Part shown: positions 1-64,000 of the stretch, in pieces
Position numbering within the stretch: the stretch's first letter is position 1
Layout: the number at the start of each line of letters is the position of its first letter
Made by a program: the position numbers and the translations under genes
NCBI GenBank assembly: GCA_039028155.1
Contig: JBCCIS010000021.1
Span: forward strand, 1 to 64,000
Length of the DNA stretch: 64,000 nucleotides
Origin: Pseudomonadota bacterium
Lineage (GTDB): Bacteria; Pseudomonadota; Alphaproteobacteria; SP197
Direction of reading: 5' to 3'
Notes under the pieces: generated by a model
The model's input: only the letters and a program-made list of their open reading frames with translations
Database searches by the model: none
Told to the model about the DNA's origin: nothing

Positions 1-167
1 ACGGAACAACGACCATCAGGTCGGACGCCCGCATCGCCGACGTGGCGGCCATGGTCTTTGATCACGACGAACCGCTTGGTGTCGTCGATGCCGACGGCAC
101 GACCGTCGGCGCGCTGGACCGCGACGCGGTGCTCGACGTCCTGCTCGGCCGCGAGCTCAAGTCATGA
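1..167 (+). CDS. Glycine betaine/proline-type ABC transporter ATP-binding protein, C-terminal fragment
   Basis: Only the last 54 codons lie in the window; the reading frame enters from the left edge and ends in GRELKS-stop. The fragment looks like the end of a CBS domain (DARIADVAAMVF, then GVVDADGTTVGALDRDAVLDVLL), the regulatory tail found on ProV/OpuAA-type ATPases that energise uptake of quaternary ammonium osmolytes. The stop codon overlaps the start of the permease gene by four bases (ATGA), so the two are translationally coupled. The nucleotide-binding domain is outside the window, so the assignment rests on the CBS tail and on the permease next door. Confidence 0.75.
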   Translation, partial: GTTTIRSDARIADVAAMVFDHDEPLGVVDADGTTVGALDRDAVLDVLLGRELKS

Positions 168-2170
168 CGGAGCTTACCGCCACCAGCTTGGCGCCGGGAC
201 GTGGACCGAAACCGGCGACGGCCGCATGGCTCATCGTTCTGATCGCCGTTTTCGCCGTGTCGGCCTTCGGCAGTGTTCCCGAATGGTCGGTCGAGTACCC
301 GCGCGCATGGCGATGGGATCTTCAGGGCTGGATCAGCGACGCCATGAAGTGGCTGATCAACGACGCGACCTTTGGCCTTTTCACTTTTCAGGAGTTCACC
401 CGCTCGATCGCCTGGCTGCTCGATTGGTTCCTCACCGCGGCTTACGGCTTCCTGGCCACCGGGTTCGAGATCCCCGACGGGTCGGGCGGGGTGCTGCTGG
501 TTCCGCGCATCTCCTGGATCGTGCTGATCGCGGTCCTCGCCTTCTTCGCGTGGCGCGTACGCGACCGTGGCCTGGCGCTGCTGGTCGGCCTGTGTTTCGC
601 CTATCTCGCGGTGTTCGGCCAATGGGACAGCGCCATGGTGACGCTGGCCTCGATCGTTATCGCCGTTCCGCTGGGCGCGTCGCTTGGCCTGCTGCTTGGC
701 ATCGCGGCCTACCGGCGGCCCTGGTTCGAACGCGCGATCACGCCGTTTCTGGACCTCATGCAGACGGTGCCGGTGTTCGCCTATCTGGTCCCGATCCTCT
801 TCCTGTTCGGCTTCGGGCCGGTCGCCGCGATGATTGCAACGATGATCTACGCCATGCCGCCGATGGTGCGCATCACGATGCTGGCGTTGAAGCAGGTGCC
901 GGACGAGATCAGCGAATACGGCCGCATGGCCGGCTGTTCGACGCGCCAGCACATTTGGAAGGTCATGGTGCCGGCGGCGAAGCCTGGCCTGATGGTGGGC
1001 CTCAACCAGGTGATCATGCTGTCGCTCAACATGGTGATCATCGCCTCGATGATCGGTGCCGGTGGTCTCGGCTTCGACGTCTTGCATGCGCTGCGACGTC
1101 TGGCGATCGGCGAGGGGCTGGAGGCCGGTATCGCGATCACGCTGCTCGCCATCGCGCTTGACCGGCTGAGCCAGGCCTATGCCACGAAGCCGCCGCCCCG
1201 GCACGGCGAAGAACGTCCGATGTCGTTTGTGCGCCGGCACCCCTACCTTTTGGCGGCGCTGGCGCTGATCGTCGGCTCGATGGCGCTGGGCGCCGTCCTA
1301 CCCTTTGTCGAGGCCTATCCCGAAGCCTGGACCGTCACAACCGGCACGTTCTTCGACCGCGTCGTTGAGTGGGTGAATATCCACCTCTTCGACTCGATCG
1401 AGGTGGTGAAGACCTGGCTGCTGGTCAACATCATGATTCCGATCAAACGCTTCCTGCTGGCCGTCCCCTGGCCGCTCGCGCTGATCGTCGTCGCTATGGC
1501 CGGCTGGCAGTTGGGCGCCTGGCGCCTGGCGCTGATCGTCGTCTGTCTGGCCGCCTTCATCCTGATCACCGGCAACTGGGAAAAGGCGATGATCTCGGTC
1601 TACTTGACCGGGCTCTCCGTCCTCATCGCGTTTTCCATCGGTTTCCCGATCGGCACCTGGGCGGCCGGCAACCCGCGCGTCAACCGCGTGGTGCAGGTAG
1701 TCATTGATACGCTGCAGACGCTGCCGTCATTCGTCTATCTGATCCCGGTCGTCATGCTGTTCCGGGTCGGCGACTTCTCCGCCATGATCGCCATCGTCGC
1801 CTACGCCACCGCACCGGCGACGCGCTACACCATCCACGGTCTCTCCCAGGTTCCCGAGCATTTGATCGAAGCGGCGCGCGCCCAAGGCTGCAGCCGTGGC
1901 CAGATCCTGCGCAAGGTGAAGCTGCCGCTGGCCCTGCCGGAGATCATGCTGGGCGTCAACCAGACCATCATGATGGCGCTATCCATGCTGGTGATCACCG
2001 CGCTGGTCGGCACCCGCGATCTGGGCCAGGAGGTCTATATCGCCCTGACCAAGGCCGACACCGGACGCGGCATCGTCGCCGGCGTCTGCGTCGCGTTCAT
2101 CGCCATGATCGCCGATCGCCTCATCTCGGCCTGGGCGCGCCGCCGCAAACAAGAACTGGGCCTTGCCTGA
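164..2170 (+). CDS. Fused double permease of a glycine betaine-type ABC transporter
   Basis: This 668-residue membrane protein carries two ProW/OpuAB-like permease units in one chain, each with several hydrophobic segments. Each half has a recognisable EAA-type coupling loop: EYGRMAGCSTRQHIWKV near residue 250 in the first half and EAARAQGCSRGQILRKV near residue 569 in the second. Both are followed by a conserved NQ-containing membrane segment (GLNQVIMLSLNM and GVNQTIMMALSM). ProW proteins usually have one such unit and act as homodimers, so this looks like an internal duplication that makes a pseudo-dimer. It presumably imports glycine betaine, proline betaine or choline with the upstream ATPase. 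No binding protein gene is visible; it may lie to the left. Confidence 0.9.
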   Translation: MTELTATSLAPGRGPKPATAAWLIVLIAVFAVSAFGSVPEWSVEYPRAWRWDLQGWISDAMKWLINDATFGLFTFQEFTRSIAWLLDWFLTAAYGFLATGFEIPDGSGGVLLVPRISWIVLIAVLAFFAWRVRDRGLALLVGLCFAYLAVFGQWDSAMVTLASIVIAVPLGASLGLLLGIAAYRRPWFERAITPFLDLMQTVPVFAYLVPILFLFGFGPVAAMIATMIYAMPPMVRITMLALKQVPDEISEYGRMAGCSTRQHIWKVMVPAAKPGLMVGLNQVIMLSLNMVIIASMIGAGGLGFDVLHALRRLAIGEGLEAGIAITLLAIALDRLSQAYATKPPPRHGEERPMSFVRRHPYLLAALALIVGSMALGAVLPFVEAYPEAWTVTTGTFFDRVVEWVNIHLFDSIEVVKTWLLVNIMIPIKRFLLAVPWPLALIVVAMAGWQLGAWRLALIVVCLAAFILITGNWEKAMISVYLTGLSVLIAFSIGFPIGTWAAGNPRVNRVVQVVIDTLQTLPSFVYLIPVVMLFRVGDFSAMIAIVAYATAPATRYTIHGLSQVPEHLIEAARAQGCSRGQILRKVKLPLALPEIMLGVNQTIMMALSMLVITALVGTRDLGQEVYIALTKADTGRGIVAGVCVAFIAMIADRLISAWARRRKQELGLA

Positions 2171-2192
2171 TGCGAAACTCCGAGGAGATGCC

Positions 2193-3074
2193 ATGACCGA
2201 CGAGGCACGCCAGAAAGCGTCGTCGCTGCCGATCTGGAAAGGAGCGGTCGAACCGGTCGCATTGAGCGGCGGGATCACCAACGTGAACTTCAAGGTGGTC
2301 GACGGCGGCGAGGCCTTCGTGGTCCGGATTGGCGGCAACATTCCCCAGCACGGTATTCGGCGCACGGCCGAAATCGGTTGTGCGCGTGCGGCGCACGCGG
2401 CCGGCGTCGCGCCAGAGGTCGTCTACACGGAAAAGGGTGTCATCGTGACGCGGTTTGTCGACGGGAAGACCTATGGCGAGGAGGACGTACGCGACCAGGC
2501 GAACCTGGAACGGCTGCTGCCGATCATCAAACGTCTGCATCGAGAGACGCCAAGGTATCTGCGTGGACGCGCCCCGCTCTTCTGGGTGTTCCACACGCTG
2601 CGCGACTACTTCGGTCGCATGGAGGACGAGGACCATCGCCTGCTTGGTGACGTCCCCCGCTACCGCGCGATCGCCGACGAATTGGAGACCGCCGTCGACA
2701 GGGTCAAGTTGATCTTCGGTCACAACGATCTGCTGGCGGCCAACTTCATCGATGACGGCGAGCGCATCTGGATCATCGATTGGGAGTACGCGGGCTTCAA
2801 CAGCGCGCTGTTCGATCTCGGTGGGTTGGCGTCAAACAACCAGCTTTCCGTCGGCCAGGAACGCTGGCTGTTGGAAGAGTACTACGAGACGCCATTGGGT
2901 GACCGGCAGTGGTACCGCTACGGCGCCATGAAGTGCGCGTCGCTGCTACGCGAAGCCGTTTGGAGCATGATCCAGGAGCATCATTCCAGCCTCGACATGG
3001 ACTATGTCGCCTATACGGCGGAGAACCTGGCGCGCTTTGAACGCGCCTATGACGAATGGCGAGAGACAACATGA
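2193..3074 (+). CDS. Choline/ethanolamine kinase-like phosphotransferase (APH fold)
   Basis: This 293-residue protein has the kinase signature HNDLLAAN (residues 177-184; H-x-D-x4-N catalytic loop) followed by IIDWEYAG (about 195), whose Asp would bind metal, as in choline kinases and aminoglycoside phosphotransferases. The N-terminal part contains the glycine-rich stretch SGGITNVNFKV. I chose the ATG at 2193 rather than the in-frame ATG at 2163, because GAGG at 2184-2187 is well placed before it and it avoids overlap with the permease. Its stop overlaps the next start (ATGA), so it belongs to the betaine operon. A role in phosphorylating choline or a related alcohol is inferred from family and context; the substrate is unproven. 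Confidence 0.8.
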   Translation: MTDEARQKASSLPIWKGAVEPVALSGGITNVNFKVVDGGEAFVVRIGGNIPQHGIRRTAEIGCARAAHAAGVAPEVVYTEKGVIVTRFVDGKTYGEEDVRDQANLERLLPIIKRLHRETPRYLRGRAPLFWVFHTLRDYFGRMEDEDHRLLGDVPRYRAIADELETAVDRVKLIFGHNDLLAANFIDDGERIWIIDWEYAGFNSALFDLGGLASNNQLSVGQERWLLEEYYETPLGDRQWYRYGAMKCASLLREAVWSMIQEHHSSLDMDYVAYTAENLARFERAYDEWRETT

Positions 3075-5515
3075 GCACCGCGCCGACACAAGCCCGGGTC
3101 GTCATCATCGGCGGCGGTATCATCGGCTGTTCGACCGCCTATCACCTTGCGAAGAATGGCTGGACCGATGTTGTCGTTTTGGAACGCGCCAAACTGACCA
3201 GCGGTTCGACGTGGCACGCGGCCGGTCTGGTCGGCCAGCTGAGATCCAGTGCCAACATCACCCAGCTTTTGAAGTACAGCGTCGAACTTTACGACACGCT
3301 GGAGGCCGAAACCGGTCAGGCCACCGGCTGGAAGATGAATGGTGGTTTGCGTCTGGCCTGTAACGCGGACCGACTGATCGAGATCAAACGCCAGGCGACC
3401 ATGGCGCGCAGCTTCGGGCTGGAAATGCATCTCTTGTCGCCGGGCGAAGCCGCGGACATGTGGCCGATCATGGACGCGTCGGATCTGGTCGGCGCGGCGT
3501 TCCTGCCGACCGACGGCCAGGCCAACCCATCCGACACCGCACAGGCCCTGGCGCGCGGCGCGCGCAATGCCGGCGTGACCATCATCGAAGATTGTCCGGT
3601 CGAGGCGATCACGGTGAAAGATGGCCGTGTGACCGGTGTCGTAACGCGTGATGGCGCCATCGCCTGCGACGTCGTCGTTAACTGCGCCGGCCAATGGGCG
3701 CGCGATATCGGCAAGCTCGCTGGAGTCAACGTGCCGCTGTGTTCGATGCAGCACCAGTACATGATCACGGAGAAGGTGGAGGGCGTGGAGCCGGACATGC
3801 CGACCCTGCGCGACCCCGACCGTCTGATCTATTTCAAGGAGGATGTCGGCGGCCTCGTCATGGGTGGCTACGAGCTCAATCCCAAACCGTGGGCCGAGGA
3901 TGGCATTCCCGACGGCTTCGAGTTCACGCTGCTGGACAGCGACTGGGGTCACTTTGGCCAACTTATGGAACAGGCGTTGGCGCGCGTGCCGGCACTCGGC
4001 AAGGCGGGCGTCAAGCAGCTCTTGAACGGGCCGGAGAGTTTCACGCCGGACGGCAACTTCATCCTGGGCGAAGCGCCAGAGGTGCGCGGCTTCTACATCG
4101 GCGCCGGTTTCAATGCGTTCGGCATCGCCAGTGCCGGCGGCGCGGGCAGGGCGCTGGCGGAGTGGATCGTCGGCGGCGCCGCGCCGATGGATCTGGGTGC
4201 GGTCGACATCCTGCGCTTCGGGCCGCCCCATCACGATATCGACTGGGTGCGCGCCCGAACGGTCGAGGCGTGCGCCAAGCACTACACCATGGGCTGGCCG
4301 CACGAAGAGGCGAGCGCCGGGCGGCCAGACCGGGTCTCGCCACTCTACGAACGCCTGAAGGCGGCCGGTGCTTGCTTCGGCTCCAAGATCGGCTGGGAGC
4401 GTCCCAACTGGTTCGCCCTGCCGGGCGACAAGCCTGAGGACGTCTGTTCGTTCGGCCGGCAGAACTGGTTCGACGCGGTCGGTGCCGAACACCGTGCCTG
4501 CCGCGAGGCAGCCGCCCTGTTCGACGCGTCGTCTTTCGCCAAATTCCTGGTCAGCGGTCCGGACGCCGAACGTGCGCTCGGCTGGATCTGCGCCAACGAT
4601 GTGTCAGGACCGCCGGGCAAGGTGACCTATACCCAGATGCTCAACGACCACGGCGGCATCGAATGCGATCTGACCGTCAGCCGGCTCGACGACTCGACCT
4701 ATTACGTCGTGACCGGCACCGGGTTCGCGACCCATGATGCCGACTGGATCCGCCGCAACATTCCAGATGATGCCGATGCGGCGCTGACCGAAATCACCGA
4801 TGACATGGCGGTTTTGACACTGATGGGGCCGAAGGCGCGTGATGTGCTGGGCGCCGTCACCGAGAGCGACCTCGGAAACGAGGCCTTCCCTTTCGGCCGC
4901 TGCCGGGAGATCACCATCGAGGGCCGCGTCGTGCGCGCCATCCGCGTTACCTATGTCGGCGAGCTCGGCTGGGAGCTTCATATGCCGGTCGAAGCGGCGC
5001 CGGAGGTCTTCGACGCGCTGGTCGCCGCGGGCGAGCCGCACGGCCTGCGCCTGGCCGGTTACCGCGCTATCGAGAGCCTGCGTCTGGAGAAGGGCTACCG
5101 CGCCTGGGGCAGCGATATCGGCCCGGACTACACGCCTGTCGAAGCGGGCATGACGTGGGCGGTGAAGCTCAAGAGCAACACCGATTTCCGCGGTCGAGAC
5201 GCGGTCGCGCGCCAGGCCGAAAACGGCACCGCCAAACGGCTTGCCTGCTTCACCGTCGATGATCCTGAGATCGTGCTGCTTGGCCGCGAAACCATCTATC
5301 GCAACGGTGAGCGGGTCGGCTGGTTGTCCAGTGGTGGCTGGGGCTACACGGTCGGCAGCAACATCGGCTATGGCTATGTCCGCCGCGCCGACGGCGTCGA
5401 CAAGGCGTTCCTGGAATCAGGCGATTACGAGCTTGAGGTCGCGACCGAGATGGTGCCGGCCAAGCTGCACATGGCCGCGCTCTACGATCCCAAGAACACG
5501 CGGGTGAAGAGCTGA
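3071..5515 (+). CDS. Dimethylglycine/sarcosine dehydrogenase-like FAD and folate-binding oxidoreductase
   Basis: This 814-residue enzyme has an N-terminal DAO-type FAD domain with dinucleotide motif GGGIIG (residues 14-19) and the sequence STWHAAGL, whose His49 matches the covalent flavin-attachment His of dimethylglycine and sarcosine dehydrogenases. The C-terminal half (from about 430) is a GcvT/aminomethyltransferase-like folate-binding region ending in a GcvT C-terminal barrel (KRLACFTVDDPE onward). The family oxidatively demethylates N-methylglycines and passes the methylene group to tetrahydrofolate. The start at 3071 overlaps the upstream stop, so it is the last gene of the betaine operon, which fits catabolism of imported betaine. 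Dimethylglycine and sarcosine cannot be separated by eye. Confidence 0.88.
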   Translation: MSTAPTQARVVIIGGGIIGCSTAYHLAKNGWTDVVVLERAKLTSGSTWHAAGLVGQLRSSANITQLLKYSVELYDTLEAETGQATGWKMNGGLRLACNADRLIEIKRQATMARSFGLEMHLLSPGEAADMWPIMDASDLVGAAFLPTDGQANPSDTAQALARGARNAGVTIIEDCPVEAITVKDGRVTGVVTRDGAIACDVVVNCAGQWARDIGKLAGVNVPLCSMQHQYMITEKVEGVEPDMPTLRDPDRLIYFKEDVGGLVMGGYELNPKPWAEDGIPDGFEFTLLDSDWGHFGQLMEQALARVPALGKAGVKQLLNGPESFTPDGNFILGEAPEVRGFYIGAGFNAFGIASAGGAGRALAEWIVGGAAPMDLGAVDILRFGPPHHDIDWVRARTVEACAKHYTMGWPHEEASAGRPDRVSPLYERLKAAGACFGSKIGWERPNWFALPGDKPEDVCSFGRQNWFDAVGAEHRACREAAALFDASSFAKFLVSGPDAERALGWICANDVSGPPGKVTYTQMLNDHGGIECDLTVSRLDDSTYYVVTGTGFATHDADWIRRNIPDDADAALTEITDDMAVLTLMGPKARDVLGAVTESDLGNEAFPFGRCREITIEGRVVRAIRVTYVGELGWELHMPVEAAPEVFDALVAAGEPHGLRLAGYRAIESLRLEKGYRAWGSDIGPDYTPVEAGMTWAVKLKSNTDFRGRDAVARQAENGTAKRLACFTVDDPEIVLLGRETIYRNGERVGWLSSGGWGYTVGSNIGYGYVRRADGVDKAFLESGDYELEVATEMVPAKLHMAALYDPKNTRVKS

Positions 5516-5518
5516 CCT

Positions 5519-5580
5519 GGAGCGGATCATCGTCAGGTAAAACCGCTTGTCGGTTGCACCTGACCATGTGAATCCGCTCC
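5519..5580. repeat. Nested inverted repeat (hairpin 1)
   Basis: Three nested arms fold back on one another: GGAGCGGAT (5519-5527) with ATCCGCTCC (5572-5580), GTCAGGT (5532-5538) with ACCTGAC (5558-5564), and AACCG (5541-5545) with CGGTT (5551-5555). It lies just after the dehydrogenase stop and before a convergent gene, so it could end transcription. Such nested palindromes often belong to dispersed intergenic repeat families, which cannot be tested from one window. Confidence 0.7.
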
Positions 5581-5592
5581 CCTTCTATGAGA

Positions 5593-5654
5593 AGAGCAGA
5601 TTTTCCTGCCTTGACGGGATCGCAAAGCGATTCCGCCAGAACAGGGTCTGCTCT
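5593..5654. repeat. Nested inverted repeat (hairpin 2)
   Basis: The outer arms AGAGCAGA (5593-5600) and TCTGCTCT (5647-5654) pair perfectly. Inside are CCTG (5605-5608) with CAGG (5642-5645) and ATCGC-AAA-GCGAT (5619-5631). It follows hairpin 1 by 12 bases and fills the rest of the gap before the convergent sodium channel gene. It may act as a terminator or be part of a mobile palindromic repeat. Confidence 0.65.
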
Positions 5655-5660
5655 AACGGC

Positions 5661-6494
5661 CTAGTCGCCCGGCTGTGACTTGCCGGCGGACAGGTCGCTT
5701 CTCAGCGAGCGGATTTCCTCGCGCAACGTGCTTATGTCCTGGCGCAGTTGCTCACGTTCGGCTTGCGCCTGATCCTCGATCTCGCGCGCCAACACGTCCT
5801 GCTCCTCCAGATGCAGCCGTTGCATGGAGTCGACGATGACGGCGATGAAGAGGTTCAGCACCGTGAAACTGGCGACCAGGATAAACGACACGAAGAACGC
5901 CCAGGCCCAGGGATAGACCTCCATCACCGGACGTACGATGCCCATCGACCAGCTTTCCAGTGTCATGATCTGGAACAGCGAGTACATCGAGCGCCCGATG
6001 GTGCCGAACCATGCGTCGAACTCGCCACCGAAGAGCTTCGTCGCCATGACGGCGAAGACGTAGAACAGCAGCATCATGAGCAGCGCGATCGAGCCCATGC
6101 CCGGGATCGCGCGCAACAGGGTTTCGACGACGCGGCGCAGCCTGGGCATGGTCGAGACCAGGCGCAGCACCCTCAGCACACGAAGCGCGCGCAGAACCGA
6201 GAACGCGCCGCTCTCGGGCATCAGCGCGACGCCGACGATGACCGTGTCGAACAGGCTCCAGGGATCGCGCCAGAACGCCTTGCCGTGGGCGAACATGCGC
6301 AGAGCGAGTTCGACGACGAAGATAGCGAGGATGATTTCATCGAGGGCATAGATCAGACCGCCCCAATGGCTCATGACGGTCGGCACCGTTTCCAGGCCCA
6401 GCAGGACGGCGTTCAGGATGATGATGCCGGTGATGCTGCGCGTGAAATAGCGGTGGTCGACCAGGCCGGCCACGCGAACTCGCCAAGACATCAT
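5661..6494 (-). CDS. Voltage-gated sodium channel of the NaChBac/NavAb type
   Basis: This 277-residue single-domain ion channel has six predicted membrane helices. The S4 sensor has arginines every third residue (R102, R105, R108, R111 in LRALRVLRVLRL). The pore loop carries TLESWSM at 178-184, the selectivity-filter motif of bacterial Nav channels and identical to the one I know for NavAb. S6 (about 200-222) is followed by a charged heptad-like region (225-268) matching the C-terminal coiled coil that tetramerises these channels. The length is typical. It stands alone, convergent with the betaine operon. A role in motility, pH or Na+ homeostasis is known for relatives but is not shown here. 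Confidence 0.93.
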   Translation of the reverse strand: MMSWRVRVAGLVDHRYFTRSITGIIILNAVLLGLETVPTVMSHWGGLIYALDEIILAIFVVELALRMFAHGKAFWRDPWSLFDTVIVGVALMPESGAFSVLRALRVLRVLRLVSTMPRLRRVVETLLRAIPGMGSIALLMMLLFYVFAVMATKLFGGEFDAWFGTIGRSMYSLFQIMTLESWSMGIVRPVMEVYPWAWAFFVSFILVASFTVLNLFIAVIVDSMQRLHLEEQDVLAREIEDQAQAEREQLRQDISTLREEIRSLRSDLSAGKSQPGD

Positions 6495-6587
6495 GCGGGC
6501 TGATCTCCGATCGGGGTCACGTCTGATAAGCCATATGTGCTTGTCGTTTCGTCATGGAAGGGTTCGGAGGACGAAGAAACGCGCGCT

Positions 6588-7427
6588 CTAGTTCTGGTGC
6601 ACGTGGGTCTTCAGAAAGTCGAGTACGACATCGCCTGCACCGTGGTCGTAGAGGTCGTTGTGATCGGCGTCGGGCGCCAACCAGTGGACCTTCGGCTCGT
6701 CGGCCGCGTCGAACAGCTTCCTGCCCAGGCGGGTCGGCACGACGCCATCGTCGCCGCCATGCAGGATCAGAAGCGGCGCTTCAACCCGCTCGACATGCTG
6801 GTCGGACGCGAAACGGTCCAACACCATCCAGCGCGCCATCGGGACATACCAGTAGTGCGTTGCCGCGACGTCGCCGATCGAGCTGAACGGTGCCTCCAGC
6901 ACGACGGCGGCAACCGGGTGGCGCGCCGCCATCTGGACGGCGACGGCGGTGCCCAGGGATTCACCATAGGCGATCACCTGTTCCGCGCCGATGCCGCGTT
7001 CTGCGAGAAAGGCAAAACCCGCCTCGGCGTCGCGGTAGAGACCTTCCTCTGTCGGCTTGCCCGGGTTACCGCCAAAACCGCGATACTCGACCAGCAGCAT
7101 GCCATAGCCGGCCTCGGCGAAGACGGCGAGCTTGCCGGTGCGGTGGCCGATATGGCCGGCATTGCCGTGGGTGACGACAAAGGTCTGCTTGCCGTCCTCG
7201 GCAGGCTTGTACCAAGCCAGTAGCTCCAGTCCGTCCTCGGTGGTCAAGGTGACCGCTTCGATATCGGCGATCTGCGACTGGGTGATATCCGGCAGGTCGC
7301 TGCCGGGGTTATAGAGAAAGTGACGCTGGGCCAGGAACATGCCGCCCACGAATAGCCCGTAGCCCGCGATCGCGGCGGCGGCTATGCGCCAGGGCATGAG
7401 CAAGGCATCATCGGTTTCATCAGACAA
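6588..7427 (-). CDS. Membrane-anchored alpha/beta hydrolase
   Basis: This 279-residue protein has one N-terminal membrane segment (about residues 14-33) and an alpha/beta hydrolase domain. The nucleophile elbow is GESLG (155-159, Ser157), preceded by the oxyanion segment VVTHGNAGH. The acid/His part is visible as HGGDDGVVP and DADHNDLYDH near the C-terminus. The pattern resembles BEM46/YhhA-like hydrolases, whose substrates are mostly unknown. It is transcribed divergently from the aspartic protease gene across a gap of about 77 bases. Confidence 0.85.
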   Translation of the reverse strand: MSDETDDALLMPWRIAAAAIAGYGLFVGGMFLAQRHFLYNPGSDLPDITQSQIADIEAVTLTTEDGLELLAWYKPAEDGKQTFVVTHGNAGHIGHRTGKLAVFAEAGYGMLLVEYRGFGGNPGKPTEEGLYRDAEAGFAFLAERGIGAEQVIAYGESLGTAVAVQMAARHPVAAVVLEAPFSSIGDVAATHYWYVPMARWMVLDRFASDQHVERVEAPLLILHGGDDGVVPTRLGRKLFDAADEPKVHWLAPDADHNDLYDHGAGDVVLDFLKTHVHQN

Positions 7428-7504
7428 ACGGGTTCCCTTCTAGCGGTTCGGGCCGATATGTAGACGACCATGCATGGGATGTCAGGCAAAACAGGCGGCC
7501 GGCG

Positions 7505-8236
7505 TTGACCGGGGACGATCCGCAAAACCGCCCTGAGCAAGGCGACAGGGGGCGTCGGCGCGGCCGCTGGTGGCCCTGGATCCTGCTCGGCCTTGGCGCC
7601 GGCGTCGTGATCCTGGTCGCCGATGCGGTGGCCGGCGAGAACGCGCTCCGGCTGGTTTATCTGGTTATTCTGCTCCTCTTTGTCGGCGCCGGGGTCTGGT
7701 GGGCTTTCATGCGCGGCAATCTCTCGCGCAGCCTGCGCCATGCCGCAGTCTGGGTCGTCATCGGCGCTGTCTTGGTGGTCGGCTACAGCTTTCGTGACCA
7801 GATCCAATTCGTGACCGACCGCGTCATCGCCGACCACGTCCCGGGCTACGGTTTCGATGCCGACGACAACCAGGTGAGCTTCCGCCTGGGCCCGGACGGT
7901 CACTTCCATGTCACGGCTCTGGTCGACGGGGTTGAAGTCCTGTTCCTTGTCGATACCGGCGCCAGCGATGTCATTTTGACGGAGGAAGACGCCCGGCGCT
8001 TGGGCTTCGATCCGGCACGCCTGAACTACAGTCAGGTCTTCAGCACCGCCAACGGTCTGGTGCGCGGTGCGCCCGTCCGACTGAATCGCGTCGCCATCGG
8101 TCCGGTGTTCGTGACCAACGTGCAAGCCTCTGTCAACGAGGCCTCGATGGACCGCTCGCTGCTCGGCATGTCGTTCTTGAGCCGCATCGGTGGCTATCAG
8201 GTGCGTGGCGAGGTCCTCACGCTGATGGCGCAGTAG
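7505..8236 (+). CDS. Membrane-bound retropepsin-like aspartic protease (TIGR02281-type)
   Basis: This 243-residue protein has three hydrophobic segments in its first 100 residues and a C-terminal single-lobe aspartic protease domain. The catalytic motif is DTGAS (Asp150), in the context LFLVDTGASDVIL, and the domain ends with LLGMSFLSRIGGYQV, the usual flap/hydrophobic-Gly region of clan AA. The domain probably faces the periplasm and would act as a dimer, as retropepsins do. The start is a TTG at 7505; the next ATG (7710) would remove the first two membrane segments, so I prefer the TTG. Substrate unknown. Confidence 0.82.
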   Translation: MTGDDPQNRPEQGDRGRRRGRWWPWILLGLGAGVVILVADAVAGENALRLVYLVILLLFVGAGVWWAFMRGNLSRSLRHAAVWVVIGAVLVVGYSFRDQIQFVTDRVIADHVPGYGFDADDNQVSFRLGPDGHFHVTALVDGVEVLFLVDTGASDVILTEEDARRLGFDPARLNYSQVFSTANGLVRGAPVRLNRVAIGPVFVTNVQASVNEASMDRSLLGMSFLSRIGGYQVRGEVLTLMAQ

Positions 8237-8247
8237 CTCAAAGAAAA

Positions 8248-8271
8248 GGCCCGGCGGTTGCCCGCCGGGCC
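8248..8271 (-). terminator. Rho-independent terminator
   Basis: A perfect 10-bp stem (GGCCCGGCGG with CCGCCGGGCC) has a four-base loop TTGC. Read on the minus strand it is followed by TTTTCTT, so it best serves the Bax-inhibitor gene, although the stem could also stop the convergent protease transcript. Confidence 0.85.
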
Positions 8272-8296
8272 CCTTCGATCATGTCGGCCACAACGC

Positions 8297-9052
8297 TTAG
8301 CGGTTGTTGCCCAGAAGCTGCATCAGCATGATGAACAGGTTGATGAAGTCGAGGTAGAGACGCAGGGCCCCGTGAACGGCGCTCTTGGTCGCCATCTCAC
8401 CATCCATGCTTGCGCTGTAGGTTTCTTTGATCCGCTGTGTGTCGTAGGCGGTCAAGCCGACGAACACGATCACGCCGATCACCGAGATCGCGAACTGGAT
8501 CGCCGAGCTGCCGACGAAGATGTTCACAACCATGGCGATGATGATGCCGATCAGGCCCATGAACAGGAACGAGCCCCAGTTAGCCAGGGATCGTTTGGTC
8601 GTGTAGCCGTAGAGGCTCATCGCACCGAAGGTCGCCGCGGTGATGAAGAACACCCGTGCGATACTCTCGGTCGTAAACGCGATGAAGATGGTCGAGAGCG
8701 ATATGCCCATGAGCGCGGCAAAGACCCAAAAGACGATCTGTGCGGACGCCGCCGACATCTTGTGGATGCGGAACGAGAAATAGAAGACCAGGGCGAGCGG
8801 TGCCAGCATCACAACCCACTGAAGCGGGCTGCCGAACAAAGTCGCGCCGAACGACGTAAGCCCAATGACTTCGCCGGACGATCCGGTGACCACGGACATC
8901 TGCGCCACGAGGAAGGCCAACACCCCGGTGATGACCAGGGCGCTGCCCATGTAGTTGTAAACGCGCAGCATGTAGGCGCGCAGACCCTCGTCGTAGACGG
9001 CGGTTGTCTGCGTACGGGCCGCGGTGCGCGGATTTGAGCTGCCAAAGGCCAT
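8297..9052 (-). CDS. Bax inhibitor-1/YccA family membrane protein
   Basis: This 251-residue protein has about seven closely spaced hydrophobic helices and the family-typical stretch VGLTAYDTQRIKE near the C-terminus (Bax1-I/YbhL group), where a conserved Asp lies in the last loop. The short polar N-terminus (MAFGSSNPRTAARTQ) is usual for the bacterial members. Relatives such as BsYetJ are pH-sensitive Ca2+ leak channels, and the E. coli YccA member modulates FtsH; which applies here is unknown. It is monocistronic, with its own terminator. Confidence 0.92.
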   Translation of the reverse strand: MAFGSSNPRTAARTQTTAVYDEGLRAYMLRVYNYMGSALVITGVLAFLVAQMSVVTGSSGEVIGLTSFGATLFGSPLQWVVMLAPLALVFYFSFRIHKMSAASAQIVFWVFAALMGISLSTIFIAFTTESIARVFFITAATFGAMSLYGYTTKRSLANWGSFLFMGLIGIIIAMVVNIFVGSSAIQFAISVIGVIVFVGLTAYDTQRIKETYSASMDGEMATKSAVHGALRLYLDFINLFIMLMQLLGNNR

Positions 9053-9180
9053 GTTTGGTTTCCTCTAGGTAAAACTCGTGCAGAACGGTAGGTACGTCAC
9101 CGTACCATTCCCTGGATATTTGGGGAACAGCGGGGCCGGAATCAAGCAAATCCGGTATTCGGAAATGGCGGTTTTCCGCC

Positions 9181-11697
9181 CTATTCGCTGCGCAGGACCG
9201 GGGCGGCTTTGTGTCTCAGCGCCCGCCAGGTCGCCCAATAGCCGAAAACCAAGGTGACCAGGACAGCGATGGCGGCGGTGCCCACGATCAGAACCGGCTG
9301 AAACGACCAGGGCGCCTGGATCACGAAGCTGGTCACGATCCAGCCGATCAGCGTGCCAGCGCAGGCGGCCAATAGCGCTGTCGCGGTGCCTAGCAACAGG
9401 TGCTCCAGCAGGTAGGCGCGGAACAGCTGGCGCCGGGTTGCGCCCAGCACCTTCAGCACCACCGCGTCATAGACCCGGCGGCGCTGGGCGGCGGCGACGG
9501 ATTCGGCGAGCACGAGCAGACCCGCGACCAGCGCCAGCGCGCCGATGCCGCCGACCGCCGCGTCGATCTTGCGCAGGATCGCGACGACGTCGGTCAGCAC
9601 GTCGCGTACGCCGATCGCCGAGACGTTGGGCAGGGTCTCGGCGATCTCCGCGCGCAGGCCGGTCTCGGTTTCGCGGTCGGCATGGACAGTGGCGATGAAG
9701 GTGTGCGGGGCGGCCTCCAGCAGACCGGGCGCGAAGACAAGGGTGAAGTTGATGCCCATGGTCGACCAGTCGACGTCGCGCAGGTTGGCGACGGTCGCGG
9801 TGATGTCGCGGCCCAGGACGTTGATGGTCAGCGTATCGCCGACACCAATGCCGAAACCTTGGGCGAGGTCGGATTCGAAGGACAGCAAGGGTGGTCCCGC
9901 ATAGTCGGCGGACCACCATTCGCCAGCGACGACTTCCGCGTTCTCCGGCACGTCGGTCGCGTAGGTGACGCCGCGGTCGCCTTCGATCGCCCAGCGCGCA
10001 TCCGGCGAGACTTCCGCCTCGGTAACGACAACGCCGTCGATCGCGGTGATGCGCCCGCGCAGGCTCGGCACCCGCTCGACCGCGTGCACGCCCGGCGTGT
10101 CGGCCAGGATGGTGTCGAAGGTCGCGACCTGGTCGGGCTGAATATCGACGAAGAAAAAGGACGGCGCATCGGCCGGCAGGTTGTCGGCGATCTCCTCGGT
10201 CAGATTGCCTTGCACCGAGACGATGGCGATCAAGACGGTGAGGCCGATACCAAGTGCCACGACCACCGAACCCGTCGCGGCCCCGGGACGGGTCAGGTTG
10301 GCCAGCGCCAGGCGCAGGCCGGGACGCCGTGGCCGCCCGACGCGCCGGATCAGGCGCGTGAACCCGGCGCTGGCGACGCGGAACAGCAGCAGCGTCGCCG
10401 CCGCGCCGACGACGAAGCCAGCCGCCAGATAGCGGTCGGGCGATGAGAAGACGGTGAGCAAAGCGAGCGCCGCGATTATCGTGCCGGCGATGGCGATGGT
10501 AGCGAACCCCGGCCGGCGCGCGGCGCGCCGCGACACCTGATCGCGGAACAGGGCGGCGGCGGGCACCAGCCGCGCCCGGGCCAGGGGCCAGATGGCGAAG
10601 GCCAACGCGGTCAAGATGCCGTAGGCCGCGGCGACGCCGAGCGGCGCCAGATGCAGCGACGGTTCGACCGGCACCGGCAGCGCCCCGGACACCGCCCAGC
10701 CGACCACACCGGGCAGGATGGCGCCGGCGACCAGGCCGATCGCGGTGCCGGCGGTCGCGACGGCGGCGATCTCGATCAGATAGGTGCGGAAGATGAGCCT
10801 GGCCGGCGCGCCAAGGGATTTAAGAATGGCGATGGTCGGCACCTTGCCGCCCAGATAGGCGTTGACCGCGCTGGCGACGCCGATGCCGCCGATGAGGAGC
10901 GCGGTCAGGCCGACCAGCGAGATGAAGAGGCGCAGGCGTTCCAGGAAACGGGCGAGTTGGGGGTTGGCGTTTTCGTAGCTTCTGACGCGCCAGGCAGCGA
11001 GTGGGAAGGTTTCCTCCAGCTCGTCCAGGAACACGGCGGCGTCGACATCCTCGGCTAGCTTCAGCCGGGTGTCGTAACGGATCATGCTGCCGGGTTGGAC
11101 CAGCGCCGTCGCGTCCAGCGCATCGATGGCGACGATCAGTCGCGGACCCAATTGGAAGGTCGAGCTGGCGAGGTCCGGCTCGTCGGCGATGATGCCGCGC
11201 AGCTCCACCTCCGCCTCGCCCAGGCGGAAACGATCGCCGGGCTCCAGGCCGAGACGCAGCAGGAATTCCTCGACCGCGACCGCCCCCCAGACGCCATCCT
11301 TCTCGGCCAGCGCATCGTCAAGTGCGCTACCGTCTTCCAGCCCGAAGTCGCCATAGAGCGGATAGGCTTCGCCGACCGCCTTCAGGCTGACCAGCAGCGG
11401 CTCGCGCCCGTCGACCTGGGCCATGGCGTTCATATCGTAGGTCCGGGTAATCTCCGCGCGCTCGGCCAGCCAGGCCACCTGCTCCTCGCTCGGCACCACC
11501 ATGGTCGTGCGCAAGGTGACGTCGGCGCCCAGGATGACCTTGCCGTTCTCCCGCAAGCCATCGACGATCGCCGCGCCAAACGAACCGACACCGGCAATGG
11601 TCGCGACGCCGAGCGCCAGGCAGGCGAGCGCCAGGCGGAAGGCCTTCAGGCTGCCGCGCAGGTCGCGGCGCGCGAGTCTGAGTGCTAGTCCAATCAC
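9181..11697 (-). CDS. ABC transporter permease, FtsX-like (YbbP type)
   Basis: This 838-residue permease starts with one helix (about 15-40), has a large soluble region, then FtsX-like membrane blocks at about 255-370 and 700-830 and a further central helix group (about 400-500). This is the architecture of YbbP/LolC-type MacB-superfamily permeases. Such proteins usually do mechanical work in the envelope rather than transport across the inner membrane. Its start overlaps the ATPase stop by four bases. With the ATPase and the divergent esterase it reproduces the E. coli tesA-ybbA-ybbP arrangement, which supports the call more than sequence length does. Confidence 0.88.
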   Translation of the reverse strand: MIGLALRLARRDLRGSLKAFRLALACLALGVATIAGVGSFGAAIVDGLRENGKVILGADVTLRTTMVVPSEEQVAWLAERAEITRTYDMNAMAQVDGREPLLVSLKAVGEAYPLYGDFGLEDGSALDDALAEKDGVWGAVAVEEFLLRLGLEPGDRFRLGEAEVELRGIIADEPDLASSTFQLGPRLIVAIDALDATALVQPGSMIRYDTRLKLAEDVDAAVFLDELEETFPLAAWRVRSYENANPQLARFLERLRLFISLVGLTALLIGGIGVASAVNAYLGGKVPTIAILKSLGAPARLIFRTYLIEIAAVATAGTAIGLVAGAILPGVVGWAVSGALPVPVEPSLHLAPLGVAAAYGILTALAFAIWPLARARLVPAAALFRDQVSRRAARRPGFATIAIAGTIIAALALLTVFSSPDRYLAAGFVVGAAATLLLFRVASAGFTRLIRRVGRPRRPGLRLALANLTRPGAATGSVVVALGIGLTVLIAIVSVQGNLTEEIADNLPADAPSFFFVDIQPDQVATFDTILADTPGVHAVERVPSLRGRITAIDGVVVTEAEVSPDARWAIEGDRGVTYATDVPENAEVVAGEWWSADYAGPPLLSFESDLAQGFGIGVGDTLTINVLGRDITATVANLRDVDWSTMGINFTLVFAPGLLEAAPHTFIATVHADRETETGLRAEIAETLPNVSAIGVRDVLTDVVAILRKIDAAVGGIGALALVAGLLVLAESVAAAQRRRVYDAVVLKVLGATRRQLFRAYLLEHLLLGTATALLAACAGTLIGWIVTSFVIQAPWSFQPVLIVGTAAIAVLVTLVFGYWATWRALRHKAAPVLRSE

Positions 11698-12401
11698 GCG
11701 GCGACGTCGCCGTCCAGGCGGCCGTCGCGCATGTGGACCGTCCGGTCGCAGCGCGCGGCGAGCGCCTCGTTATGGGTGATCAGAATCAAGCCAGCGCCGG
11801 CCTCCTGGGCGTGGCCGAACAGCAGCTCGACGACTTCATCGCCGGTTGAGGTATCGAGGTTGCCCGTCGGTTCGTCGGCCAGCAGCAGACCGGGTTCGCC
11901 GATCATGGCGCGGGCCAGCGCCACGCGCTGCTGTTCGCCGCCGGAGAGCTGCGCCGGGAAGTGCTCGACCCGCTCGTCGAGACCGACTTCGCCCAGAGCC
12001 GTCTGGGCCCGTTCGAAGGCGTCGTCCGCACCCGCCAGTTCCAGGGGCAGGGCGACGTTTTCCAGCGCCGTCATGGTCGGCACCAGATGAAAAGCTTGAA
12101 AGACGATGCCGACATGGTCGCGCCGGAAGGCGGCAAGCGCATCCTCGTCCATGCCGGCAAGATCGCGTCCAGCGACCTCGACGCGGCCGGACGTCGCCTG
12201 CTCCAGGCCGCCGATAACCGCCATCATGGTCGACTTGCCGGAGCCCGATGGCCCGACCACCGCCACATGTTCGCCACGGTCGACCAGAAGGCTGACGCCA
12301 CGCAGGATGTTGACGACGCCCGCCGCGCTTCTCAAATTAAGGTGGACGTCGTCGAGTGCGACGAGCGCGTTAGGTGGAGTTTCTGGGGTGGCTTCGGACA
12401 T
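11694..12401 (-). CDS. ABC transporter ATP-binding protein (YbbA/LolD type)
   Basis: This 235-residue ATPase has Walker A GPSGSGKST (50-58), signature LSGGEQQRVALARAM and Walker B LLLADEPTGNLD, in the order and spacing of the MacB/LolD/FtsE group. It would drive the FtsX-like permease encoded immediately downstream. Its ATG (12399-12401 on the minus strand) interlocks with the ATG of the divergent esterase at 12400, so both reading frames start in the same few bases. Confidence 0.93.
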   Translation of the reverse strand: MSEATPETPPNALVALDDVHLNLRSAAGVVNILRGVSLLVDRGEHVAVVGPSGSGKSTMMAVIGGLEQATSGRVEVAGRDLAGMDEDALAAFRRDHVGIVFQAFHLVPTMTALENVALPLELAGADDAFERAQTALGEVGLDERVEHFPAQLSGGEQQRVALARAMIGEPGLLLADEPTGNLDTSTGDEVVELLFGHAQEAGAGLILITHNEALAARCDRTVHMRDGRLDGDVAA

Positions 12402-13083
12402 GCATGCTTTCCGGTTCGGGGGACCTCAGCGATATGGGCCCTGGCGCCGCGTGATCAACGCGAGCCTGTTGATTTTCACCCTTGCCCTAGCTTACGCCAT
12501 GCCGGCCCAAGCCGATCAAATGCGCATTCTGGCGCTGGGCGACAGCCTGACGGCCGGCTACGGCCTGCCCCAGGGTGATGGTTTTACGGATCAACTACAG
12601 GCAGCCCTACAGGAAGCGGGTTATGATGCCGTGGTGCTGAACGCCGGCGTCTCCGGCGACACGACGGCAGGCGGCCTCGCCCGCCTCGACTGGGCCCTGG
12701 CCGATGCGCCCGATATCGTGATCGTCGAACTGGGCGCCAACGATGCTCTGCGCGGCATAGATCCGGCGTCGAGCCGCGCGAACCTTTCCGCCATTCTGGC
12801 CGAGCTCCAGGCTCGTGACTTGCCGACGCTGCTTGCCGGCATGCTGGCGCCGCGCAATCTGGGCGCCGATTACGTCACCGCGTTCGACGGCATGTACGGC
12901 GAGCTGGCCGAGGAGTACGACGTCCCGCTTTATCCGTTTTTCCTGGAAGGTGTCGCTGCCGAGCCGGAACTGAACCAGCCCGATGGTATTCATCCCAATG
13001 CGTCGGGTGTCGCGATCATCGTCGACGGTATTCTGCCCGATGTTACAGCCATGCTGGATGCGCTGATGGGGGAGGGGTCATGA
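12400..13083 (+). CDS. tesA: Secreted SGNH/GDSL arylesterase, TesA type
   Basis: This SGNH hydrolase has block I LGDSLTAG (Ser49 from this start), block III LGANDALRG and block V DGIHPNASG, which supply the Ser, oxyanion Asn and Asp/His. A signal peptide is visible: arginines, a hydrophobic core (SLLIFTLALAYA) and a cleavage site after MPAQA. The family hydrolyses acyl-CoA thioesters and aryl esters in the periplasm. The ATG at 12400 overlaps the divergent ATPase start; an in-frame GTG at 12451 would leave room for a promoter and keep the signal peptide, so it may be the true start. The stop overlaps the thpR start. Confidence 0.9.
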   Translation: MHAFRFGGPQRYGPWRRVINASLLIFTLALAYAMPAQADQMRILALGDSLTAGYGLPQGDGFTDQLQAALQEAGYDAVVLNAGVSGDTTAGGLARLDWALADAPDIVIVELGANDALRGIDPASSRANLSAILAELQARDLPTLLAGMLAPRNLGADYVTAFDGMYGELAEEYDVPLYPFFLEGVAAEPELNQPDGIHPNASGVAIIVDGILPDVTAMLDALMGEGS

Positions 13084-13619
13084 GCCTGCCGCTCTTTATC
13101 GGTATCGATTTGCCGTCCGGCGTGTCGGAGCGGCTGGCCGGTCTTGGCGGCGGCGTGCCCGGCGCGCGCTGGGTGCCGGCGGAGAACATGCACGTGACGC
13201 TGCGCTATATCGGCGATGTAGACGGCACGATGGCGGATGATATCGCGACCGGCTTGGCCCAGATCGGCGGCACGCCGTTCGAGATCGCCGTCGAAGGCGT
13301 CGACCGGTTCGGCGGCAAGAACGACACCCGCGTGATCTATGCCGGCGTTGTGCCGCGCGAACCGCTCAAGCACCTGCGCGACAAGATCGAGACCATGCTG
13401 CAGCGCCTCGGCATGCAGGCGGATGAACGCCGCTATACCCCGCATGTCACCCTGGCGCGCCTTAAGCGCGCGCCCCAGGACCGTGTCGGCCGGTTTCTGG
13501 AGCACCACGGCATGCTGATGACCGAGCGTTTCGAGGTGCGCCAGTTCCACCTCTACGCCTCCATGCGCGGCCACGACGGCGCCGTCTACCGCATCGAGCA
13601 CAGCTACCCCCTGGGGTAG
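13080..13619 (+). CDS. thpR: RNA 2',3'-cyclic phosphodiesterase
   Basis: This 179-residue 2H phosphoesterase has both catalytic motifs, HVTLRYIG in the N-terminal half and HVTLARLK in the C-terminal half. The first residues (LPLFIGIDLP) match the usual family opening. Members open 2',3'-cyclic phosphates on RNA to 2'-phosphates. The ATG overlaps the esterase stop (ATGA), so it is probably co-transcribed with tesA. Confidence 0.92.
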   Translation: MSLPLFIGIDLPSGVSERLAGLGGGVPGARWVPAENMHVTLRYIGDVDGTMADDIATGLAQIGGTPFEIAVEGVDRFGGKNDTRVIYAGVVPREPLKHLRDKIETMLQRLGMQADERRYTPHVTLARLKRAPQDRVGRFLEHHGMLMTERFEVRQFHLYASMRGHDGAVYRIEHSYPLG

Positions 13620-13620
13620 A

Positions 13621-13647
13621 GGCGGGTCAGCTGCATCACGACCCGCC
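13621..13647 (+). terminator. Stem-loop after thpR
   Basis: GGCGGGTC (13621-13628) pairs with GACCCGCC (13640-13647) around an 11-base loop, starting directly after the thpR stop. There is no clear T tract on the plus strand, so its strength as an intrinsic terminator is uncertain. Confidence 0.5.
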
Positions 13648-13746
13648 GCCAAGTACAGAAAATACCACTATCGCTAGTACTGTTGATTTTTATCTACAAC
13701 CTTATGAGTATAGGTCATCTATGAGCTTGTCAGATTGCGGGCAATC

Positions 13747-15537
13747 ATGGCTTCTGATTCGACGACGTCGCTGGCGACCCGGCCCGACAAGGCGTTTATC
13801 ACCGGACTTCCGCGCTGGCTCATTCTGCTGGTTTCGCTGCTGTCTCTCGCCGTCTTGTTTGGGCCCGGCTTGGTCGAGCACATGCAGAACGCGTCGGACC
13901 CATACGCCTTCAACAACGATGCGCGGATGCAGATTTTCCCGCTGCTTCGCTATTGGGACGGGGCGTTGCTGCAGGAGGACTACGTTGCCGACTACTTCTT
14001 GGGCGTCATGCTTCCCCACGGCTATTCGCTGTTTTATGGCGTGCTGGCACAGGTCTTCGATCCGCGAAACGTCTCCATCGTTCTTCCCTACATTCTGCTC
14101 GCCCTGACCACGGCCATGGTGGCTGCGGCCGCTCACAAGGTGAGCGGCGCCACGGCCGCATGGTGTGCCGCCGCTTTCTGTTTGGCGGCTGATGTCTATC
14201 TCGGCGGCATGGTCGGCGGCCTGCCACGCGCCTTCGGTGCGCCGGTCATGGCCATGGTTGTCTTGGGCCTTGTCTACGGCAACACCGCCTTGCTGATTGC
14301 CGCGACGTTGATCGGCGCAGCATTTTACTTCACCGCTGGTGCCGTCGCTGGCCTTTGCCTGGCGACGTATCTGATTCTGTTCCCGTCATCCTGGCGCAGC
14401 GACGGCGGCACTTGGTCATGGACGCGACGCCTTGTTCTCGTCGGCATCACGGGTCTGCTTGCGATTGTCATTGTGTCGCCGACGCTCATCGAAGCGCGTG
14501 CCTATGGGCCATCGCTCAATGTCGAGCAGGCTGATGCCTATCCAGAGGCGGGCATAGGCGGCAGGTACAAGACCTATCCCATGCCGCCGACGTTCGGTTT
14601 GCCAAGTCTCGAGAACTTGGTGGACGCGGCAGCCGTAACCATGCGGGCGTTTCGCGCACGCGAAGCGTTCCGCAGTGGCGATCCTCTGGGCGGCCAGGGC
14701 CTCTATAACTTCGCGGAGGCCAACCTGGTGGTGATCACGGTGATCGTCATGTCGCTGACGGCCGTCGGCACGTTGCTCTCGCTCGGCAATGCGGCGGTCC
14801 GGCGGCTATTGATTGTTCCAGCGGTTGGCCTGCTCCTGTTCTTCCTGGCCTATGCCTTGTCGCCCTATCTTTACTTCCCCAACCGTCCGGTCGGTCTCAC
14901 TTTCCCCATCGTGACGGGCATTTTGTTTCCAGCCGCGCTCATCGCGATTCTGCGCCGCATCTATGGCGGCAGACGACACCATCGTCTGGTGGCGCCGACC
15001 GTCATCGCGCTCTCTCTCGTCGTCATCTTCCTGATGGGTGGTCGCAACACCGTGGTCGCGCTGAATCAATACGAGGCCGCAGATGAACCCGTCTACGAGT
15101 ACGTCGCTGGCCTACCGGCCGATGTGATGATCGCGGGCTCTCCCGGTGACCTGATCGACAACATGTCCTACCTGACGGGCCGCAGTTCGTTGGTCGGTTT
15201 CGAGGTGCATCAAGCATTTCACAAAGGCTATGTCGACGAGATGCGCCGACGCATGATGACGGTCGTCGACGCGCTTTATGCGGACAACACCGATCCTTTG
15301 ATCGCCTTGCACGACACATGGGGCGTCACCCATTTTATTGTGGATAGGCGCTTCTACGGTCGCGAGGATCCGAAGTACTTCAAGCCGTTCGACGAGGCGA
15401 TTGCGGCCGGCGAGAACGGATTGAACGGTACGCCCGCGGTTCTGCTGCAAGATGCTTACGCGACGGCCTTTGCCGATGGCGACATCGTTGTTGTCGATGT
15501 CGGCGCGCTGGCCGCGGATCGCGCCGCCGGCGATTGA
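13747..15537 (+). CDS. Polytopic membrane protein, possibly a GT-C-type glycosyltransferase
   Basis: I do not recognise this 596-residue protein with certainty. It has a first helix at about 22-45, a first external loop containing AFNNDARMQIFP, roughly ten more hydrophobic helices to about residue 430, and a soluble C-terminal domain (about 440-596) containing WGVTHFIVDRRF. An acidic motif in the first periplasmic loop plus a C-terminal extracytoplasmic domain is the GT-C plan (PMT, ArnT, Stt3), so lipid-linked sugar transfer is a reasonable guess. The ATG at 13747 fits better than the upstream TTG at 13735. The roughly 100 bases before it are much more AT-rich than the neighbourhood, and it stands alone. 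Confidence 0.6.
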   Translation: MASDSTTSLATRPDKAFITGLPRWLILLVSLLSLAVLFGPGLVEHMQNASDPYAFNNDARMQIFPLLRYWDGALLQEDYVADYFLGVMLPHGYSLFYGVLAQVFDPRNVSIVLPYILLALTTAMVAAAAHKVSGATAAWCAAAFCLAADVYLGGMVGGLPRAFGAPVMAMVVLGLVYGNTALLIAATLIGAAFYFTAGAVAGLCLATYLILFPSSWRSDGGTWSWTRRLVLVGITGLLAIVIVSPTLIEARAYGPSLNVEQADAYPEAGIGGRYKTYPMPPTFGLPSLENLVDAAAVTMRAFRAREAFRSGDPLGGQGLYNFAEANLVVITVIVMSLTAVGTLLSLGNAAVRRLLIVPAVGLLLFFLAYALSPYLYFPNRPVGLTFPIVTGILFPAALIAILRRIYGGRRHHRLVAPTVIALSLVVIFLMGGRNTVVALNQYEAADEPVYEYVAGLPADVMIAGSPGDLIDNMSYLTGRSSLVGFEVHQAFHKGYVDEMRRRMMTVVDALYADNTDPLIALHDTWGVTHFIVDRRFYGREDPKYFKPFDEAIAAGENGLNGTPAVLLQDAYATAFADGDIVVVDVGALAADRAAGD

Positions 15538-15556
15538 ACCCACAACGCAGGGGTCG

Positions 15557-15955
15557 TCAGACTTCGTCTTCCAGTCTGTGCATGTCATCGTCGGAAAGGC
15601 CGAAGTGATGGCCGATCTCGTGGATCAGAACGTTCTTGATGATGTCTTCCAGGGTGTCCTCGCCTGCCGCCCACAGGTCGAGCAACGGACGGCGGTAGAG
15701 GAAGATGCGGTCGATGTCGCCGGGCGCGTCGAGCACGCTTTTGTGGTCGATCGAGACGCCGTGATAGAGCCCCAGCAGGTTGAATGGGTCATCGATCCCC
15801 ATGTCGTTCAAGGTCTGGGCCTCGGCGAACTCCTCGATCAGGATCGCGACGCCGTCGACATGGCGGCGCAGTCCTTCCGGTATGTCCGCGAAGACCTGCT
15901 CTGCGACGCGCTGCATGTCCTCAGCGCTGGGTGCGTAACCAAATGCTCTTGTCAT
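15557..15955 (-). CDS. Small zinc metallopeptidase (minimal zincin, DUF1025-type)
   Basis: This 132-residue protein carries the extended zinc motif HEIGHHFGLSD near its C-terminus, with two His and a Glu in HExxH and a third potential ligand downstream. It fits the short bacterial metallopeptidase family that lacks a signal peptide. The start is the ATG at 15955 (MTRAFGYAPSAEDM); the frame is open further upstream but over the start of the divergent phhB gene, so that extension is not real. Its substrate is unknown. Confidence 0.85.
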   Translation of the reverse strand: MTRAFGYAPSAEDMQRVAEQVFADIPEGLRRHVDGVAILIEEFAEAQTLNDMGIDDPFNLLGLYHGVSIDHKSVLDAPGDIDRIFLYRRPLLDLWAAGEDTLEDIIKNVLIHEIGHHFGLSDDDMHRLEDEV

Positions 15956-16027
15956 GGGCGCGAACCTAGCTTGCCTTGCGATGCGGTCCAACCGCCGCCA
16001 CATTAAGGGCTCGGTTTGGCGGTTAAC

Positions 16028-16348
16028 ATGGGTTCCATGAGTGACAAACTCGATGGTGCGGCGCGTGACGGCGCAATCAAGAGCCTTGATGGCTGGCAGC
16101 CGGTCGAGGGCCGCGACGCAATTGCTAAGTCCTTTAAATTCAACGACTTTCTGACCGCATTCGGCTTCATGGGTCGGGTCTCGGTCTACGCCGACGTGGT
16201 CGATCACCACCCCGAATGGTTCAACGTCTACAACCGGGTCGATATCACGCTCACGAGCCATGATGTCGGCGGCATCTCGCAGCGTGACATCGCCATGGCC
16301 CGTTTCATCGACCAGGCGGCCGCCCGCACGGAGAAACAGACGTCATGA
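16028..16348 (+). CDS. phhB: 4a-hydroxytetrahydrobiopterin dehydratase (pterin-4a-carbinolamine dehydratase)
   Basis: This 106-residue protein has the active-site stretch [15 protein letters not shown] and the later TSHDVGG, both diagnostic of PCD/DCoH. It dehydrates 4a-hydroxytetrahydropterin, classically to recycle the cofactor of phenylalanine hydroxylase. No hydroxylase gene is in the window, so it may serve moonlighting roles. Start choice lies between ATG 16028 and ATG 16037. The stop overlaps the next ATG. Confidence 0.93.
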
Positions 16349-16788
16349 ACTTTCATGCCACCGCAGGGTTTGTTCGCCTGGCGCGCGCGCTCCCGGCCTA
16401 TGCCATGATCCGCCGTGCCGCCCGCGATATCTCCGCGGGCGATGCCGGGCCCTACGCGCGCGACGTCAGCTATGTGGAGCACGGGTTCTGGGCCAAGGCA
16501 CGGCGGCTTGCCGGGCGCATTCCCTTTGCCATGGACCTCTCCGCTGCCTGGTACTGCGCCATGGACCGGACGACGCCGGCGCACGTCAAGGCGATCCTGA
16601 TGGGCGCGCTCGCCTATTTTGTCGTGCCCGCCGATATCGTGCCGGACGTGATCTTGGGCGCCGGCCTGATCGACGACGCGACCGTCCTGGCGACCGCCGT
16701 CTCCAGTGTTGCCGGCCACATCAAGCCGCAGCATTTCGACAAGGCCAGAAAAGCGCTCGCCTTGCAGGCGGAGCCATCGGGGAACTAG
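16345..16788 (+). CDS. YkvA/DUF1232 family membrane protein
   Basis: This 147-residue protein contains the DUF1232 core [22 protein letters not shown], the typical hydrophobic segment with a PxDxxPD-like end, followed by the second hydrophobic stretch [12 protein letters not shown]. Its function is unknown in the family. It is coupled to phhB by a four-base overlap. Confidence 0.85.
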
Positions 16789-16920
16789 TCCGGCCGCTGA
16801 TCGGTCGGCATCACCAGCCCACTTCCCGACCCGGGCGGGAAACACGCGACAAGGCCATGGACCACCGTCGATGGCGGGCGTAGGGTCCGCGGCCATCGAT
16901 TAACTCGTCCGCCGGGTTTC

Positions 16921-18150
16921 ATGCCGTTTCAATCCTATGTCAGGTTCGCCGCCGCGAACCGGAGGTTCGTCGCCTTCGGCTTCCTGGCCGCGTTCGGCTC
17001 AAGCTTCGGCCAGACCTATTTCATCGGCATCTTCGGTCCCGGTGTCCAGGCGGAGTTCGGCCTGAGCCACACCGCCTGGGGCACCATCTACATGATCGGC
17101 ACACTGGCGAGCGCGCTGGCGCTGCCGTGGACCGGCAAGCAGATCGACCGGCTGGATCTGCGCGTCTACACGGCCCTGACCGGCATGCTGTTGGTCGTCG
17201 CCTGCGTTGTGATGGCGACGACCGTCGGACCGATCATGCTGGTGCTGGCGATCTTCCTGTTGCGCCAGTCGGGACAGGGCCTGATGAGCCATATCGCGCT
17301 GACCAGCATGGCGCGTTACTTCGACGTCGGACGCGGGCGCGCCATTGCCATCTCGACACTCGGCTTCTCGGCCGGCGAGGCGCTGTTGCCGTTTCTTGCC
17401 GTCATCGCCATCGCTATGGTCGGCTGGCGCTGGACTTATGGCGGCGTCGCCATCGGTTTCGCGGTTCTGCTGATCCCGGCGCTCCTTTGGTTGCTGCGCG
17501 GTCACGGCGAACGGCATCAGGCGTTGATGCGCCGCCTGGGCGACGCGGCCGCGACAAAAAGCGCGACGTCGTGGACCCGCGGAGAAGTCATGCGTGACCG
17601 GCGCTTCTATTATCTGCTGGTCGGCATTCTGGCACCGGCGCTGATCCTGACCGCCATGTTTTTTCACCACCTGAACGTGGCTGCCGCCAAAGGCTGGTCG
17701 GACGCCTGGATCACCGGTAACTACGTTGTCTACGCGGTCGCGACCGTCATCACGTCGCTGGCATCTGGTCCGTTGATCGACCGGCTGGGCGCGGTGCGCC
17801 TGGTGCCCTTCATGATGGCGCCGCTGACGCTCTCCATGATCGCCATCGCGGTCGTCGACAACCCTTTCATTGTGTGGCCCTACTTCATTCTGGCCGGTGT
17901 CAGCACCGGCATCGCCCACACGGCGATCTCGGCCATGTGGGCGGAGGTCTATGGCGTCGACCATCTGGGCGCGATCAAAAGCCTGGCCGCCGCGCTGGGC
18001 GTCTTTGCCTCCGCGCTCGGCCCGGTGATCATGGGCGCGCTGATGGATCTTGGCCTGTCGACCGACGCCGTCTGCCTGATCTTCGCCGGCTATACGGTGG
18101 TCGGCGCCATCTCGATCGCGATTGGGCTTAGAGGCTATCGCACAAACTAG
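16921..18150 (+). CDS. Major facilitator superfamily transporter
   Basis: This 409-residue protein has about twelve hydrophobic helices with a charged cytoplasmic loop in the middle (near residues 200-225, RGHGERHQALMRRLGDAA). The loop 2-3 region WTGKQIDRLDLR fits the MFS signature G-x3-D-R. The pattern resembles monocarboxylate/OFA-type carriers, but the substrate cannot be read. It is convergent with the EamA transporter gene. Confidence 0.87.
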   Translation: MPFQSYVRFAAANRRFVAFGFLAAFGSSFGQTYFIGIFGPGVQAEFGLSHTAWGTIYMIGTLASALALPWTGKQIDRLDLRVYTALTGMLLVVACVVMATTVGPIMLVLAIFLLRQSGQGLMSHIALTSMARYFDVGRGRAIAISTLGFSAGEALLPFLAVIAIAMVGWRWTYGGVAIGFAVLLIPALLWLLRGHGERHQALMRRLGDAAATKSATSWTRGEVMRDRRFYYLLVGILAPALILTAMFFHHLNVAAAKGWSDAWITGNYVVYAVATVITSLASGPLIDRLGAVRLVPFMMAPLTLSMIAIAVVDNPFIVWPYFILAGVSTGIAHTAISAMWAEVYGVDHLGAIKSLAAALGVFASALGPVIMGALMDLGLSTDAVCLIFAGYTVVGAISIAIGLRGYRTN

Positions 18151-18178
18151 TCGGACCACGACGGCGCAACGACACGCC

Positions 18179-19135
18179 TCAATTCTTGTCGCTGCGTTGT
18201 GTTTCGGCCAAGGGGCCGGCGGCGCTGGCCGCGGCGCCGCTGGCGGCACGCTGGGCACGGATCTGGGCTTCCCGGTGGGCGACGTAGACCGAGCTGGCGG
18301 CGATGATGGCCGCACCCACCCAGGTCCAGATATCCGTAACCTCGCCAAACACGATCCAACCCAACAGCGCAACGAAGGGCAGGCGCGTGTAGTCGAACGG
18401 CATCAGGTAGGTCGTGTCGGCCATGGAAAAGGCGTGGGTGAAGGCGACATGGGCGATGCTGGCGAAGATGCCGAGCACGATCAGCCAGATCCACATCTCC
18501 GGACTTGGCCAGCTCCAGACAAAGAGCGCCGGTATCAGGGAGATCGGCGTGATCAAGAGTGTCTGCCAGGCGACCAGGCTGGCCGAGTCCTCGGTGCGGG
18601 TCAGCATTTTCATGGTGACGATGGAGAGCGCCATGGTCACGGCCGAGGCGATGACCAGCAGCTCGCCCTCGCCGATGGTGTCGACGCCGGGCCGCAGGAT
18701 CACCAGCGTGCCCAGGAAGCCGATGACCAGCGCGGTGATGCGCCGCACGCGGATGACCTCTTTGAGGATCACCACCGCGGCGATGGCGGCGAACAGCGGC
18801 GCGGTGAAACTGAGTGCAACGGCGTTGGCCAGCGGCACGACGGCGAGTGCCGAGAACCACGTCGCCATGGCCAGGAAGCCCCAGAACGAGCGCAACAGGA
18901 TCATGCCGAACCGCTCGGTCTTCATGGCGCCCAGACCATGGCTGATCAGCCACGGCATCATGGCGAGGAAACCGAAGAAGTTGCGGAAGAACACGATCTC
19001 CAGCGGGTCCACTTCGGTCGAGACATGGCGGATGATCGCATTCATCGAGGCGAAGAAGACGCAGGCGAAGATCAGCAGCCCGGCGGCCTTGACCGGTGGT
19101 GAGGGCGAGATTGTGAGAGCGCGCGGGAAACGCAT
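18179..19135 (-). CDS. DMT-superfamily (EamA) transporter
   Basis: This 318-residue protein has ten predicted helices arranged as two EamA repeats. The first begins AGLLIFACVFFASMNAIIRH, with DPLEIVFFRNFFG typical of repeat 1; the second contains IAHVAFTHAFSMADTTYLMPFDYTRLPF region signatures such as AFSMADTTYLMPFDY. Relatives export amino acids or metabolites, or import S-adenosylmethionine. Its substrate is not evident. Confidence 0.87.
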   Translation of the reverse strand: MRFPRALTISPSPPVKAAGLLIFACVFFASMNAIIRHVSTEVDPLEIVFFRNFFGFLAMMPWLISHGLGAMKTERFGMILLRSFWGFLAMATWFSALAVVPLANAVALSFTAPLFAAIAAVVILKEVIRVRRITALVIGFLGTLVILRPGVDTIGEGELLVIASAVTMALSIVTMKMLTRTEDSASLVAWQTLLITPISLIPALFVWSWPSPEMWIWLIVLGIFASIAHVAFTHAFSMADTTYLMPFDYTRLPFVALLGWIVFGEVTDIWTWVGAAIIAASSVYVAHREAQIRAQRAASGAAASAAGPLAETQRSDKN

Positions 19136-19240
19136 CGAGCCACAAGCTTAGGCGCCCGCCGGGGCGAGGACCAGTGCGGTTCCGTGGACGCAGCCATGTG
19201 TGATAGGAGGTCAAGGCGAACAGGCACGGGTTTTATCACG

Positions 19241-21196
19241 ATGACTGAACCTCTTTGGACCCCGGATCCCGCCCGCGCGGCGGCCACCAACATGACGGCC
19301 TTCCGCAACGTCGTGGCAGAGACCCACGGCGTCACGCTGCCAGATTATGCCGCGCTGTGGTCATGGTCGGTGGAGAACCGGGCGGCGTTCTGGGAGACCC
19401 TATGGCGCTTCTGCGACATCCGCGCGTCCAAGACCTGGGACCAGGTGCTGGTCGACGGCGACAAGATGCCGGGCGCCAGATGGTTCACCGGCGCGCGCCT
19501 GAACTATGCCGAGAACCTGCTGCGCCGGCGCGACCGGAACGAGGCGATTGTGTGCTGGCGCGAGAACGGCACGCGCAGCGCCATGACCTATGCCGAGCTC
19601 TACGACACCGTCGCCGCACTTAGGACCTGGATGGCGGCCAGGGGCATCGGCGAGGGCGACCGGGTCGCCGGTTTCATGCCCAATCTGCCGGAGACCATCG
19701 CCGCCATGCTGGCTGCCGCCAGCCTGGGCGCGGCATGGTCTTCATGCTCGCCGGATTTCGGCGTGCGCGGCGTGCTCGACCGGTTCGGCCAGATCGAACC
19801 GAAGCTCCTGGTCACCGCCGACGGCTACTTCTACGGCGGCAAGACTTTCGACAGCCTGGCGCGGGTGAAGGAGATCGCCGCCGGCTTGGGAAGCGTCGGC
19901 GACATCCTCGTCGTGCCCTATGTCAACGACTCACCGGATCTGAGCGAGCTCGACAACGCGACGTCTTGGGCCGAGGCAACGGCGGACGTGCCCGCCGGCG
20001 ATATCGACTTCGCCCAGGTGCCGTTCGATCACCCGCTCTTCATCATGTATTCGTCGGGCACCACCGGCGCGCCCAAGTGCATCGTGCACGGTCACGGCGG
20101 CACGCTGCTGCAGCACGTGAAGGAGCTGCGCCTGCATACCGACCTCAAGCCGGGCGAGCGCATCTTCTACTTTTCGACATGCGGCTGGATGATGTGGAAC
20201 TGGCTCGTCTCGAGCCTGGCCTGCGAAGCGACCGTCATGCTGTTCGAAGGCAACCCCGCGCACCCCGGGCCGGACATCCTGTGGCAGTTCGCCGAAGAAG
20301 AACGCATCAACGTCGTCGGCGTTTCGGCGAAGTACCTCTCCGCGATCGAGAAGGCCGGCGTCAAACCGCGCGAGAGCCACGATCTCTCCGCCGTGCGCGC
20401 GGTGTTGTCGACCGGTTCGCCGCTGGCGCACGAGAGCTTCGATTACGTTTACCGCGATATCAAAACGGACGTACAGCTCTCGTCCATCTCCGGCGGCACC
20501 GACATCATCTCCTGCTTCACCTTGGGCAACCCGACCGGTCCGGTCTTCAAGGGCGAGCTGCAATGCCGCGGCCTCGCCATGAAGGTCGAGGTCTATGGCG
20601 ACGACGGCAAGGCGCTGCCGACCGGCGAAAAGGGCGAACTCGTCTGTTCGGCCGCGTTCCCGTCGATGCCGATCGGCTTCTGGAACGATCCCGACGGCGC
20701 CAAGTACCACGCCGCTTACTTCGACGTTTACGACAACGTCTGGCGACACGGCGACTGGGCGGAGATCACCGAGCATGGCGGCGTCATCGTCTATGGCCGG
20801 TCCGACGCGGTGTTGAACCCCGGCGGTGTCAGGATCGGCACGGCGGAGATCTACCGGCAGGTCGAACAGTTCGACGAGGTGCTCGATGCTCTTTGCATCG
20901 GTCAGGATTGGGACGATGACGTGCGCGTGGTTCTCTTTGTCGTTATGCGTCCCGGTCACGAATTGACCAACGATCTGGTCGCGGCGATCCGCAAGAAGAT
21001 CCGCGACAACGCCTCGCCGCGCCACACGCCAGCCAAGGTGATCGCCGTCGCCGACATTCCGCGCACCCGTTCCAACAAGATCAGCGAACTAGCCGTGCGC
21101 GACATCGTCCACGGCCGCCAGGTCAAGAACACCGAAGCGCTCGCCAACCCGGAAGCGTTGAAACTGTTCGAGAGCATCGCCGAACTTCAGGTGTAA
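19241..21196 (+). CDS. Acetoacetyl-CoA synthetase
   Basis: This 651-residue adenylate-forming enzyme has the AMP-binding motif MYSSGTTGAPKCIVH, the A5-type SISGGTDIISCF, HGDWAEI, and a C-terminal RTRSNKISELAVRD containing the catalytic Lys. The N-terminal ACAS domain (LWSWSVENRAAFWETLWRFCDI) and the total length match acetoacetate-CoA ligases rather than acetyl-CoA synthetase. It activates acetoacetate for entry into central or polyhydroxybutyrate metabolism. The ATG at 19241 gives the usual MTEPLWTP start; the longer frame upstream lacks family similarity. Monocistronic. Confidence 0.92.
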   Translation: MTEPLWTPDPARAAATNMTAFRNVVAETHGVTLPDYAALWSWSVENRAAFWETLWRFCDIRASKTWDQVLVDGDKMPGARWFTGARLNYAENLLRRRDRNEAIVCWRENGTRSAMTYAELYDTVAALRTWMAARGIGEGDRVAGFMPNLPETIAAMLAAASLGAAWSSCSPDFGVRGVLDRFGQIEPKLLVTADGYFYGGKTFDSLARVKEIAAGLGSVGDILVVPYVNDSPDLSELDNATSWAEATADVPAGDIDFAQVPFDHPLFIMYSSGTTGAPKCIVHGHGGTLLQHVKELRLHTDLKPGERIFYFSTCGWMMWNWLVSSLACEATVMLFEGNPAHPGPDILWQFAEEERINVVGVSAKYLSAIEKAGVKPRESHDLSAVRAVLSTGSPLAHESFDYVYRDIKTDVQLSSISGGTDIISCFTLGNPTGPVFKGELQCRGLAMKVEVYGDDGKALPTGEKGELVCSAAFPSMPIGFWNDPDGAKYHAAYFDVYDNVWRHGDWAEITEHGGVIVYGRSDAVLNPGGVRIGTAEIYRQVEQFDEVLDALCIGQDWDDDVRVVLFVVMRPGHELTNDLVAAIRKKIRDNASPRHTPAKVIAVADIPRTRSNKISELAVRDIVHGRQVKNTEALANPEALKLFESIAELQV

Positions 21197-21271
21197 CGGC
21201 TCGGCTGAGCGGTTAGTCTCATCCGCTCTTAGGGCGCTTCGTCACGCAGCTATCATAGGATTGGGGAAATC

Positions 21272-22273
21272 ATGAGCGAGCTGGCCAAACTTCGTGTCGG
21301 CCTGACCGGGCTGTCGAACGATGTCGCCGAGGTTCAGGTGCCGGTGAACCGGACGCATATGGCGACCAAGACGGCCAAGTCGGTGCTGGCCAAACCCGGA
21401 CAACTGTCGCGCGCGATGAAGGGGCTGATCACCAAGGCCGATACGCTCGCCAACTCGGCCGTCGTCCTGACGCCCTTTCCGGTGATCGGCACACTGGCGA
21501 GCCGCATCGGCACGATCATGCGCAAGGTGAAGTCGACCGCGGAGAAGATCAAACGCACCGCCGACAAGATGGACAAAAGCAGCAAGCCCGCGCAGAAGGC
21601 GGTCGCCAAGATCCTGCCGCCGGTCAACAAGGCGAAGATGTCGCTGGACCGCGCGCAAGCGCTGCTGCAGGGCTGGCTGGCGATCGTCACCGAGCTTGAA
21701 CGGCGGTTCGGCGAAGCGCCGCCGCCGGAGGTTGAATCGGCCTGCGCCACCATGAACCTGTCCCTGGCGCCCGACATCAAGGCTATCGCGAACGCGAAAT
21801 CCGGCCTGCAAAAGAACCTGGATGTCGTCAGTGGCGCGCTCGAAGGCGTCGCGACCGCCATGAAACCCATCGACCCGGCGCTCAAAGCCGCAAGAGACGT
21901 CACGGAGAAACTGCGGCCGCTGGAAGGCCCCTTGCGGGAACTGCGCAAGGCGCTGCAGCCCGTGCGCTGGGCGCTCGACGCGGTCAAGTGGGTCATGCAC
22001 AAGGTCATCGACCCCATCGTCAACGAGATCCTGAAGGCCGTCGGTTTGAAGCGCCTGGTCGACAAGCTGGAGCGCGCACTTAACCCACTCGCCGCCAAGC
22101 TCGCGCCGTTGAAGAAGGCGGTGGCGCCGCTGGCCCGCGCGGTCAAGGCGATCGGCCGTACCGACCGCATCGTCACACCGCTCAACCGGATCCCTGAACT
22201 CGAGAAACGGATCAAGGCCGCCATGCGCCCACTGAAACAGTTGTCGACAACGACGCTGGCGGCAGCCGCCTAA
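21272..22273 (+). CDS. Lysine-rich helical protein of unknown function
   Basis: I do not recognise this 333-residue protein. It is very rich in Lys, Ala, Leu and Pro, has only one Cys, and consists of repeated amphipathic helical stretches separated by short Pro-containing turns (for example LPPVNKAKMSLDRAQALL, LNPLAAKLAPLKKAVAPLA). It has no signal peptide and no convincing membrane helix, and its calculated charge would be strongly basic. GGGGAAA (21262-21268) is a possible ribosome-binding site before ATG 21272. The stop overlaps the stop of the convergent asparaginase gene. It could be a structural, membrane-surface or nucleoid-binding protein; none of these is supported beyond composition. 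Confidence 0.7.
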   Translation: MSELAKLRVGLTGLSNDVAEVQVPVNRTHMATKTAKSVLAKPGQLSRAMKGLITKADTLANSAVVLTPFPVIGTLASRIGTIMRKVKSTAEKIKRTADKMDKSSKPAQKAVAKILPPVNKAKMSLDRAQALLQGWLAIVTELERRFGEAPPPEVESACATMNLSLAPDIKAIANAKSGLQKNLDVVSGALEGVATAMKPIDPALKAARDVTEKLRPLEGPLRELRKALQPVRWALDAVKWVMHKVIDPIVNEILKAVGLKRLVDKLERALNPLAAKLAPLKKAVAPLARAVKAIGRTDRIVTPLNRIPELEKRIKAAMRPLKQLSTTTLAAAA

Positions 22274-23304
22274 GACAAACCGAGCTCGCTCAGCGCCTCG
22301 GTGGGTCGAAGGGCGCCGACGCCGGTACCCGCCCAGTTGCGCAGGGTCGACTGGCCAAGGCCCTTCAAGGTCTGCCAGCCCTGATCGTCGAGCGCGCCGA
22401 GCTGGCGCAGGACGTGGGCGATGGTGATCGCCCTGGCACGCCCTTCGGCATCGCCGTCGTCGATTTTGATGGCGACACCCAGACCATGTTCCGGCCACGC
22501 CGCGCAGTAAACGCCTTCGGCGCCGGTCTTGCTGACGAAACGCCCGCGTCCGGCACGCAGCAACGCGGTGCAGAACCGTTTGGTGCCAGCGACCATGACC
22601 GGGTGGTCGGCTATCGCCCTGACGACGGCGCGGCAGGCATCGGCGCGCGCATCCGACAAACCGCTCGGGTCGGCCAGGCGCGCCATGCCAAGCGCGAGTG
22701 CATGGAGCGGCATGGCGATGGTTGGCACGCCGCAACCGTCGATGGCGATATTGGCGTTGGCAAGATCGACATCGCACATGGCCGCCTTGGTGGCGCACAC
22801 CTCGGCCTGGGCCGGATGGTCGATATCCAGGTAGCCCGTGGGCGCGACATCCTTGTGGCGGCAGATCGTCAGCAAGCCTGTGTGTTTGCCCGAGCAGTTG
22901 TTGTGCTCTGGCCCGGCGCTTCCCTGGGCGCGATAGAGATCGTGCATCGCGTCGACGTCGTAGGGATCGTGGGTGCCGCATTCGAGGTCGGTCACCGAGA
23001 GACCCAGACGCAGCAACCATTCGCGCACGGCGACGACATGAACCGTCTCGCCATCATGACTGGCGCAGGCAAGCGCCAGCTCCTCGTCGCTGACGTCGAA
23101 GGCCTGGGCGGCGCCGCTTTCGGCCATGACGAGCGCCGACTGGATCGGCTTGATTGCCGAACGCGGATAGATGAGGCGTTCCACGTCGCCCAGTGCCAGC
23201 TTCACGTTGCCGCGGCTATCAACAACAACGATCGAGCCGCGGTGGTGGCTTTCGACCATGCCACCACGGGTCACTTCGACAAGGATCGGCGTCTCGTGCG
23301 CCAT
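22270..23304 (-). CDS. L-asparaginase II family protein
   Basis: This 344-residue protein fits the bacterial asparaginase II family (PF06089): an N-terminal VEVTRGGMVESHHRGS, YPRSAIKPIQS, LACASHDGE and NNCSGKHTGLL are all familiar family landmarks. The family is distinct from E. coli AnsA/AnsB and is related to thermolabile rhizobial asparaginases. It would release ammonia and aspartate from asparagine in the cytoplasm; no signal peptide is seen. Confidence 0.9.
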   Translation of the reverse strand: MAHETPILVEVTRGGMVESHHRGSIVVVDSRGNVKLALGDVERLIYPRSAIKPIQSALVMAESGAAQAFDVSDEELALACASHDGETVHVVAVREWLLRLGLSVTDLECGTHDPYDVDAMHDLYRAQGSAGPEHNNCSGKHTGLLTICRHKDVAPTGYLDIDHPAQAEVCATKAAMCDVDLANANIAIDGCGVPTIAMPLHALALGMARLADPSGLSDARADACRAVVRAIADHPVMVAGTKRFCTALLRAGRGRFVSKTGAEGVYCAAWPEHGLGVAIKIDDGDAEGRARAITIAHVLRQLGALDDQGWQTLKGLGQSTLRNWAGTGVGALRPTEALSELGLS

Positions 23305-23348
23305 GGGTACTTGCCTTCGGGTCGGTTTCTACGTCAGGGTCCGGGATT

Positions 23349-23888
23349 ATGCGCGGATTCTTTGGTGTTGGCGTCGAAGGTATCAGCAAAGCCGGCAACG
23401 TGGGCAACCTGTTTCGCTCGGCCCATGGCTTCGGCGCGAGCTTCCTGTTTCTGGTCGCGCCTGATCCGCGCATGGAGTTTCCCAGCGATACCTCCGCCAG
23501 CCAGCGCAGCCTGCCCGTCTATACCTATGCCGGCATCGACGACATGCGCCTGCCGGAGGGTTGCCAGCTGGTTGGCGTCGAACTGACCGCCGACGCAGTC
23601 GACCTGCCCAGCTTCCATCACCCCCACGGCGCGGCCTATGTGCTGGGGCCGGAGCGGGGCAGCCTGTCGCCGGCCATGCTGGAACGCTGCGAACATGTGG
23701 TGCGCATCCCGACCAGCTTCTGCATCAATGTCGCGACCGCCGGCGCCATCGTCATGTACGACCGTATGCGTGCGCTGGGCCGTTTCGCCCACCGCCCGGT
23801 CTCGCCGATCATGCCGGCCGAACCCCTGCCACACCACGTGCACGGCGATCCGATTTCGCGCAAACGCCCGCCACGGCGCGATCGGTAG
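23349..23888 (+). CDS. SpoU/TrmH-family RNA methyltransferase
   Basis: This 179-residue SPOUT protein shows motif 1 GNVGNLFRSAHGFGA, motif 2 YVLGPERGSLS and motif 3 RIPTSFCINVATAGAIVMYDR, which form the knotted SAM-binding site. It is compact, without an N-terminal L30e-like substrate domain, so it resembles TrmL-like tRNA methylases, and the exact nucleotide target is unknown. The basic C-terminus (SRKRPPRRDR) could bind RNA. Start chosen at ATG 23349. Confidence 0.88.
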   Translation: MRGFFGVGVEGISKAGNVGNLFRSAHGFGASFLFLVAPDPRMEFPSDTSASQRSLPVYTYAGIDDMRLPEGCQLVGVELTADAVDLPSFHHPHGAAYVLGPERGSLSPAMLERCEHVVRIPTSFCINVATAGAIVMYDRMRALGRFAHRPVSPIMPAEPLPHHVHGDPISRKRPPRRDR

Positions 23889-23917
23889 TTTTGTGCGCTT
23901 AATGGCGCGCGGCGTGG

Positions 23918-23987
23918 CCGGCCCTCTCCCCCTCCCGACCACCCATGGCAGCATCCTCGTGGGTGGTCGGGAGGGGGAGAGGGCCGG
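23918..23987. repeat. Perfect 28-bp inverted repeat
   Basis: The arms 23918-23945 and 23960-23987 are exact reverse complements over 28 bases and enclose a 14-base loop. The arm is pyrimidine-rich (CCCTCTCCCCCTCCCGACC in its core). It lies just behind the SpoU gene. Its strength exceeds what a terminator needs and there is no T tract, which suggests a repeat-family element. Confidence 0.85.
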
Positions 23988-23998
23988 TGGTGCCTGGC

Positions 23999-24018
23999 GT
24001 CGAGCCCTTGGGCTCGAC
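23999..24018. repeat. Second perfect palindrome next to the 28-bp repeat
   Basis: GTCGAGCCC-TT-GGGCTCGAC is a perfect 9-bp stem with a two-base loop, only 11 bases after the larger inverted repeat. Flanking GTGGTG and CACCAC extend the symmetry loosely. It lies about 100 bases upstream of the IalB-like gene. Confidence 0.75.
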
Positions 24019-24114
24019 ACACCACAAATACGGCAAAGCGCCTTAGCTTTGCCCTGTTTCGGACATGCTGGTAAGACTACTCTCCAGGGGATATCGACAA
24101 ACGGGTTGGACACG

Positions 24115-24627
24115 ATGCAGCAACGTGGACTTATTCTGGTGGTGGTTTTGGCGGCGATGGTGACGGCGGCCGCCGTCGCGCGGGCACAGGAGCCGCGCGC
24201 CATCGGCGTCTTTAACGATTGGGTCGCCTACACCTACCAGGCCGGCAGCGAGAAGGTCTGTTACATCGGCAGCCAGCCGACGACGGATGAAGGCAACTAT
24301 ACCGAGCGCGGTGACATCTGGGCCCTGGTGACGCACCGCAGTCCCGGCACCAAGGGCGTGGTTAGCATCATCATCGGCTACAACTTCAAGGAAAACTCCG
24401 ACGTCTCGATCAAGATCGGCAGTAACACCTATAGCCTGTTCACCCAGGGCGATACCGCGTGGACCCGGGTCGAGGCCGACGACGCCTCGCTGGTCGCGGC
24501 CATGAAGGCGGGCAGTCGCATGGAGGTGCGCGGCGTGTCGTGGCGCGGCACGGAGACCAAGGACACCTATTCGCTCTCCGGCTTCACCAAAGCCTACGAG
24601 GCGATCACGACGGCCTGCACGGGTTAG
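24115..24627 (+). CDS. Secreted IalB-like (invasion-associated locus B) family protein
   Basis: This 170-residue protein has a signal peptide (MQQRGLILVVVLAAMV..., cleavage likely after AVARAQ) and the family landmarks FNDWVAYTYQ, KVCYIGSQPT, RGDIWALVTHR, IIGYNFKENSDV and YSLSGFTKAYEAI. Two cysteines (in KVCYI and TTACTG) may form a disulphide. The family was named from Bartonella but is common in free-living alphaproteobacteria, where its role is unknown; no virulence role is implied. Confidence 0.85.
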   Translation: MQQRGLILVVVLAAMVTAAAVARAQEPRAIGVFNDWVAYTYQAGSEKVCYIGSQPTTDEGNYTERGDIWALVTHRSPGTKGVVSIIIGYNFKENSDVSIKIGSNTYSLFTQGDTAWTRVEADDASLVAAMKAGSRMEVRGVSWRGTETKDTYSLSGFTKAYEAITTACTG

Positions 24628-24651
24628 GCCCAGCAAGGAACCAATGCGCTC

Positions 24652-24677
24652 GCATCCCGGCTCTCCGGCCGGGATGC
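24652..24677 (+). terminator. Stem-loop after the IalB-like gene
   Basis: GCATCCCGGC (24652-24661) pairs perfectly with GCCGGGATGC (24668-24677) around the loop TCTCCG. It is followed by TTCATTG, a weak T tract, so it is a probable intrinsic terminator. Confidence 0.75.
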
Positions 24678-24744
24678 TTCATTGCGTCTGGTGCTGATTC
24701 ACAGGCATTTGGCTTAAGCCGCGATCATCTCTATATGTCGCGTC

Positions 24745-25866
24745 ATGGAAGACGCGGGCCATAACTTGAGCGAACGCAAGAACCTGATCGGATTGTCGCG
24801 CGCCGAGCTCGCCGACGAGATGGCGGCGTTCGGCGAAAAATCGTTTCGCGTCAAGCAGTTATGGCATTGGATCTACTTTCGCGGCGTGACCGATTTCGCC
24901 GAGATGACGACGCTTTCCAAGCCGCTGCGCGCGCGCCTGGCCGAGCACTACTGCCTTGATAGACCTCATGTGGCGCGCCATCAAGTGTCCGAGGACCGGA
25001 CCCAGAAATGGCTTTTGAAGGTAGCCGACGGTCATCTGGTGGAGAGCGTGCATATCCCGGAAGACGATCGCGGCGCGCTCTGCATGTCGTCCCAGGTCGG
25101 CTGCACGCTGACCTGCACGTTCTGCCACACCGGCACCCAACGCCTGGTGCGCAACCTGACGCCCGGCGAGATCGTCGGCCAGTTCATGCTGGCCCGCGAC
25201 AGCCTGGGCGAATGGCCGTCGCCGACCGGTGATGCGCGCCAGCTCTCCAACATCGTCATGATGGGCATGGGCGAGCCGCTCTATAACTTCGAGAACGTCA
25301 AACAGGCGCTGCAGATCGTCATGGACGAGGAGGGTATCTCGCTGTCGCGCCGGCGCATCACGCTGTCGACGTCGGGCGTCGTCCCGATGATGCAGCGTTG
25401 CGGCGACGAACTGCGCGTCGATCTCGCCGTCTCGCTGCACGCGGTGACCGACGACATCCGCACGCAACTGGTGCCGCTTAACAAGAAGTACCCGATCGCG
25501 GAACTGCTCGATGCGTGCCGGCGTTATCCGGGTGCCAACAACGCGCGGCGCATCACCTTCGAATACGTCATGCTGAAGGACGTCAACGACAGCGACGCCG
25601 ACGCTCGCGCGCTGGTCCGTCTGCTGAAGGGCATTCCGGCCAAGGTCAATCTGATCCCGTTCAATCCGTGGCCCGGCGCGCCCTACGAGTGCTCATCGAA
25701 CAACCGCATTCACGCGTTTTCTCGCATCGTCAACGACGGCGGTCTGTCGGCTCCCGTGCGCCGGCCGCGCGGCCGCGATATTCTCGCGGCCTGCGGCCAG
25801 CTGAAATCCGACACGGTCAAGAAACGCAAAAGCGACCTGCTGCACGAGGCGGCCGCGGCAACTTAA
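24745..25866 (+). CDS. rlmN: Dual-specificity rRNA/tRNA adenine-C2 methyltransferase
   Basis: This 373-residue radical SAM enzyme has the cluster motif C120-x3-C124-x2-C127 (CTLTCTFC), [11 protein letters not shown], and the C-terminal [11 protein letters not shown], whose Cys corresponds to the methyl-carrying Cys of RlmN. The N-terminal helical domain ([19 protein letters not shown]) binds RNA. The enzyme methylates C2 of A2503 in 23S rRNA and A37 of some tRNAs. The length is normal. It overlaps the stop of the convergent DUF1127 gene. Confidence 0.97.
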
Positions 25867-26081
25867 GCCAGCGGGTCGTCCCAGAACCAGCGGCGCGCTT
25901 CCTGGCGGGCATCGTAATGGGTGATGCCGATATCGCGCAGAGTGCGTTCGTCAAGGCGGGCAAGCTGGCGCCGCTGACGGGACAGCTCATGCCAACGCAG
26001 GAGCCGCTGGCCGATCGAGGCGGTGATACCGCCGCCGCGTCTTTCGCTCTGGCCATGGTCGCTTAAGGTCAGGATTCGCAT
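25863..26081 (-). CDS. DUF1127 (YjiS-like) small basic protein
   Basis: This 72-residue protein has the DUF1127 pattern [20 protein letters not shown], followed by [19 protein letters not shown]. Small DUF1127 proteins in alphaproteobacteria have been linked to RNA-binding and phosphate/carbon stress responses. It is divergent from the LysR gene across a 116-base gap holding a palindrome, an arrangement often seen when the regulator controls its neighbour. Confidence 0.88.
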
Positions 26082-26155
26082 AGCCTTTCTCCACTTCCGG
26101 CCTCATGTCGTGGGCTAGAAGTGGGGCATCTACCTTGATCAATCCAACGAATTGA

Positions 26156-26170
26156 ATAGATACTATCTAT
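26156..26170. promoter_or_regulatory. Palindromic site between DUF1127 and LysR genes
   Basis: ATAGATA-C-TATCTAT is a perfect 7-1-7 palindrome within the longer AT-rich stretch TTGAATAGATACTATCTATC. LysR-type regulators bind interrupted palindromes containing T-N11-A, and this site lies 28 bases before the LysR start codon, so it is a likely autoregulatory operator for both divergent genes. Confidence 0.6.
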
Positions 26171-26197
26171 CAAGAATGTTGATAGAGGCGTGGCGCC

Positions 26198-27067
26198 ATG
26201 AACAACCTGGATACGGATCTCCTCAGGAGCTTCCTGGCCATCGTGGACTCCGGCAGCGTGACGCGGGCGGCAGAGCAGGTGCATCGCACCCAGTCGGCGG
26301 TCAGCATGCAGATCCGGCGCCTGGAAGAGGCGGTCGGCAAGACCCTGTTTTCCCGCAACGGCCGCCAGATGGTGTTGACCAGCGACGGCGAGACACTGGT
26401 CGGCTACGCGCGGCGCCTGATCCGCCTGAACGATGAGGCGGTGGCGCGGTTCGCCGGACCGGAGTTGACGGGTGGCGTCAGGCTCGGCGTGCCCGATGAT
26501 TATGTCGCGCGTTTTCTGCCCACCGTTCTCGTGCGTTTCGCCAACGAGTATCCGATGGTCGAGGTCGAGGTCAGCACCGAAAACAGCATCGTGCTGGATC
26601 AAATGTTGCGCCGCGACGAGCTCGATCTGGCGTTGATCAGCTGTGCCGTGGTCGAGGATCCCGGCGAGCTGATCCATCGCGAACCGATGGCCTGGGTCGT
26701 CTCGGCCAAGCATCTGGTGCATGACGTCGACCCAGTGCCCTTGGCGTTGACGGAGCCGGGCTGTCAGATGCGTTCCCACGCGCTTGCCGCGCTCGACAGC
26801 GTGGGCAGGCCCTATCGCATCGCCTATTCCAGCCGCAGTTACACGGGCCTCGCGGTCTTCGTCGGCACCGGTCTGGCGGTCGCGGCCGTTGCCGAGAGTT
26901 CGGTGACACCGGAGATGCGGGTGTTGACGGAGGCGGAAGGGTTTCCTGCCATGCCGCCGGTCGACGTCGGCTTGAAGCGCGCGCCGGGCGCACGCACCGA
27001 GGCGACCGAGAAGCTCGCGGATGCGCTGATGGAAAGCGTGCGCGGCGCGGCTAACCTGGCGGCCTGA
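26198..27067 (+). CDS. LysR-type transcriptional regulator
   Basis: This 289-residue protein has an N-terminal winged helix-turn-helix (DTDLLRSFLAIVDSGSVTRA then VHRTQSAVSMQIRRLEE), followed by the ligand-binding LysR substrate domain from about residue 90 (GVRLGVPDDYVARFLPTVL). The closest familiar pattern is the LTTR group found beside DUF1127 genes. Its inducer is unknown. It may control the divergent DUF1127 gene, itself, or the RidA gene downstream. Confidence 0.92.
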   Translation: MNNLDTDLLRSFLAIVDSGSVTRAAEQVHRTQSAVSMQIRRLEEAVGKTLFSRNGRQMVLTSDGETLVGYARRLIRLNDEAVARFAGPELTGGVRLGVPDDYVARFLPTVLVRFANEYPMVEVEVSTENSIVLDQMLRRDELDLALISCAVVEDPGELIHREPMAWVVSAKHLVHDVDPVPLALTEPGCQMRSHALAALDSVGRPYRIAYSSRSYTGLAVFVGTGLAVAAVAESSVTPEMRVLTEAEGFPAMPPVDVGLKRAPGARTEATEKLADALMESVRGAANLAA

Positions 27068-27208
27068 TAAAAGGTTAATTCGCCGGTCTCATGTGAAGTC
27101 TTTTCAGATCACGATCCCGCGTCGAGAACGCCAGCATTTCCGCGATTCCTGACGATCGCGGCATCTGTGCGAACCTGCCGATTAATCCAATTGGGGGGAT
27201 TTGCCGCC

Positions 27209-27233
27209 GTCATGTGAAGCCGCTTCACATGAC
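27209..27233. promoter_or_regulatory. Perfect palindromic operator upstream of the RidA fusion gene
   Basis: GTCATGTGAAG-CCG-CTTCACATGAC has perfect 11-bp arms. A half-matching relative, TCATGTGAAG followed by TTTTCAGATCA, lies at 27089-27111, about 120 bases upstream. The pair looks like a dimer-binding operator with a weaker second site, 84 bases before the chosen ATG. The cognate regulator is not known; size and symmetry suit GntR or similar families. Confidence 0.65.
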
Positions 27234-27316
27234 CGTGCGGCGGTCCGCCGGTGCGCGCCTTGCCAGACATTTCGGTCAACGCCATGCTGCGTGCGATCAA
27301 AAACTCGGGGGACATC

Positions 27317-28546
27317 ATGGAGAAGCAGCACGTGTGGCCGGACGATCACTGGAACTGGCCGATCACGATCTGTCACAAGCACGGGGTGCGTTGCGGCGAG
27401 ATGATCTGGGTCGGCGGCCAGGTCGACCTGACGTCGGAAGGGGCGGTCAGGCACGCTGATGATCTGGCAACCCAGACGAAAGAGGTCATGGCTTACTTCG
27501 ACCGGGTGCTTCGCGACCTCGGTGCCGATCTCGCCGACCTCGTCACCCTGCATTGTTTCTACGTCAACGACGGCTCTGTCGATGAGACCGCCTTTCTCAA
27601 GATGGTCGGCGACACCTTGCCCGAAGGCGCCAAGCCGGCGGTCTCCGCAGTACCGGTTCCCTATCTCGGTTATGCGGGGATGCGTGTTGAGATCGAAGGC
27701 TATGCCATGCTGGGCAAGGACGGCGCCAAGCTGCCGCGCACTTACGCGCCGGACGAGGGCCCGGGCGCCTTGCCGGCGCCCTTCGCGCGCGCCGTTCGCT
27801 GCGGCAAGATGATCTTTGTCAGCGCCCAGGCGCCTGTCGACGAGACGGGCGCGGTGATGGCCACAGGCGATATCGTCGCCCAGACCAAACAGGTCATGAA
27901 ACAGGTTGGCGAGGCGCTCGGCGCGTTTGGCGCCGGCTATGACGACGTCGTCAAGATCAGCCGCTGGTATGCCGGCAACGTCGGCATCGACGACTTTGAA
28001 CCGGCGGCGCTCGCCTGCGCCGGCCACTTCAACGAGCCCGGCCCCGCCGCGACCGGCATTCCGGTGCCGCGCCACGCCAACGGCGACGTCAAAATCAAGA
28101 TCGGCGTCGTCGCCATGCTGGGCGAGGACGGCAGCCACCTGCCGCGCAAACACGTGTGGCCCGACAGTCTGTGGGACTGGCACGTCCACCTGCCCTACAA
28201 ACATGGGCTCAAGTGCGAGGAGATGATCTTCCTGGGTGGTCAGGTGTCGCTCAACAAGAAGGGCGAAGCGGTCCATCCCGACGACCTGACGGCCCAGACC
28301 CATCAGGCGATGGTGCATATCGGCACGATCCTGAACGAGCTGGGCGCGGACTATGACGACGTCTGCAAGGTGCTGGCGTTTTATCAGGGCGATTGCGGGC
28401 CCGATGCGCTGCACGCCAACCTGCCGGTCCGCGCGTCGTACTTCTCCGATCCCGGACCTGCGACTACCGGTATCCCGCTACCGGCACTCGCCTATCCCTC
28501 GATGGTTATCGAGATCGATATCTTTGCCATGAAGGAAAAGGACTGA
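27317..28546 (+). CDS. Triple RidA (YjgF/YER057c/UK114) domain protein
   Basis: Three RidA-like domains occur in one 409-residue chain: about 1-135, 150-272 and 277-409. Each has the family order (RCGEMIWVGGQVDL / RCGKMIFVSAQAPV / KCEEMIFLGGQVSL, then a TQT-helix and an E/K-I-E-type strand). Domains 1 and 3 share an unusual lead sequence HVWPD-x-W-W, so they look like duplicates of one another. By eye the catalytic Arg of E. coli RidA is replaced in domains 1 and 3 and shifted in domain 2, so imine deaminase activity is doubtful. Start chosen at ATG 27317 behind GGGGGA; ATG 27284 is an alternative. RidA proteins are trimers, so one chain might fold as a whole trimer. Confidence 0.85.
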   Translation: MEKQHVWPDDHWNWPITICHKHGVRCGEMIWVGGQVDLTSEGAVRHADDLATQTKEVMAYFDRVLRDLGADLADLVTLHCFYVNDGSVDETAFLKMVGDTLPEGAKPAVSAVPVPYLGYAGMRVEIEGYAMLGKDGAKLPRTYAPDEGPGALPAPFARAVRCGKMIFVSAQAPVDETGAVMATGDIVAQTKQVMKQVGEALGAFGAGYDDVVKISRWYAGNVGIDDFEPAALACAGHFNEPGPAATGIPVPRHANGDVKIKIGVVAMLGEDGSHLPRKHVWPDSLWDWHVHLPYKHGLKCEEMIFLGGQVSLNKKGEAVHPDDLTAQTHQAMVHIGTILNELGADYDDVCKVLAFYQGDCGPDALHANLPVRASYFSDPGPATTGIPLPALAYPSMVIEIDIFAMKEKD

Positions 28547-28553
28547 AACCGCT

Positions 28554-29063
28554 CTAGGCGACGTCGCGCGGTGTCGGGCCCAGCGATCCGTTGAGCCAGC
28601 CCTCGATCGTCTGCGCCAGGCAGGTCGGCAGAATAACGTCGCTGGTCGCCGCCAACGTGTCACGCGACCACCACCTGACGTCGCGCAACAATTCAAGCTC
28701 GTCAGCATGCTGGCGCGAAATGTCAAACGCCGGCTCGACCTCGTGATGCCGCGCGATGAACAGGTGTTCGATGCAAGCGGTGTGGACACCGTCGATGAGC
28801 AACTCGTAGCGGCGGCGCAGGACCGGACCGCGCATCGCGATGTCCGCGAACCCGGTTTCTTCGAACAGCTCTCTGCTGGCGGCTTGCTCCAGACTTTCGT
28901 CGCCTTCCACGCCGCCGCCCGGCGTCACCCAGTAGTCGACCAGATCCGGGTCGTTGGGGTCGACATAGTAGCTGTCGTCGACATAGCGCAGCAGCAGCGT
29001 GTTCGCGGCGCCATCCAGCAGGATGACGCGGGCCGAACGGCGCACCGGCAGATTGGCGGTCAC
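28554..29063 (-). CDS. NUDIX hydrolase
   Basis: This 169-residue protein has a complete Nudix box, G-x5-E-x7-REx2EExG, in GGVEGDESLEQAASRELFEETGF. The N-terminal RRSARVILLDGAANTLLL is the usual first strand. The start is GTG at 29063, which overlaps the stop of the BrkB gene by four bases; a longer frame upstream runs into the BrkB gene and has no family similarity. Substrate is probably a nucleoside diphosphate derivative, but is not identifiable. Confidence 0.9.
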   Translation of the reverse strand: MTANLPVRRSARVILLDGAANTLLLRYVDDSYYVDPNDPDLVDYWVTPGGGVEGDESLEQAASRELFEETGFADIAMRGPVLRRRYELLIDGVHTACIEHLFIARHHEVEPAFDISRQHADELELLRDVRWWSRDTLAATSDVILPTCLAQTIEGWLNGSLGPTPRDVA

Positions 29064-29968
29064 GATTCCTTGGCTGCCCTGTCGCGCAACGCCTGCATGA
29101 TCGACGCGTTCAGCTCGGCGCCGAAAATGAAGACCATGGCGCTGACGAAGAAGAACATCAGCGCCCCGATGACACCGCCCAGGCTGCCATAGGTCACCGA
29201 GTAGTTGCCGACATTGCTGAGGTAGAGCGAGTAAAGCGTCGCGATAACGAGCCAGGACACACAGGCAAAGAACGCGCCCGGCAAAACGTGAAACCACCTT
29301 TGCCGCACGTTCGGCAAGAACCGGTAGAGCACGCAGATCACGATGAACAGGCCAAGCGCGCCCGTCGCATAGCGCACGGTGTTGTAGAGGCCGAACAGAT
29401 CCTCAGGGATTTCGAAGAGGTAGTTGACGGCTTGCCAGATCAGCGGCCCGATCACGATGGTGATCATGACGACCAGAATGGCCATGGCGCCGACTACGAC
29501 AAAGGCGAGCCCCTGCAGGCGGCGCCACCAGAATGGTCGGCGGTCGGGCGCGCCATAGGCTCGGTCCATGGCTGTGCGCAGCGCCTCCACACCCGATGAT
29601 GAAACCCACAGCGTGCCGAGAATACTGATGGTCAAAATGCCTTCGCGCGGCGGCTGCTGAATGATGCTTGAGATCACCGGATAGAGCGCCTGTCCGACCT
29701 CGTCAGGCAGGTATTCGAAGGCGTAGTCGACAAACTCGCGCACCTGTTCGGTCTGCCCGATGACGCCTGACAGGGAGACCAGAAAGACAATGAAAGGAAA
29801 CATCGCCAGGAGCGCGCTGAAGGCCATGTAGCCAGCCGACGATGGTGCCTCGTGGGCAAAGAAGTTGGTGATGGCGCGCCAGACAGGGCGCCACACCGCC
29901 AGCAGGACCCCCTGGCGCGCCGGTTTCGTGTGGTCGGATTGGTCCGCTGGTTGAGCCATCTGTGCCAA
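29060..29968 (-). CDS. YihY/BrkB family inner membrane protein
   Basis: This 302-residue protein has six long hydrophobic segments and family landmarks ESSAGYMAFSALLAMFPFIVFL-like opening (APSSAGYMAFSALLAMFP), AYGAPDRRPFW, and YGSLGGVIGALMFFFVSAMVFIFG near the end. Once called ribonuclease BN, the family has no established enzymatic role. It is the first gene of a pair with the NUDIX gene. Confidence 0.9.
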   Translation of the reverse strand: MAQMAQPADQSDHTKPARQGVLLAVWRPVWRAITNFFAHEAPSSAGYMAFSALLAMFPFIVFLVSLSGVIGQTEQVREFVDYAFEYLPDEVGQALYPVISSIIQQPPREGILTISILGTLWVSSSGVEALRTAMDRAYGAPDRRPFWWRRLQGLAFVVVGAMAILVVMITIVIGPLIWQAVNYLFEIPEDLFGLYNTVRYATGALGLFIVICVLYRFLPNVRQRWFHVLPGAFFACVSWLVIATLYSLYLSNVGNYSVTYGSLGGVIGALMFFFVSAMVFIFGAELNASIMQALRDRAAKES

Positions 29969-30039
29969 TTTCGGCCAGACGCTCGCTCACGGCAAGCCCC
30001 GCGCGTCAGGACGGGACGTGTTCCCTATGGAGAAAAGCA

Positions 30040-30073
30040 AAGGGCCGGGAACCCCTGAGGATCCCCGGCCCTT
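30040..30073 (-). terminator. Rho-independent terminator
   Basis: AAGGGCCGGG (30040-30049) pairs with CCCGGCCCTT (30064-30073). Read on the minus strand, the stem is followed by TGCTTTTCT, so it ends the transcript of the small membrane protein gene upstream on that strand. Confidence 0.8.
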
Positions 30074-30102
30074 CTAACACCGCCGATACCGCAGATTGGG
30101 GA

Positions 30103-30408
30103 TCAGGTGGTAGACGGGAGATTCTCAACGGGGGGTAGCCCGTGAGACACTGCGCAGCTCAGTGTCCCGTCATTCTCGGCGGTGCATACGGTGACCTCAC
30201 CGGTCGTCTCGTTCAGGCGCCAAACGCCGTCCTCGCTGTTGTGGAGGATGCGGAACGCCTCGGTTTGTGGCTGGCTGTCGCCGGCCACCGATTGTGCGAT
30301 GGAGACGGAGGCAATAGTCGCGATCGCCAACGTGGAACCGATGATGGCGATATAGCGCCGGGCCGTTTTGCGCGCCTGTGCCTCGGTCATTGTCTCAATC
30401 TGGTACAT
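30103..30408 (-). CDS. Small membrane-anchored hypothetical protein
   Basis: I cannot name this 101-residue protein. It has a basic N-terminus, one helix (about YIAIIGSTLAIATIASVSIA) and a short extracytoplasmic domain with VWRLNETTGEVTVC and a second Cys in LSCAVSHG, which could pair. It ends PPVENLPSTT. The start at 30408 has AGGGA (minus strand) nine bases upstream; a second ATG at 30390 is possible. It is monocistronic, with its own terminator and divergent from argG. Confidence 0.7.
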   Translation of the reverse strand: MYQIETMTEAQARKTARRYIAIIGSTLAIATIASVSIAQSVAGDSQPQTEAFRILHNSEDGVWRLNETTGEVTVCTAENDGTLSCAVSHGLPPVENLPSTT

Positions 30409-30662
30409 ACTGGTCCCTAAACCTGACTTACCCTGACAACCGATCGCGCCATCGGCCGTCCCTGGTGATGAGTTGAGCAAGCGCTGTGCCAGTCCACTGT
30501 GCTTGCGGTCACGAAGCGCTTCCCTTAAACAGCCGCGCCGGGTGCGCAGTCTGGATAAAAGACCGATCCCGGGCATTAACACGTTGATTTAAATGGGAAA
30601 TACTATGCCAGGGTCATGGCGGCACGATCAGACACCCTGGCGTTTTGGGCGGAAGGACGGCC

Positions 30663-31868
30663 ATGGAAAAGGTTAACAAAGTTGTACTCGCCTACTCCGG
30701 CGGTCTCGACACATCGGTCATTCTGCGTTGGCTGCAGGACACCTATGACTGCGAGGTCGTGACGTTCACTGCCGACCTCGGGCAGGGCGAGGAGGTCGAG
30801 CCGGCACGCCAGAAGGCCGAGATGATGGGGATCAAGGAGATCTTCGTCGAAGACCTGCGCGAGGAGTTTGTGCGCGACTACGTGTTCCCGATGTTCCGCG
30901 CCAACGCGGTTTATGAAGGCGTCTATCTGCTCGGCACCTCGATCGCACGACCGCTGATCGCCAAACGTCAGATCGAGATCGCCGCTGAAACCGGCGCCGA
31001 CGCGGTCGCCCATGGCGCGACCGGCAAGGGCAACGACCAAGTTCGTTTCGAACTCAGTTACTACGCCCTTAACCCCGACATCCGCGTCATCGCTCCGTGG
31101 CGCACCTGGGATCTGACCTCACGCACGCGCCTGATCGAGTTCGCCGAGAAACATCAGATCCCGATCCCCAAGGACAAGCGCGGCGAGGCGCCGTTCTCCG
31201 TCGACGCCAACCTGCTGCACATCTCTGCCGAAGGAAAGGTGCTGGAGGACCCGGCCGACGAGGCGCCGGAGTACGTCTATTCACGAACGGTCGCGCCGGA
31301 GGATGCGCCGGACTCGCCGCAGATCGTCGAGATCGGTTTTGAGGCCGGCGATCCGGTTTCCGTCGATGGCGAGCCGCTGTCGCCGGCGTCCCTTTTGACG
31401 CGACTTAACGAGCTGGGCGGCGCGCACGGCATCGGCCGGCTCGACATGGTCGAGAACCGGTTCGTCGGCATGAAGAGCCGGGGCGTCTACGAGACGCCGG
31501 GGGGCACGGTGCTGGCGGTCGCACATCGCGCGATGGAGTCGATCACACTCGACCGCGGTGCGGCGCACCTCAAAGACGAGGTGATGCCGCGCTATGCGGA
31601 GCTGATCTATAACGGCTTCTGGTTCTCGCCCGAACGCCGCATGTTGCAGGCGCTGATCGACAAGAGCCAGGAAGGTGTTTCCGGAACCGTGCGTCTCAAA
31701 CTCTACAAGGGAAGCGCGACCGTGGTCGGGCGCGCCTCGCCGAACTCGCTCTACAGCCTTGAGCACGTGACGTTCGAGGAAGACGCGGTCTACGACCAGC
31801 GCGACGCCGAGGGTTTCATCAAACTCAACGCGCTGCGCCTGCGCCTCGACCGACGCCGCCAGGGCTGA
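30663..31868 (+). CDS. argG: Argininosuccinate synthase
   Basis: This 401-residue enzyme has the ATP-pyrophosphatase P-loop AYSGGLDTS near residue 10, [14 protein letters not shown], and [11 protein letters not shown], all diagnostic. It condenses citrulline and aspartate to argininosuccinate in arginine synthesis. ATG 30663 is preceded by GGAAGG. It is flanked upstream by a 254-base non-coding gap shared with the divergent small protein gene; I see no clear promoter or ARG-box-like palindrome there. Confidence 0.97.
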
Positions 31869-31888
31869 CCGGCGCCAACGCAATCGGA

Positions 31889-32533
31889 TCAATAGTCGAG
31901 CCGGCCCTTAAGATCGGCGAAGTCGAGCATGATGTGCTGGCGAAACGCCGGGCGCTCGCGAAGGCGGGCATACCAGGCCTCGACGGCGGGAAGGTCGGGC
32001 CGATCGATATCCAGTTCGAAGTAGCGGTAAAGCGATGTCGCGGCGGGGATGTCGGCCAACGTCAGGCGATCACCGGCAAGGTAGGCGCTGTGCGTTAGCT
32101 GACCGTCGAGCAGGCGAAAGCAGGCTGTGCACCGCGCCATGGCGTCGGCGATGAAGTTGGCATCGCGACGGTCTTCGGGCGTGCGGTAGTAACCCCAGAA
32201 GAGATCCATGAAGTCGGGCTCTAGCCGGGTGTGGCCCCAGTCCATCCATCGCTCGATCTCGGACCGGCGCGCCGGGTCGGTCGGCCAAAAGCGGTCGGGG
32301 CCATGGCGTGCGGCCAGGTAACGAAGGATCGTGTGGGATTCCCAAACGACCGTGCCGTCGTCGTCGATCACCGGGATGCGCCCGGTCGGATTCATCGCCA
32401 GGAAGTCCGGCGCGTCCAGGCCGCCCGCCGCGCCGCCGGCGTCGATATGGTGGTGGTCCAGTTCAAGCTCGCCGATCAGCCACAGAACCTTCTGGACGTT
32501 GAACGCGCTGCGCCGGCCCCAGATCGTCAGCAT
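31889..32533 (-). CDS. Glutathione S-transferase
   Basis: This 214-residue protein has the thioredoxin-like N-terminal domain (LTIWGRRSAFNVQKVLW; NPTGRIPVIDDDG with the conserved cis-Pro; WESHTILRYLA with the Ser of the gamma-glutamyl site) and a helical C-terminal domain containing LTLADIPAATSLYRY. Start at ATG 32533. It is probably co-transcribed with the NnrU-like gene five bases upstream on the same strand. Its substrate is not evident. Confidence 0.92.
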   Translation of the reverse strand: MLTIWGRRSAFNVQKVLWLIGELELDHHHIDAGGAAGGLDAPDFLAMNPTGRIPVIDDDGTVVWESHTILRYLAARHGPDRFWPTDPARRSEIERWMDWGHTRLEPDFMDLFWGYYRTPEDRRDANFIADAMARCTACFRLLDGQLTHSAYLAGDRLTLADIPAATSLYRYFELDIDRPDLPAVEAWYARLRERPAFRQHIMLDFADLKGRLDY

Positions 32534-32537
32534 GGGT

Positions 32538-33233
32538 TCAATGCGGGATCGGGTCGACGCCGATGACAAGTTCATGGAACTTGATCAACGCGACATAGGC
32601 GATGACAGCCAGGAGAACGCGCCACAGGCCGATCTCGCGCCAGACGAACTTGTTGCGCCCGGCGATGATGGCGGCAAAGGGTATGAAACTGGTCGTCTGT
32701 TCGAAGCCGTCCCAGGTCCGCCCTAGCTGCTGGCGCTTGCGCGCTTCCTGGCTCGCTGCGCCGGCATAGGCCAGGAGCGCGAGCGCACCGAAGAAGATCA
32801 GCGAGGCGACATCGCCGTTCGAGATGAAGTGGGCGATGGCCCATAGCCCGATGCCCCAGAAGACGGGGTGGCGGGTGACGCGAAGAATGCCGGTGACCGT
32901 ATCGGGTTCGGAGAACAAGCGCTCGGCCTGAACCGCTGTCGGGTTGGGTGTGGCGAAGCCCAAGATAGCGAACAGGACGGCCGGTATCATGATGACCCAG
33001 GTCAACATCTTCAGCCACGGACCGGCGACCCAGAGCCCCTCGTAAGGCGCATCAGCATAGGCCCAGACGAACCAGATCATGGTGGCCAGGGCAAGGCCGG
33101 AGAAGAAACCGAGATAACCGGCTTCGGTCAAGGAGCGCGACAGCACCCCGCGAAGCGGCGTGCCCGACAACAGGAAATGGCTGCCGACAAATGCGATCGC
33201 CGCAACGATCAGCATGAGCATGGTCTGCGTCAT
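32538..33233 (-). CDS. NnrU family membrane protein
   Basis: This 231-residue protein has about six or seven hydrophobic helices and RVTRHPVFWGIGLWAIAHF, the HPxxW motif shared by NnrU and isoprenylcysteine methyltransferase-like proteins. NnrU was linked to nitrite/nitric oxide metabolism in Rhodobacter, but no denitrification genes are visible here. Start at ATG 33233 (MTQTMLMLIVAAIAF); earlier in-frame starts would add a non-hydrophobic leader. Confidence 0.87.
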   Translation of the reverse strand: MTQTMLMLIVAAIAFVGSHFLLSGTPLRGVLSRSLTEAGYLGFFSGLALATMIWFVWAYADAPYEGLWVAGPWLKMLTWVIMIPAVLFAILGFATPNPTAVQAERLFSEPDTVTGILRVTRHPVFWGIGLWAIAHFISNGDVASLIFFGALALLAYAGAASQEARKRQQLGRTWDGFEQTTSFIPFAAIIAGRNKFVWREIGLWRVLLAVIAYVALIKFHELVIGVDPIPH

Positions 33234-33348
33234 TGCTTCACCCAGTAAGCCCGCGCAAGGAGCCGCTCTCTGGCAGGATCGAGCCAACGAACGCCTTCTA
33301 TCTCATATGGGTGTGTTTCGCGCTCCTGCCACGGCTTATGGGCCGGTT

Positions 33349-34236
33349 TCAGCCTTCCGGCACGTCGACGCCATGCTGGCGGCAAGCGGCGGTCAGGGTG
33401 TTGACCAGAAGGCAGGCGATGGTCATCGGCCCGACGCCGCCGGGGACCGGCGTGATGGCGCCGGCGACCTTGACCGCCTCGGCGAAGTCGACATCGCCGA
33501 CCAGCTTCATCTTGCCGTCACGCTCGATGCGGTTGATGCCGACATCAATGACCGTGGCGCCCGGTTTGATCCAGTCGCCCTTCACCATTTCCGGCCGGCC
33601 GACGGCGGCGACCAGAACGTCGGCGCCGCGCACCACGTCCGGCAGATCGCGGGTGCGCGAATGGGCGATGGTGACGGTGCAGTTGTCCTGCAACAGAAGC
33701 TGCGCCATCGGCTTGCCGACGATGTTGGAGCGTCCCAGCACGACGGCGTTCGCTCCAGAGAGCTGATCACCCAACTCGGCGCGCAGCATCATCTGACAGC
33801 CCAGCGGCGTGCACGGCACCATGGCGTCCTGACCGGTCGACAGCAGGCCGGTGTTGATGACATGGAAACCATCGACGTCTTTGGCCGGGTTGATCGCGTT
33901 GATAATGGCGGCCTCGTCGACCTGATCGGGCAGGGGAAGCTGTACTAGGATGGCATTAACCCGGTCGTCGGCGTTCAGTTCCTCGACCTTAGCCAGGACC
34001 TCGTCGTGGCTTGCGGTATCGGGCATGCGGAACTCGAAGCTTTCCATGCCCGCTTCGGTCGTCGCCTTGCCCTTGCTGCGGACGTAGACCTGACTAGCCG
34101 GATCCTCGCCGACCAGAACAACCGCCAGGCCGGGTTTGATACCGTGGGCCTTGGTCAGGGCGGCAACCTGGCGGCCGACCTTTTCGCGTACGCCGGCGGC
34201 GAAGGCCTTGCCGTCGATAATCTTTGCCTCACTCAT
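33349..34236 (-). CDS. folD: Bifunctional methylenetetrahydrofolate dehydrogenase/cyclohydrolase
   Basis: This 295-residue enzyme shows [14 protein letters not shown] with the catalytic Lys/Tyr region, [15 protein letters not shown] and the NADP-site signature [15 protein letters not shown]. It interconverts 5,10-methylene- and 10-formyl-tetrahydrofolate, linking serine and betaine-derived one-carbon units to purine and formyl-Met synthesis. It is the last gene of a three-gene minus-strand operon and overlaps the DUF167 gene by eight bases. Confidence 0.96.
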
Positions 34237-34552
34237 GGAATGTCCCCAGCCAGGTTGTCAGGTGTTTGATGGTGGTCGGATCGCCGTCGATGGCGACGAC
34301 CTTGTTGCGGTCCTTCTGGCCGCCCACGATGGCGAGATCGGAGGGCGGCAGTTTGATGGCCTTGGCCAGGAGTTTGACCAGGGCGCGGTTGGCCTTGCCG
34401 CCTTCCGGCGGTTCGGTAACGCGCACTCTTAAAAAGGCACGACCCCCGGCGTCAAGGCCAATGCCGTCAATGCCGGCGCGCGCCGCCTTGGGCTGCAGTC
34501 TGACAACCAGCCGGGCGCCGTTCTGGACCGCCTTAAGAGGTGAGGCCGGCAA
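34229..34552 (-). CDS. DUF167/YggU family protein
   Basis: This 107-residue protein matches DUF167: [38 protein letters not shown] and [22 protein letters not shown]. The function of the family is not established. The YggT-YggU neighbour pair is common in proteobacteria. Confidence 0.92.
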
Positions 34553-34556
34553 GGCG

Positions 34557-34844
34557 TCAAGTGATCGAGACGAAGAGCTCGTTAAGCAGCTTTCTGATGA
34601 AGATGATCAAAATCAGAACGACAAGGGGTGATAGGTCGATGCCGCCCATGTTGGGGAGGAAACGGCGGATGGGCCCCAGGACCGGCTCCGTCATGCGATA
34701 AAGCGCGGTCCCGATCTGATAAATGATTTGATTCTGGGTGTTCACCATTTTGAACGCCACCAGCCAGCTCATGATGACATGAGCGATCAATATCAACATG
34801 TAGATGAACAGGATTTCGTCGATTAGCCAATGTACAGCGCCCAT
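34557..34844 (-). CDS. YggT family membrane protein
   Basis: This 95-residue protein has two hydrophobic segments separated by a loop with EPVLGPIRRFLP, the signature of YggT/Ycf19 proteins, which have been linked to osmotic or division-related membrane functions. It is first in the yggT-DUF167-folD operon; the gap to the next gene is four bases. Confidence 0.92.
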   Translation of the reverse strand: MGAVHWLIDEILFIYMLILIAHVIMSWLVAFKMVNTQNQIIYQIGTALYRMTEPVLGPIRRFLPNMGGIDLSPLVVLILIIFIRKLLNELFVSIT

Positions 34845-34995
34845 ATGACCTCAAGTAACAGAAGTTGAAGACCGAGAATCCAATGCTCGTCGCGCGTTAG
34901 ACGGACCTATGCGACAATTCTAGTGCAAGCGCCGCCGCCGGTCAGCCCTTTGGCGTGGCCGAGAGATTGGGACGACAAGCACGAGGGACAAGACC

Positions 34996-35430
34996 ATGAC
35001 ACAGATGCGGCGCAGCTTCGAAGGGTCCTGCCATTGTGGCCGGATCAGCGTCCGGTTCGAGACCAACAAAGCACCGGCCTCCCTTGAAGTGCGGACCTGC
35101 CAATGCGCGTTCTGCCGCCGCCACGGCGCCCGTGCGATATCCGACCCTGAGGGTTTTATGGCCGTCACGGCCGAGGCCGGGCGCGAAGCCAAGGCCTATC
35201 GTTTTGGCCTCGGCGTTACCGACTTCCTGGTCTGTCCGGACTGCGGCTGTTACGTCGCGGCGGTCATGAACGAAGGCGACAAGGCCTACGGCATCGTCAA
35301 CATCCGCATGCTGGCTGATGAGGCCGCCTTTCCGACCGCCGAGACCCCGCGCGTCTACGATGCGGAGGATGCGGAGGCCCGACTGGCACGCCGCCGCGCC
35401 GCGTGGACGCCGATGGCCGCTGCGCCATAG
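34996..35430 (+). CDS. GFA family (glutathione-dependent formaldehyde-activating-like) zinc protein
   Basis: This 144-residue protein has the GFA zinc-ligand pattern GSCHCG near the N-terminus, CQCAFCRR in the middle and CPDCGC at about residue 84. The family binds Zn with a Mss4-like fold; the formaldehyde-glutathione activity named for Gfa is disputed and is not implied. A second GFA gene lies 1.2 kb away at 36611. Confidence 0.87.
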   Translation: MTQMRRSFEGSCHCGRISVRFETNKAPASLEVRTCQCAFCRRHGARAISDPEGFMAVTAEAGREAKAYRFGLGVTDFLVCPDCGCYVAAVMNEGDKAYGIVNIRMLADEAAFPTAETPRVYDAEDAEARLARRRAAWTPMAAAP

Positions 35431-35504
35431 GCGCCCGCCGTCGCGCTTGACAGCATGGGGACCGGCTCTTACATGGTCGCCACTTCGACGGATCTGGCCG
35501 GAAC

Positions 35505-35580
<76 letters not shown>

Positions 35581-35686
35581 GATCCTCCTTGCTTTCCCTT
35601 CTCGATGTTGATGGTTCGGCACATGACCTTGCTGCCGACCCGGTTTCGGCGACAATGCGCATCGTTGTCTTGACGCCGAGGGGTGC

Positions 35687-36541
35687 ATGATCAAACCGCG
35701 CCGCAGCTTTATCTTCTCGCCGGGCCTGAGGCCCGACATGTTCCCCAAGGCGCTTGCCTCGGGCGCCGACATTGTCTGCGTCGAGCTGGAAGACGGTATC
35801 GCGCCGAAAGACAAGGACGCAGCACGCGCGAGGGCGCTTGCGCTGTTCGCCGAGCCCCAGGCCGATGACGGCGTCGAACGCATCGTGCGCATCAACAGCG
35901 TGCGCTCGGCCTTTGGCCTGGCGGATGTCGAAGCGGTGCTCGCCACCGACACGCCACCGCCGTCACTCATGCTGCCCAAGGTCATGACACCGGACGAGGT
36001 CATATGGCTGGACGACCTCCTGACCGAACGTGGCCATGAGACGCGATTGCACGTCATCATCGAGACCAATGCCGGCCTGGAGGTCGTGCACGACATCGCG
36101 CGCGCCAGCCCACGGATCGAGGCGTTGTTTTTCGGCGGCGTCGACATGGCGGCGGAACTGCGCTGCAAGAACGCATGGCGGCCGCTGCTCTATGCCCGCT
36201 CGCGCGTCGTGCACGCCGCTGCCCATGCGGGACTGGATGTGGTCGACGTGCCGTTTCTGGACCTTGAAGACCCCGACGGCATGGCGCGGGAGGCCGCGCT
36301 GGCGCGCGACCTCGGCTTCAGCGGCAAGGGTGCGATCCACCCCAAACAGATCGCCGCGCTCAATGACATCTTCACGCCGGACGCGGCGGCGGTCGAGCGC
36401 GCCAGGCGAATCACAACGGCATTCGAGGAAGCCGATACGGGCCTTGTCGTGGTCGACGGCAAGCTGATCGAGAAACCGGTCTTGCGCGAGATGTACCGGA
36501 TCCTGGCTATTGCCGATCGCATGGCATCCCAGGCGCGCTAA
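35687..36541 (+). CDS. CoA ester lyase of the CitE/HpcH family
   Basis: This 284-residue protein has RRSFIFSPGLRPDMFPKA, CVELEDGIAP with the metal-site acids, and FFGGVDMAAEL, followed by GKGAIHPKQI near the C-terminus. This is the pattern of citrate lyase beta and malyl-CoA/methylmalyl-CoA lyases. No citrate lyase partners are present, so it is more likely a stand-alone acyl-CoA lyase or thioesterase such as malyl-CoA or citramalyl-CoA lyase. The substrate is unresolved. Confidence 0.87.
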   Translation: MIKPRRSFIFSPGLRPDMFPKALASGADIVCVELEDGIAPKDKDAARARALALFAEPQADDGVERIVRINSVRSAFGLADVEAVLATDTPPPSLMLPKVMTPDEVIWLDDLLTERGHETRLHVIIETNAGLEVVHDIARASPRIEALFFGGVDMAAELRCKNAWRPLLYARSRVVHAAAHAGLDVVDVPFLDLEDPDGMAREAALARDLGFSGKGAIHPKQIAALNDIFTPDAAAVERARRITTAFEEADTGLVVVDGKLIEKPVLREMYRILAIADRMASQAR

Positions 36542-36610
36542 GATTTGGCGGGATCGTCACCAACGACAACAGCGGCGGCGTGACGCCGCCGGCGGGAAAG
36601 GACTAGGGCA

Positions 36611-37036
36611 ATGGGTGAACCTGTGACCGGCAGCTGTTTGTGTGGCGTCGTGACCTACGCGGTGAACCAGCAGCTGGGCGGTATCATCGCGTGCCACTGC
36701 ACGGACTGTCAGAAGGCCGCGGGTGCCGGTGCGTCCCACAACGTTGTGGTCAAAGCGGCGAACGTTGAGGTGACCGGCGGCGAGCCGAAGACCTATGCCA
36801 AGGTCGTCGACAGCGGGCGGACGCTGATCCGTACGTTCTGCGGCGATTGCGGGTCGCCGCTGTTCTCCCAGCGCAAGGAAACGCCGGAGATGATCGTGAT
36901 CAAGGCGGGCACGCTGGATGACAAGGCGGACCTGAATCTCGTCATGGATATATGGACCGACAGCGCGGTCGGTTGGATAGCCGACGATCCCGACGTCGAA
37001 AATCACCCCGGCAACCGGCCGGTGCCCAAGACCTGA
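36611..37036 (+). CDS. GFA family zinc protein, second copy
   Basis: This 141-residue protein has GSCLCGVVTYAV, CHCTDCQKAAG and TFCGDCGSPL, the three Cys groups of the GFA fold. It differs clearly in sequence from the GFA protein at 34996 and is closer to the common CENP-V/GFA group. The gap from the preceding lyase gene is 69 bases, so co-transcription is possible. Function unknown. Confidence 0.87.
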   Translation: MGEPVTGSCLCGVVTYAVNQQLGGIIACHCTDCQKAAGAGASHNVVVKAANVEVTGGEPKTYAKVVDSGRTLIRTFCGDCGSPLFSQRKETPEMIVIKAGTLDDKADLNLVMDIWTDSAVGWIADDPDVENHPGNRPVPKT

Positions 37037-37039
37037 CGT

Positions 37040-38683
37040 TCAGCGCGAGATCACCGGCAGCACGATATGCGAAGGCCTGGCCGCGTCGTGGTGAATCGTC
37101 TGTTGCGCCTTTCGCGTCGTCGCGCTGTGAGCGAATGGCGCATCCGTGTTGGGGTTCCTGTCATAGCGCGGGAAATCGCTGCTTGAGATCTCGATCCGCA
37201 GGCAGTGCCCGGCGGGAACCTCGTAGCTGACGGACCACATGTCGACATCAATGACGTAGACCTTACCGGGTTCGAGAAGCTGGCGGCCCGCATCTTGATC
37301 GCGCAATGCGGCGCGCTGGATGCCATCCTGGATCAGGTTGACCCGGCCGTCCGGGAAGACGTCAACGAGGGCGACCATAAAGTCAGTGTCGGGCGCGTCG
37401 CTCTCGATATGGAGGGTGGCTTTGAGCGGGCCGGTGATCTCGGACGGTTCGTTCAGCGGTTCGCTGGTAAAGGTCAGGACGTCGGGCCGCGCCTCGATCG
37501 ACTGACGATCGTCCATTGCCTGGCAGACGCGCCACGCATCTGTCCCTTCGCTCCACGCGACCGGGTCGGCGGGGTCGTAGGTGCAGTGGTCGGCTGGCTC
37601 GTCATCCGGCGCGTCGCGGTCCAGACGGCCGTCGTCCAAACTGTCCCCGGCCGAGCCGGCGCTGTGGAGGTACCAGGTCTGCAGTGCGCAGCCCTCGGGC
37701 GGCCAGGTATCGGCATCGCGCCATCCGTTGTCGGCGAGAGTGAAGTAGTGAACCAGACCCGCTGCGCCGAAACCGTTCTCTTGTTCTTTCAGATAACGAT
37801 CGAAGAAGCCAAGAAAGACCTGCCAGCGATGCTCGCGGTTGCCTTCTCCGAGCCGGTTGAGGCCGACCCGCTGTGTCGTGTCGGAGGTGCAGTAGTGATC
37901 CCACGGCCCGATCATCAGGTGGTTGCGGCGGGCCGACGGGTCGGCGTCGCGCAGCCATTGCCACTCTTCCAGCATGGGCCCGGTGAAGTTGTCGTACCAG
38001 CCCGTCCAATGCAGGACGGGTATGTCGATCGCCAGCATGGCGTCCAGCCGGTTGCGCGCGGTCCAATAGCGCATGGCGCGTTCGGGGTGCGCGATGACAT
38101 CGTCGAAGTAGCTGCAGGGAAGACCGGCCTGCTCGGCCATCTCGGCAAGCGGCAGGTGGCGCAGATCGAGTACGTCGGTGTCAGCCGCGATCCGGCCCAG
38201 CATGTAGATGCCCCAGATCCCCTCGCTGGCGAGCTTCAGACAGCCCGAACGGTAGCTCCAGTTGTAGCGGTCGAAACCCTGATTGCCCGGCGCGATGCAG
38301 ACCAGCGCGGGTGGTTTGAGCGAAGCCGCGGCAAAGCAGGTATAGCCGTAGTAGGAATTGCCCCACATGCCGACACGACCGTTCGACCACGGCTGATCGG
38401 CGATCCACTGCACGGTGTCGAATCCGTCCTTGGCCTCGGCGTCAATGTCGCTGGCGTCGAAGGTGCCGCCGGAGCCCCACTTGCCGCGCACGTCCTGCAC
38501 CACAAAGGCATAGCCGGCGTCATGCAGGCGATCGATCAGATCGGGCATGGTCCCGAACGACGTCGCCTTGCCATAGGGCACCCGCGACAGAACGGCGGGA
38601 AACGGACCGTCGCCGTCAGGCAGGTGAACATCCGTCGCCAGATCGACGCCGTCGCGCATCGCGACCATGGTGGTGTCCATCAC
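37040..38683 (-). CDS. CocE/NonD family hydrolase (copy A)
   Basis: This 547-residue enzyme has the alpha/beta hydrolase with nucleophile GNSYYG (Ser in G-x-S-Y-x-G), an N-terminal MRDGVDLATDVHLPDGDGPFP and a C-terminal jelly-roll X-Pro-dipeptidyl-peptidase domain (from about 400, ending RKAQQTIHHD.. PSHIVLPV). The family includes cocaine esterase and glutaryl-7-ACA acylase; these cut acyl or aminoacyl bonds. No signal peptide. It follows copy B after seven bases, forming a tandem pair with nearly parallel motifs. Confidence 0.88.
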   Translation of the reverse strand: MMDTTMVAMRDGVDLATDVHLPDGDGPFPAVLSRVPYGKATSFGTMPDLIDRLHDAGYAFVVQDVRGKWGSGGTFDASDIDAEAKDGFDTVQWIADQPWSNGRVGMWGNSYYGYTCFAAASLKPPALVCIAPGNQGFDRYNWSYRSGCLKLASEGIWGIYMLGRIAADTDVLDLRHLPLAEMAEQAGLPCSYFDDVIAHPERAMRYWTARNRLDAMLAIDIPVLHWTGWYDNFTGPMLEEWQWLRDADPSARRNHLMIGPWDHYCTSDTTQRVGLNRLGEGNREHRWQVFLGFFDRYLKEQENGFGAAGLVHYFTLADNGWRDADTWPPEGCALQTWYLHSAGSAGDSLDDGRLDRDAPDDEPADHCTYDPADPVAWSEGTDAWRVCQAMDDRQSIEARPDVLTFTSEPLNEPSEITGPLKATLHIESDAPDTDFMVALVDVFPDGRVNLIQDGIQRAALRDQDAGRQLLEPGKVYVIDVDMWSVSYEVPAGHCLRIEISSSDFPRYDRNPNTDAPFAHSATTRKAQQTIHHDAARPSHIVLPVISR

Positions 38684-38690
38684 GCCGCGC

Positions 38691-40439
38691 CTAGCGATGG
38701 ATTACCGGAAGGACGATGTGCGACGGCCGCGCGCCGTCATGATGGATTGTCTGCTCGGCCTTGATGGTGGTCGCGCTGTGACCATAGGTGCCGCCCGTGT
38801 TGGGGTTGCGGTCGTAGCGGTTGAAGTCGCTGCTGGAGATCTCGACGCGCAGGCGGTGGCCTTTCCCCAGCTGATAGCTGGTCGCCCACAGATCGATGGG
38901 CAGCGCATAATCCTCGCTAGGGTCAATCGGTTGCGGTGCTTTATCGGGGTCGCGGAAGCCGGTGCGCAAGATGCCGTCCTGGATCATGTTGACGCTGCCA
39001 TCAGGAAAGACGTCGCAGAGCACGACGGTGAAGTCCGTGTCGGTCGCGCTGGACGCTGCGTGCAGCGTCGCGGTGACGGGACCGGTCAGTTCCATCGGTT
39101 CGTCAAGCGGCGCGCTCGTGTAGACCAACACATCGTCGCGCGCCTCGATCGGACGCCGGTCGCCCATAGCGCCGGCGAGCGACCAGCAATCCCACTCGAG
39201 GCTCGCCGCGATCGGATTGTCGGGGTCGTAGACAAAGCGGTCGGCTGGTTCGTCGCCGGGCGGCTCCGGTGTCAAGGTGCCGTCGCCATCGGCCGTGTTC
39301 GCTTGTCCCGCGCTATGCAGATACCAGGCCTGGTAGTCCGTTCCCTGTAGCGGCCAGTCCTCGGCATCGCGCCAGGTGTCGGCGCCCAAGGTGAAATAGT
39401 GGATCGGACCGTTCTTGCCGAAGCCGTTGTCGAGCCCCATCAGGTAGTGGTCGAAGAACGCGACGACGTGATCCCATCGGTGAGGAAAGGCTGACGCGGG
39501 CACCGGCATCAGGCCGGCGCGGCCCAACTTGTCGGCGCTGCACTCGTGATCCCACGGACCGATCAGGACGTGGTTGTGACCCGCTGGCGCGTTGGCGTCG
39601 GCCAGCCTGCGCCAGTCCGCCAGCATCGGACCCAGATAGTTGTCGTACCAGCCGTCCCAGTGCAGTACCGGGATGCGGATGGTCTCATAACCGGCCAGCA
39701 GGCTGCGTTCCTGCCAGAACGGCGAGGGCACCGGGTTGGCGATGACCTGATCGAAATAGCTACTGGGGATGCCGGCGGCATTGGCCATCTCGGCCAGCGG
39801 CAGATGCCAGGGATCGATCTTTGAGAGGTCCTGGTACTCGCGCGCCATCATGGAGATCGCCCACATGCCGACCGTGTTCATCTGCAGGCAGCCATTGCGG
39901 AACGTCGCCGTGCAGCGGTTCATGGTGATGTCGCCGGGCGCTATGGCGACAAGTGCTGGATGACCGCTGACGCCGCCCGCGTAGCTGGTGAAGCCGAAAT
40001 AGGATTCGCCCCACATGCCGACCTTGCCGGTCGACCAGGTCTGGCCGGCAATCCAGTCGATGGTGTCATAGGCGTCGTTGACCTCGACCCCGCCGACATT
40101 GGGATCGAACGTGCCTTCCGATGCCCACTTGCCGCGCACGTCCTGGGCGACATAGGCGTAGCCCTTGGACGCGAAGTAGGCGCCGATGATCGGCATGTAG
40201 CAATAGGGTTCGGTCTTGCCGTAGGGCATGCGGGTCAGCACCGCCGGAAACGGGCCGTCGCCTTCGGGCAGGTAGACGTCAGTTGCCAGGCGCACGCCGT
40301 CGCGCATGGCGATCATCTGGTCGGACAGAACGTGCTCCAGCGACGCTCTGTCCGGCGTGTCCGTGGGCAACCGCTCAAACGGCGGCGGCGCCGTCTTCTT
40401 GTCCATCTCCGCCGCCAACCCACCTTCGACCGCTGCCAT
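38691..40439 (-). CDS. CocE/NonD family hydrolase (copy B)
   Basis: This 582-residue protein parallels copy A throughout: MRDGVRLATDVYLPEGDGP, nucleophile GESYFG, HWDGWYDNYLGPML, and the same C-terminal end PSHIVLPVIHR. It has an extra N-terminal leader of about 35 residues without a signal peptide. The close match to copy A, including the same final residues, shows tandem duplication. Start at ATG 40439; an upstream in-frame start at 40490 is less convincing. Its promoter shares the gap with a Fur-like box that faces the other gene. Confidence 0.87.
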   Translation of the reverse strand: MAAVEGGLAAEMDKKTAPPPFERLPTDTPDRASLEHVLSDQMIAMRDGVRLATDVYLPEGDGPFPAVLTRMPYGKTEPYCYMPIIGAYFASKGYAYVAQDVRGKWASEGTFDPNVGGVEVNDAYDTIDWIAGQTWSTGKVGMWGESYFGFTSYAGGVSGHPALVAIAPGDITMNRCTATFRNGCLQMNTVGMWAISMMAREYQDLSKIDPWHLPLAEMANAAGIPSSYFDQVIANPVPSPFWQERSLLAGYETIRIPVLHWDGWYDNYLGPMLADWRRLADANAPAGHNHVLIGPWDHECSADKLGRAGLMPVPASAFPHRWDHVVAFFDHYLMGLDNGFGKNGPIHYFTLGADTWRDAEDWPLQGTDYQAWYLHSAGQANTADGDGTLTPEPPGDEPADRFVYDPDNPIAASLEWDCWSLAGAMGDRRPIEARDDVLVYTSAPLDEPMELTGPVTATLHAASSATDTDFTVVLCDVFPDGSVNMIQDGILRTGFRDPDKAPQPIDPSEDYALPIDLWATSYQLGKGHRLRVEISSSDFNRYDRNPNTGGTYGHSATTIKAEQTIHHDGARPSHIVLPVIHR

Positions 40440-40544
40440 AGTGTTTTCCCCGCCTCGTCGTTTCTGTTTCAATTGTCGCCGGCCCGTCATGGCCTGGCCA
40501 TCTGTTTTGCGAGGGCGCCTTCAGATAGCCTTTTTCTGAGTATT

Positions 40545-40563
40545 GCGAATGCGAATTATTCTC
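40545..40563 (+). promoter_or_regulatory. Fur-like iron box
   Basis: GCGAAT-GCGAAT-T-ATTCTC has the three-hexamer F-F-x-R layout of the classical Fur box, and TGCGAAT-T-ATTCTCA (40550-40564) also fits the 7-1-7 form with one mismatch. It lies 45 bases before the GTG of the orphan gene at 40608, in the right place to repress its promoter, and about 106 bases from the start of the divergent CocE gene. Confidence 0.6.
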
Positions 40564-40607
40564 AGTATGGTGGTCGGAAGGCCATAAGAAAATTGGGGAA
40601 TGATCAC

Positions 40608-41132
40608 GTGCAGCCCATGCCGCAAGAGGATATCGAGACAGGCTGGCCAGAGTTGATGGCGGAGCTCGTTCTTGGCGAACGCTTTCTGGTTTGGTCGTTT
40701 CGCCGCTGGGTTCTTGGCCTGACTGAAAACGACGGCTCTCACTGGAACGCCGTCTGGCGTGAGTTCGATGGCCGCATGGAACAGCCGGATGGCCCTGTCG
40801 CCTTGGCCAACCTGGCCAAGCTGATCCGCGCATTGCAGCTCCACGCCCGCCGCCAGATCCAACACCACCACCCCTGCTGCCCATGCCTGGGCGCTGACGA
40901 GGCGTGGTTGGTGAACTTGGTCGCGTCCTGTCAGCATCGTCAGGGTGAATTGACCCGGAACCTTGCCGCCTGGATGGTCGCGCCGGAGGCCTCCGATGGC
41001 CTTGTCGAGGCAGGCAGCCGTCTGGCTTACATGATGTTGCGCCACGACCTGCATCTGCCCTATCGCGCGAGAACGCCAGCGGAAGGAACCTGGCAGCCGC
41101 AGCTTTCGTTGGCTGGCGGTTCCCTTCACTGA
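40608..41132 (+). CDS. Hypothetical protein behind a Fur-like box
   Basis: I do not recognise this 174-residue protein. It starts with GTG at 40608, with GGGGAA seven bases before it. It is soluble and helical with many Trp, His and Arg residues, and holds HHHPCCPCLGADE near residue 86, a His3/Cys3 cluster that could bind a metal, plus a later CQHRQ. Together with the Fur-like box this suggests an iron- or metal-responsive function. The window has no siderophore or TonB genes next to it, so the function cannot be named. Confidence 0.6.
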   Translation: MQPMPQEDIETGWPELMAELVLGERFLVWSFRRWVLGLTENDGSHWNAVWREFDGRMEQPDGPVALANLAKLIRALQLHARRQIQHHHPCCPCLGADEAWLVNLVASCQHRQGELTRNLAAWMVAPEASDGLVEAGSRLAYMMLRHDLHLPYRARTPAEGTWQPQLSLAGGSLH

Positions 41133-41212
41133 GGTAGCGGCTACGCCGTGCTAGTGGCGCTTCGCCGTCGGGACTGTGCTATGGACGACCGGCAGGCGGC
41201 CTCTAGGACAAC

Positions 41213-41770
41213 ATGCGCAAAATCCACATCACCGGTGCGTCGGGATCCGGGACGACGACACTTGGCCGCGCGCTTGGCGAACGGCTGGGGTGGGCGCATC
41301 TCGACAGCGACGACTTCTTCTGGGTCAAGACCGATCCGCCGTTTCAGACGAAGCGGGACACGCAGGAACGAACCGACTCACTGTTGGCGGCATTGGGCGC
41401 GGCGCCAGCTTGGGTCTTGTCGGGCTCGATCATGGGCTGGAGCAGACTGGAGCCGCCCGGCTTCGATCTGGTGATTTTCCTCAGTCTGCCCAGCGACGTT
41501 CGAATGGCGCGCCTGAGAGCCCGCGAGGAGGAGCGTTATGGCGCGGCAGCCCTGGAGCCGAACGGCGCCCAATATCAGGAGTCCGTCGATTTTCTCGCCT
41601 GGGCGGCGGCCTATGAAGAGGCCGAGACGGTCGGGCGGAACCGCATCGCGCACGAACGCTGGCTTGCCGAACAGACCTGTCCCATTCTGAGACTGGACAG
41701 CACGAATAGCGTCCAGCACAACGTAGAGGCGGTGGTTACGTGGCTTCATCGGTCGATAGATTGTTCGTGA
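41213..41770 (+). CDS. P-loop NTPase-like protein with an altered Walker A
   Basis: This 185-residue protein looks like a small adenylate-kinase/AAA-type P-loop protein: ITGASGSGTTTLG at the N-terminus, then LDSDDFFWVKTDPPF and a C-terminal RNRIAHERWL. The Walker A (GASGSGTTT, 8-16) has Thr where kinases have the catalytic Lys. I have seen the same G-TTT form in related kinase-like proteins, so it is probably family-typical rather than a defect. Substrate unknown; a small-metabolite or nucleotide role is only a guess. Confidence 0.75.
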   Translation: MRKIHITGASGSGTTTLGRALGERLGWAHLDSDDFFWVKTDPPFQTKRDTQERTDSLLAALGAAPAWVLSGSIMGWSRLEPPGFDLVIFLSLPSDVRMARLRAREEERYGAAALEPNGAQYQESVDFLAWAAAYEEAETVGRNRIAHERWLAEQTCPILRLDSTNSVQHNVEAVVTWLHRSIDCS

Positions 41771-41852
41771 GCAGGCAGCGCGGCGCATTGACCGGCCGGT
41801 CAGCCGTCGCCACGTTCGCCCGTGGGATCGGTTTATCGTTTTGGGAGCTTTT

Positions 41853-42803
41853 ATGTCCGTCTTAGACGTCGTCCCGCCGCCCGGCGCGAAGTTCACCGAT
41901 CCCGATATCACCGCCAAGGGCGAGCGCAGGGCGCATGTCGCTCTCAACCAACTCCAGACCCTTTGGATCAACACGGGCACGCTGTGCAACTTGGCCTGTG
42001 CCGGCTGCTACATCGAATCGAGCCCGCGCAACGACCGGTTGGTTTACATCACCGCCGACGAGGTCGCCGCCTACTACGACGAGATCGAACGAGACGGCCT
42101 GGCGACCGAGGAGATCGGTTTCACCGGCGGCGAGCCATTCATGAACCCGCAGTTCATGACCATGGTCGAGGATGCGCTCGTGCGCGGCTTCCGGGCCCTG
42201 ATCCTGACCAACGCCATGCGCCCCATGATGAAATGTGCCGACGAGCTGCTGGCGCTAAAGGAACGCTTCGGCGATCGCCTCATCGTGCGGGTTTCGGTCG
42301 ACCACTACACCCAGGATCTTCACGAGCTGGAGCGCGGTGCGCGTGCGTGGCAGACAACGTTGAACGGGCTGATCTGGCTGGCGCGCAACGGGTTCAGCAT
42401 TCACGTCGCCGGCCGCACCATGTGGGGTGAGGAAGAAGCCCGTCTGCGCGACGGCTTCCGTAAGCTGTTTGCCGAGAACGGCATCCCGGTCGACGCCGAC
42501 GATCCCGCGGCCATGGTCCTGTTCCCGGAAATGGACCTTGCCGCCGAAGTGCCGGAAATCACCGAAGCCTGCTGGGGCATTCTGGGCGTCCACCCCGATG
42601 ACATGATGTGCTCGAGCTCGCGCATGGTGGTGAAGCGCAAGGGTGCCGAACAGCCAGCGGTCGTCGCCTGCACCTTGCTGGCCTACGAGCCGGACTTCGA
42701 ACTGGGCGCGACGTTGGCCGATGCCAAGCGCTCGGTGAAGCTTAACCACCCCCACTGCGCCAAGTTCTGCGTCCTCGGCGGCGGCTCCTGCAGCAAGGCG
42801 TAG
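41853..42803 (+). CDS. Radical SAM protein of unknown function
   Basis: This 316-residue protein has the radical SAM cluster motif C45-x3-C49-x2-C52 (CNLACAGC) and a GGEPF motif (FTGGEPFMN) that binds SAM. Three further Cys at the C-terminus (HCAKFCVLGGGSC) may hold an auxiliary cluster, as SPASM/Twitch enzymes do. ATG 41853 is used, behind GGGAG. No substrate peptide or maturation partner is recognisable next to it. It might modify a peptide or small molecule; this is inference from fold only. Confidence 0.8.
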   Translation: MSVLDVVPPPGAKFTDPDITAKGERRAHVALNQLQTLWINTGTLCNLACAGCYIESSPRNDRLVYITADEVAAYYDEIERDGLATEEIGFTGGEPFMNPQFMTMVEDALVRGFRALILTNAMRPMMKCADELLALKERFGDRLIVRVSVDHYTQDLHELERGARAWQTTLNGLIWLARNGFSIHVAGRTMWGEEEARLRDGFRKLFAENGIPVDADDPAAMVLFPEMDLAAEVPEITEACWGILGVHPDDMMCSSSRMVVKRKGAEQPAVVACTLLAYEPDFELGATLADAKRSVKLNHPHCAKFCVLGGGSCSKA

Positions 42804-42816
42804 GTCTCCCTCGCCC

Positions 42817-44202
42817 CTAGGCCGGGATGATCTTCCCGGGGTTCATGATGTTCTGAGGATCGAGCGCTTGCTTGAGCTGGCGCATGACGGCCACGGCTTC
42901 ACCGTGTTCGGCCTGCAGGTACTTCATCTTGCCGAGCCCGATGCCGTGTTCGCCAGTCGAGGTGCCGCCCATCGCCAACGCGCGCATGACCAAGCGTTCG
43001 TTGAGCCGCTCTGCCTCGGCCAGCTCCTTGGGATCGTCGGGATCGAGCAGAAAGGCCAGATGAAAGTTGCCGTCGCCGACATGGCCGACGAGCGGCGCGA
43101 TCAAAAAGCTCTCGGCAAGATCCGCCTTGGTCTCGACGATACAGGCGGCCAGTTTGGAAATCGGCACACAAACATCGGTCGCCCAAAACGAGCAGCCCGG
43201 CCGTAGCGCCTTGTCGGCATAGACCGCGTCGTGACGGGCCTGCCACAGTTTGTTGCGGTCCTCCTGATGCGCCGTCCACTGAAAATCACCGCCGTCGAAC
43301 TCGTGCGCGATGTCGCCGAACCGTTCGGCCTGCTCGGTGACACCCGCCTCGGTGCCGTGGAACTCCAGGAACAGTGTCGGCGCCACCTTGTAGTCGAGGC
43401 CAGAGTAACGGTTGATGGCGTCTAGCTGGACTTCGTCCAGCAGTTCGATGCGCGCGACGGGAATGCCCATCTGAATAGTCGCGATCACGGCGTCGACGGC
43501 GCCTTCGATGGTGTCGAAGCTTACGACCGCGGCGCTGATTGCCTCGGGAATACCGTGAAGCCGCAAGGTGATCTCGGTGATGATGCCAAGCGTTCCCTCG
43601 GACCCGACGAACAGTCGGGTCAGGTCATAGCCCGCCGACGATTTGCGCGCGCGCCTGGCGGTCCGGATCAGGCGGCCGTCGGCCAAGACCACATTCAGCG
43701 ACAGGACATTCTCGCGCATGGTGCCGTAGCGCACCGCGTTGGTGCCCGAGGCACGGGTCGCGGTCATGCCGCCAAGCGAGGCATCGGCGCCGGGGTCGAT
43801 GGGAAAGAAGAGACCGCTATCGCGCAGGTGTTCGTTGAGCTGCTTGCGGGTCACGCCCGGTTCGACCCGGCAGTCCAGATCCTCGGCGTTGACCTCCAGC
43901 ACGCGGTTCATCGCCATCATGTCGATCGAGACGCCGCCTTTGACGGCCTGAACATGGCCTTCCAGCGAAGTGCCGGTGCCAAAGGGCACGACAGGCGTGC
44001 CGCTGGCGGCGCACAGCTTGACGATTTCGGCCACTTCCTCGGCGTTCTCCGGGAAGCAAACGGCGGCCGGGGCTTCGGTCGGATGCCAGCCCTCGTCATG
44101 GCCGTGCTGTTCGCGCACGGCTTCGGCAGTGCTGACGCGATCCCCCAAAAGCGCCTTAATGTCGTCGTAAAGCGTCGGTGCTAGCTTCGGATGTGATGTC
44201 AT
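42817..44202 (-). CDS. FAD-linked 2-hydroxyacid dehydrogenase (GlcD/Dld type)
   Basis: This 461-residue flavoprotein has the PCMH-type FAD site VPFGTGTSLEGHV, GADASLGGMTATRASGTNAV, and the C-terminal HVGDGNFHLAFL and GTSTGEHGIGLGKM, all typical of D-lactate dehydrogenase (cytochrome)/glycolate oxidase subunit GlcD. It oxidises a D-2-hydroxyacid and passes electrons to the respiratory chain. No GlcE/GlcF genes follow, so it is more like a single-chain D-lactate dehydrogenase. Confidence 0.9.
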   Translation of the reverse strand: MTSHPKLAPTLYDDIKALLGDRVSTAEAVREQHGHDEGWHPTEAPAAVCFPENAEEVAEIVKLCAASGTPVVPFGTGTSLEGHVQAVKGGVSIDMMAMNRVLEVNAEDLDCRVEPGVTRKQLNEHLRDSGLFFPIDPGADASLGGMTATRASGTNAVRYGTMRENVLSLNVVLADGRLIRTARRARKSSAGYDLTRLFVGSEGTLGIITEITLRLHGIPEAISAAVVSFDTIEGAVDAVIATIQMGIPVARIELLDEVQLDAINRYSGLDYKVAPTLFLEFHGTEAGVTEQAERFGDIAHEFDGGDFQWTAHQEDRNKLWQARHDAVYADKALRPGCSFWATDVCVPISKLAACIVETKADLAESFLIAPLVGHVGDGNFHLAFLLDPDDPKELAEAERLNERLVMRALAMGGTSTGEHGIGLGKMKYLQAEHGEAVAVMRQLKQALDPQNIMNPGKIIPA

Positions 44203-44286
44203 GGCCCAAGACTAGTCGAAACCGATGTCGTTGTCGTTACGGGGCGCAGACACCGGCCGATTTCTTTAGGTAGACGAGGGAGCACC

Positions 44287-45057
44287 ATGCCTGCTGTTTC
44301 ATCATCAATGCGCCACGTCGCCTGCGTCATCGCCGCCGTCCTGTTGCTTGCCGCCTGTCAGTCCGCACCGGTCACCGGACGCCAGCAGTTCATCGTCGTC
44401 TCCGATAGCGAGGCCAATGAGTTGGGTGCGCAAGCGTTCCAGGAGATTCTCGCTCAGAGCACGATCTCACGCGACCCGCAGATGAATGACACGGTGCAGC
44501 GGATTGGCAAGCGGATCGCGGCGGTGACCGGGTTTTCCGGCTACGACTGGGAGTTCGTTGTCATCGAGGATCCAGAACCCAACGCTTTCGCCCTACCCGG
44601 TGGCAAGGTCGCGGTGCACACCGGCATGTTCCAGGTCGCCGAAAACGACGCTCAGCTTGCTGCCGTCATCGGCCATGAAATCGCCCATGCCACCGCCCGC
44701 CACTCTGCCGAGCGCATGTCCCAGCAGATGGCGCTCCAATACGGTCTGGATGCGGCCGGCGCGACATCGGAGTATGCGGCGGAGAACATCGAGCTTCTGG
44801 TCCAGACCGCGACGCTCGGCGTCATCCTACCGTTCAGCCGCGAACAGGAGGCCGAGGCCGACGAGATTGGGCTGATCTACATGGCACGCGCCGGCTATGA
44901 CCCGCGCGCGGCGGTGGACCTGTGGAGGAACATGCAGGCGTATGGCGGACCGGGCGTGCCGGAGTTCCTGTCGACCCATCCTTCGACCGGCAACCGGATT
45001 GCCGAGCTGGAAGCCGCCATGCCGCGGGCGCTGGCGATCTACAACGAAAACAGCTGA
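44287..45057 (+). CDS. M48 family metalloprotease lipoprotein
   Basis: This 256-residue protein has a lipoprotein signal peptide with lipobox LAAC (Cys24) and the zinc protease motif HEIAHATARHSAERMSQQM, with the third ligand in EAEADEIGLIYMARAGYDP. This is the BepA/LoiP-like periplasmic M48 group that takes part in outer-membrane quality control. There is no TPR extension, so it is shorter than BepA. AGGGAG lies ahead of ATG 44287. Confidence 0.9.
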   Translation: MPAVSSSMRHVACVIAAVLLLAACQSAPVTGRQQFIVVSDSEANELGAQAFQEILAQSTISRDPQMNDTVQRIGKRIAAVTGFSGYDWEFVVIEDPEPNAFALPGGKVAVHTGMFQVAENDAQLAAVIGHEIAHATARHSAERMSQQMALQYGLDAAGATSEYAAENIELLVQTATLGVILPFSREQEAEADEIGLIYMARAGYDPRAAVDLWRNMQAYGGPGVPEFLSTHPSTGNRIAELEAAMPRALAIYNENS

Positions 45058-45064
45058 CGGCGCG

Positions 45065-45383
45065 TTAGGCAGACTGCCGGCGCTTGCGCAGGGCGTCCAG
45101 CGACCAGTCGCCGGCGCTCTAGGTGATGTTGGACACCAGGTCGAACATCGTGAATTCCAGTCTCACCAGTCGCGTCAGCAGCCCCAGGCTAAGAAAAGAT
45201 CGCGCCAACTGTCTCACGCGGGACCACGGCGGGAAGCAGGAACATGGGCAGGTCGTGGCTGGCCATGGAACTGGCGGTCTGGCCGTAGTTCGCGAGTTTC
45301 GGAATGCCCTGCCAAAGAAAATCGGGCTCCACAATGAGCCGCCGCAGGAGCAGAAGCGGGTTTCGCAGGTGGTCGAAAGCCAA
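45065..45383 (-). pseudogene. Degraded DoxX-family membrane protein gene
   Basis: The pieces occur in order on the minus strand but in different frames. First is MAFDHLRNPLLLLRRLIVEP and LWQGIPKLANYGQTASSMAS..LPMFLLP (45189-45383), which looks like the DoxX N-terminus. Then, in another frame, comes LSLGLLTRLVRLEFTMFDL, ended by TAG at 45119-45121. The same frame then resumes with SAGDWSLDALRKRRQSA and a final stop at 45065, matching the DoxX C-terminal GxWSLDA pattern. About 30-40 residues of the DoxX core appear to be missing. So the gene carries a frameshift, a deletion and a stop. Confidence 0.7.
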
Positions 45384-45852
45384 AGCGGCCCGCTCGAATA
45401 GTCAATTCAGCATCTGTCGCTACCGTCCTCGACTGGAGAAAATCGTTTGGGATGAGTAAGTTGCACACCGATTGCCTTCGTCTGCTAGGGCGTTGAAAGT
45501 AGGCGCCGGCGGGGCATCGTCAGGCCGGTCACATCCCCCGATTGCGCTGATCCGATGCGTGTCTTGCGGGATTTTGCACGTCGCTGCTTCCAATGCGGAA
45601 TTGACCGACTTTCGTTTCGCCCTCTACATTTCATTCCATCGGCAGAACGGTTCACGATGCTCGTCGTCTGGCGCCAGGGTTAAACGCACCTGCGGCGTCG
45701 CATGGCGCGGTGTGCAGGGACCTGATCGGGCGGCGGCTTTTTGCCCAATAGCGGAATAGGTTCCGCTGGTCGCGTGGCGATGTGGTTCCATGGCGATTGC
45801 ACCGGGCGAGCGTCGGGCCAACATGGATGGACAGCACTCTGAGAAGGACAGC
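45384..45852. other. Gene-free interval upstream of the molybdenum hydroxylase operon
   Basis: I see no convincing gene in this 469-base stretch: short frames exist but none has family similarity or good codon usage. It separates the DoxX remnant from the molybdenum hydroxylase operon and should hold the operon promoter. It has no strong inverted repeat. Confidence 0.6.
45601..45630 (+). promoter_or_regulatory. Candidate sigma-70-like promoter
   Basis: TTGACC (45601-45606) is followed after 18 bases by TACATT (45625-45630). The -35 is good and the -10 moderate. It lies 223 bases before the first gene of the Mo hydroxylase operon, so a long leader would result. A weak call made by eye. Confidence 0.3.
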
Positions 45853-46710
45853 ATGCGCTACGAATCACCACAAACGATCAAGGCCGCGGTCGGCCTGCTA
45901 TCGAAAGCGAGGGGCACTTCGCGCATTCTTGCGGGCGGCACGGATCTTCTGGTGCAGATGCGCTCCGGCATGCTTGAGCCGGATCTGATCGTCGACATCA
46001 AGAACATCCCCGGCATGTTCGACATCACCAAGGAGAAGGACGGCTACCGAATTGGCGCGGCGGTGTCGGGCGCCGAGCTTGGCGAGCATCCCAAGGTCAA
46101 GGAACTGTGGCCCGGCGTCGTCGAGGCGACCGAGTTGATTGGCTCGACCCAGATCCAGGGGCGCGCCACCATGGTCGGCAACCTGTGCAACGCCTCGCCG
46201 GCCGCCGATAGTGTGCCGGCGATGATCGCTGCGCGCGCCGTTGCCCGCGTCGTCGGACCGAAGCGCGCACGCAACGTAGCGGTCGAGGACATCGCGATCG
46301 CGCCCGGCAAGACATCGCTGAAGAAGGGCGAGTTTGTTGCGTCCGTCTTCCTGCCCAAGCCGAAGCGGCGCACGGGCGAGGCCTATCTGCGGTTTATCCC
46401 GAGAACGGAAATGGATATCGCCGTGGTTGGTGCCGGCGTCAGCCTGACGCTGAACACCAAGGGCGTGTGTTCGGATGCGCGGGTCTCGTTGGGTGCCGTC
46501 GCGGCGCGGGCTTTGGTGGTCGACGATGCGGCCGACGCGCTGATCGGCACCAAGGTCGACAAGGCGGCGCTGGACGAACTTGCCGCCATCTGCGCGGCCG
46601 CCGCCAAGCCGATCGACGACAAGCGCGGCACCAAGGAGTTTCGCATCAAGGTGGCCGGCGTGCTTGCGCGACGCGCCGCTGCCATCGCACTCAAGCGGGC
46701 AAAGGGTTAA
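45853..46710 (+). CDS. Molybdenum hydroxylase FAD-binding subunit (CoxM/XdhB-like)
   Basis: This 285-residue subunit has the FAD sites ILAGGTDLLVQMRSG and GNLCNASPAADSVPAM, typical of the CoxM/CutM middle subunit. It would pass electrons from the Fe-S subunit to the acceptor. ATG 45853 is behind GAGAAGG; the open frame upstream lacks family similarity. It is the first gene of an operon with the small and large subunits in the M-S-L order. Confidence 0.92.
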   Translation: MRYESPQTIKAAVGLLSKARGTSRILAGGTDLLVQMRSGMLEPDLIVDIKNIPGMFDITKEKDGYRIGAAVSGAELGEHPKVKELWPGVVEATELIGSTQIQGRATMVGNLCNASPAADSVPAMIAARAVARVVGPKRARNVAVEDIAIAPGKTSLKKGEFVASVFLPKPKRRTGEAYLRFIPRTEMDIAVVGAGVSLTLNTKGVCSDARVSLGAVAARALVVDDAADALIGTKVDKAALDELAAICAAAAKPIDDKRGTKEFRIKVAGVLARRAAAIALKRAKG

Positions 46711-46713
46711 GTC

Positions 46714-47205
46714 ATGAGCTCAGTTCACGTTTCCACAATGATCAACGGCGACGAGGTCGACTTTGTCTGCCGTCCTGACGAATCGCTGCTCGATGTGCTA
46801 CGCGACCGGCTTGGCATGACCGGCAGCAAGGAAGGCTGCGGCACCGGCGACTGTGGCGCCTGTTCGGTCACGCTGGACGGTCGCCTCGTCTGCTCCTGTC
46901 TGGTGCTCGGAGCCGAAGCTGGCGGCCATGAGATCGAAACGATCGAAGGCATGGCCGACGGCGAAGATCTACATCCCCTGCAGCAGAAGTTTCTCGATCA
47001 TGCCGCGTTGCAGTGCGGCATCTGCACGCCGGGTTTCCTGATCGCCGCCAAGAACCTGTTGGAAAACAACCCGAACCCCACCGAGACCGAGGTTCGCTAT
47101 TGGCTGGCCGGCAACCTTTGCCGCTGCACCGGTTATGACAAAATCGTTCGCGCGGTCATGGACGCCGCCAAAGACATGAGGAAGGGACATCGCAATGCCG
47201 CTTGA
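46714..47205 (+). CDS. Molybdenum hydroxylase 2Fe-2S subunit (CoxS/XdhC-like)
   Basis: This 163-residue protein carries the plant-ferredoxin-type cluster GCGTGDCGACSV..RLVCSC and the second, [CxxC]-type cluster CGICTPGF and CRCTGYDKIV, the full eight-Cys complement of CoxS. It conducts electrons between the Mo centre and FAD. It begins four bases after the FAD subunit and overlaps the large subunit start by 11 bases. Confidence 0.95.
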   Translation: MSSVHVSTMINGDEVDFVCRPDESLLDVLRDRLGMTGSKEGCGTGDCGACSVTLDGRLVCSCLVLGAEAGGHEIETIEGMADGEDLHPLQQKFLDHAALQCGICTPGFLIAAKNLLENNPNPTETEVRYWLAGNLCRCTGYDKIVRAVMDAAKDMRKGHRNAA

Positions 47206-49519
47206 TTCCGAGAACAAAACGATCGTGCCGACCGAATTTAAGACTGTTGGCACCCGCCCGGTCCGGCCCGACGGCATGGACAAGGTCACCGGACGCGCGC
47301 GGTTCGGCGCCGACATGTCGGCGCCCGGCATGCTGGTGGGCGCGATCCTCAGAAGCCCTCACGCCCATGCCAGGATCCGCAAGATCGACACGTCGAAGGC
47401 GGAGGCTCTTGCCGGCGTCAAGGCGGTCATCACGTCGAAGGATCTGAAAGCGCAGCCGGGCTGCGACATGGACATCCTGGTCAATGTCATGGCGCGCGGC
47501 AAAGCGCTCTACGACGGTCATGCGGTGGCCGCCGTCGCCGCGGTCGATATGTCGGTGGCGCGCAAGGCGCTGAAGCTGATCGAGATCGATTACAAGGTTC
47601 TGCCCCACGTCACCGATGTCGACGAGGCGATGAAGCCGGACGCGCCGGTGCTGCACAAGCATATCGAGCACGACTATCACCAGGACATGCTGGAAACGGC
47701 AGACCATGTGAAGGGCAAGAACGAGAAGACGCTGCCGCCCGGCAAACGCCCCTCCAACATCGCAGGCCGCTATCAGTTCGGTCATGGTGATCCGAAGAAG
47801 GGGTTCCGTGAAGCCGACGTCATTGTTGAGCACGAGTTCAAGACCGAAGCGACCCACCAGGGTTACATCGAACCGCATGCCTGCCTGGCCAACGTCAGCA
47901 GCGACGGCTGGGCCGAGCTTTGGGTTTGCACGCAAGGTCACTTCATGGTGCGCGATACCTGCGCCAGCCTGTTGGGCCTGGACGTCTCCAGGTTGCGTGT
48001 CACCGCATCGGAGATCGGCGGCGGTTTCGGCGGCAAGACGACCGTCTTCATCGAGCCGGTGGCGCTTGCGCTGTCGCGCAAAGCTGGCCGGCCGGTCAAG
48101 GTGGTGATGAGCCGCGACGAGGTGTTCCGGGCGACCGGCCCGACATCGTCGGCCAGCATGAAGGTCCGGATTGGCGCCAAGCGCGACGGCACGTTCACCG
48201 CCGCCGAGGCTATCCTGAAGTATCAGGGTGGCGCTTTCCCCGGTTCGCCGGTCGAAATGGGCGCGATGACCGCCTTTGCCTGTTATGACCTGAAGGACGT
48301 CAAGATCGTCGGTTACGACGTCGTCACCAACCGGCCCAAACAGGCGGCCTATCGTGCGCCCGGCGCGCCCATGTCCGCGTTTGCGGTCGAGGGCTGCGTC
48401 GGCGAGTTGGCGGAAAAGCTGGGCATGGATGCCATCGACATCCGACTGAAGAACGCGGCCAAGGAAGGCACGGTGTCATCCTATGGTCCGACCTTCGGTC
48501 CGGTCGGTCTGGTTGAGACGCTGGAAGCGGCGAAGAAGCACAAGAACTACAAGGTGAAGCTGGGCAAGAACCAGGGCCGCGGCGTCGCCAGCGGGTTCTG
48601 GTTCAACTTCGCCGGCCAGACCTGCACGACGATCAACCTCAACATCGACGGCACCCTGGGTCTTGCGGTCGGCACGCCGGATATCGGCGGCAGCCGCGCC
48701 TCCATGTGCCTGATGGCGGCCGAGGAACTCGGCATCCCCTATGATCAGGTGCGCACCATCATCGCCGACACGTCGTCGCTGGGTTACAACGACGTGACCG
48801 ACGGAAGCCGGGTGACGTTCGCCAGTGGTCTCGCCACCATCTACGCGACCCGCGATCTGAAGGCGAAGCTATGCGCCCGCGCGGCGACCATCTGGGGCAT
48901 CCCGGAGGAGGCGGTGGACTGGGAGAACGGTGCCGCGCGTCCTGCCGGCGCCAATGCCGGCAACTTCGATCCCCTGACGCTGGCGGATCTGGCCGAACAG
49001 GCCGCCGCGACCGGTGGCCCCGTCGCCGGACACTACGAGGTCAACGCCGACGGCGCGGGCCCCAGCTTCGCCACCCACGTGGTCGATGTCGAGGTCGATC
49101 CGGAAACCGGCGCCACGGAAGTGCTGCGCTATCTGGTTGTCCAGGACGCCGGCAAGGCGGTGCATCCGTCCTATGTCGAGGGTCAGTTCCAGGGCGGCGC
49201 CGTTCAGGGCATCGGCTGGGTGCTGAACGAGGAGTACATCTATGGCGAGGATGGCCGGCTGCAGAATCCGGGTTTCCTGGATTACCGCATCCCCGTCTGT
49301 TCGGACGTGCCGATGATCGACACGGTGATCGTCGAGGTGCCGAACCCCGGCCATCCCTATGGCGTGCGCGGCGTCGGCGAGACGTCGATCGTGCCGCCGC
49401 TGGCCGCCGTCGCCAACGCGGTGTCGGCCGCCATGGGCGTGCGGGCGACGACCTTGCCGATGTCGCCGCCGAAGATCCTGGCCGCGCTTAACAACAAGAT
49501 GCGGCAGGCCGCGGACTAA
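47195..49519 (+). CDS. Molybdenum hydroxylase catalytic (molybdopterin-cytosine-dinucleotide) subunit
   Basis: This 774-residue subunit has GGGFGGKTTVF (Mo cofactor site), AYRAPGAPMSAFAVE and the catalytic-Glu motif GVRGVGETSIVPPL near the end, matching CoxL/XdhA. The active-site loop reads AYRAPGAP, not the AYxCSFR of true CO dehydrogenase, so CO is not the substrate. The loop resembles those of purine, aldehyde or aromatic hydroxylases. It adds an OH from water to its substrate; identity unknown. GAGGAAGG lies ahead of ATG 47195. Confidence 0.92.
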   Translation: MPLDSENKTIVPTEFKTVGTRPVRPDGMDKVTGRARFGADMSAPGMLVGAILRSPHAHARIRKIDTSKAEALAGVKAVITSKDLKAQPGCDMDILVNVMARGKALYDGHAVAAVAAVDMSVARKALKLIEIDYKVLPHVTDVDEAMKPDAPVLHKHIEHDYHQDMLETADHVKGKNEKTLPPGKRPSNIAGRYQFGHGDPKKGFREADVIVEHEFKTEATHQGYIEPHACLANVSSDGWAELWVCTQGHFMVRDTCASLLGLDVSRLRVTASEIGGGFGGKTTVFIEPVALALSRKAGRPVKVVMSRDEVFRATGPTSSASMKVRIGAKRDGTFTAAEAILKYQGGAFPGSPVEMGAMTAFACYDLKDVKIVGYDVVTNRPKQAAYRAPGAPMSAFAVEGCVGELAEKLGMDAIDIRLKNAAKEGTVSSYGPTFGPVGLVETLEAAKKHKNYKVKLGKNQGRGVASGFWFNFAGQTCTTINLNIDGTLGLAVGTPDIGGSRASMCLMAAEELGIPYDQVRTIIADTSSLGYNDVTDGSRVTFASGLATIYATRDLKAKLCARAATIWGIPEEAVDWENGAARPAGANAGNFDPLTLADLAEQAAATGGPVAGHYEVNADGAGPSFATHVVDVEVDPETGATEVLRYLVVQDAGKAVHPSYVEGQFQGGAVQGIGWVLNEEYIYGEDGRLQNPGFLDYRIPVCSDVPMIDTVIVEVPNPGHPYGVRGVGETSIVPPLAAVANAVSAAMGVRATTLPMSPPKILAALNNKMRQAAD

Positions 49520-49522
49520 AGC

Positions 49523-49768
49523 ATGCTGCTGGTCAAGCTGGGCGGCTCCCTTGCCGGCCAGGCCGGCGGTCAGACCGAGTTCCACGTCGAGGGGCGCAAC
49601 GTCATCGAGATGTTGCGCAACCTCGGCGAACTCTGTCCTGCCCTGAAGCCGGTGCTGGAGAAAGGCGTCACCGTGTCGGTCGATGGCCGGCTTCAGCGCG
49701 AAGCGACCTATCACCCGCTGACGCCGGACAACGAGATCTTTCTGCTGCCGCGCATGGCCGGCGGCTGA
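49523..49768 (+). CDS. MoaD/ThiS-like small sulfur-carrier protein
   Basis: This 81-residue protein ends in Gly-Gly (RMAGG), as ubiquitin-like sulfur carriers do, and has MLLVKLGGSLAG at its N-terminus and NEIFLLPRMAGG at its C-terminus. It starts three bases after the catalytic subunit. A dedicated carrier here suggests a role in sulfurating or assembling the molybdopterin cofactor of this enzyme; the chromosomal moaD and moaE are not visible. Confidence 0.75.
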   Translation: MLLVKLGGSLAGQAGGQTEFHVEGRNVIEMLRNLGELCPALKPVLEKGVTVSVDGRLQREATYHPLTPDNEIFLLPRMAGG

Positions 49769-49805
49769 TCGTGAACTCTGAGAAAGAAAAGGGAACCCGC
49801 CGGCC

Positions 49806-50567
49806 ATGACGGGTGACAACGACCTGCTCGACCAGTTGCAGGCGCGCGAGGGTATCGTCTGTTTCGCGGGCGCCGGCGGCAAGAAGACGAGCATGGTTCA
49901 TCTGGCCGCGCTTCATGACGGCCGCGTGGGCCTGACCAACACGATCAAGGTTCCGTTTCGCCTGAAGCGCGAGTCCGACGACCTGATACCGCTTGATGAG
50001 GGTACTGATGTCGAGACCGCTTTGGCGACGTTCGCCGGCAAGCGGATCGTCGGTTACGCCGGGCCGAAGACCCGCTCGTTCCGTCTGGAGGGTATCGCGC
50101 CCGAGACGATTGCGGCCATCCACAAGACCGGCGAATTCGACGCGACTTATGTCAAGGTCGATGGCGCGCGCATGCGCCTGGCCAAGGGGCATAAACCGGG
50201 CGAGCCCATCCTGGTTCCGGGCACGACAACCGTCCTGCTGTTCGCCTCGGTCCACGTCGTCGGGCGGACACTGGATGAGGAGACGGTGCATCATCCGGAG
50301 ATCTTTGCGGGGCTGTCGGGCGCGACGGTTGGTGATGTCATCACCCAGACCCATCTTGCTGACGCCCTGGGCCATCAGGTCGCGACCATCGGTGCCACGA
50401 CATCGGCGCGCATCGTGCCGGTCATCAACATGGCCGACGACGAGGCTCAGGAGGCTGTCGCGCACGGTGTCGCGGATAGCCTCTGGCAAAGCGCGCCGGC
50501 TGTCGAGCGCCTGGCCATCACGTCGATGATTCGGCCCGACCCGCTCAAAGCCCTTCTGGTCCGTTAA
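49806..50567 (+). CDS. YqeC-like selenium-dependent molybdenum hydroxylase accessory protein
   Basis: This 253-residue protein starts with CFAGAGGKKTSMVHLAAL, a P-loop-like GxGGKKTS, and continues with GYAGPKTRSFRLEGI and YVKVDGARMRLAKGHKPGEP, landmarks of the YqeC family. Family members are linked to selenium-dependent molybdenum hydroxylases, and a Se-modified Mo centre is one possible reading. No selD or selenocysteine machinery lies in the window. It is downstream of the MoaD-like gene in the same operon. Confidence 0.8.
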   Translation: MTGDNDLLDQLQAREGIVCFAGAGGKKTSMVHLAALHDGRVGLTNTIKVPFRLKRESDDLIPLDEGTDVETALATFAGKRIVGYAGPKTRSFRLEGIAPETIAAIHKTGEFDATYVKVDGARMRLAKGHKPGEPILVPGTTTVLLFASVHVVGRTLDEETVHHPEIFAGLSGATVGDVITQTHLADALGHQVATIGATTSARIVPVINMADDEAQEAVAHGVADSLWQSAPAVERLAITSMIRPDPLKALLVR

Positions 50568-50609
50568 GGCGCCTGCTAGCTTGCGCCGATAAGCTTAGTG
50601 GGGGAGATC

Positions 50610-51806
50610 ATGGGTAACGAGCTTTCGCTGATGCGGCGGTTTCCCGCCGGCGCCGGCGAACAGGTGACGATCGCCAACATGCAGGAAGGTCCTTTCAACC
50701 GGTGGGCCTTCAGGAACCTGAGACGGCTGCTGCCGACGGCCAACGTCTGGCGTGGCGATGGGGCGGTGACCGACTTGCCGGCTGCCCCAACCTGTTTTGA
50801 CGATATCGCGTTTCAGGATCGCGACGGAAAGACGCAGACCGTCAAACAGCATCTCGACACCGGCTATACGGACGGTTTTGTCGTGCTGCACGAAGGCGCC
50901 ATGGTGACCGAGCGGTATGGCGATGGCGTTCAGGCACACGAACCCCATCTCCTGATGTCGGTGACCAAGTCATTTGCCGGTTCGCTAACCGGCATCCTTG
51001 TCGAACGCGGTCTGGTATCGCCCGATGATACCGTCACCGACATCATCCCGGAGGTCGCGGGGTCGGCCTATGACGGCGCCAAGGTGCGCCACGTTCTCGA
51101 TATGAGCGTGGGCATGGAATACGACGAGGATTACGAGAACCCGAACAGCGATGTCGCACTGTTGGATGTCGCGGCGGGATGGCGACCGTCGCGCGAGGGC
51201 GCGCCCGACAATCTTCGCGACTACATTGCGACCATGCGTCCGGCCGGTGAGCACGGTGCCGCGTTCCACTATGTGTCCACGAACACGGACCTGCTCGGTT
51301 GGATCCTAGAGCGCGTCTCCGGCCAAGACTTCGCGACCCTGCTGTCGCGCGAGATCTGGCAGCCCATGGGGGCGGAGGCCGATGCCTATATCACGCTCGA
51401 CCGGCTTGGCGCGCCGCAGACCGATGGCGGGTTGTGCGTGACGACCCGCGACCTCGCGCGCTTTGGCTTGCTGCATCTTCGAAACGGTGTGTTGAACGGC
51501 AGGCGCATTGTGCCTGAATCCTGGATCCGCGACTTCCGCGAGAACGGTGATGCCGCAGCGTGGGACCGCGGCAATTTCGCGGAGTTCATGCCTGGTTGTC
51601 ACTATCGGTCGAAGTGGTACACGGATCTGAACGACGCCCACCGGCCCTATCTCGGCATCGGCATCCACGGCCAGATGCTGTTCGTTGATCCGGCCGCGAG
51701 CGTGGTCATCGCGCGCCATTCCAGCCATCCCGCGCCAGCAGACGACAAGTTCTTCGATGACATGGAACGTGCGTTCAAGGCGATCGCCCATGCCCTCTCC
51801 GACTGA
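50610..51806 (+). CDS. SxxK serine hydrolase (class C beta-lactamase/NylB-like), copy 1
   Basis: This 398-residue protein has SVTK (Ser117, Lys120), the S-x-x-K catalytic pair, and a Tyr in FHYVSTNTDLLGWI that matches the YxN-like site. The fold is that of class C beta-lactamases, esterases and NylB (6-aminohexanoate-dimer hydrolase). No signal peptide is seen, so it is cytoplasmic, which points away from antibiotic resistance. It is a paralogue of the two genes further along; they share an opening SAWGFHHVRE-type segment (here FNRWAFRNLRRLLPTANVWRG). Confidence 0.87.
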   Translation: MGNELSLMRRFPAGAGEQVTIANMQEGPFNRWAFRNLRRLLPTANVWRGDGAVTDLPAAPTCFDDIAFQDRDGKTQTVKQHLDTGYTDGFVVLHEGAMVTERYGDGVQAHEPHLLMSVTKSFAGSLTGILVERGLVSPDDTVTDIIPEVAGSAYDGAKVRHVLDMSVGMEYDEDYENPNSDVALLDVAAGWRPSREGAPDNLRDYIATMRPAGEHGAAFHYVSTNTDLLGWILERVSGQDFATLLSREIWQPMGAEADAYITLDRLGAPQTDGGLCVTTRDLARFGLLHLRNGVLNGRRIVPESWIRDFRENGDAAAWDRGNFAEFMPGCHYRSKWYTDLNDAHRPYLGIGIHGQMLFVDPAASVVIARHSSHPAPADDKFFDDMERAFKAIAHALSD

Positions 51807-52968
51807 TCCGAACGCGGTCACCGCGACCAACTTCCAGGACCCGCCACACAGCGCCTGGGGGTTTCATCACGTGCGCGAACGCCAACCGACGGCCAAGGTT
51901 TGGCGCGGGCCAGGCCCGGTTTGGGCGCTGATGAATGAGCCGCGCGACATTGGCGCGATAGCCTACCAGGCCGGTGATGGCGGTACGCGAACGGTCGCCG
52001 ACATGCTGAGTGGCGACCATCTCGACGGGTTCATCGCGCTGCATCGCGGCGTCATTGTCGCCGAGGCGTACGGCAACGGCATGCGGCCCCAGGACACCCA
52101 TATCTTGATGTCGACGACCAAATCGTTCACCGGTTCGCTGGCCGGCGTTTTGGCCGATCAGGGCTTGCTGGATACGCAAGCGCGCGTCACCGACGTGCTG
52201 CCGAAGCTCGACGGGACGGCCTATGACGGTGCGACCGTGCGCCATCTTCTCGACATGCGGGTCGGTCTCGACTTTTCCGAGGACTATGACAACCCCGAGA
52301 GCGACTTCGCCTATCTGGATGCCGCCAGCGGTTGGCGTCCGCCGATCAGGCCGGACGCGCCGGACAATCTTCTGGATTTCATGCGTATTATTCGCGCCGA
52401 ACCGCCCCATGGCGGCGCGTTCCACTATGTCTCCGCCAACTCGGTCGTGCTTGGTTGGGTGTTGGAGGCGGTTGCCGGCGAGCCGTTCGCCGATCTTTTG
52501 TCGCGCTTAATCTGGCAGCCGATGGGGGCGGAGTTCGATGCTGACCTGGCGGTCGACCGCCAGGGACGCTCACAGACCGAAGGCGGCCTGAATGTGACGC
52601 TGCGTGATCTCGCGCGGTTCGGCGAGCTGCACCGCCTGGGCGGCATCGTTGACGGCCGGCGTGTCGTGCCGGAGGCCTGGATCAAGGATATGCGCGAGAA
52701 TGGCGACGCCGATGCCTGGGACAAGGGCACGATGGCCGGCCCGTTCCCCGGACATCACTACCGGTCCCAGTGGTACACAAACCGTCAGCATCCTCATAAG
52801 CCGTTCTTCACGCTTGGTGCCTTCGGTCAGACGGTGTTTGTCGACCCGGTGGCCGAACTGGTCATGGCCAAGCTGAGCTGTTTCCCCGGCGGTTCCGGGG
52901 AAGACGCCTTGTGGGGTGACCTGATGCGCGCCTTCTATGCGATCGGCGACTCGTTTGCCGGATCGTAG
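51790..52968 (+). CDS. SxxK serine hydrolase, copy 2
   Basis: This 392-residue paralogue has STTKSFTGSLAG and FHYVSANSVVLGWVLE. Its start at ATG 51790 overlaps the tail of copy 1 by 17 bases, so the two are coupled. The N-terminal AWGFHHVRERQPTAKVWRG matches copies 1 and 3. It has no signal peptide. Likely an amidase or esterase for a small molecule; substrate unknown. Confidence 0.87.
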   Translation: MPSPTDPNAVTATNFQDPPHSAWGFHHVRERQPTAKVWRGPGPVWALMNEPRDIGAIAYQAGDGGTRTVADMLSGDHLDGFIALHRGVIVAEAYGNGMRPQDTHILMSTTKSFTGSLAGVLADQGLLDTQARVTDVLPKLDGTAYDGATVRHLLDMRVGLDFSEDYDNPESDFAYLDAASGWRPPIRPDAPDNLLDFMRIIRAEPPHGGAFHYVSANSVVLGWVLEAVAGEPFADLLSRLIWQPMGAEFDADLAVDRQGRSQTEGGLNVTLRDLARFGELHRLGGIVDGRRVVPEAWIKDMRENGDADAWDKGTMAGPFPGHHYRSQWYTNRQHPHKPFFTLGAFGQTVFVDPVAELVMAKLSCFPGGSGEDALWGDLMRAFYAIGDSFAGS

Positions 52969-52982
52969 GAACCGATAGCGCC

Positions 52983-53762
52983 GTGCGGCCGTTCTTTCAG
53001 GTCAATGCGTTTACGTCGGAACTGTTTCGCGGCAATCCGGCGCTCGTCGTGCCGTTGGATGCGTGGCTTGACGATACGGTGATGCAGTCGATCGCGGCGG
53101 AGAACGGACTGACCGCGGCGTTTTTTGTCGGCGGCAATGGGCGCTACGACATCCGGTGGTTCGCACCGAAGACAGAGATCGAGGGGTGGTGTGGACACGG
53201 CACGCTGGCCGCGGGCTATGTCGCCGCCGAAGAGCTTGGCGACAGTTCCGACGAGATCGTGTTCCACGCCGAGGCAGGCGAGGCTCGTGTCAGGCGGCAG
53301 GATAGCCAATATGTTCTGGACCTACCGGCGTTGGTTCCAGCCCCCATCACGCTGCCGGAGTCGAACGTCGATGTCTTCGGAACCCGGCCGACAGAGGTGC
53401 TCGGCGCGCTTGACCTCATCGCTGTCTTGCCCTCAGCGCGCGACGTGACAGATTTTGTGCCGGATAACGAAGAGCTCGCGGACTTGCCACTACGCGCCGT
53501 CATCGTGACAGCGCCGGACGATGACGCCGACTTTGTCTCGCGTTGGTTCGCGGTCAAGCATGGCGAGGGCGAAGACACGGGCTTTACCGGGTCGGCCCAC
53601 TGTTCTCTGGTTCCGTATTGGGCCGAGCGATTGAACAAGACCGAGCTCATGGCGCGCCAGCCTTCGCCGCGCGGCGCGACGCTTCCTTGTGCGCTGCACG
53701 GCGATCGCGTCTGGTTGACGTCATCGGCGGTCAAGTACATGCAGGGATCACTGTGTCTCTAA
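52983..53762 (+). CDS. PhzF family isomerase/epimerase-like protein
   Basis: This 259-residue protein begins with GTG and FFQVNAFTSELFRGNPALVV, the PhzF N-terminal signature, and has AAENGLTAAFFV, containing the catalytic-site Glu. The family (diaminopimelate-epimerase-like fold) isomerises phenazine precursors or unknown small acids. It lies inside the serine hydrolase cluster, 14 bases after copy 2 and 16 bases before copy 3, so it is probably part of the same pathway. Confidence 0.9.
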   Translation: MRPFFQVNAFTSELFRGNPALVVPLDAWLDDTVMQSIAAENGLTAAFFVGGNGRYDIRWFAPKTEIEGWCGHGTLAAGYVAAEELGDSSDEIVFHAEAGEARVRRQDSQYVLDLPALVPAPITLPESNVDVFGTRPTEVLGALDLIAVLPSARDVTDFVPDNEELADLPLRAVIVTAPDDDADFVSRWFAVKHGEGEDTGFTGSAHCSLVPYWAERLNKTELMARQPSPRGATLPCALHGDRVWLTSSAVKYMQGSLCL

Positions 53763-53778
53763 GGAAGGGAAAAGAAAA

Positions 53779-54972
53779 ATGACAGGAACGCCCCTGATGG
53801 CGGAGTTTCCGGCACCGGAAGCAGGCCAGGTGACGTTGGATAACTGGCGGACGCCACCCTACAACCGCTGGGCGTTCCAGCATGTGCGCGAGCTGATCCC
53901 GACCGCCAACATATGGCGCGGCGCGGGCCCGACCTGGGAACTCGGCCGCCAGCCGGTGGATCTGATGGACATCGCGTTCACCGACCACACGGGCGCGGCG
54001 TCCGACCTCAGGCGGTTTGTCGCCTCGACCCAGGTCGACGGCCTGCTCGTGCTTCACCGCGGCAACGTCGTTACCGAGCGTTACTATGGCGGCTTTACCG
54101 AACACCGCCCGCACATTCTGATGTCGGTGTCGAAGTCGTTGACCGCGACGCTGGCCGGCATGTTCGTGGCGCGCGGCCTGCTCGACCCGGCCGAGCCGGT
54201 CATCGATTTCATGCCGGAGGTCAAGGGTTCGGCGTTTGAAGACTGCACGCTCCAGCACATCCTGGACATGACCGTCGGCGCCGATTTCGACGAGGACTAT
54301 CTGGCCAACGCGGGCGCCATCACCGAGTACCGCGAGGTCTCCGGCTGGAAACCGGTGACGCCCGAAACCGCTGATGGCGATCTCAGGAGCTGGTTGCCCA
54401 GCGTCAAGAAGAAGGGCGATCATGGCGCTGCGTTCCACTATGTCTCGCCCTGCACCGACCTGCTCGGCTGGATCCTGGAGCGGGTCGGCGGCCGCCCGTT
54501 CCATGCCATGTTCTCCGACATGATCTGGCAGCCCATGGGCGCGGAGTTCGACGCCTACATCACGGTCGACCGGTTGGGCGGCCAGCGCACCGCCGGCGGT
54601 ATCTGCGTCACCCTGCGCGACCTCGCGCGCTTTGGTCAGATGCTGCTGGAGGGCGGCCACGGCAACGGGCGCCAGATCGTGCCCAGCGCCTGGATCGAGG
54701 ACACGGTGAACAACCACGACGGGGCCGCCTGGGCCGCCGGCGAGTATGCGGAGACCATGCCGGCCGGCGGTTACCGCAACAAGTGGTGGATCATCGGCAA
54801 CGACCACGGCGCCTATACTGGCATCGGTGTCTTCGGTCAGTGGCTCTACATCGACCCGAAGGCGTCGACTGTTATCGCGGTCTTTTCGTCACAGCCCCTG
54901 CCGACCGACGACAATGTTTCCCTCGATTCCATGCGCTGCTTCGATGCCGTCGCACGTGCGCTCGGTGGCTAA
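53779..54972 (+). CDS. SxxK serine hydrolase, copy 3
   Basis: This 397-residue paralogue has SVSKSLTATLAG and FHYVSPCTDLLGWI and the shared opening PYNRWAFQHVRELIPTANIWRG. Copies 1 and 3 are more alike in this opening than either is to copy 2. It is 16 bases behind the PhzF gene, so all four genes probably form one transcript. ATG 53797 is an alternative start. Confidence 0.87.
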   Translation: MTGTPLMAEFPAPEAGQVTLDNWRTPPYNRWAFQHVRELIPTANIWRGAGPTWELGRQPVDLMDIAFTDHTGAASDLRRFVASTQVDGLLVLHRGNVVTERYYGGFTEHRPHILMSVSKSLTATLAGMFVARGLLDPAEPVIDFMPEVKGSAFEDCTLQHILDMTVGADFDEDYLANAGAITEYREVSGWKPVTPETADGDLRSWLPSVKKKGDHGAAFHYVSPCTDLLGWILERVGGRPFHAMFSDMIWQPMGAEFDAYITVDRLGGQRTAGGICVTLRDLARFGQMLLEGGHGNGRQIVPSAWIEDTVNNHDGAAWAAGEYAETMPAGGYRNKWWIIGNDHGAYTGIGVFGQWLYIDPKASTVIAVFSSQPLPTDDNVSLDSMRCFDAVARALGG

Positions 54973-54975
54973 AGC

Positions 54976-55458
54976 GTGAGCCTACGCGAGATGACGATGG
55001 CGGACGCCGGTTGGTTCCTGCCGCTCAACAACGACGCCGTGCCGCATGTCAACGCGCTCAAAGCCGATGATCTGGAAGCGATGTTGGCCGAGGCAGCCTT
55101 GGCATGGACAGTATTGGCCGGCGGCGAGCCGGCCGGCGGCCTGATCGCGTTCCGGCCGGGAACCAGCTATGACAGTGCTAACTATCTGTGGTTCCAGGAT
55201 AATTACGACGATTTTCTTTACATAGATCGCGTCGTCGTCGATCCGGAACAGCGCGGCCTGGGTCTCGGCAAGAGCTTCTATGAGCGCGCCATGGACGCTG
55301 CGCGAAATGCCGGCGTCATGCTGTGTTGTGAGGTTAATGAGCGACCGCCCAATCCCGGCTCCATGCGTTTTCACGAGCGGTTCGGCTTCGAGCCGGTTGG
55401 CCGCCAGGAAACGGAAGGCGGCAAGAAGTCGGTCGTATTGCTGACGGTTCAGCCCTGA
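54976..55458 (+). CDS. GNAT family N-acetyltransferase
   Basis: This 160-residue protein has the acetyl-CoA-binding motif A in RVVVDPEQRGLGLGKSFYERAMDAAR, with QxxGxG-like QRGLGLGK. It starts with GTG three bases after copy 3 and probably ends the operon; it is convergent with the DUF1028 gene eight bases away. It could acetylate an amine released by the hydrolases; that is inference. Confidence 0.85.
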   Translation: MSLREMTMADAGWFLPLNNDAVPHVNALKADDLEAMLAEAALAWTVLAGGEPAGGLIAFRPGTSYDSANYLWFQDNYDDFLYIDRVVVDPEQRGLGLGKSFYERAMDAARNAGVMLCCEVNERPPNPGSMRFHERFGFEPVGRQETEGGKKSVVLLTVQP

Positions 55459-55465
55459 TGGACAG

Positions 55466-56206
55466 TTAGTCGTACCAGGGCGGCGGTCGCACGGCCGTCA
55501 TGTGTTTGGTTTCCCAGTCCTCGGTCGTCGGCAGTATCGCGGGATCGTCCGCCTTCATGTGCTGATAAATGTTGAGATGACGGATCATCTCGTACTGGCG
55601 GCGCAGCTCGGCGACCGCTGTCGGGTGGGCGTCGACCCTAACGTTGATCTCGGCCGTGTCGGGATAGCCGTCATCGTCCCAGCCGTAGACCACAAGACCG
55701 GCGGACCGTTCGGTGATGTGGCGGCCGTCTTTTGCCTGGCCGCCGGCGTCGCGACCAGCCTCGATGGCGGTCATTAGACGTTTCTGCAGCGGCTGGTCCG
55801 CTGAACCCTCGAACGCCGTTGCCATGGCACCGACCACCTCGGGCCCGGCCAGGACATTGCCCATGGCGACGTAACCGTCGCCGATCTGGTGTCCTTTCCA
55901 GTCGGAGCAATCCTCGCCCGTATGGGCGGCGGCCTCGCCCGCCTTCGACACGATGGCGAGCTGGCGAAACCCGAAACTGCCGTCGTTGTCGGCGAGCCGC
56001 GCCATCGTCTCGGCCACACCCATGCCGTCCGACAGGCAGCGCGCGCCCAAGGCGCCCAGTCGCCGATTGGTGTAGGCCTGACTGCAGACGATGTCGCCGT
56101 GGCGGCTGACGGTCGGGCAGATAGCCGCGACATTGAGCGAGACCGTGGCGATGGCGAGCCCCGTCTGACCGGTCTTTGGACAGTGTCCGATGATCGTGTA
56201 TGTCAT
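55466..56206 (-). CDS. DUF1028 family (Ntn-hydrolase-like) protein
   Basis: This 246-residue protein opens MTYTIIGHCPKTGQTGLAIAT and has CSQAYTNRRLGALGARCLSDG and GNVLAGPEVVGAMATAF, standard for DUF1028. Structures of the family have an Ntn-hydrolase fold, and the genes are often near peptide and amide catabolism clusters, as here. Start at ATG 56206, which fits the family N-terminus. No signal peptide. Confidence 0.88.
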   Translation of the reverse strand: MTYTIIGHCPKTGQTGLAIATVSLNVAAICPTVSRHGDIVCSQAYTNRRLGALGARCLSDGMGVAETMARLADNDGSFGFRQLAIVSKAGEAAAHTGEDCSDWKGHQIGDGYVAMGNVLAGPEVVGAMATAFEGSADQPLQKRLMTAIEAGRDAGGQAKDGRHITERSAGLVVYGWDDDGYPDTAEINVRVDAHPTAVAELRRQYEMIRHLNIYQHMKADDPAILPTTEDWETKHMTAVRPPPWYD

Positions 56207-56274
56207 ATCGCACCCCTTGGTTCCGTCGAACGATAGCGGCAACACGCCGACGGCGTCGATGATCAGAACTGGGG

Positions 56275-56338
56275 GCGGATTATCGCGGCGCGTTTCCGGA
56301 AGATCTGGTCAACCGGCACGATGCCGCTGATAATCCGC
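56275..56338. repeat. Inverted repeat upstream of the PLDc_N protein gene
   Basis: GCGGATTATCGCGGC (56275-56289) pairs with GCCGCTGATAATCCGC (56323-56338) with one bulged base. It lies in the gap between two divergent genes, 32 bases before the next start. A regulator site or a hairpin is equally possible. Confidence 0.55.
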
Positions 56339-56370
56339 GCTCGTGAAACAAGGAAGCGTGGGTCCATTCT

Positions 56371-56556
56371 ATGGGTATCGAGTTTACCGGCATTCTCGGT
56401 TTGATCGTTCTGATCGCCGATATCTGGGCGATTGTCAGCACGGTCTCCAGCCGGGCGTCTGTCGGCGCCAAGGTTCTGTGGATCATCCTGATCCTGATCC
56501 TGCCGGTCATCGGCTTTATCGTCTGGCTGCTAGCCGGTCCGCGCGCCAACCGCTAG
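56371..56556 (+). CDS. PLDc_N-domain small membrane protein
   Basis: This 61-residue protein has two hydrophobic helices (FTGILGLIVLIADIWAIV and VLWIILILILPVIGFIVWLL) and ends AGPRANR, the pattern of the PLDc_N family (cardiolipin synthase N-terminal-type domain) found alone in many small proteins. Function unknown. Confidence 0.8.
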   Translation: MGIEFTGILGLIVLIADIWAIVSTVSSRASVGAKVLWIILILILPVIGFIVWLLAGPRANR

Positions 56557-56571
56557 AGCCGACTTGCGCGA

Positions 56572-57606
56572 TTATGCGGCCCGCCGCCTGAGGTGGTGGG
56601 CGACGAAGAGCGCGAGCGTCAAGACGATCATGGCGCCCGCCTGGTGCAGCGCGCCCAGCCAGACCGGCACGAACATCAGCAGGGTGGCGATCCCGAGACC
56701 CGCTTGGACCACCGCCGCCATGGCCAGGAGGCCGATGGCGCTGAGTGATCCCATCGACGCGCGGAAGCGATGGGACCACAGCGCGAACGCAATCACGGCG
56801 ACAACCGTCAGAACCGCCAGCACACGATGGTTGAACTGAACCGCGGCGATGTTGTCGAACGGGTTCAGCCACCACGGATCGTCGGCCCAATAGAATTCGG
56901 GGATAAGCCGCCCGTCCATCAACGGGAAGGTGTTATAGGCGCGCCCGGCATCAAGGCCGGCGACGAACGCGCCCGACAGCATGGTGAGGCCAATCAGCGC
57001 GATCAGCCACCAGGCCACCTTGCGCAACGGGTCGATGCCCGTTTCCGCATGTCCATAGACAGGCGACATCACCAACCTGAGCGCCTGGGAAACGATCAGC
57101 GCGTAGATGAGAACCGCCAGACCCAGGTGCATCGCCAGGCGGTAATGGCTGACATAGGGTCGGTCGACCAAGCCGCTGGCGACCATGTACCAGCCGACCG
57201 CGCCCTGCAGCGCACCGAGCAGGAAGATGAAACCCAAATTGATCGCGTGGCGGCGATCCAGCCGGCCGCGCGCCAGAAACCAGACGAAGGGAACGAAGAA
57301 CGCCACGCCGATAATGCGGCCCAATAGACGGTGGGCGTACTCGAACCAGAAGATCGTCTTGAAGCCGTCGAGCGTCATCGAGAAGTTGATCTTCTGAAAC
57401 TCGGGGCTTGCCTGATACTTCGCGAACTCCGCCTGCCAAGCTTCTAGGTTCAAGGGCGGCAGCCAGCCCGTGACCGGGCGCCAATCGGTCATGCTGAGAC
57501 CGGACTCGGTAAGCCGCGTGACACCACCCAACACGACCATGACGAAGATCAGCGCCGCGACGGCGAACAGCCACAGAGCAACGGCTTTGCGATCGCCTTC
57601 GGTCAT
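56572..57606 (-). CDS. ctaA: Haem A synthase
   Basis: This 344-residue membrane protein has eight helices and the conserved His sites EYAHRLLGR, HYRLAMHLGLA, QFNHRVLAV and LHQAGAM of the alphaproteobacterial COX15/CtaA type. It oxidises haem O to haem A for aa3-type cytochrome oxidase. The start overlaps the DAO gene stop by four bases. No CtaB or oxidase subunit genes are in the window. Confidence 0.95.
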   Translation of the reverse strand: MTEGDRKAVALWLFAVAALIFVMVVLGGVTRLTESGLSMTDWRPVTGWLPPLNLEAWQAEFAKYQASPEFQKINFSMTLDGFKTIFWFEYAHRLLGRIIGVAFFVPFVWFLARGRLDRRHAINLGFIFLLGALQGAVGWYMVASGLVDRPYVSHYRLAMHLGLAVLIYALIVSQALRLVMSPVYGHAETGIDPLRKVAWWLIALIGLTMLSGAFVAGLDAGRAYNTFPLMDGRLIPEFYWADDPWWLNPFDNIAAVQFNHRVLAVLTVVAVIAFALWSHRFRASMGSLSAIGLLAMAAVVQAGLGIATLLMFVPVWLGALHQAGAMIVLTLALFVAHHLRRRAA

Positions 57607-58775
57607 ACGATGGCGGCCTCGCGTAACGGCTCGCCTGCCTTGACGCGAGCGCAGCCAAGACGGGAAAGGTCCAGGCTGACATAACCGCCATCCAGCACCA
57701 GTTCGGCGATCGCTCGTCCCGCCGCCGGCGCCTGTTGCAGGCCGTGTCCGGAGAACCCGCAGAGCACGTGAAGGTTCGCCGGGCCATCAGGCCACGGTCC
57801 GATGATCATGTTCTCGTCGAGATGATTGACGTCATAGAGGCCGGCCCAGGCGTTCATCACCTTCAGCGCCTCGAACGGCGGACAGCGTTCGGCCATGGCT
57901 GGCCAGATCTCGGTCTCGAACCACGAGTGATCGACCTCGAAATTGTCGCCCGCCGGTTCTGCGGGATTGGACTTGCCGCAGATATAGCCGCGGCCTTCGG
58001 GCCGGAAGTAGAACCCGGTCATATCGATCAGCAGGGGCAGCGGTTCGAGATCCTCGCGGATCTCGAAGTAGAAGACCATGCGGCGCACGGGATCGACCGG
58101 CACGTTGACTCCGTTGGGCCGCAACAGCGCGGCCGACCAGGCGCCAGCGGCACACACGACGTGATCGGCGTCAATTCTGCCTCCGTCGTCGAGCACGACA
58201 CCGGTGGCGCGGCCGTCGGCGACAGCGATGGCCTCGACATTGCCGTTGATGTGACGAGCGCCCAAGGCGCCTGCTTTCTTGCGGAAGCCCTGCAGGATGG
58301 CGTGAGGATCCATCCAGCCGTCTTCGGGTCCGAACGATCCCAGCGCCACGTCATCGACGACGAGCGACGGAAAGCGCTGTTTGATAGCGTTGGGTTCCAA
58401 TAGTTCGTTCTTAGCGCCGAGGTCACGTTGCAGCTTGTTTACGGCAGTCGCGGTCTCGCGGTTTTGTTCGCTGATCAGAAAGAGATAGCCCTGCTGGCGC
58501 AGGCTGACGTCCGGCTTGTCACCGTCGATCGCCATGCGCTCGCCGAACGCCTGATAGAATGCCAGGCCGTATTGCGACATCTCGACATTCTCGGCGATGG
58601 AAAACTGCTGGCGCACGCCGCCGGCCGAGCGCGGTGTCGATGCATGGGTGTAGGTGGGGTCGCGTTCGATCACGGCGACCTTCAGGTCGGTCGCGCGGGT
58701 CATCAAATGCCAGGCGCTGCTGCACCCCATGACGCCACCGCCGACGATGACGACATCGAAACGGTCGTCCGCCAT
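57603..58775 (-). CDS. DAO-type FAD-dependent oxidoreductase (sarcosine oxidase beta-like)
   Basis: This 390-residue flavoenzyme has N-terminal GGGVMGCSSAWHL (GxGxxG) and a C-terminal GPWPDGPANLHVLCGFSGHGLQQAPAAGRA, the D-amino acid oxidase/sarcosine oxidase beta pattern. It lies between the cytochrome assembly genes and ctaA with coupled ends on both sides (four-base and one-base overlap). It has no evident role in haem biogenesis, so it is likely a passenger in the operon. Substrate is an N-methyl or amino acid by family, not determined. Confidence 0.85.
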   Translation of the reverse strand: MADDRFDVVIVGGGVMGCSSAWHLMTRATDLKVAVIERDPTYTHASTPRSAGGVRQQFSIAENVEMSQYGLAFYQAFGERMAIDGDKPDVSLRQQGYLFLISEQNRETATAVNKLQRDLGAKNELLEPNAIKQRFPSLVVDDVALGSFGPEDGWMDPHAILQGFRKKAGALGARHINGNVEAIAVADGRATGVVLDDGGRIDADHVVCAAGAWSAALLRPNGVNVPVDPVRRMVFYFEIREDLEPLPLLIDMTGFYFRPEGRGYICGKSNPAEPAGDNFEVDHSWFETEIWPAMAERCPPFEALKVMNAWAGLYDVNHLDENMIIGPWPDGPANLHVLCGFSGHGLQQAPAAGRAIAELVLDGGYVSLDLSRLGCARVKAGEPLREAAIV

Positions 58776-60160
58776 CAGCCGCCGATCTCGTCGATACGTT
58801 GCTCGATGAATTGGCGTTCCCGGCTACCCTCGCCCAACTGGTCGCGCAGCGTCGTCCAATAGCCGATGGCGCTATCCATGTCGCCGGCCTGGGTCGCTGC
58901 GACGCCGGAGTAGTAGAGAGCCTGTTCGTTCATCGGGTTGATCGTTAGCACGGTCGCGAAATCCTCAACAGCTTGGTCAGGCATCAAGCCTTCCTGGGGC
59001 AGGCTGCCGGAGACCGAGTTGGCGAACCCGTCGGCGACCGTCGTGCTGTTTGGCGCCAAACCGAGCGCATGCAGGTAGGCGCTGCGCGAGAGCTCCCATT
59101 CGCCCAGGACGGCATAGGACTCAGCCAGTCGTATCCAGCCTTCAAGGTTGTCCGGTTCGTTTTCCAGACGCGCGGCAAGACCGGCGACCATGTCGCGGAT
59201 CATCGCCATCTGCTCGTCTGCTGGCAGGCTGGTAATAGCCTCGACGTCCTCCTGGGTGGGACCGGTCGATTGGCCTTGGGCGAGCGCTTCGGCGGGGTCG
59301 ATGCCCAGTTCGGTGGCGGCGCGGGTGATTTGTTCGGTCACCATGGGCGCCCACGACGCGCCGGGGGGTGTGTCGGCCAGAAGCGCCTGCCAGTCGGCCA
59401 AGGCGCCGGCGACGTCACCGTCCTGGGCACGCCCCAAGGCCAGGTAGAAGCGCGCGATCGGCTGGATGGGGTCGGCGGCGATCGCCGCGCGGAACGCATC
59501 GCCAGCCTCTTCGCTGACAATACCGCCGGAACCCAGTACCAGAAATTCGCCCAGCAGCGACTGGCGTTCGGCGTTCTGAGGCTCCAAAGCAACAGCCCGG
59601 TCCATCGCTTCCGCCGCCTGGCCATACTGTTCCAACAGCGCGTAGGCACCGGCGAGCGTTGCCCAGTTCTCCGCGTTCTCCGGCTCTTCGGCCAAGTTCT
59701 GTTCGAAACGCGCGATCATGCGGCGGACATCGCCGAAGGTCGGACCGCCTTCGAAGACCGGCCGGTCATCGGCCCAGCGTTCGGCCATCGGCTGGTCCGG
59801 CATATCGGGCGAGCCGTACCACGCGTAGAGCGCGGCGGCGGCAAGCGGCACGATAACGACCAGTGCAATGGCGGTCAGCCGTGCGCTCTTGGTTGTCTTG
59901 CGGCCAGCCGCAGTCTTCGTGTCGGGGTGTAAGGCCAGGATCCGCCGTTCGATTTCCTGTCTGGCGGTGGCGGCTTCGCGTTCATTCATCACGCCGCGCG
60001 CGACGTCGCGGTCGAGCTCGTTGAGTTGATCGCGATAGACCTCCAGGCTGTGGCGGTCGCGGTTGTCCTCTTCGGGCGGACGGCGCAGGAGCGGGACCAG
60101 CAGCAACGCAAGCACGGCAAGCGTGACCGCCGCCAGAACCAGGATGACAACCCACGACAT
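58775..60160 (-). CDS. ccmI: Cytochrome c maturation protein CcmI (TPR)
   Basis: This 461-residue protein has two N-terminal helices (about 3-23 and 97-115) around a cytoplasmic loop with VYRDQLNELDRDVARG, the CcmI signature, then a periplasmic TPR region (for example WATLAGAYALLEQYGQAAEAMDRAV). CcmI holds apocytochrome c for the CcmF-CcmH haem lyase. It follows ccmH by two bases in the minus-strand operon. Confidence 0.93.
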   Translation of the reverse strand: MSWVVILVLAAVTLAVLALLLVPLLRRPPEEDNRDRHSLEVYRDQLNELDRDVARGVMNEREAATARQEIERRILALHPDTKTAAGRKTTKSARLTAIALVVIVPLAAAALYAWYGSPDMPDQPMAERWADDRPVFEGGPTFGDVRRMIARFEQNLAEEPENAENWATLAGAYALLEQYGQAAEAMDRAVALEPQNAERQSLLGEFLVLGSGGIVSEEAGDAFRAAIAADPIQPIARFYLALGRAQDGDVAGALADWQALLADTPPGASWAPMVTEQITRAATELGIDPAEALAQGQSTGPTQEDVEAITSLPADEQMAMIRDMVAGLAARLENEPDNLEGWIRLAESYAVLGEWELSRSAYLHALGLAPNSTTVADGFANSVSGSLPQEGLMPDQAVEDFATVLTINPMNEQALYYSGVAATQAGDMDSAIGYWTTLRDQLGEGSRERQFIEQRIDEIGG

Positions 60161-60162
60161 GG

Positions 60163-60642
60163 TTACTCGCTGTTGCGCATCAGGAGGTCGAGGCGCGCGC
60201 GCTCCTCATCGCTAAGCGGCGCCGGCGCTGGTTGTTTGGTCATCCGATGGCGCCGGACGACGACGATGAGCAAACCGATGGCGATCGCCAAGACAACAAA
60301 GGGGCCAAGCCACAGGAGCCAGGTCGCCGAGCGGAAGGGCGGGCGCAGCAGCACGTAGTCGCCATAGCGGTCAACGACGTAGTCGATGACCTCGGCGTCA
60401 CTGTCGCCGGCCAACAGACGATCGCGCACCAGCATGCGCAGGTCACGCGCCAAGGGTGCGTTCGAATCGTCGACAGACTGGTTTTGGCACACCAGGCAGC
60501 GCAGCTCCAAGGTGATGGCCCGCGCTCGTTCTTCCAGCGCCGGGTCGTCCAGAATTTCGTCCGGCTGCACGGCATGAGCGAACGGCGTCAAGATGACGAT
60601 CATGGCGAACGCCAGCAGAAGTTTTCGAAGCGCGACCGTCAT
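60163..60642 (-). CDS. ccmH: Cytochrome c maturation protein CcmH
   Basis: This 159-residue protein has a signal peptide, then LRCLVCQNQSVDDSNA with the redox pair C-x2-C, and a single C-terminal membrane helix. It reduces apocytochrome Cys before haem attachment. Its start ATG 60642 overlaps the ccmF stop (ATGA). The frame stays open far upstream inside ccmF, but that part has no similarity and is a shadow. Confidence 0.95.
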   Translation of the reverse strand: MTVALRKLLLAFAMIVILTPFAHAVQPDEILDDPALEERARAITLELRCLVCQNQSVDDSNAPLARDLRMLVRDRLLAGDSDAEVIDYVVDRYGDYVLLRPPFRSATWLLWLGPFVVLAIAIGLLIVVVRRHRMTKQPAPAPLSDEERARLDLLMRNSE

Positions 60643-62621
60643 GCCGGTTGGGCCACCATGGCCTTGCGGCGGGCCGGCGCGCCGACGCGGTGGCGCCGGT
60701 CGGTCAGGCTGACCAAGCCGCCGAATACCATGAACAGCGTGCCGCCCCAGATCCACGGCACCAGCGGGTTGTGATAGAGGCGAACGGCGTAGGCGCCGGG
60801 CGTGCCGGCGATGGGATCGCCGATCACAGCATAGAGATCGGCGATGAACGTGGTGCGGATCGCAGCCTCCGTCGTCTGCATACCCTGCACGGGATAGAAA
60901 CGTTTCTCCGGCGTCAACGTGCCCAACACGTCGCCGGAATGGGAGACCGTGAAAGTCGCGCGTTCGGCCAGATAGTTCGGGCCGGGCACGTCGGCGACGC
61001 CGTCCAGGGTGAAGCTGTAGCCGCCGACGTCCTGGGTATCGCCCGGTTTCATGGCGACGATCACCTCGGTCTGCCAGGCGGTCGATGCGGTGACGCCAGC
61101 GACGAACACCGCCAGGCCAAGGTGCGAGAGCGTCATGCCGTAAGCGGCGCGCGGCAGGTTGATGGCGCGGCGCCAGCTTTCGCTTGCGGTGACACGTCCG
61201 ACACCGAGACGTGCCGCAAGTTCGACCAGGACGGCGCCGGCGAGCCAGACCGAGAGCGCGATACCGAAGGCGGGCAGGGGCGAAGTATCGGTCATCAACC
61301 ACCACAGACCGGCCCAGGCAGCCAGTGCGACGACGGCGACGAACTTCAGGCGCGCCAAGACGCCTTTCACATCGCCACGCTTCCAGGCCAGCAGCGGACC
61401 GATACCGGTCGCTATGATCAGCGGCACCATCAGCGGAACGAACGTGATCTCGAAATAGGGCGGGCCGACGCTCACCGTGCCGCCGCCCAACGTATCCAGG
61501 AACAGCGGATAGAGCGTACCCAGAAAGACCGTGAAACACGCGGTCGCCAGCAAGAGGTTGTTCAGGATCAGTGCGCCCTCGCGGCTGATCGGCGCGAACA
61601 GGCCCTCGGCCTTCAGCTGTGGCGCGCGCCACGCATAAAGGGCGAGCGAGCCGCCGATGGCAATGACCAGAAGCGCCAGGATATAGACGCCGCGTGCCGG
61701 ATCGGTGGCAAAGGCGTGCACGCTGGTCAAGACGCCCGAGCGCACCAGGAAGGTGCCGAGCAGCGATAGCGAAAAGGCGATAATGGCGAGCAGGATAGTC
61801 CAGCTCTTCAGCGCGTTGCGTTTCTCGCAGACGATGGCTGAGTGCAGCAAGGCGGTGCCCGCCAGCCACGGCATGAACGACGCGTTCTCGACGGGATCCC
61901 AGAACCACCAGCCGCCCCAGCCGAGTTCGTAATAGGCCCACCAGCTGCCAAGCGCGATGCCCAGCGTCAGCGTCGTCCAGGCGGCCAACGTCCAGGGCCT
62001 GACCCAGCGCGCCCACGCCGCGTCGACCCGGCCTTCGAGCAGCGCGGCGACCGCGAAGGAGAACGCCATCGAGAAGCCGACATAGCCGAGGTAGAGGAAC
62101 GGCGGATGAAAGGCGAGGCCGGGATCCTGCAACAGCGGGTTCAGATCCCGGCCATCGAGCGGGATCGGATCGAGCCTGAGGAAGGGGTTCGACGTGAAAA
62201 TGGAAAACGACAGAAAACCAACGGCGATCATGGCCTGAATGGCCAGCACGCGGGCTCGAAGCGTCGCCGGCAGATTGCCGCCGAAGAACACAACCGCCAG
62301 TCCGAACAGCGCCAGGATCAGAACCCACAGCACCAGCGAACCCTCGTGGTTCCCCCACACGCCGGTGATCTTGTAGAGCATCGGTTTGAGCGAATGAGAG
62401 TTCTCGTAGACATTGGCGACGGAGAAGTCGGACGTCACATAGGCGTATGTCAGTGCCAGAAAGGCTAACGCGATCAGGGTGAACTGCACCATCGCCGCCC
62501 ACGAGCCCAGGGCCATCCAGCTTGCGTTGCCGCGTTGGGCGCCGATCAGCGGTAGGCTCGCCTGTACCACCGCGACGACCAGCGCCATGACCAGACAGAA
62601 GTGGCCGAGTTCGGCGATCAC
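60639..62621 (-). CDS. ccmF: Cytochrome c haem lyase subunit CcmF
   Basis: This 660-residue polytopic protein has the WWD domain GWGGWWFWDPVENASFMPW and FTVFLGTLYPLF, diagnostic of CcmF. It receives haem from holo-CcmE and attaches it to apocytochrome c with CcmH and CcmI. It overlaps ccmE and ccmH by four bases at each end. Confidence 0.97.
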   Translation of the reverse strand: MIAELGHFCLVMALVVAVVQASLPLIGAQRGNASWMALGSWAAMVQFTLIALAFLALTYAYVTSDFSVANVYENSHSLKPMLYKITGVWGNHEGSLVLWVLILALFGLAVVFFGGNLPATLRARVLAIQAMIAVGFLSFSIFTSNPFLRLDPIPLDGRDLNPLLQDPGLAFHPPFLYLGYVGFSMAFSFAVAALLEGRVDAAWARWVRPWTLAAWTTLTLGIALGSWWAYYELGWGGWWFWDPVENASFMPWLAGTALLHSAIVCEKRNALKSWTILLAIIAFSLSLLGTFLVRSGVLTSVHAFATDPARGVYILALLVIAIGGSLALYAWRAPQLKAEGLFAPISREGALILNNLLLATACFTVFLGTLYPLFLDTLGGGTVSVGPPYFEITFVPLMVPLIIATGIGPLLAWKRGDVKGVLARLKFVAVVALAAWAGLWWLMTDTSPLPAFGIALSVWLAGAVLVELAARLGVGRVTASESWRRAINLPRAAYGMTLSHLGLAVFVAGVTASTAWQTEVIVAMKPGDTQDVGGYSFTLDGVADVPGPNYLAERATFTVSHSGDVLGTLTPEKRFYPVQGMQTTEAAIRTTFIADLYAVIGDPIAGTPGAYAVRLYHNPLVPWIWGGTLFMVFGGLVSLTDRRHRVGAPARRKAMVAQPA

Positions 62622-63070
62622 GGCGATCCATCTCCCGCGTGCTGCCAGAAACCCTGTTCCTTCAGCGCGTCGGCGACCTCTTTCGGCATATAGTTTTCGT
62701 CGTGTTTGGCGAGCACCTCGCTGGCGATGAACATGCCGTCCTCGCCGTGCGCCCCGGTCACGATGATGCCCTGACCTTCGCGAAAGAGGTCCGGCAGGAC
62801 ACCGGTGTAGCTGACTGCGATAACTTCGCCGCCGTCGGTGATGGTGAACTGGGTGGTCACGCCATCCTCGGCCTGGGCGACGCTGCCGTCTTCGACCAGA
62901 CCGCCCAGGCGGACTCGCGTGCCGGCCTCAAGGTCGGCGGCTACCAGGTCTGAGGGGCTATAGAAGCTATCGACCTTGTCGGAAAACGCGAGCAGGCCCA
63001 ACGCCACGGCGCCGGTCAGGCAGACAAAGCCGCCCGCCACCAGGATCATCCGCCGTTGCTTGCGTTTCAC
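62618..63070 (-). CDS. ccmE: Haem chaperone CcmE
   Basis: This 150-residue periplasmic protein has one N-terminal anchor helix (about residues 8-28) and an OB-fold domain with the haem-binding motif AKHDENY, in which His covalently binds haem and Tyr is the axial ligand (HxxxY). It starts with GTG at 63070, which overlaps the ccmD stop (GTGA). Confidence 0.96.
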   Translation of the reverse strand: MKRKQRRMILVAGGFVCLTGAVALGLLAFSDKVDSFYSPSDLVAADLEAGTRVRLGGLVEDGSVAQAEDGVTTQFTITDGGEVIAVSYTGVLPDLFREGQGIIVTGAHGEDGMFIASEVLAKHDENYMPKEVADALKEQGFWQHAGDGSP

Positions 63071-63219
63071 CGCCCGTTTTCTCCGGTCCGTTCTTGTTCC
63101 AGGCGCGCCAGTTCGGCGCGTCGCCGGCGTAGGCTGGTCAGACTGGCGACAAGCAAGCCGATCAGGATCACCGCGGCGACGCCATAGGCCGGCCAGATGA
63201 ATACGGCATGTTCGCCCAT
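63067..63219 (-). CDS. ccmD: Cytochrome c maturation protein CcmD
   Basis: This 50-residue protein has one membrane helix (residues about 9-30, beginning PAYGVAAVILIGLL) followed by a basic stretch LRRRRAELARLE, as in CcmD. It stabilises the CcmABC-CcmE complex. It is too short for most gene callers; context and the overlap with ccmE support it. About 110 bases separate it from ccmC; I see nothing in that gap. Confidence 0.9.
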   Translation of the reverse strand: MGEHAVFIWPAYGVAAVILIGLLVASLTSLRRRRAELARLEQERTGENGR

Positions 63220-63331
63220 GGCGACCAATCCCTGCCTTCTGTGCTCAGTCTCTCTCTACCAGATCACCGGACCCGCCTGCCTCACGGTGCCGCGAGCCGC
63301 GCGTTTGATATAGGGCCCAAGGCGTTGGTGC

Positions 63332-64000
63332 TCAACTGGTTCCGGCCCGCGCGCGTTGCAGCACCGCGATGCGCCGGGCCAGCAGTTCGGCGCGGATGCG
63401 AATTAAAAGCAAAACAACATACAGCGCCGCAAAACCGGCACCCATGACCAGAAGCGGAATCAGCATGCTCGAGTGGATGGTCGGCCCGTCCAGGCGGAAC
63501 ACGCTGGCCGGCTGATGCAGCGTGTTCCACCAGTCGACGGAGAACTTGATGATCGGCAGGTTGACCGCGCCGACAATGGCCAGGATCGCCGCTGCCCGAC
63601 CACCACGCTGGCTGTCATCGAAGGCGTGGCAAAGCGCCATGTGGCCGAGATAGAAAAAGAACAGGATGAGGACGGAGGTCAGCCTGGCATCCCATATCCA
63701 CCAGGTGCCCCATGTCGGCTGGCCCCACAGGCTGCCGGTGATCAGTGCAATCGCGGTGAAACAGGCGCCGATCGGCGCCGAGGCGCGCGCGGCCAGATCC
63801 GCCAGCTGGTGTTTCCAGATAAGAAACGAGGCCGAGAAAAGGGCCATCACGGCGTAGCACAACATGGCCATCCAGGCCGACGGCACATGGATGTACATGA
63901 TGCGGACGCTTTCGCCCTGCTGGTAGTCGGCGGGCGAGGCGATCAGGCCGCCATAGAGGCCATAACCGATGCAGACCACGGCAACGACCGCCGCAAACGG
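63332..64000 (-). CDS. ccmC: Haem exporter protein CcmC, partial
   Basis: Most of CcmC is present; the N-terminal end lies beyond the right window edge. It has several membrane helices and the WWD motif TWGTWWIWDARLTS, plus MYIHVPSAWMAML and the His-containing SVDWWNTLHQPAS. CcmC binds haem and loads it on CcmE. The family is about 240 residues long, so only about 20 are missing. Confidence 0.95.
   Translation of the reverse strand, partial: PFAAVVAVVCIGYGLYGGLIASPADYQQGESVRIMYIHVPSAWMAMLCYAVMALFSASFLIWKHQLADLAARASAPIGACFTAIALITGSLWGQPTWGTWWIWDARLTSVLILFFFYLGHMALCHAFDDSQRGGRAAAILAIVGAVNLPIIKFSVDWWNTLHQPASVFRLDGPTIHSSMLIPLLVMGAGFAALYVVLLLIRIRAELLARRIAVLQRARAGTS

Follow-up and report, generated by a model that had tools for sequence, protein, structure and literature searches.

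A putative Fur operator precedes a gene of an unnamed, widespread family of small helical proteins in Alphaproteobacteria

What might be the role of a gene that belongs to no named family and is preceded by what looks like a Fur box? The stretch of DNA analyzed here, referred to below as the window, comprises 64,000 nucleotides of an alphaproteobacterial contig (JBCCIS010000021.1, assembly GCA_039028155.1) and carries a GTG-initiated gene for a 174-amino-acid protein at positions 40608..41132 on the + strand. The first-pass annotation, made from the window sequence, described it as an orphan of no known family with a possibly metal-binding His/Cys cluster, lying behind a Fur-like box and with no siderophore genes beside it. 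We asked whether the box holds up as a Fur site, whether the gene is really an orphan, and what its product might do.

Results

The candidate operator, TGCGAATTATTCTCA, occupies positions 40550..40564 (+ strand), leaves 43 bases between its end and the GTG (40608), and is an exact match to TGMGAATNATTYKCA, fitting the 7-1-7 palindrome of the Fur-type sites of this genome at a position near the promoter. The repeat reaches further left, to position 40545 (GCGAAT-GCGAAT-T-ATTCTC), and GCGAATGCGAATTATTCTC at 40545-40563 is separated from the start codon by 44 bases, so that the box does lie shortly before the GTG, as first noted. Reading the surrounding sequence, we found a Shine-Dalgarno-like GGGGA (40595..40599, + strand) 8 bases 5' of the GTG and a possible but weak promoter, TTGCGA-N17-TATGGT, around the operator (40543..40571, + strand). 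This candidate agrees with the consensus at 8 of 12 bases, which is under the threshold of the promoter scan, and the scan reported none at these positions; both hexamers also occur at locus L013. In a relative with 86% identity, the operator is kept as TGAGAATTATTCTCA.

The best match to TGCGAATNATTCGCA in the window is the operator site itself, with one mismatch. Sites with up to three mismatches to TGCGAATNATTCGCA number 3 in the window, against 3.8 expected, which is no excess over chance. Because the window alone therefore left the status of the box unsettled, we turned to the whole 5.3-Mb genome. It has 13 places (21 strand hits) that differ from TGMGAATNATTYKCA by no more than one base, whereas the reversed pattern, used as a control, gave 2 strand hits. 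The genes downstream of these sites include those for bacterioferritin (TIGR00754, E 1e-75), imelysin, HemP, and an extracellular solute-binding protein, as well as a multicopper oxidase, an NADH dehydrogenase-like protein, and an OprB porin; part of the 13 sites may be chance matches. The genome has five matches to the FUR superfamily, including a Fur-like protein (so named for its best match, with a score under the NCBIfam equivalog cut-offs), Irr (above the cut-off), and a Zur-like protein. Judged from sequence, the motif is distributed over the genome as a Fur motif would be, and the motif count together with the iron genes downstream of other sites bears out the initial reading of the box as Fur-like in layout.

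The description of the gene as an orphan proved wrong. Searches with the single protein yielded the 86% identical relative, a paralog in the same genome (on contig C3), and distant relatives, and a class-wide search with a 15-row profile gave hits in 111 of the 387 Alphaproteobacteria genomes covered, spread over 75 of 264 genera. One further genome with a relative, beyond the Alphaproteobacteria, came from a phylum-wide sample, and Paraburkholderia records also contain one. The window protein matches the family profile (A1/A2) and has Arg32, Asp97-Glu98, and the C-terminal His. The annotation's statement that it belongs to no known family was confirmed: no Pfam or NCBIfam family matched it, even at E = 1, and no consistent match to these libraries emerged among 67 family members. 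A PDB sequence search with the family profile gave nothing under E 0.2, PADLOC gave no hits, viral contigs held no family relative, and a literature search found no description of the family. We concluded that this is an unnamed family of small helical proteins, widespread and mostly alphaproteobacterial.

To score boxes upstream of relatives, we took the best 15-base site and counted it as a box when at least 13 of the 15 positions agreed; because this scheme was written by hand after about six sites had been viewed, shuffle, neighbor, and second-set controls were run as a guard. A box was present within 250 bp of 58 of 72 members and within 150 bp upstream of 54 of 72, whereas under the same scoring dinucleotide shuffles gave a mean of 0.9 and a maximum of 5, and neighboring genes gave 9 of 226; with related genomes among them, the counts do not represent independent events, yet the gap to neighboring genes of the same genomes is large. 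The usual position is 50 to 90 bp before the start, and the flanking columns prolong the repeat in the manner of overlapping Fur sites. Of 46 members fetched later as a second set, 20 had a box, 10 more stood directly behind hemP, and 16 had neither, and 4.3% of the control pieces of this set carried a box. Boxes also stand ahead of members in named Azospirillum species. The search upstream of homologues that the first-pass annotation had suggested was thus carried out; the box, whose absence from orthologues would have told against the annotation, is present ahead of most relatives, and on this evidence the family would usually be under iron-starvation control.

Two loci (L094 and L096) consist of divergent pairs of family paralogs, each pair with one Fur-type box in common. 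Separately, tandem family copies in large genomes (L154-L157) are without a Fur box and have a conserved CTCTTCAAATCTAGAA-like stretch upstream, possibly the site of another regulator. A check for Irr-type (ICE) boxes gave partial matches only, both ahead of these tandem copies and ahead of hemP.

The intergenic region that holds the operator is common to the 174-residue gene and a divergent CocE/NonD hydrolase gene (38691..40490, - strand; TIGR00976, E 8e-132), so that the box has a divergent start on either side, that of the hydrolase about 60 bp away. It might then mainly serve the hydrolase, with the small gene a bystander, but the box accompanies the family gene in genera where the neighbor is a different one, and we regard this arrangement as highly improbable. 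As far as tested, the hydrolase gene is outside the system. The neighbors of the small gene in the window (the CocE/NonD hydrolase, a P-loop kinase, and a radical SAM protein) have no evident iron role, and siderophore genes are indeed absent beside it. Two CocE/NonD-type hydrolase genes (Peptidase_S15/PepX_C) adjoin in tandem at 37040-40490 (- strand), and the best NCBIfam match of the radical SAM protein (41841-42803, + strand) is to the Rv1681 family, far under the cut-off. Returning to the small gene, we consider it very likely, from its sequence context, that it is under Fur-type control and belongs to the family described here.

In the Rhodobacterales, the hemP stop often overlaps the start of the family gene or lies just ahead of it, and in Rhodobacter sphaeroides under iron limitation, hemP itself is upregulated 34.7-fold (PMC3413700). 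An annotated "hypothetical protein" comes next after "hemin uptake protein HemP" in Tateyamaria, Roseivivax, and strain SC52, and two of these three annotated examples, Tateyamaria and Roseivivax, lie inside heme/iron transport clusters with genes for a heme/iron ABC transporter, Dps, imelysin, and a TonB-dependent receptor. Elsewhere, ferritin, imelysin, redoxin (peroxiredoxin), and cytochrome c' were each found three times as immediate neighbors. Most members are surrounded by unrelated genes, without a partner that recurs next to them consistently.

The paralog in the same genome (L050, G000:C3, 5607-6691) has a near-match of its own to the Fur-type box. A bacterioferritin gene, itself preceded by such a box, is found about 4 kb away, and the paralog lies 14 bp ahead of a peroxiredoxin-like gene. 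This last arrangement, the presence of Redoxin among 3 of 111 scanned neighbors, and the CxxC or CC pairs seen in many members would suit a redox role, in which a thiol protein, together with a peroxiredoxin, would guard iron proteins or repair them when iron is low or peroxide stress sets in. The peroxiredoxin link is limited to a few genomes, however, and of 67 aligned members, four have no Cys in segment 86-94 and 16 have a single one; we consider such a role rather unlikely.

The same alignment separates conserved from local features of the protein, whose conserved residues are Arg32, Trp34, Arg82, His87, Cys91, Asp97, Glu98, and His174. Arg32 and Glu98 are invariant among the 67 aligned members, and Asp97 is found in 65, Arg82 in 60, Trp34 in 59, Gln109 in 56, and Cys91 in 55; at position 87, 35 members have His and 22 have Arg. 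The His/Cys cluster noted at the outset is present, as HHHPCCPCLGADE (residues 86-98; 40863..40901, + strand), which runs into helix 96-109, but its conservation is only partial: most members keep Cys91, though fewer than keep Arg32, Asp97, or Glu98, and the HHH and Cys90/Cys93 are lineage specific. By these counts, the frame that carries HHH and CC is more conserved than these two local features, and metal binding by the cluster is a guess.

The other conserved feature is the C-terminus. Window positions 41124-41129 encode the final two residues of the protein, which are [LVI]-His in most members (the His codon is 41127..41129, + strand). Of 67 members, 54 end in His and 5 in Asn, whereas 1 of 111 neighbor proteins ends in His; Leu, Val, or Ile precedes the terminal His in 51 members, and the terminal His is also found in Azospirillum, roseobacter, and Paraburkholderia members. 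Twelve of the 67 lack Cys91, and eight of these twelve still have His or Asn as the last residue, an observation that disfavors a single metal site for the whole family. We considered a joint metal site of Cys91 and the terminal His and rejected it, since the two co-occur only loosely (P = 0.03 without correction for ancestry).

AlphaFold models, built on seven-row alignments, are predicted to be all or nearly all helical for both the window protein (mean pLDDT, 76) and a Limimaricola member (mean pLDDT, 86), with the Cys/His turn running into helix 96-109. Structure searches of the PDB with the two models gave no clear match, which is no proof of a new fold; ferritin-like, AhpD/carboxymuconolactone decarboxylase, and other helical folds reached at best a Z of 4.9, with Foldseek E values above 1. 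By-eye inspection revealed no evident signal peptide in the window protein, and it is probably cytosolic.

Residues 156-174 form a low-confidence tail in the window model, as might be expected if the conserved C-terminus were a docking element. On this view the protein would not bind metal but act as an adaptor in iron starvation: its [LVI]-His end would dock on a protease, an iron enzyme, or a regulator as partner, and the role of the Cys/His turn would be mostly structural. The enrichment of the terminal His and its retention, or replacement by Asn, in most members that lack Cys91 fit this reading, and Arg32 and Glu98, both invariant, might form a structural salt bridge. The Limimaricola model, however, leaves almost no tail (its last helix extends to residue 154 of 155), and the want of a consistently adjacent partner gene also speaks against an adaptor. 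We judge this role unlikely, while taking it as the main rival to iron or heme handling.

Discussion

We propose that the 174-residue gene is a single-gene, Fur-controlled unit encoding a helical cytosolic accessory protein of iron or heme starvation, a proposal to which, as a whole, we give a little less than an even chance. When iron is present, Fe-Fur would sit on 40550-40564, apparently overlapping the promoter, and the gene would be off; when iron is short, the protein would be made. That control takes the form of repression we hold with good confidence, given how Fur is known to behave where its site overlaps a promoter; the hexamers of the candidate promoter are weak matches. The protein might then handle or sense cytosolic iron or heme during starvation, with the Cys/His turn ahead of helix 96-109 as its working site. 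We put this iron or heme role forward tentatively, as the least secure part of the proposal; it is inferred from the regulation, the neighbors, and the Cys/His turn. The one to three Cys residues that 63 of the 67 aligned members have in segment 86-94 favor the proposal, as do the conserved box and the iron-linked neighbors; against it count the 12 members without Cys91, the unrelated surroundings of most members, the structure searches without a clear match, and the 16 of 46 second-set members with neither box nor hemP.

What is new here is an undescribed protein family; the regulation is of the known Fur kind. The iron circuit is among the best studied in bacteria, yet a family present in more than one-quarter of the sampled Alphaproteobacteria genera, mostly with a Fur-type box of its own, is missing from the family libraries searched. 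It may be, though we hold it less likely than not, that the family is a core part, so far undescribed, of how Alphaproteobacteria cope with iron starvation: helical proteins kept under iron control across varied operons and lineages and bearing either a new iron/heme site or a C-terminal His recognition motif. The box, Arg32, Asp97-Glu98, and the terminal His offer concrete targets for knockout or binding work, and the hemP-linked members point to cultured marine bacteria as working systems; cultured carriers of the family include Azospirillum lipoferum (AZOLI_RS22260) and Tateyamaria (BWR18_RS19680).

Among known iron proteins, FhuF-type ferric reductases bind a [2Fe-2S] cluster through a C-terminal CC-x10-C-x2-C motif; this motif is not present in the window protein, which has no Pfam match, and the identification was rejected. 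HemP/HmuP (PF10636) is iron linked, like the family, and directly upstream of the family gene in Rhodobacterales, but it is a separate and much smaller protein; family members have no PF10636 match, and identity with HemP/HmuP was rejected as well. In Ruegeria TM1040, genes of the heme cluster are upregulated 41- to 201-fold in iron stress, and this iron-induced roseobacter cluster includes a hypothetical gene, "hyp" (PMC5225302). This gene may be another gene of such clusters rather than a family member. The closest regulatory parallel is in Caulobacter, where the targets of the Fur regulon include hypothetical proteins and a palindromic 19-bp Fur site overlaps promoter elements at two operons (PMC3751524); the site at the window gene is likewise palindromic and would likewise overlap the promoter, as at the Fur-repressed iron-starvation genes of that organism.
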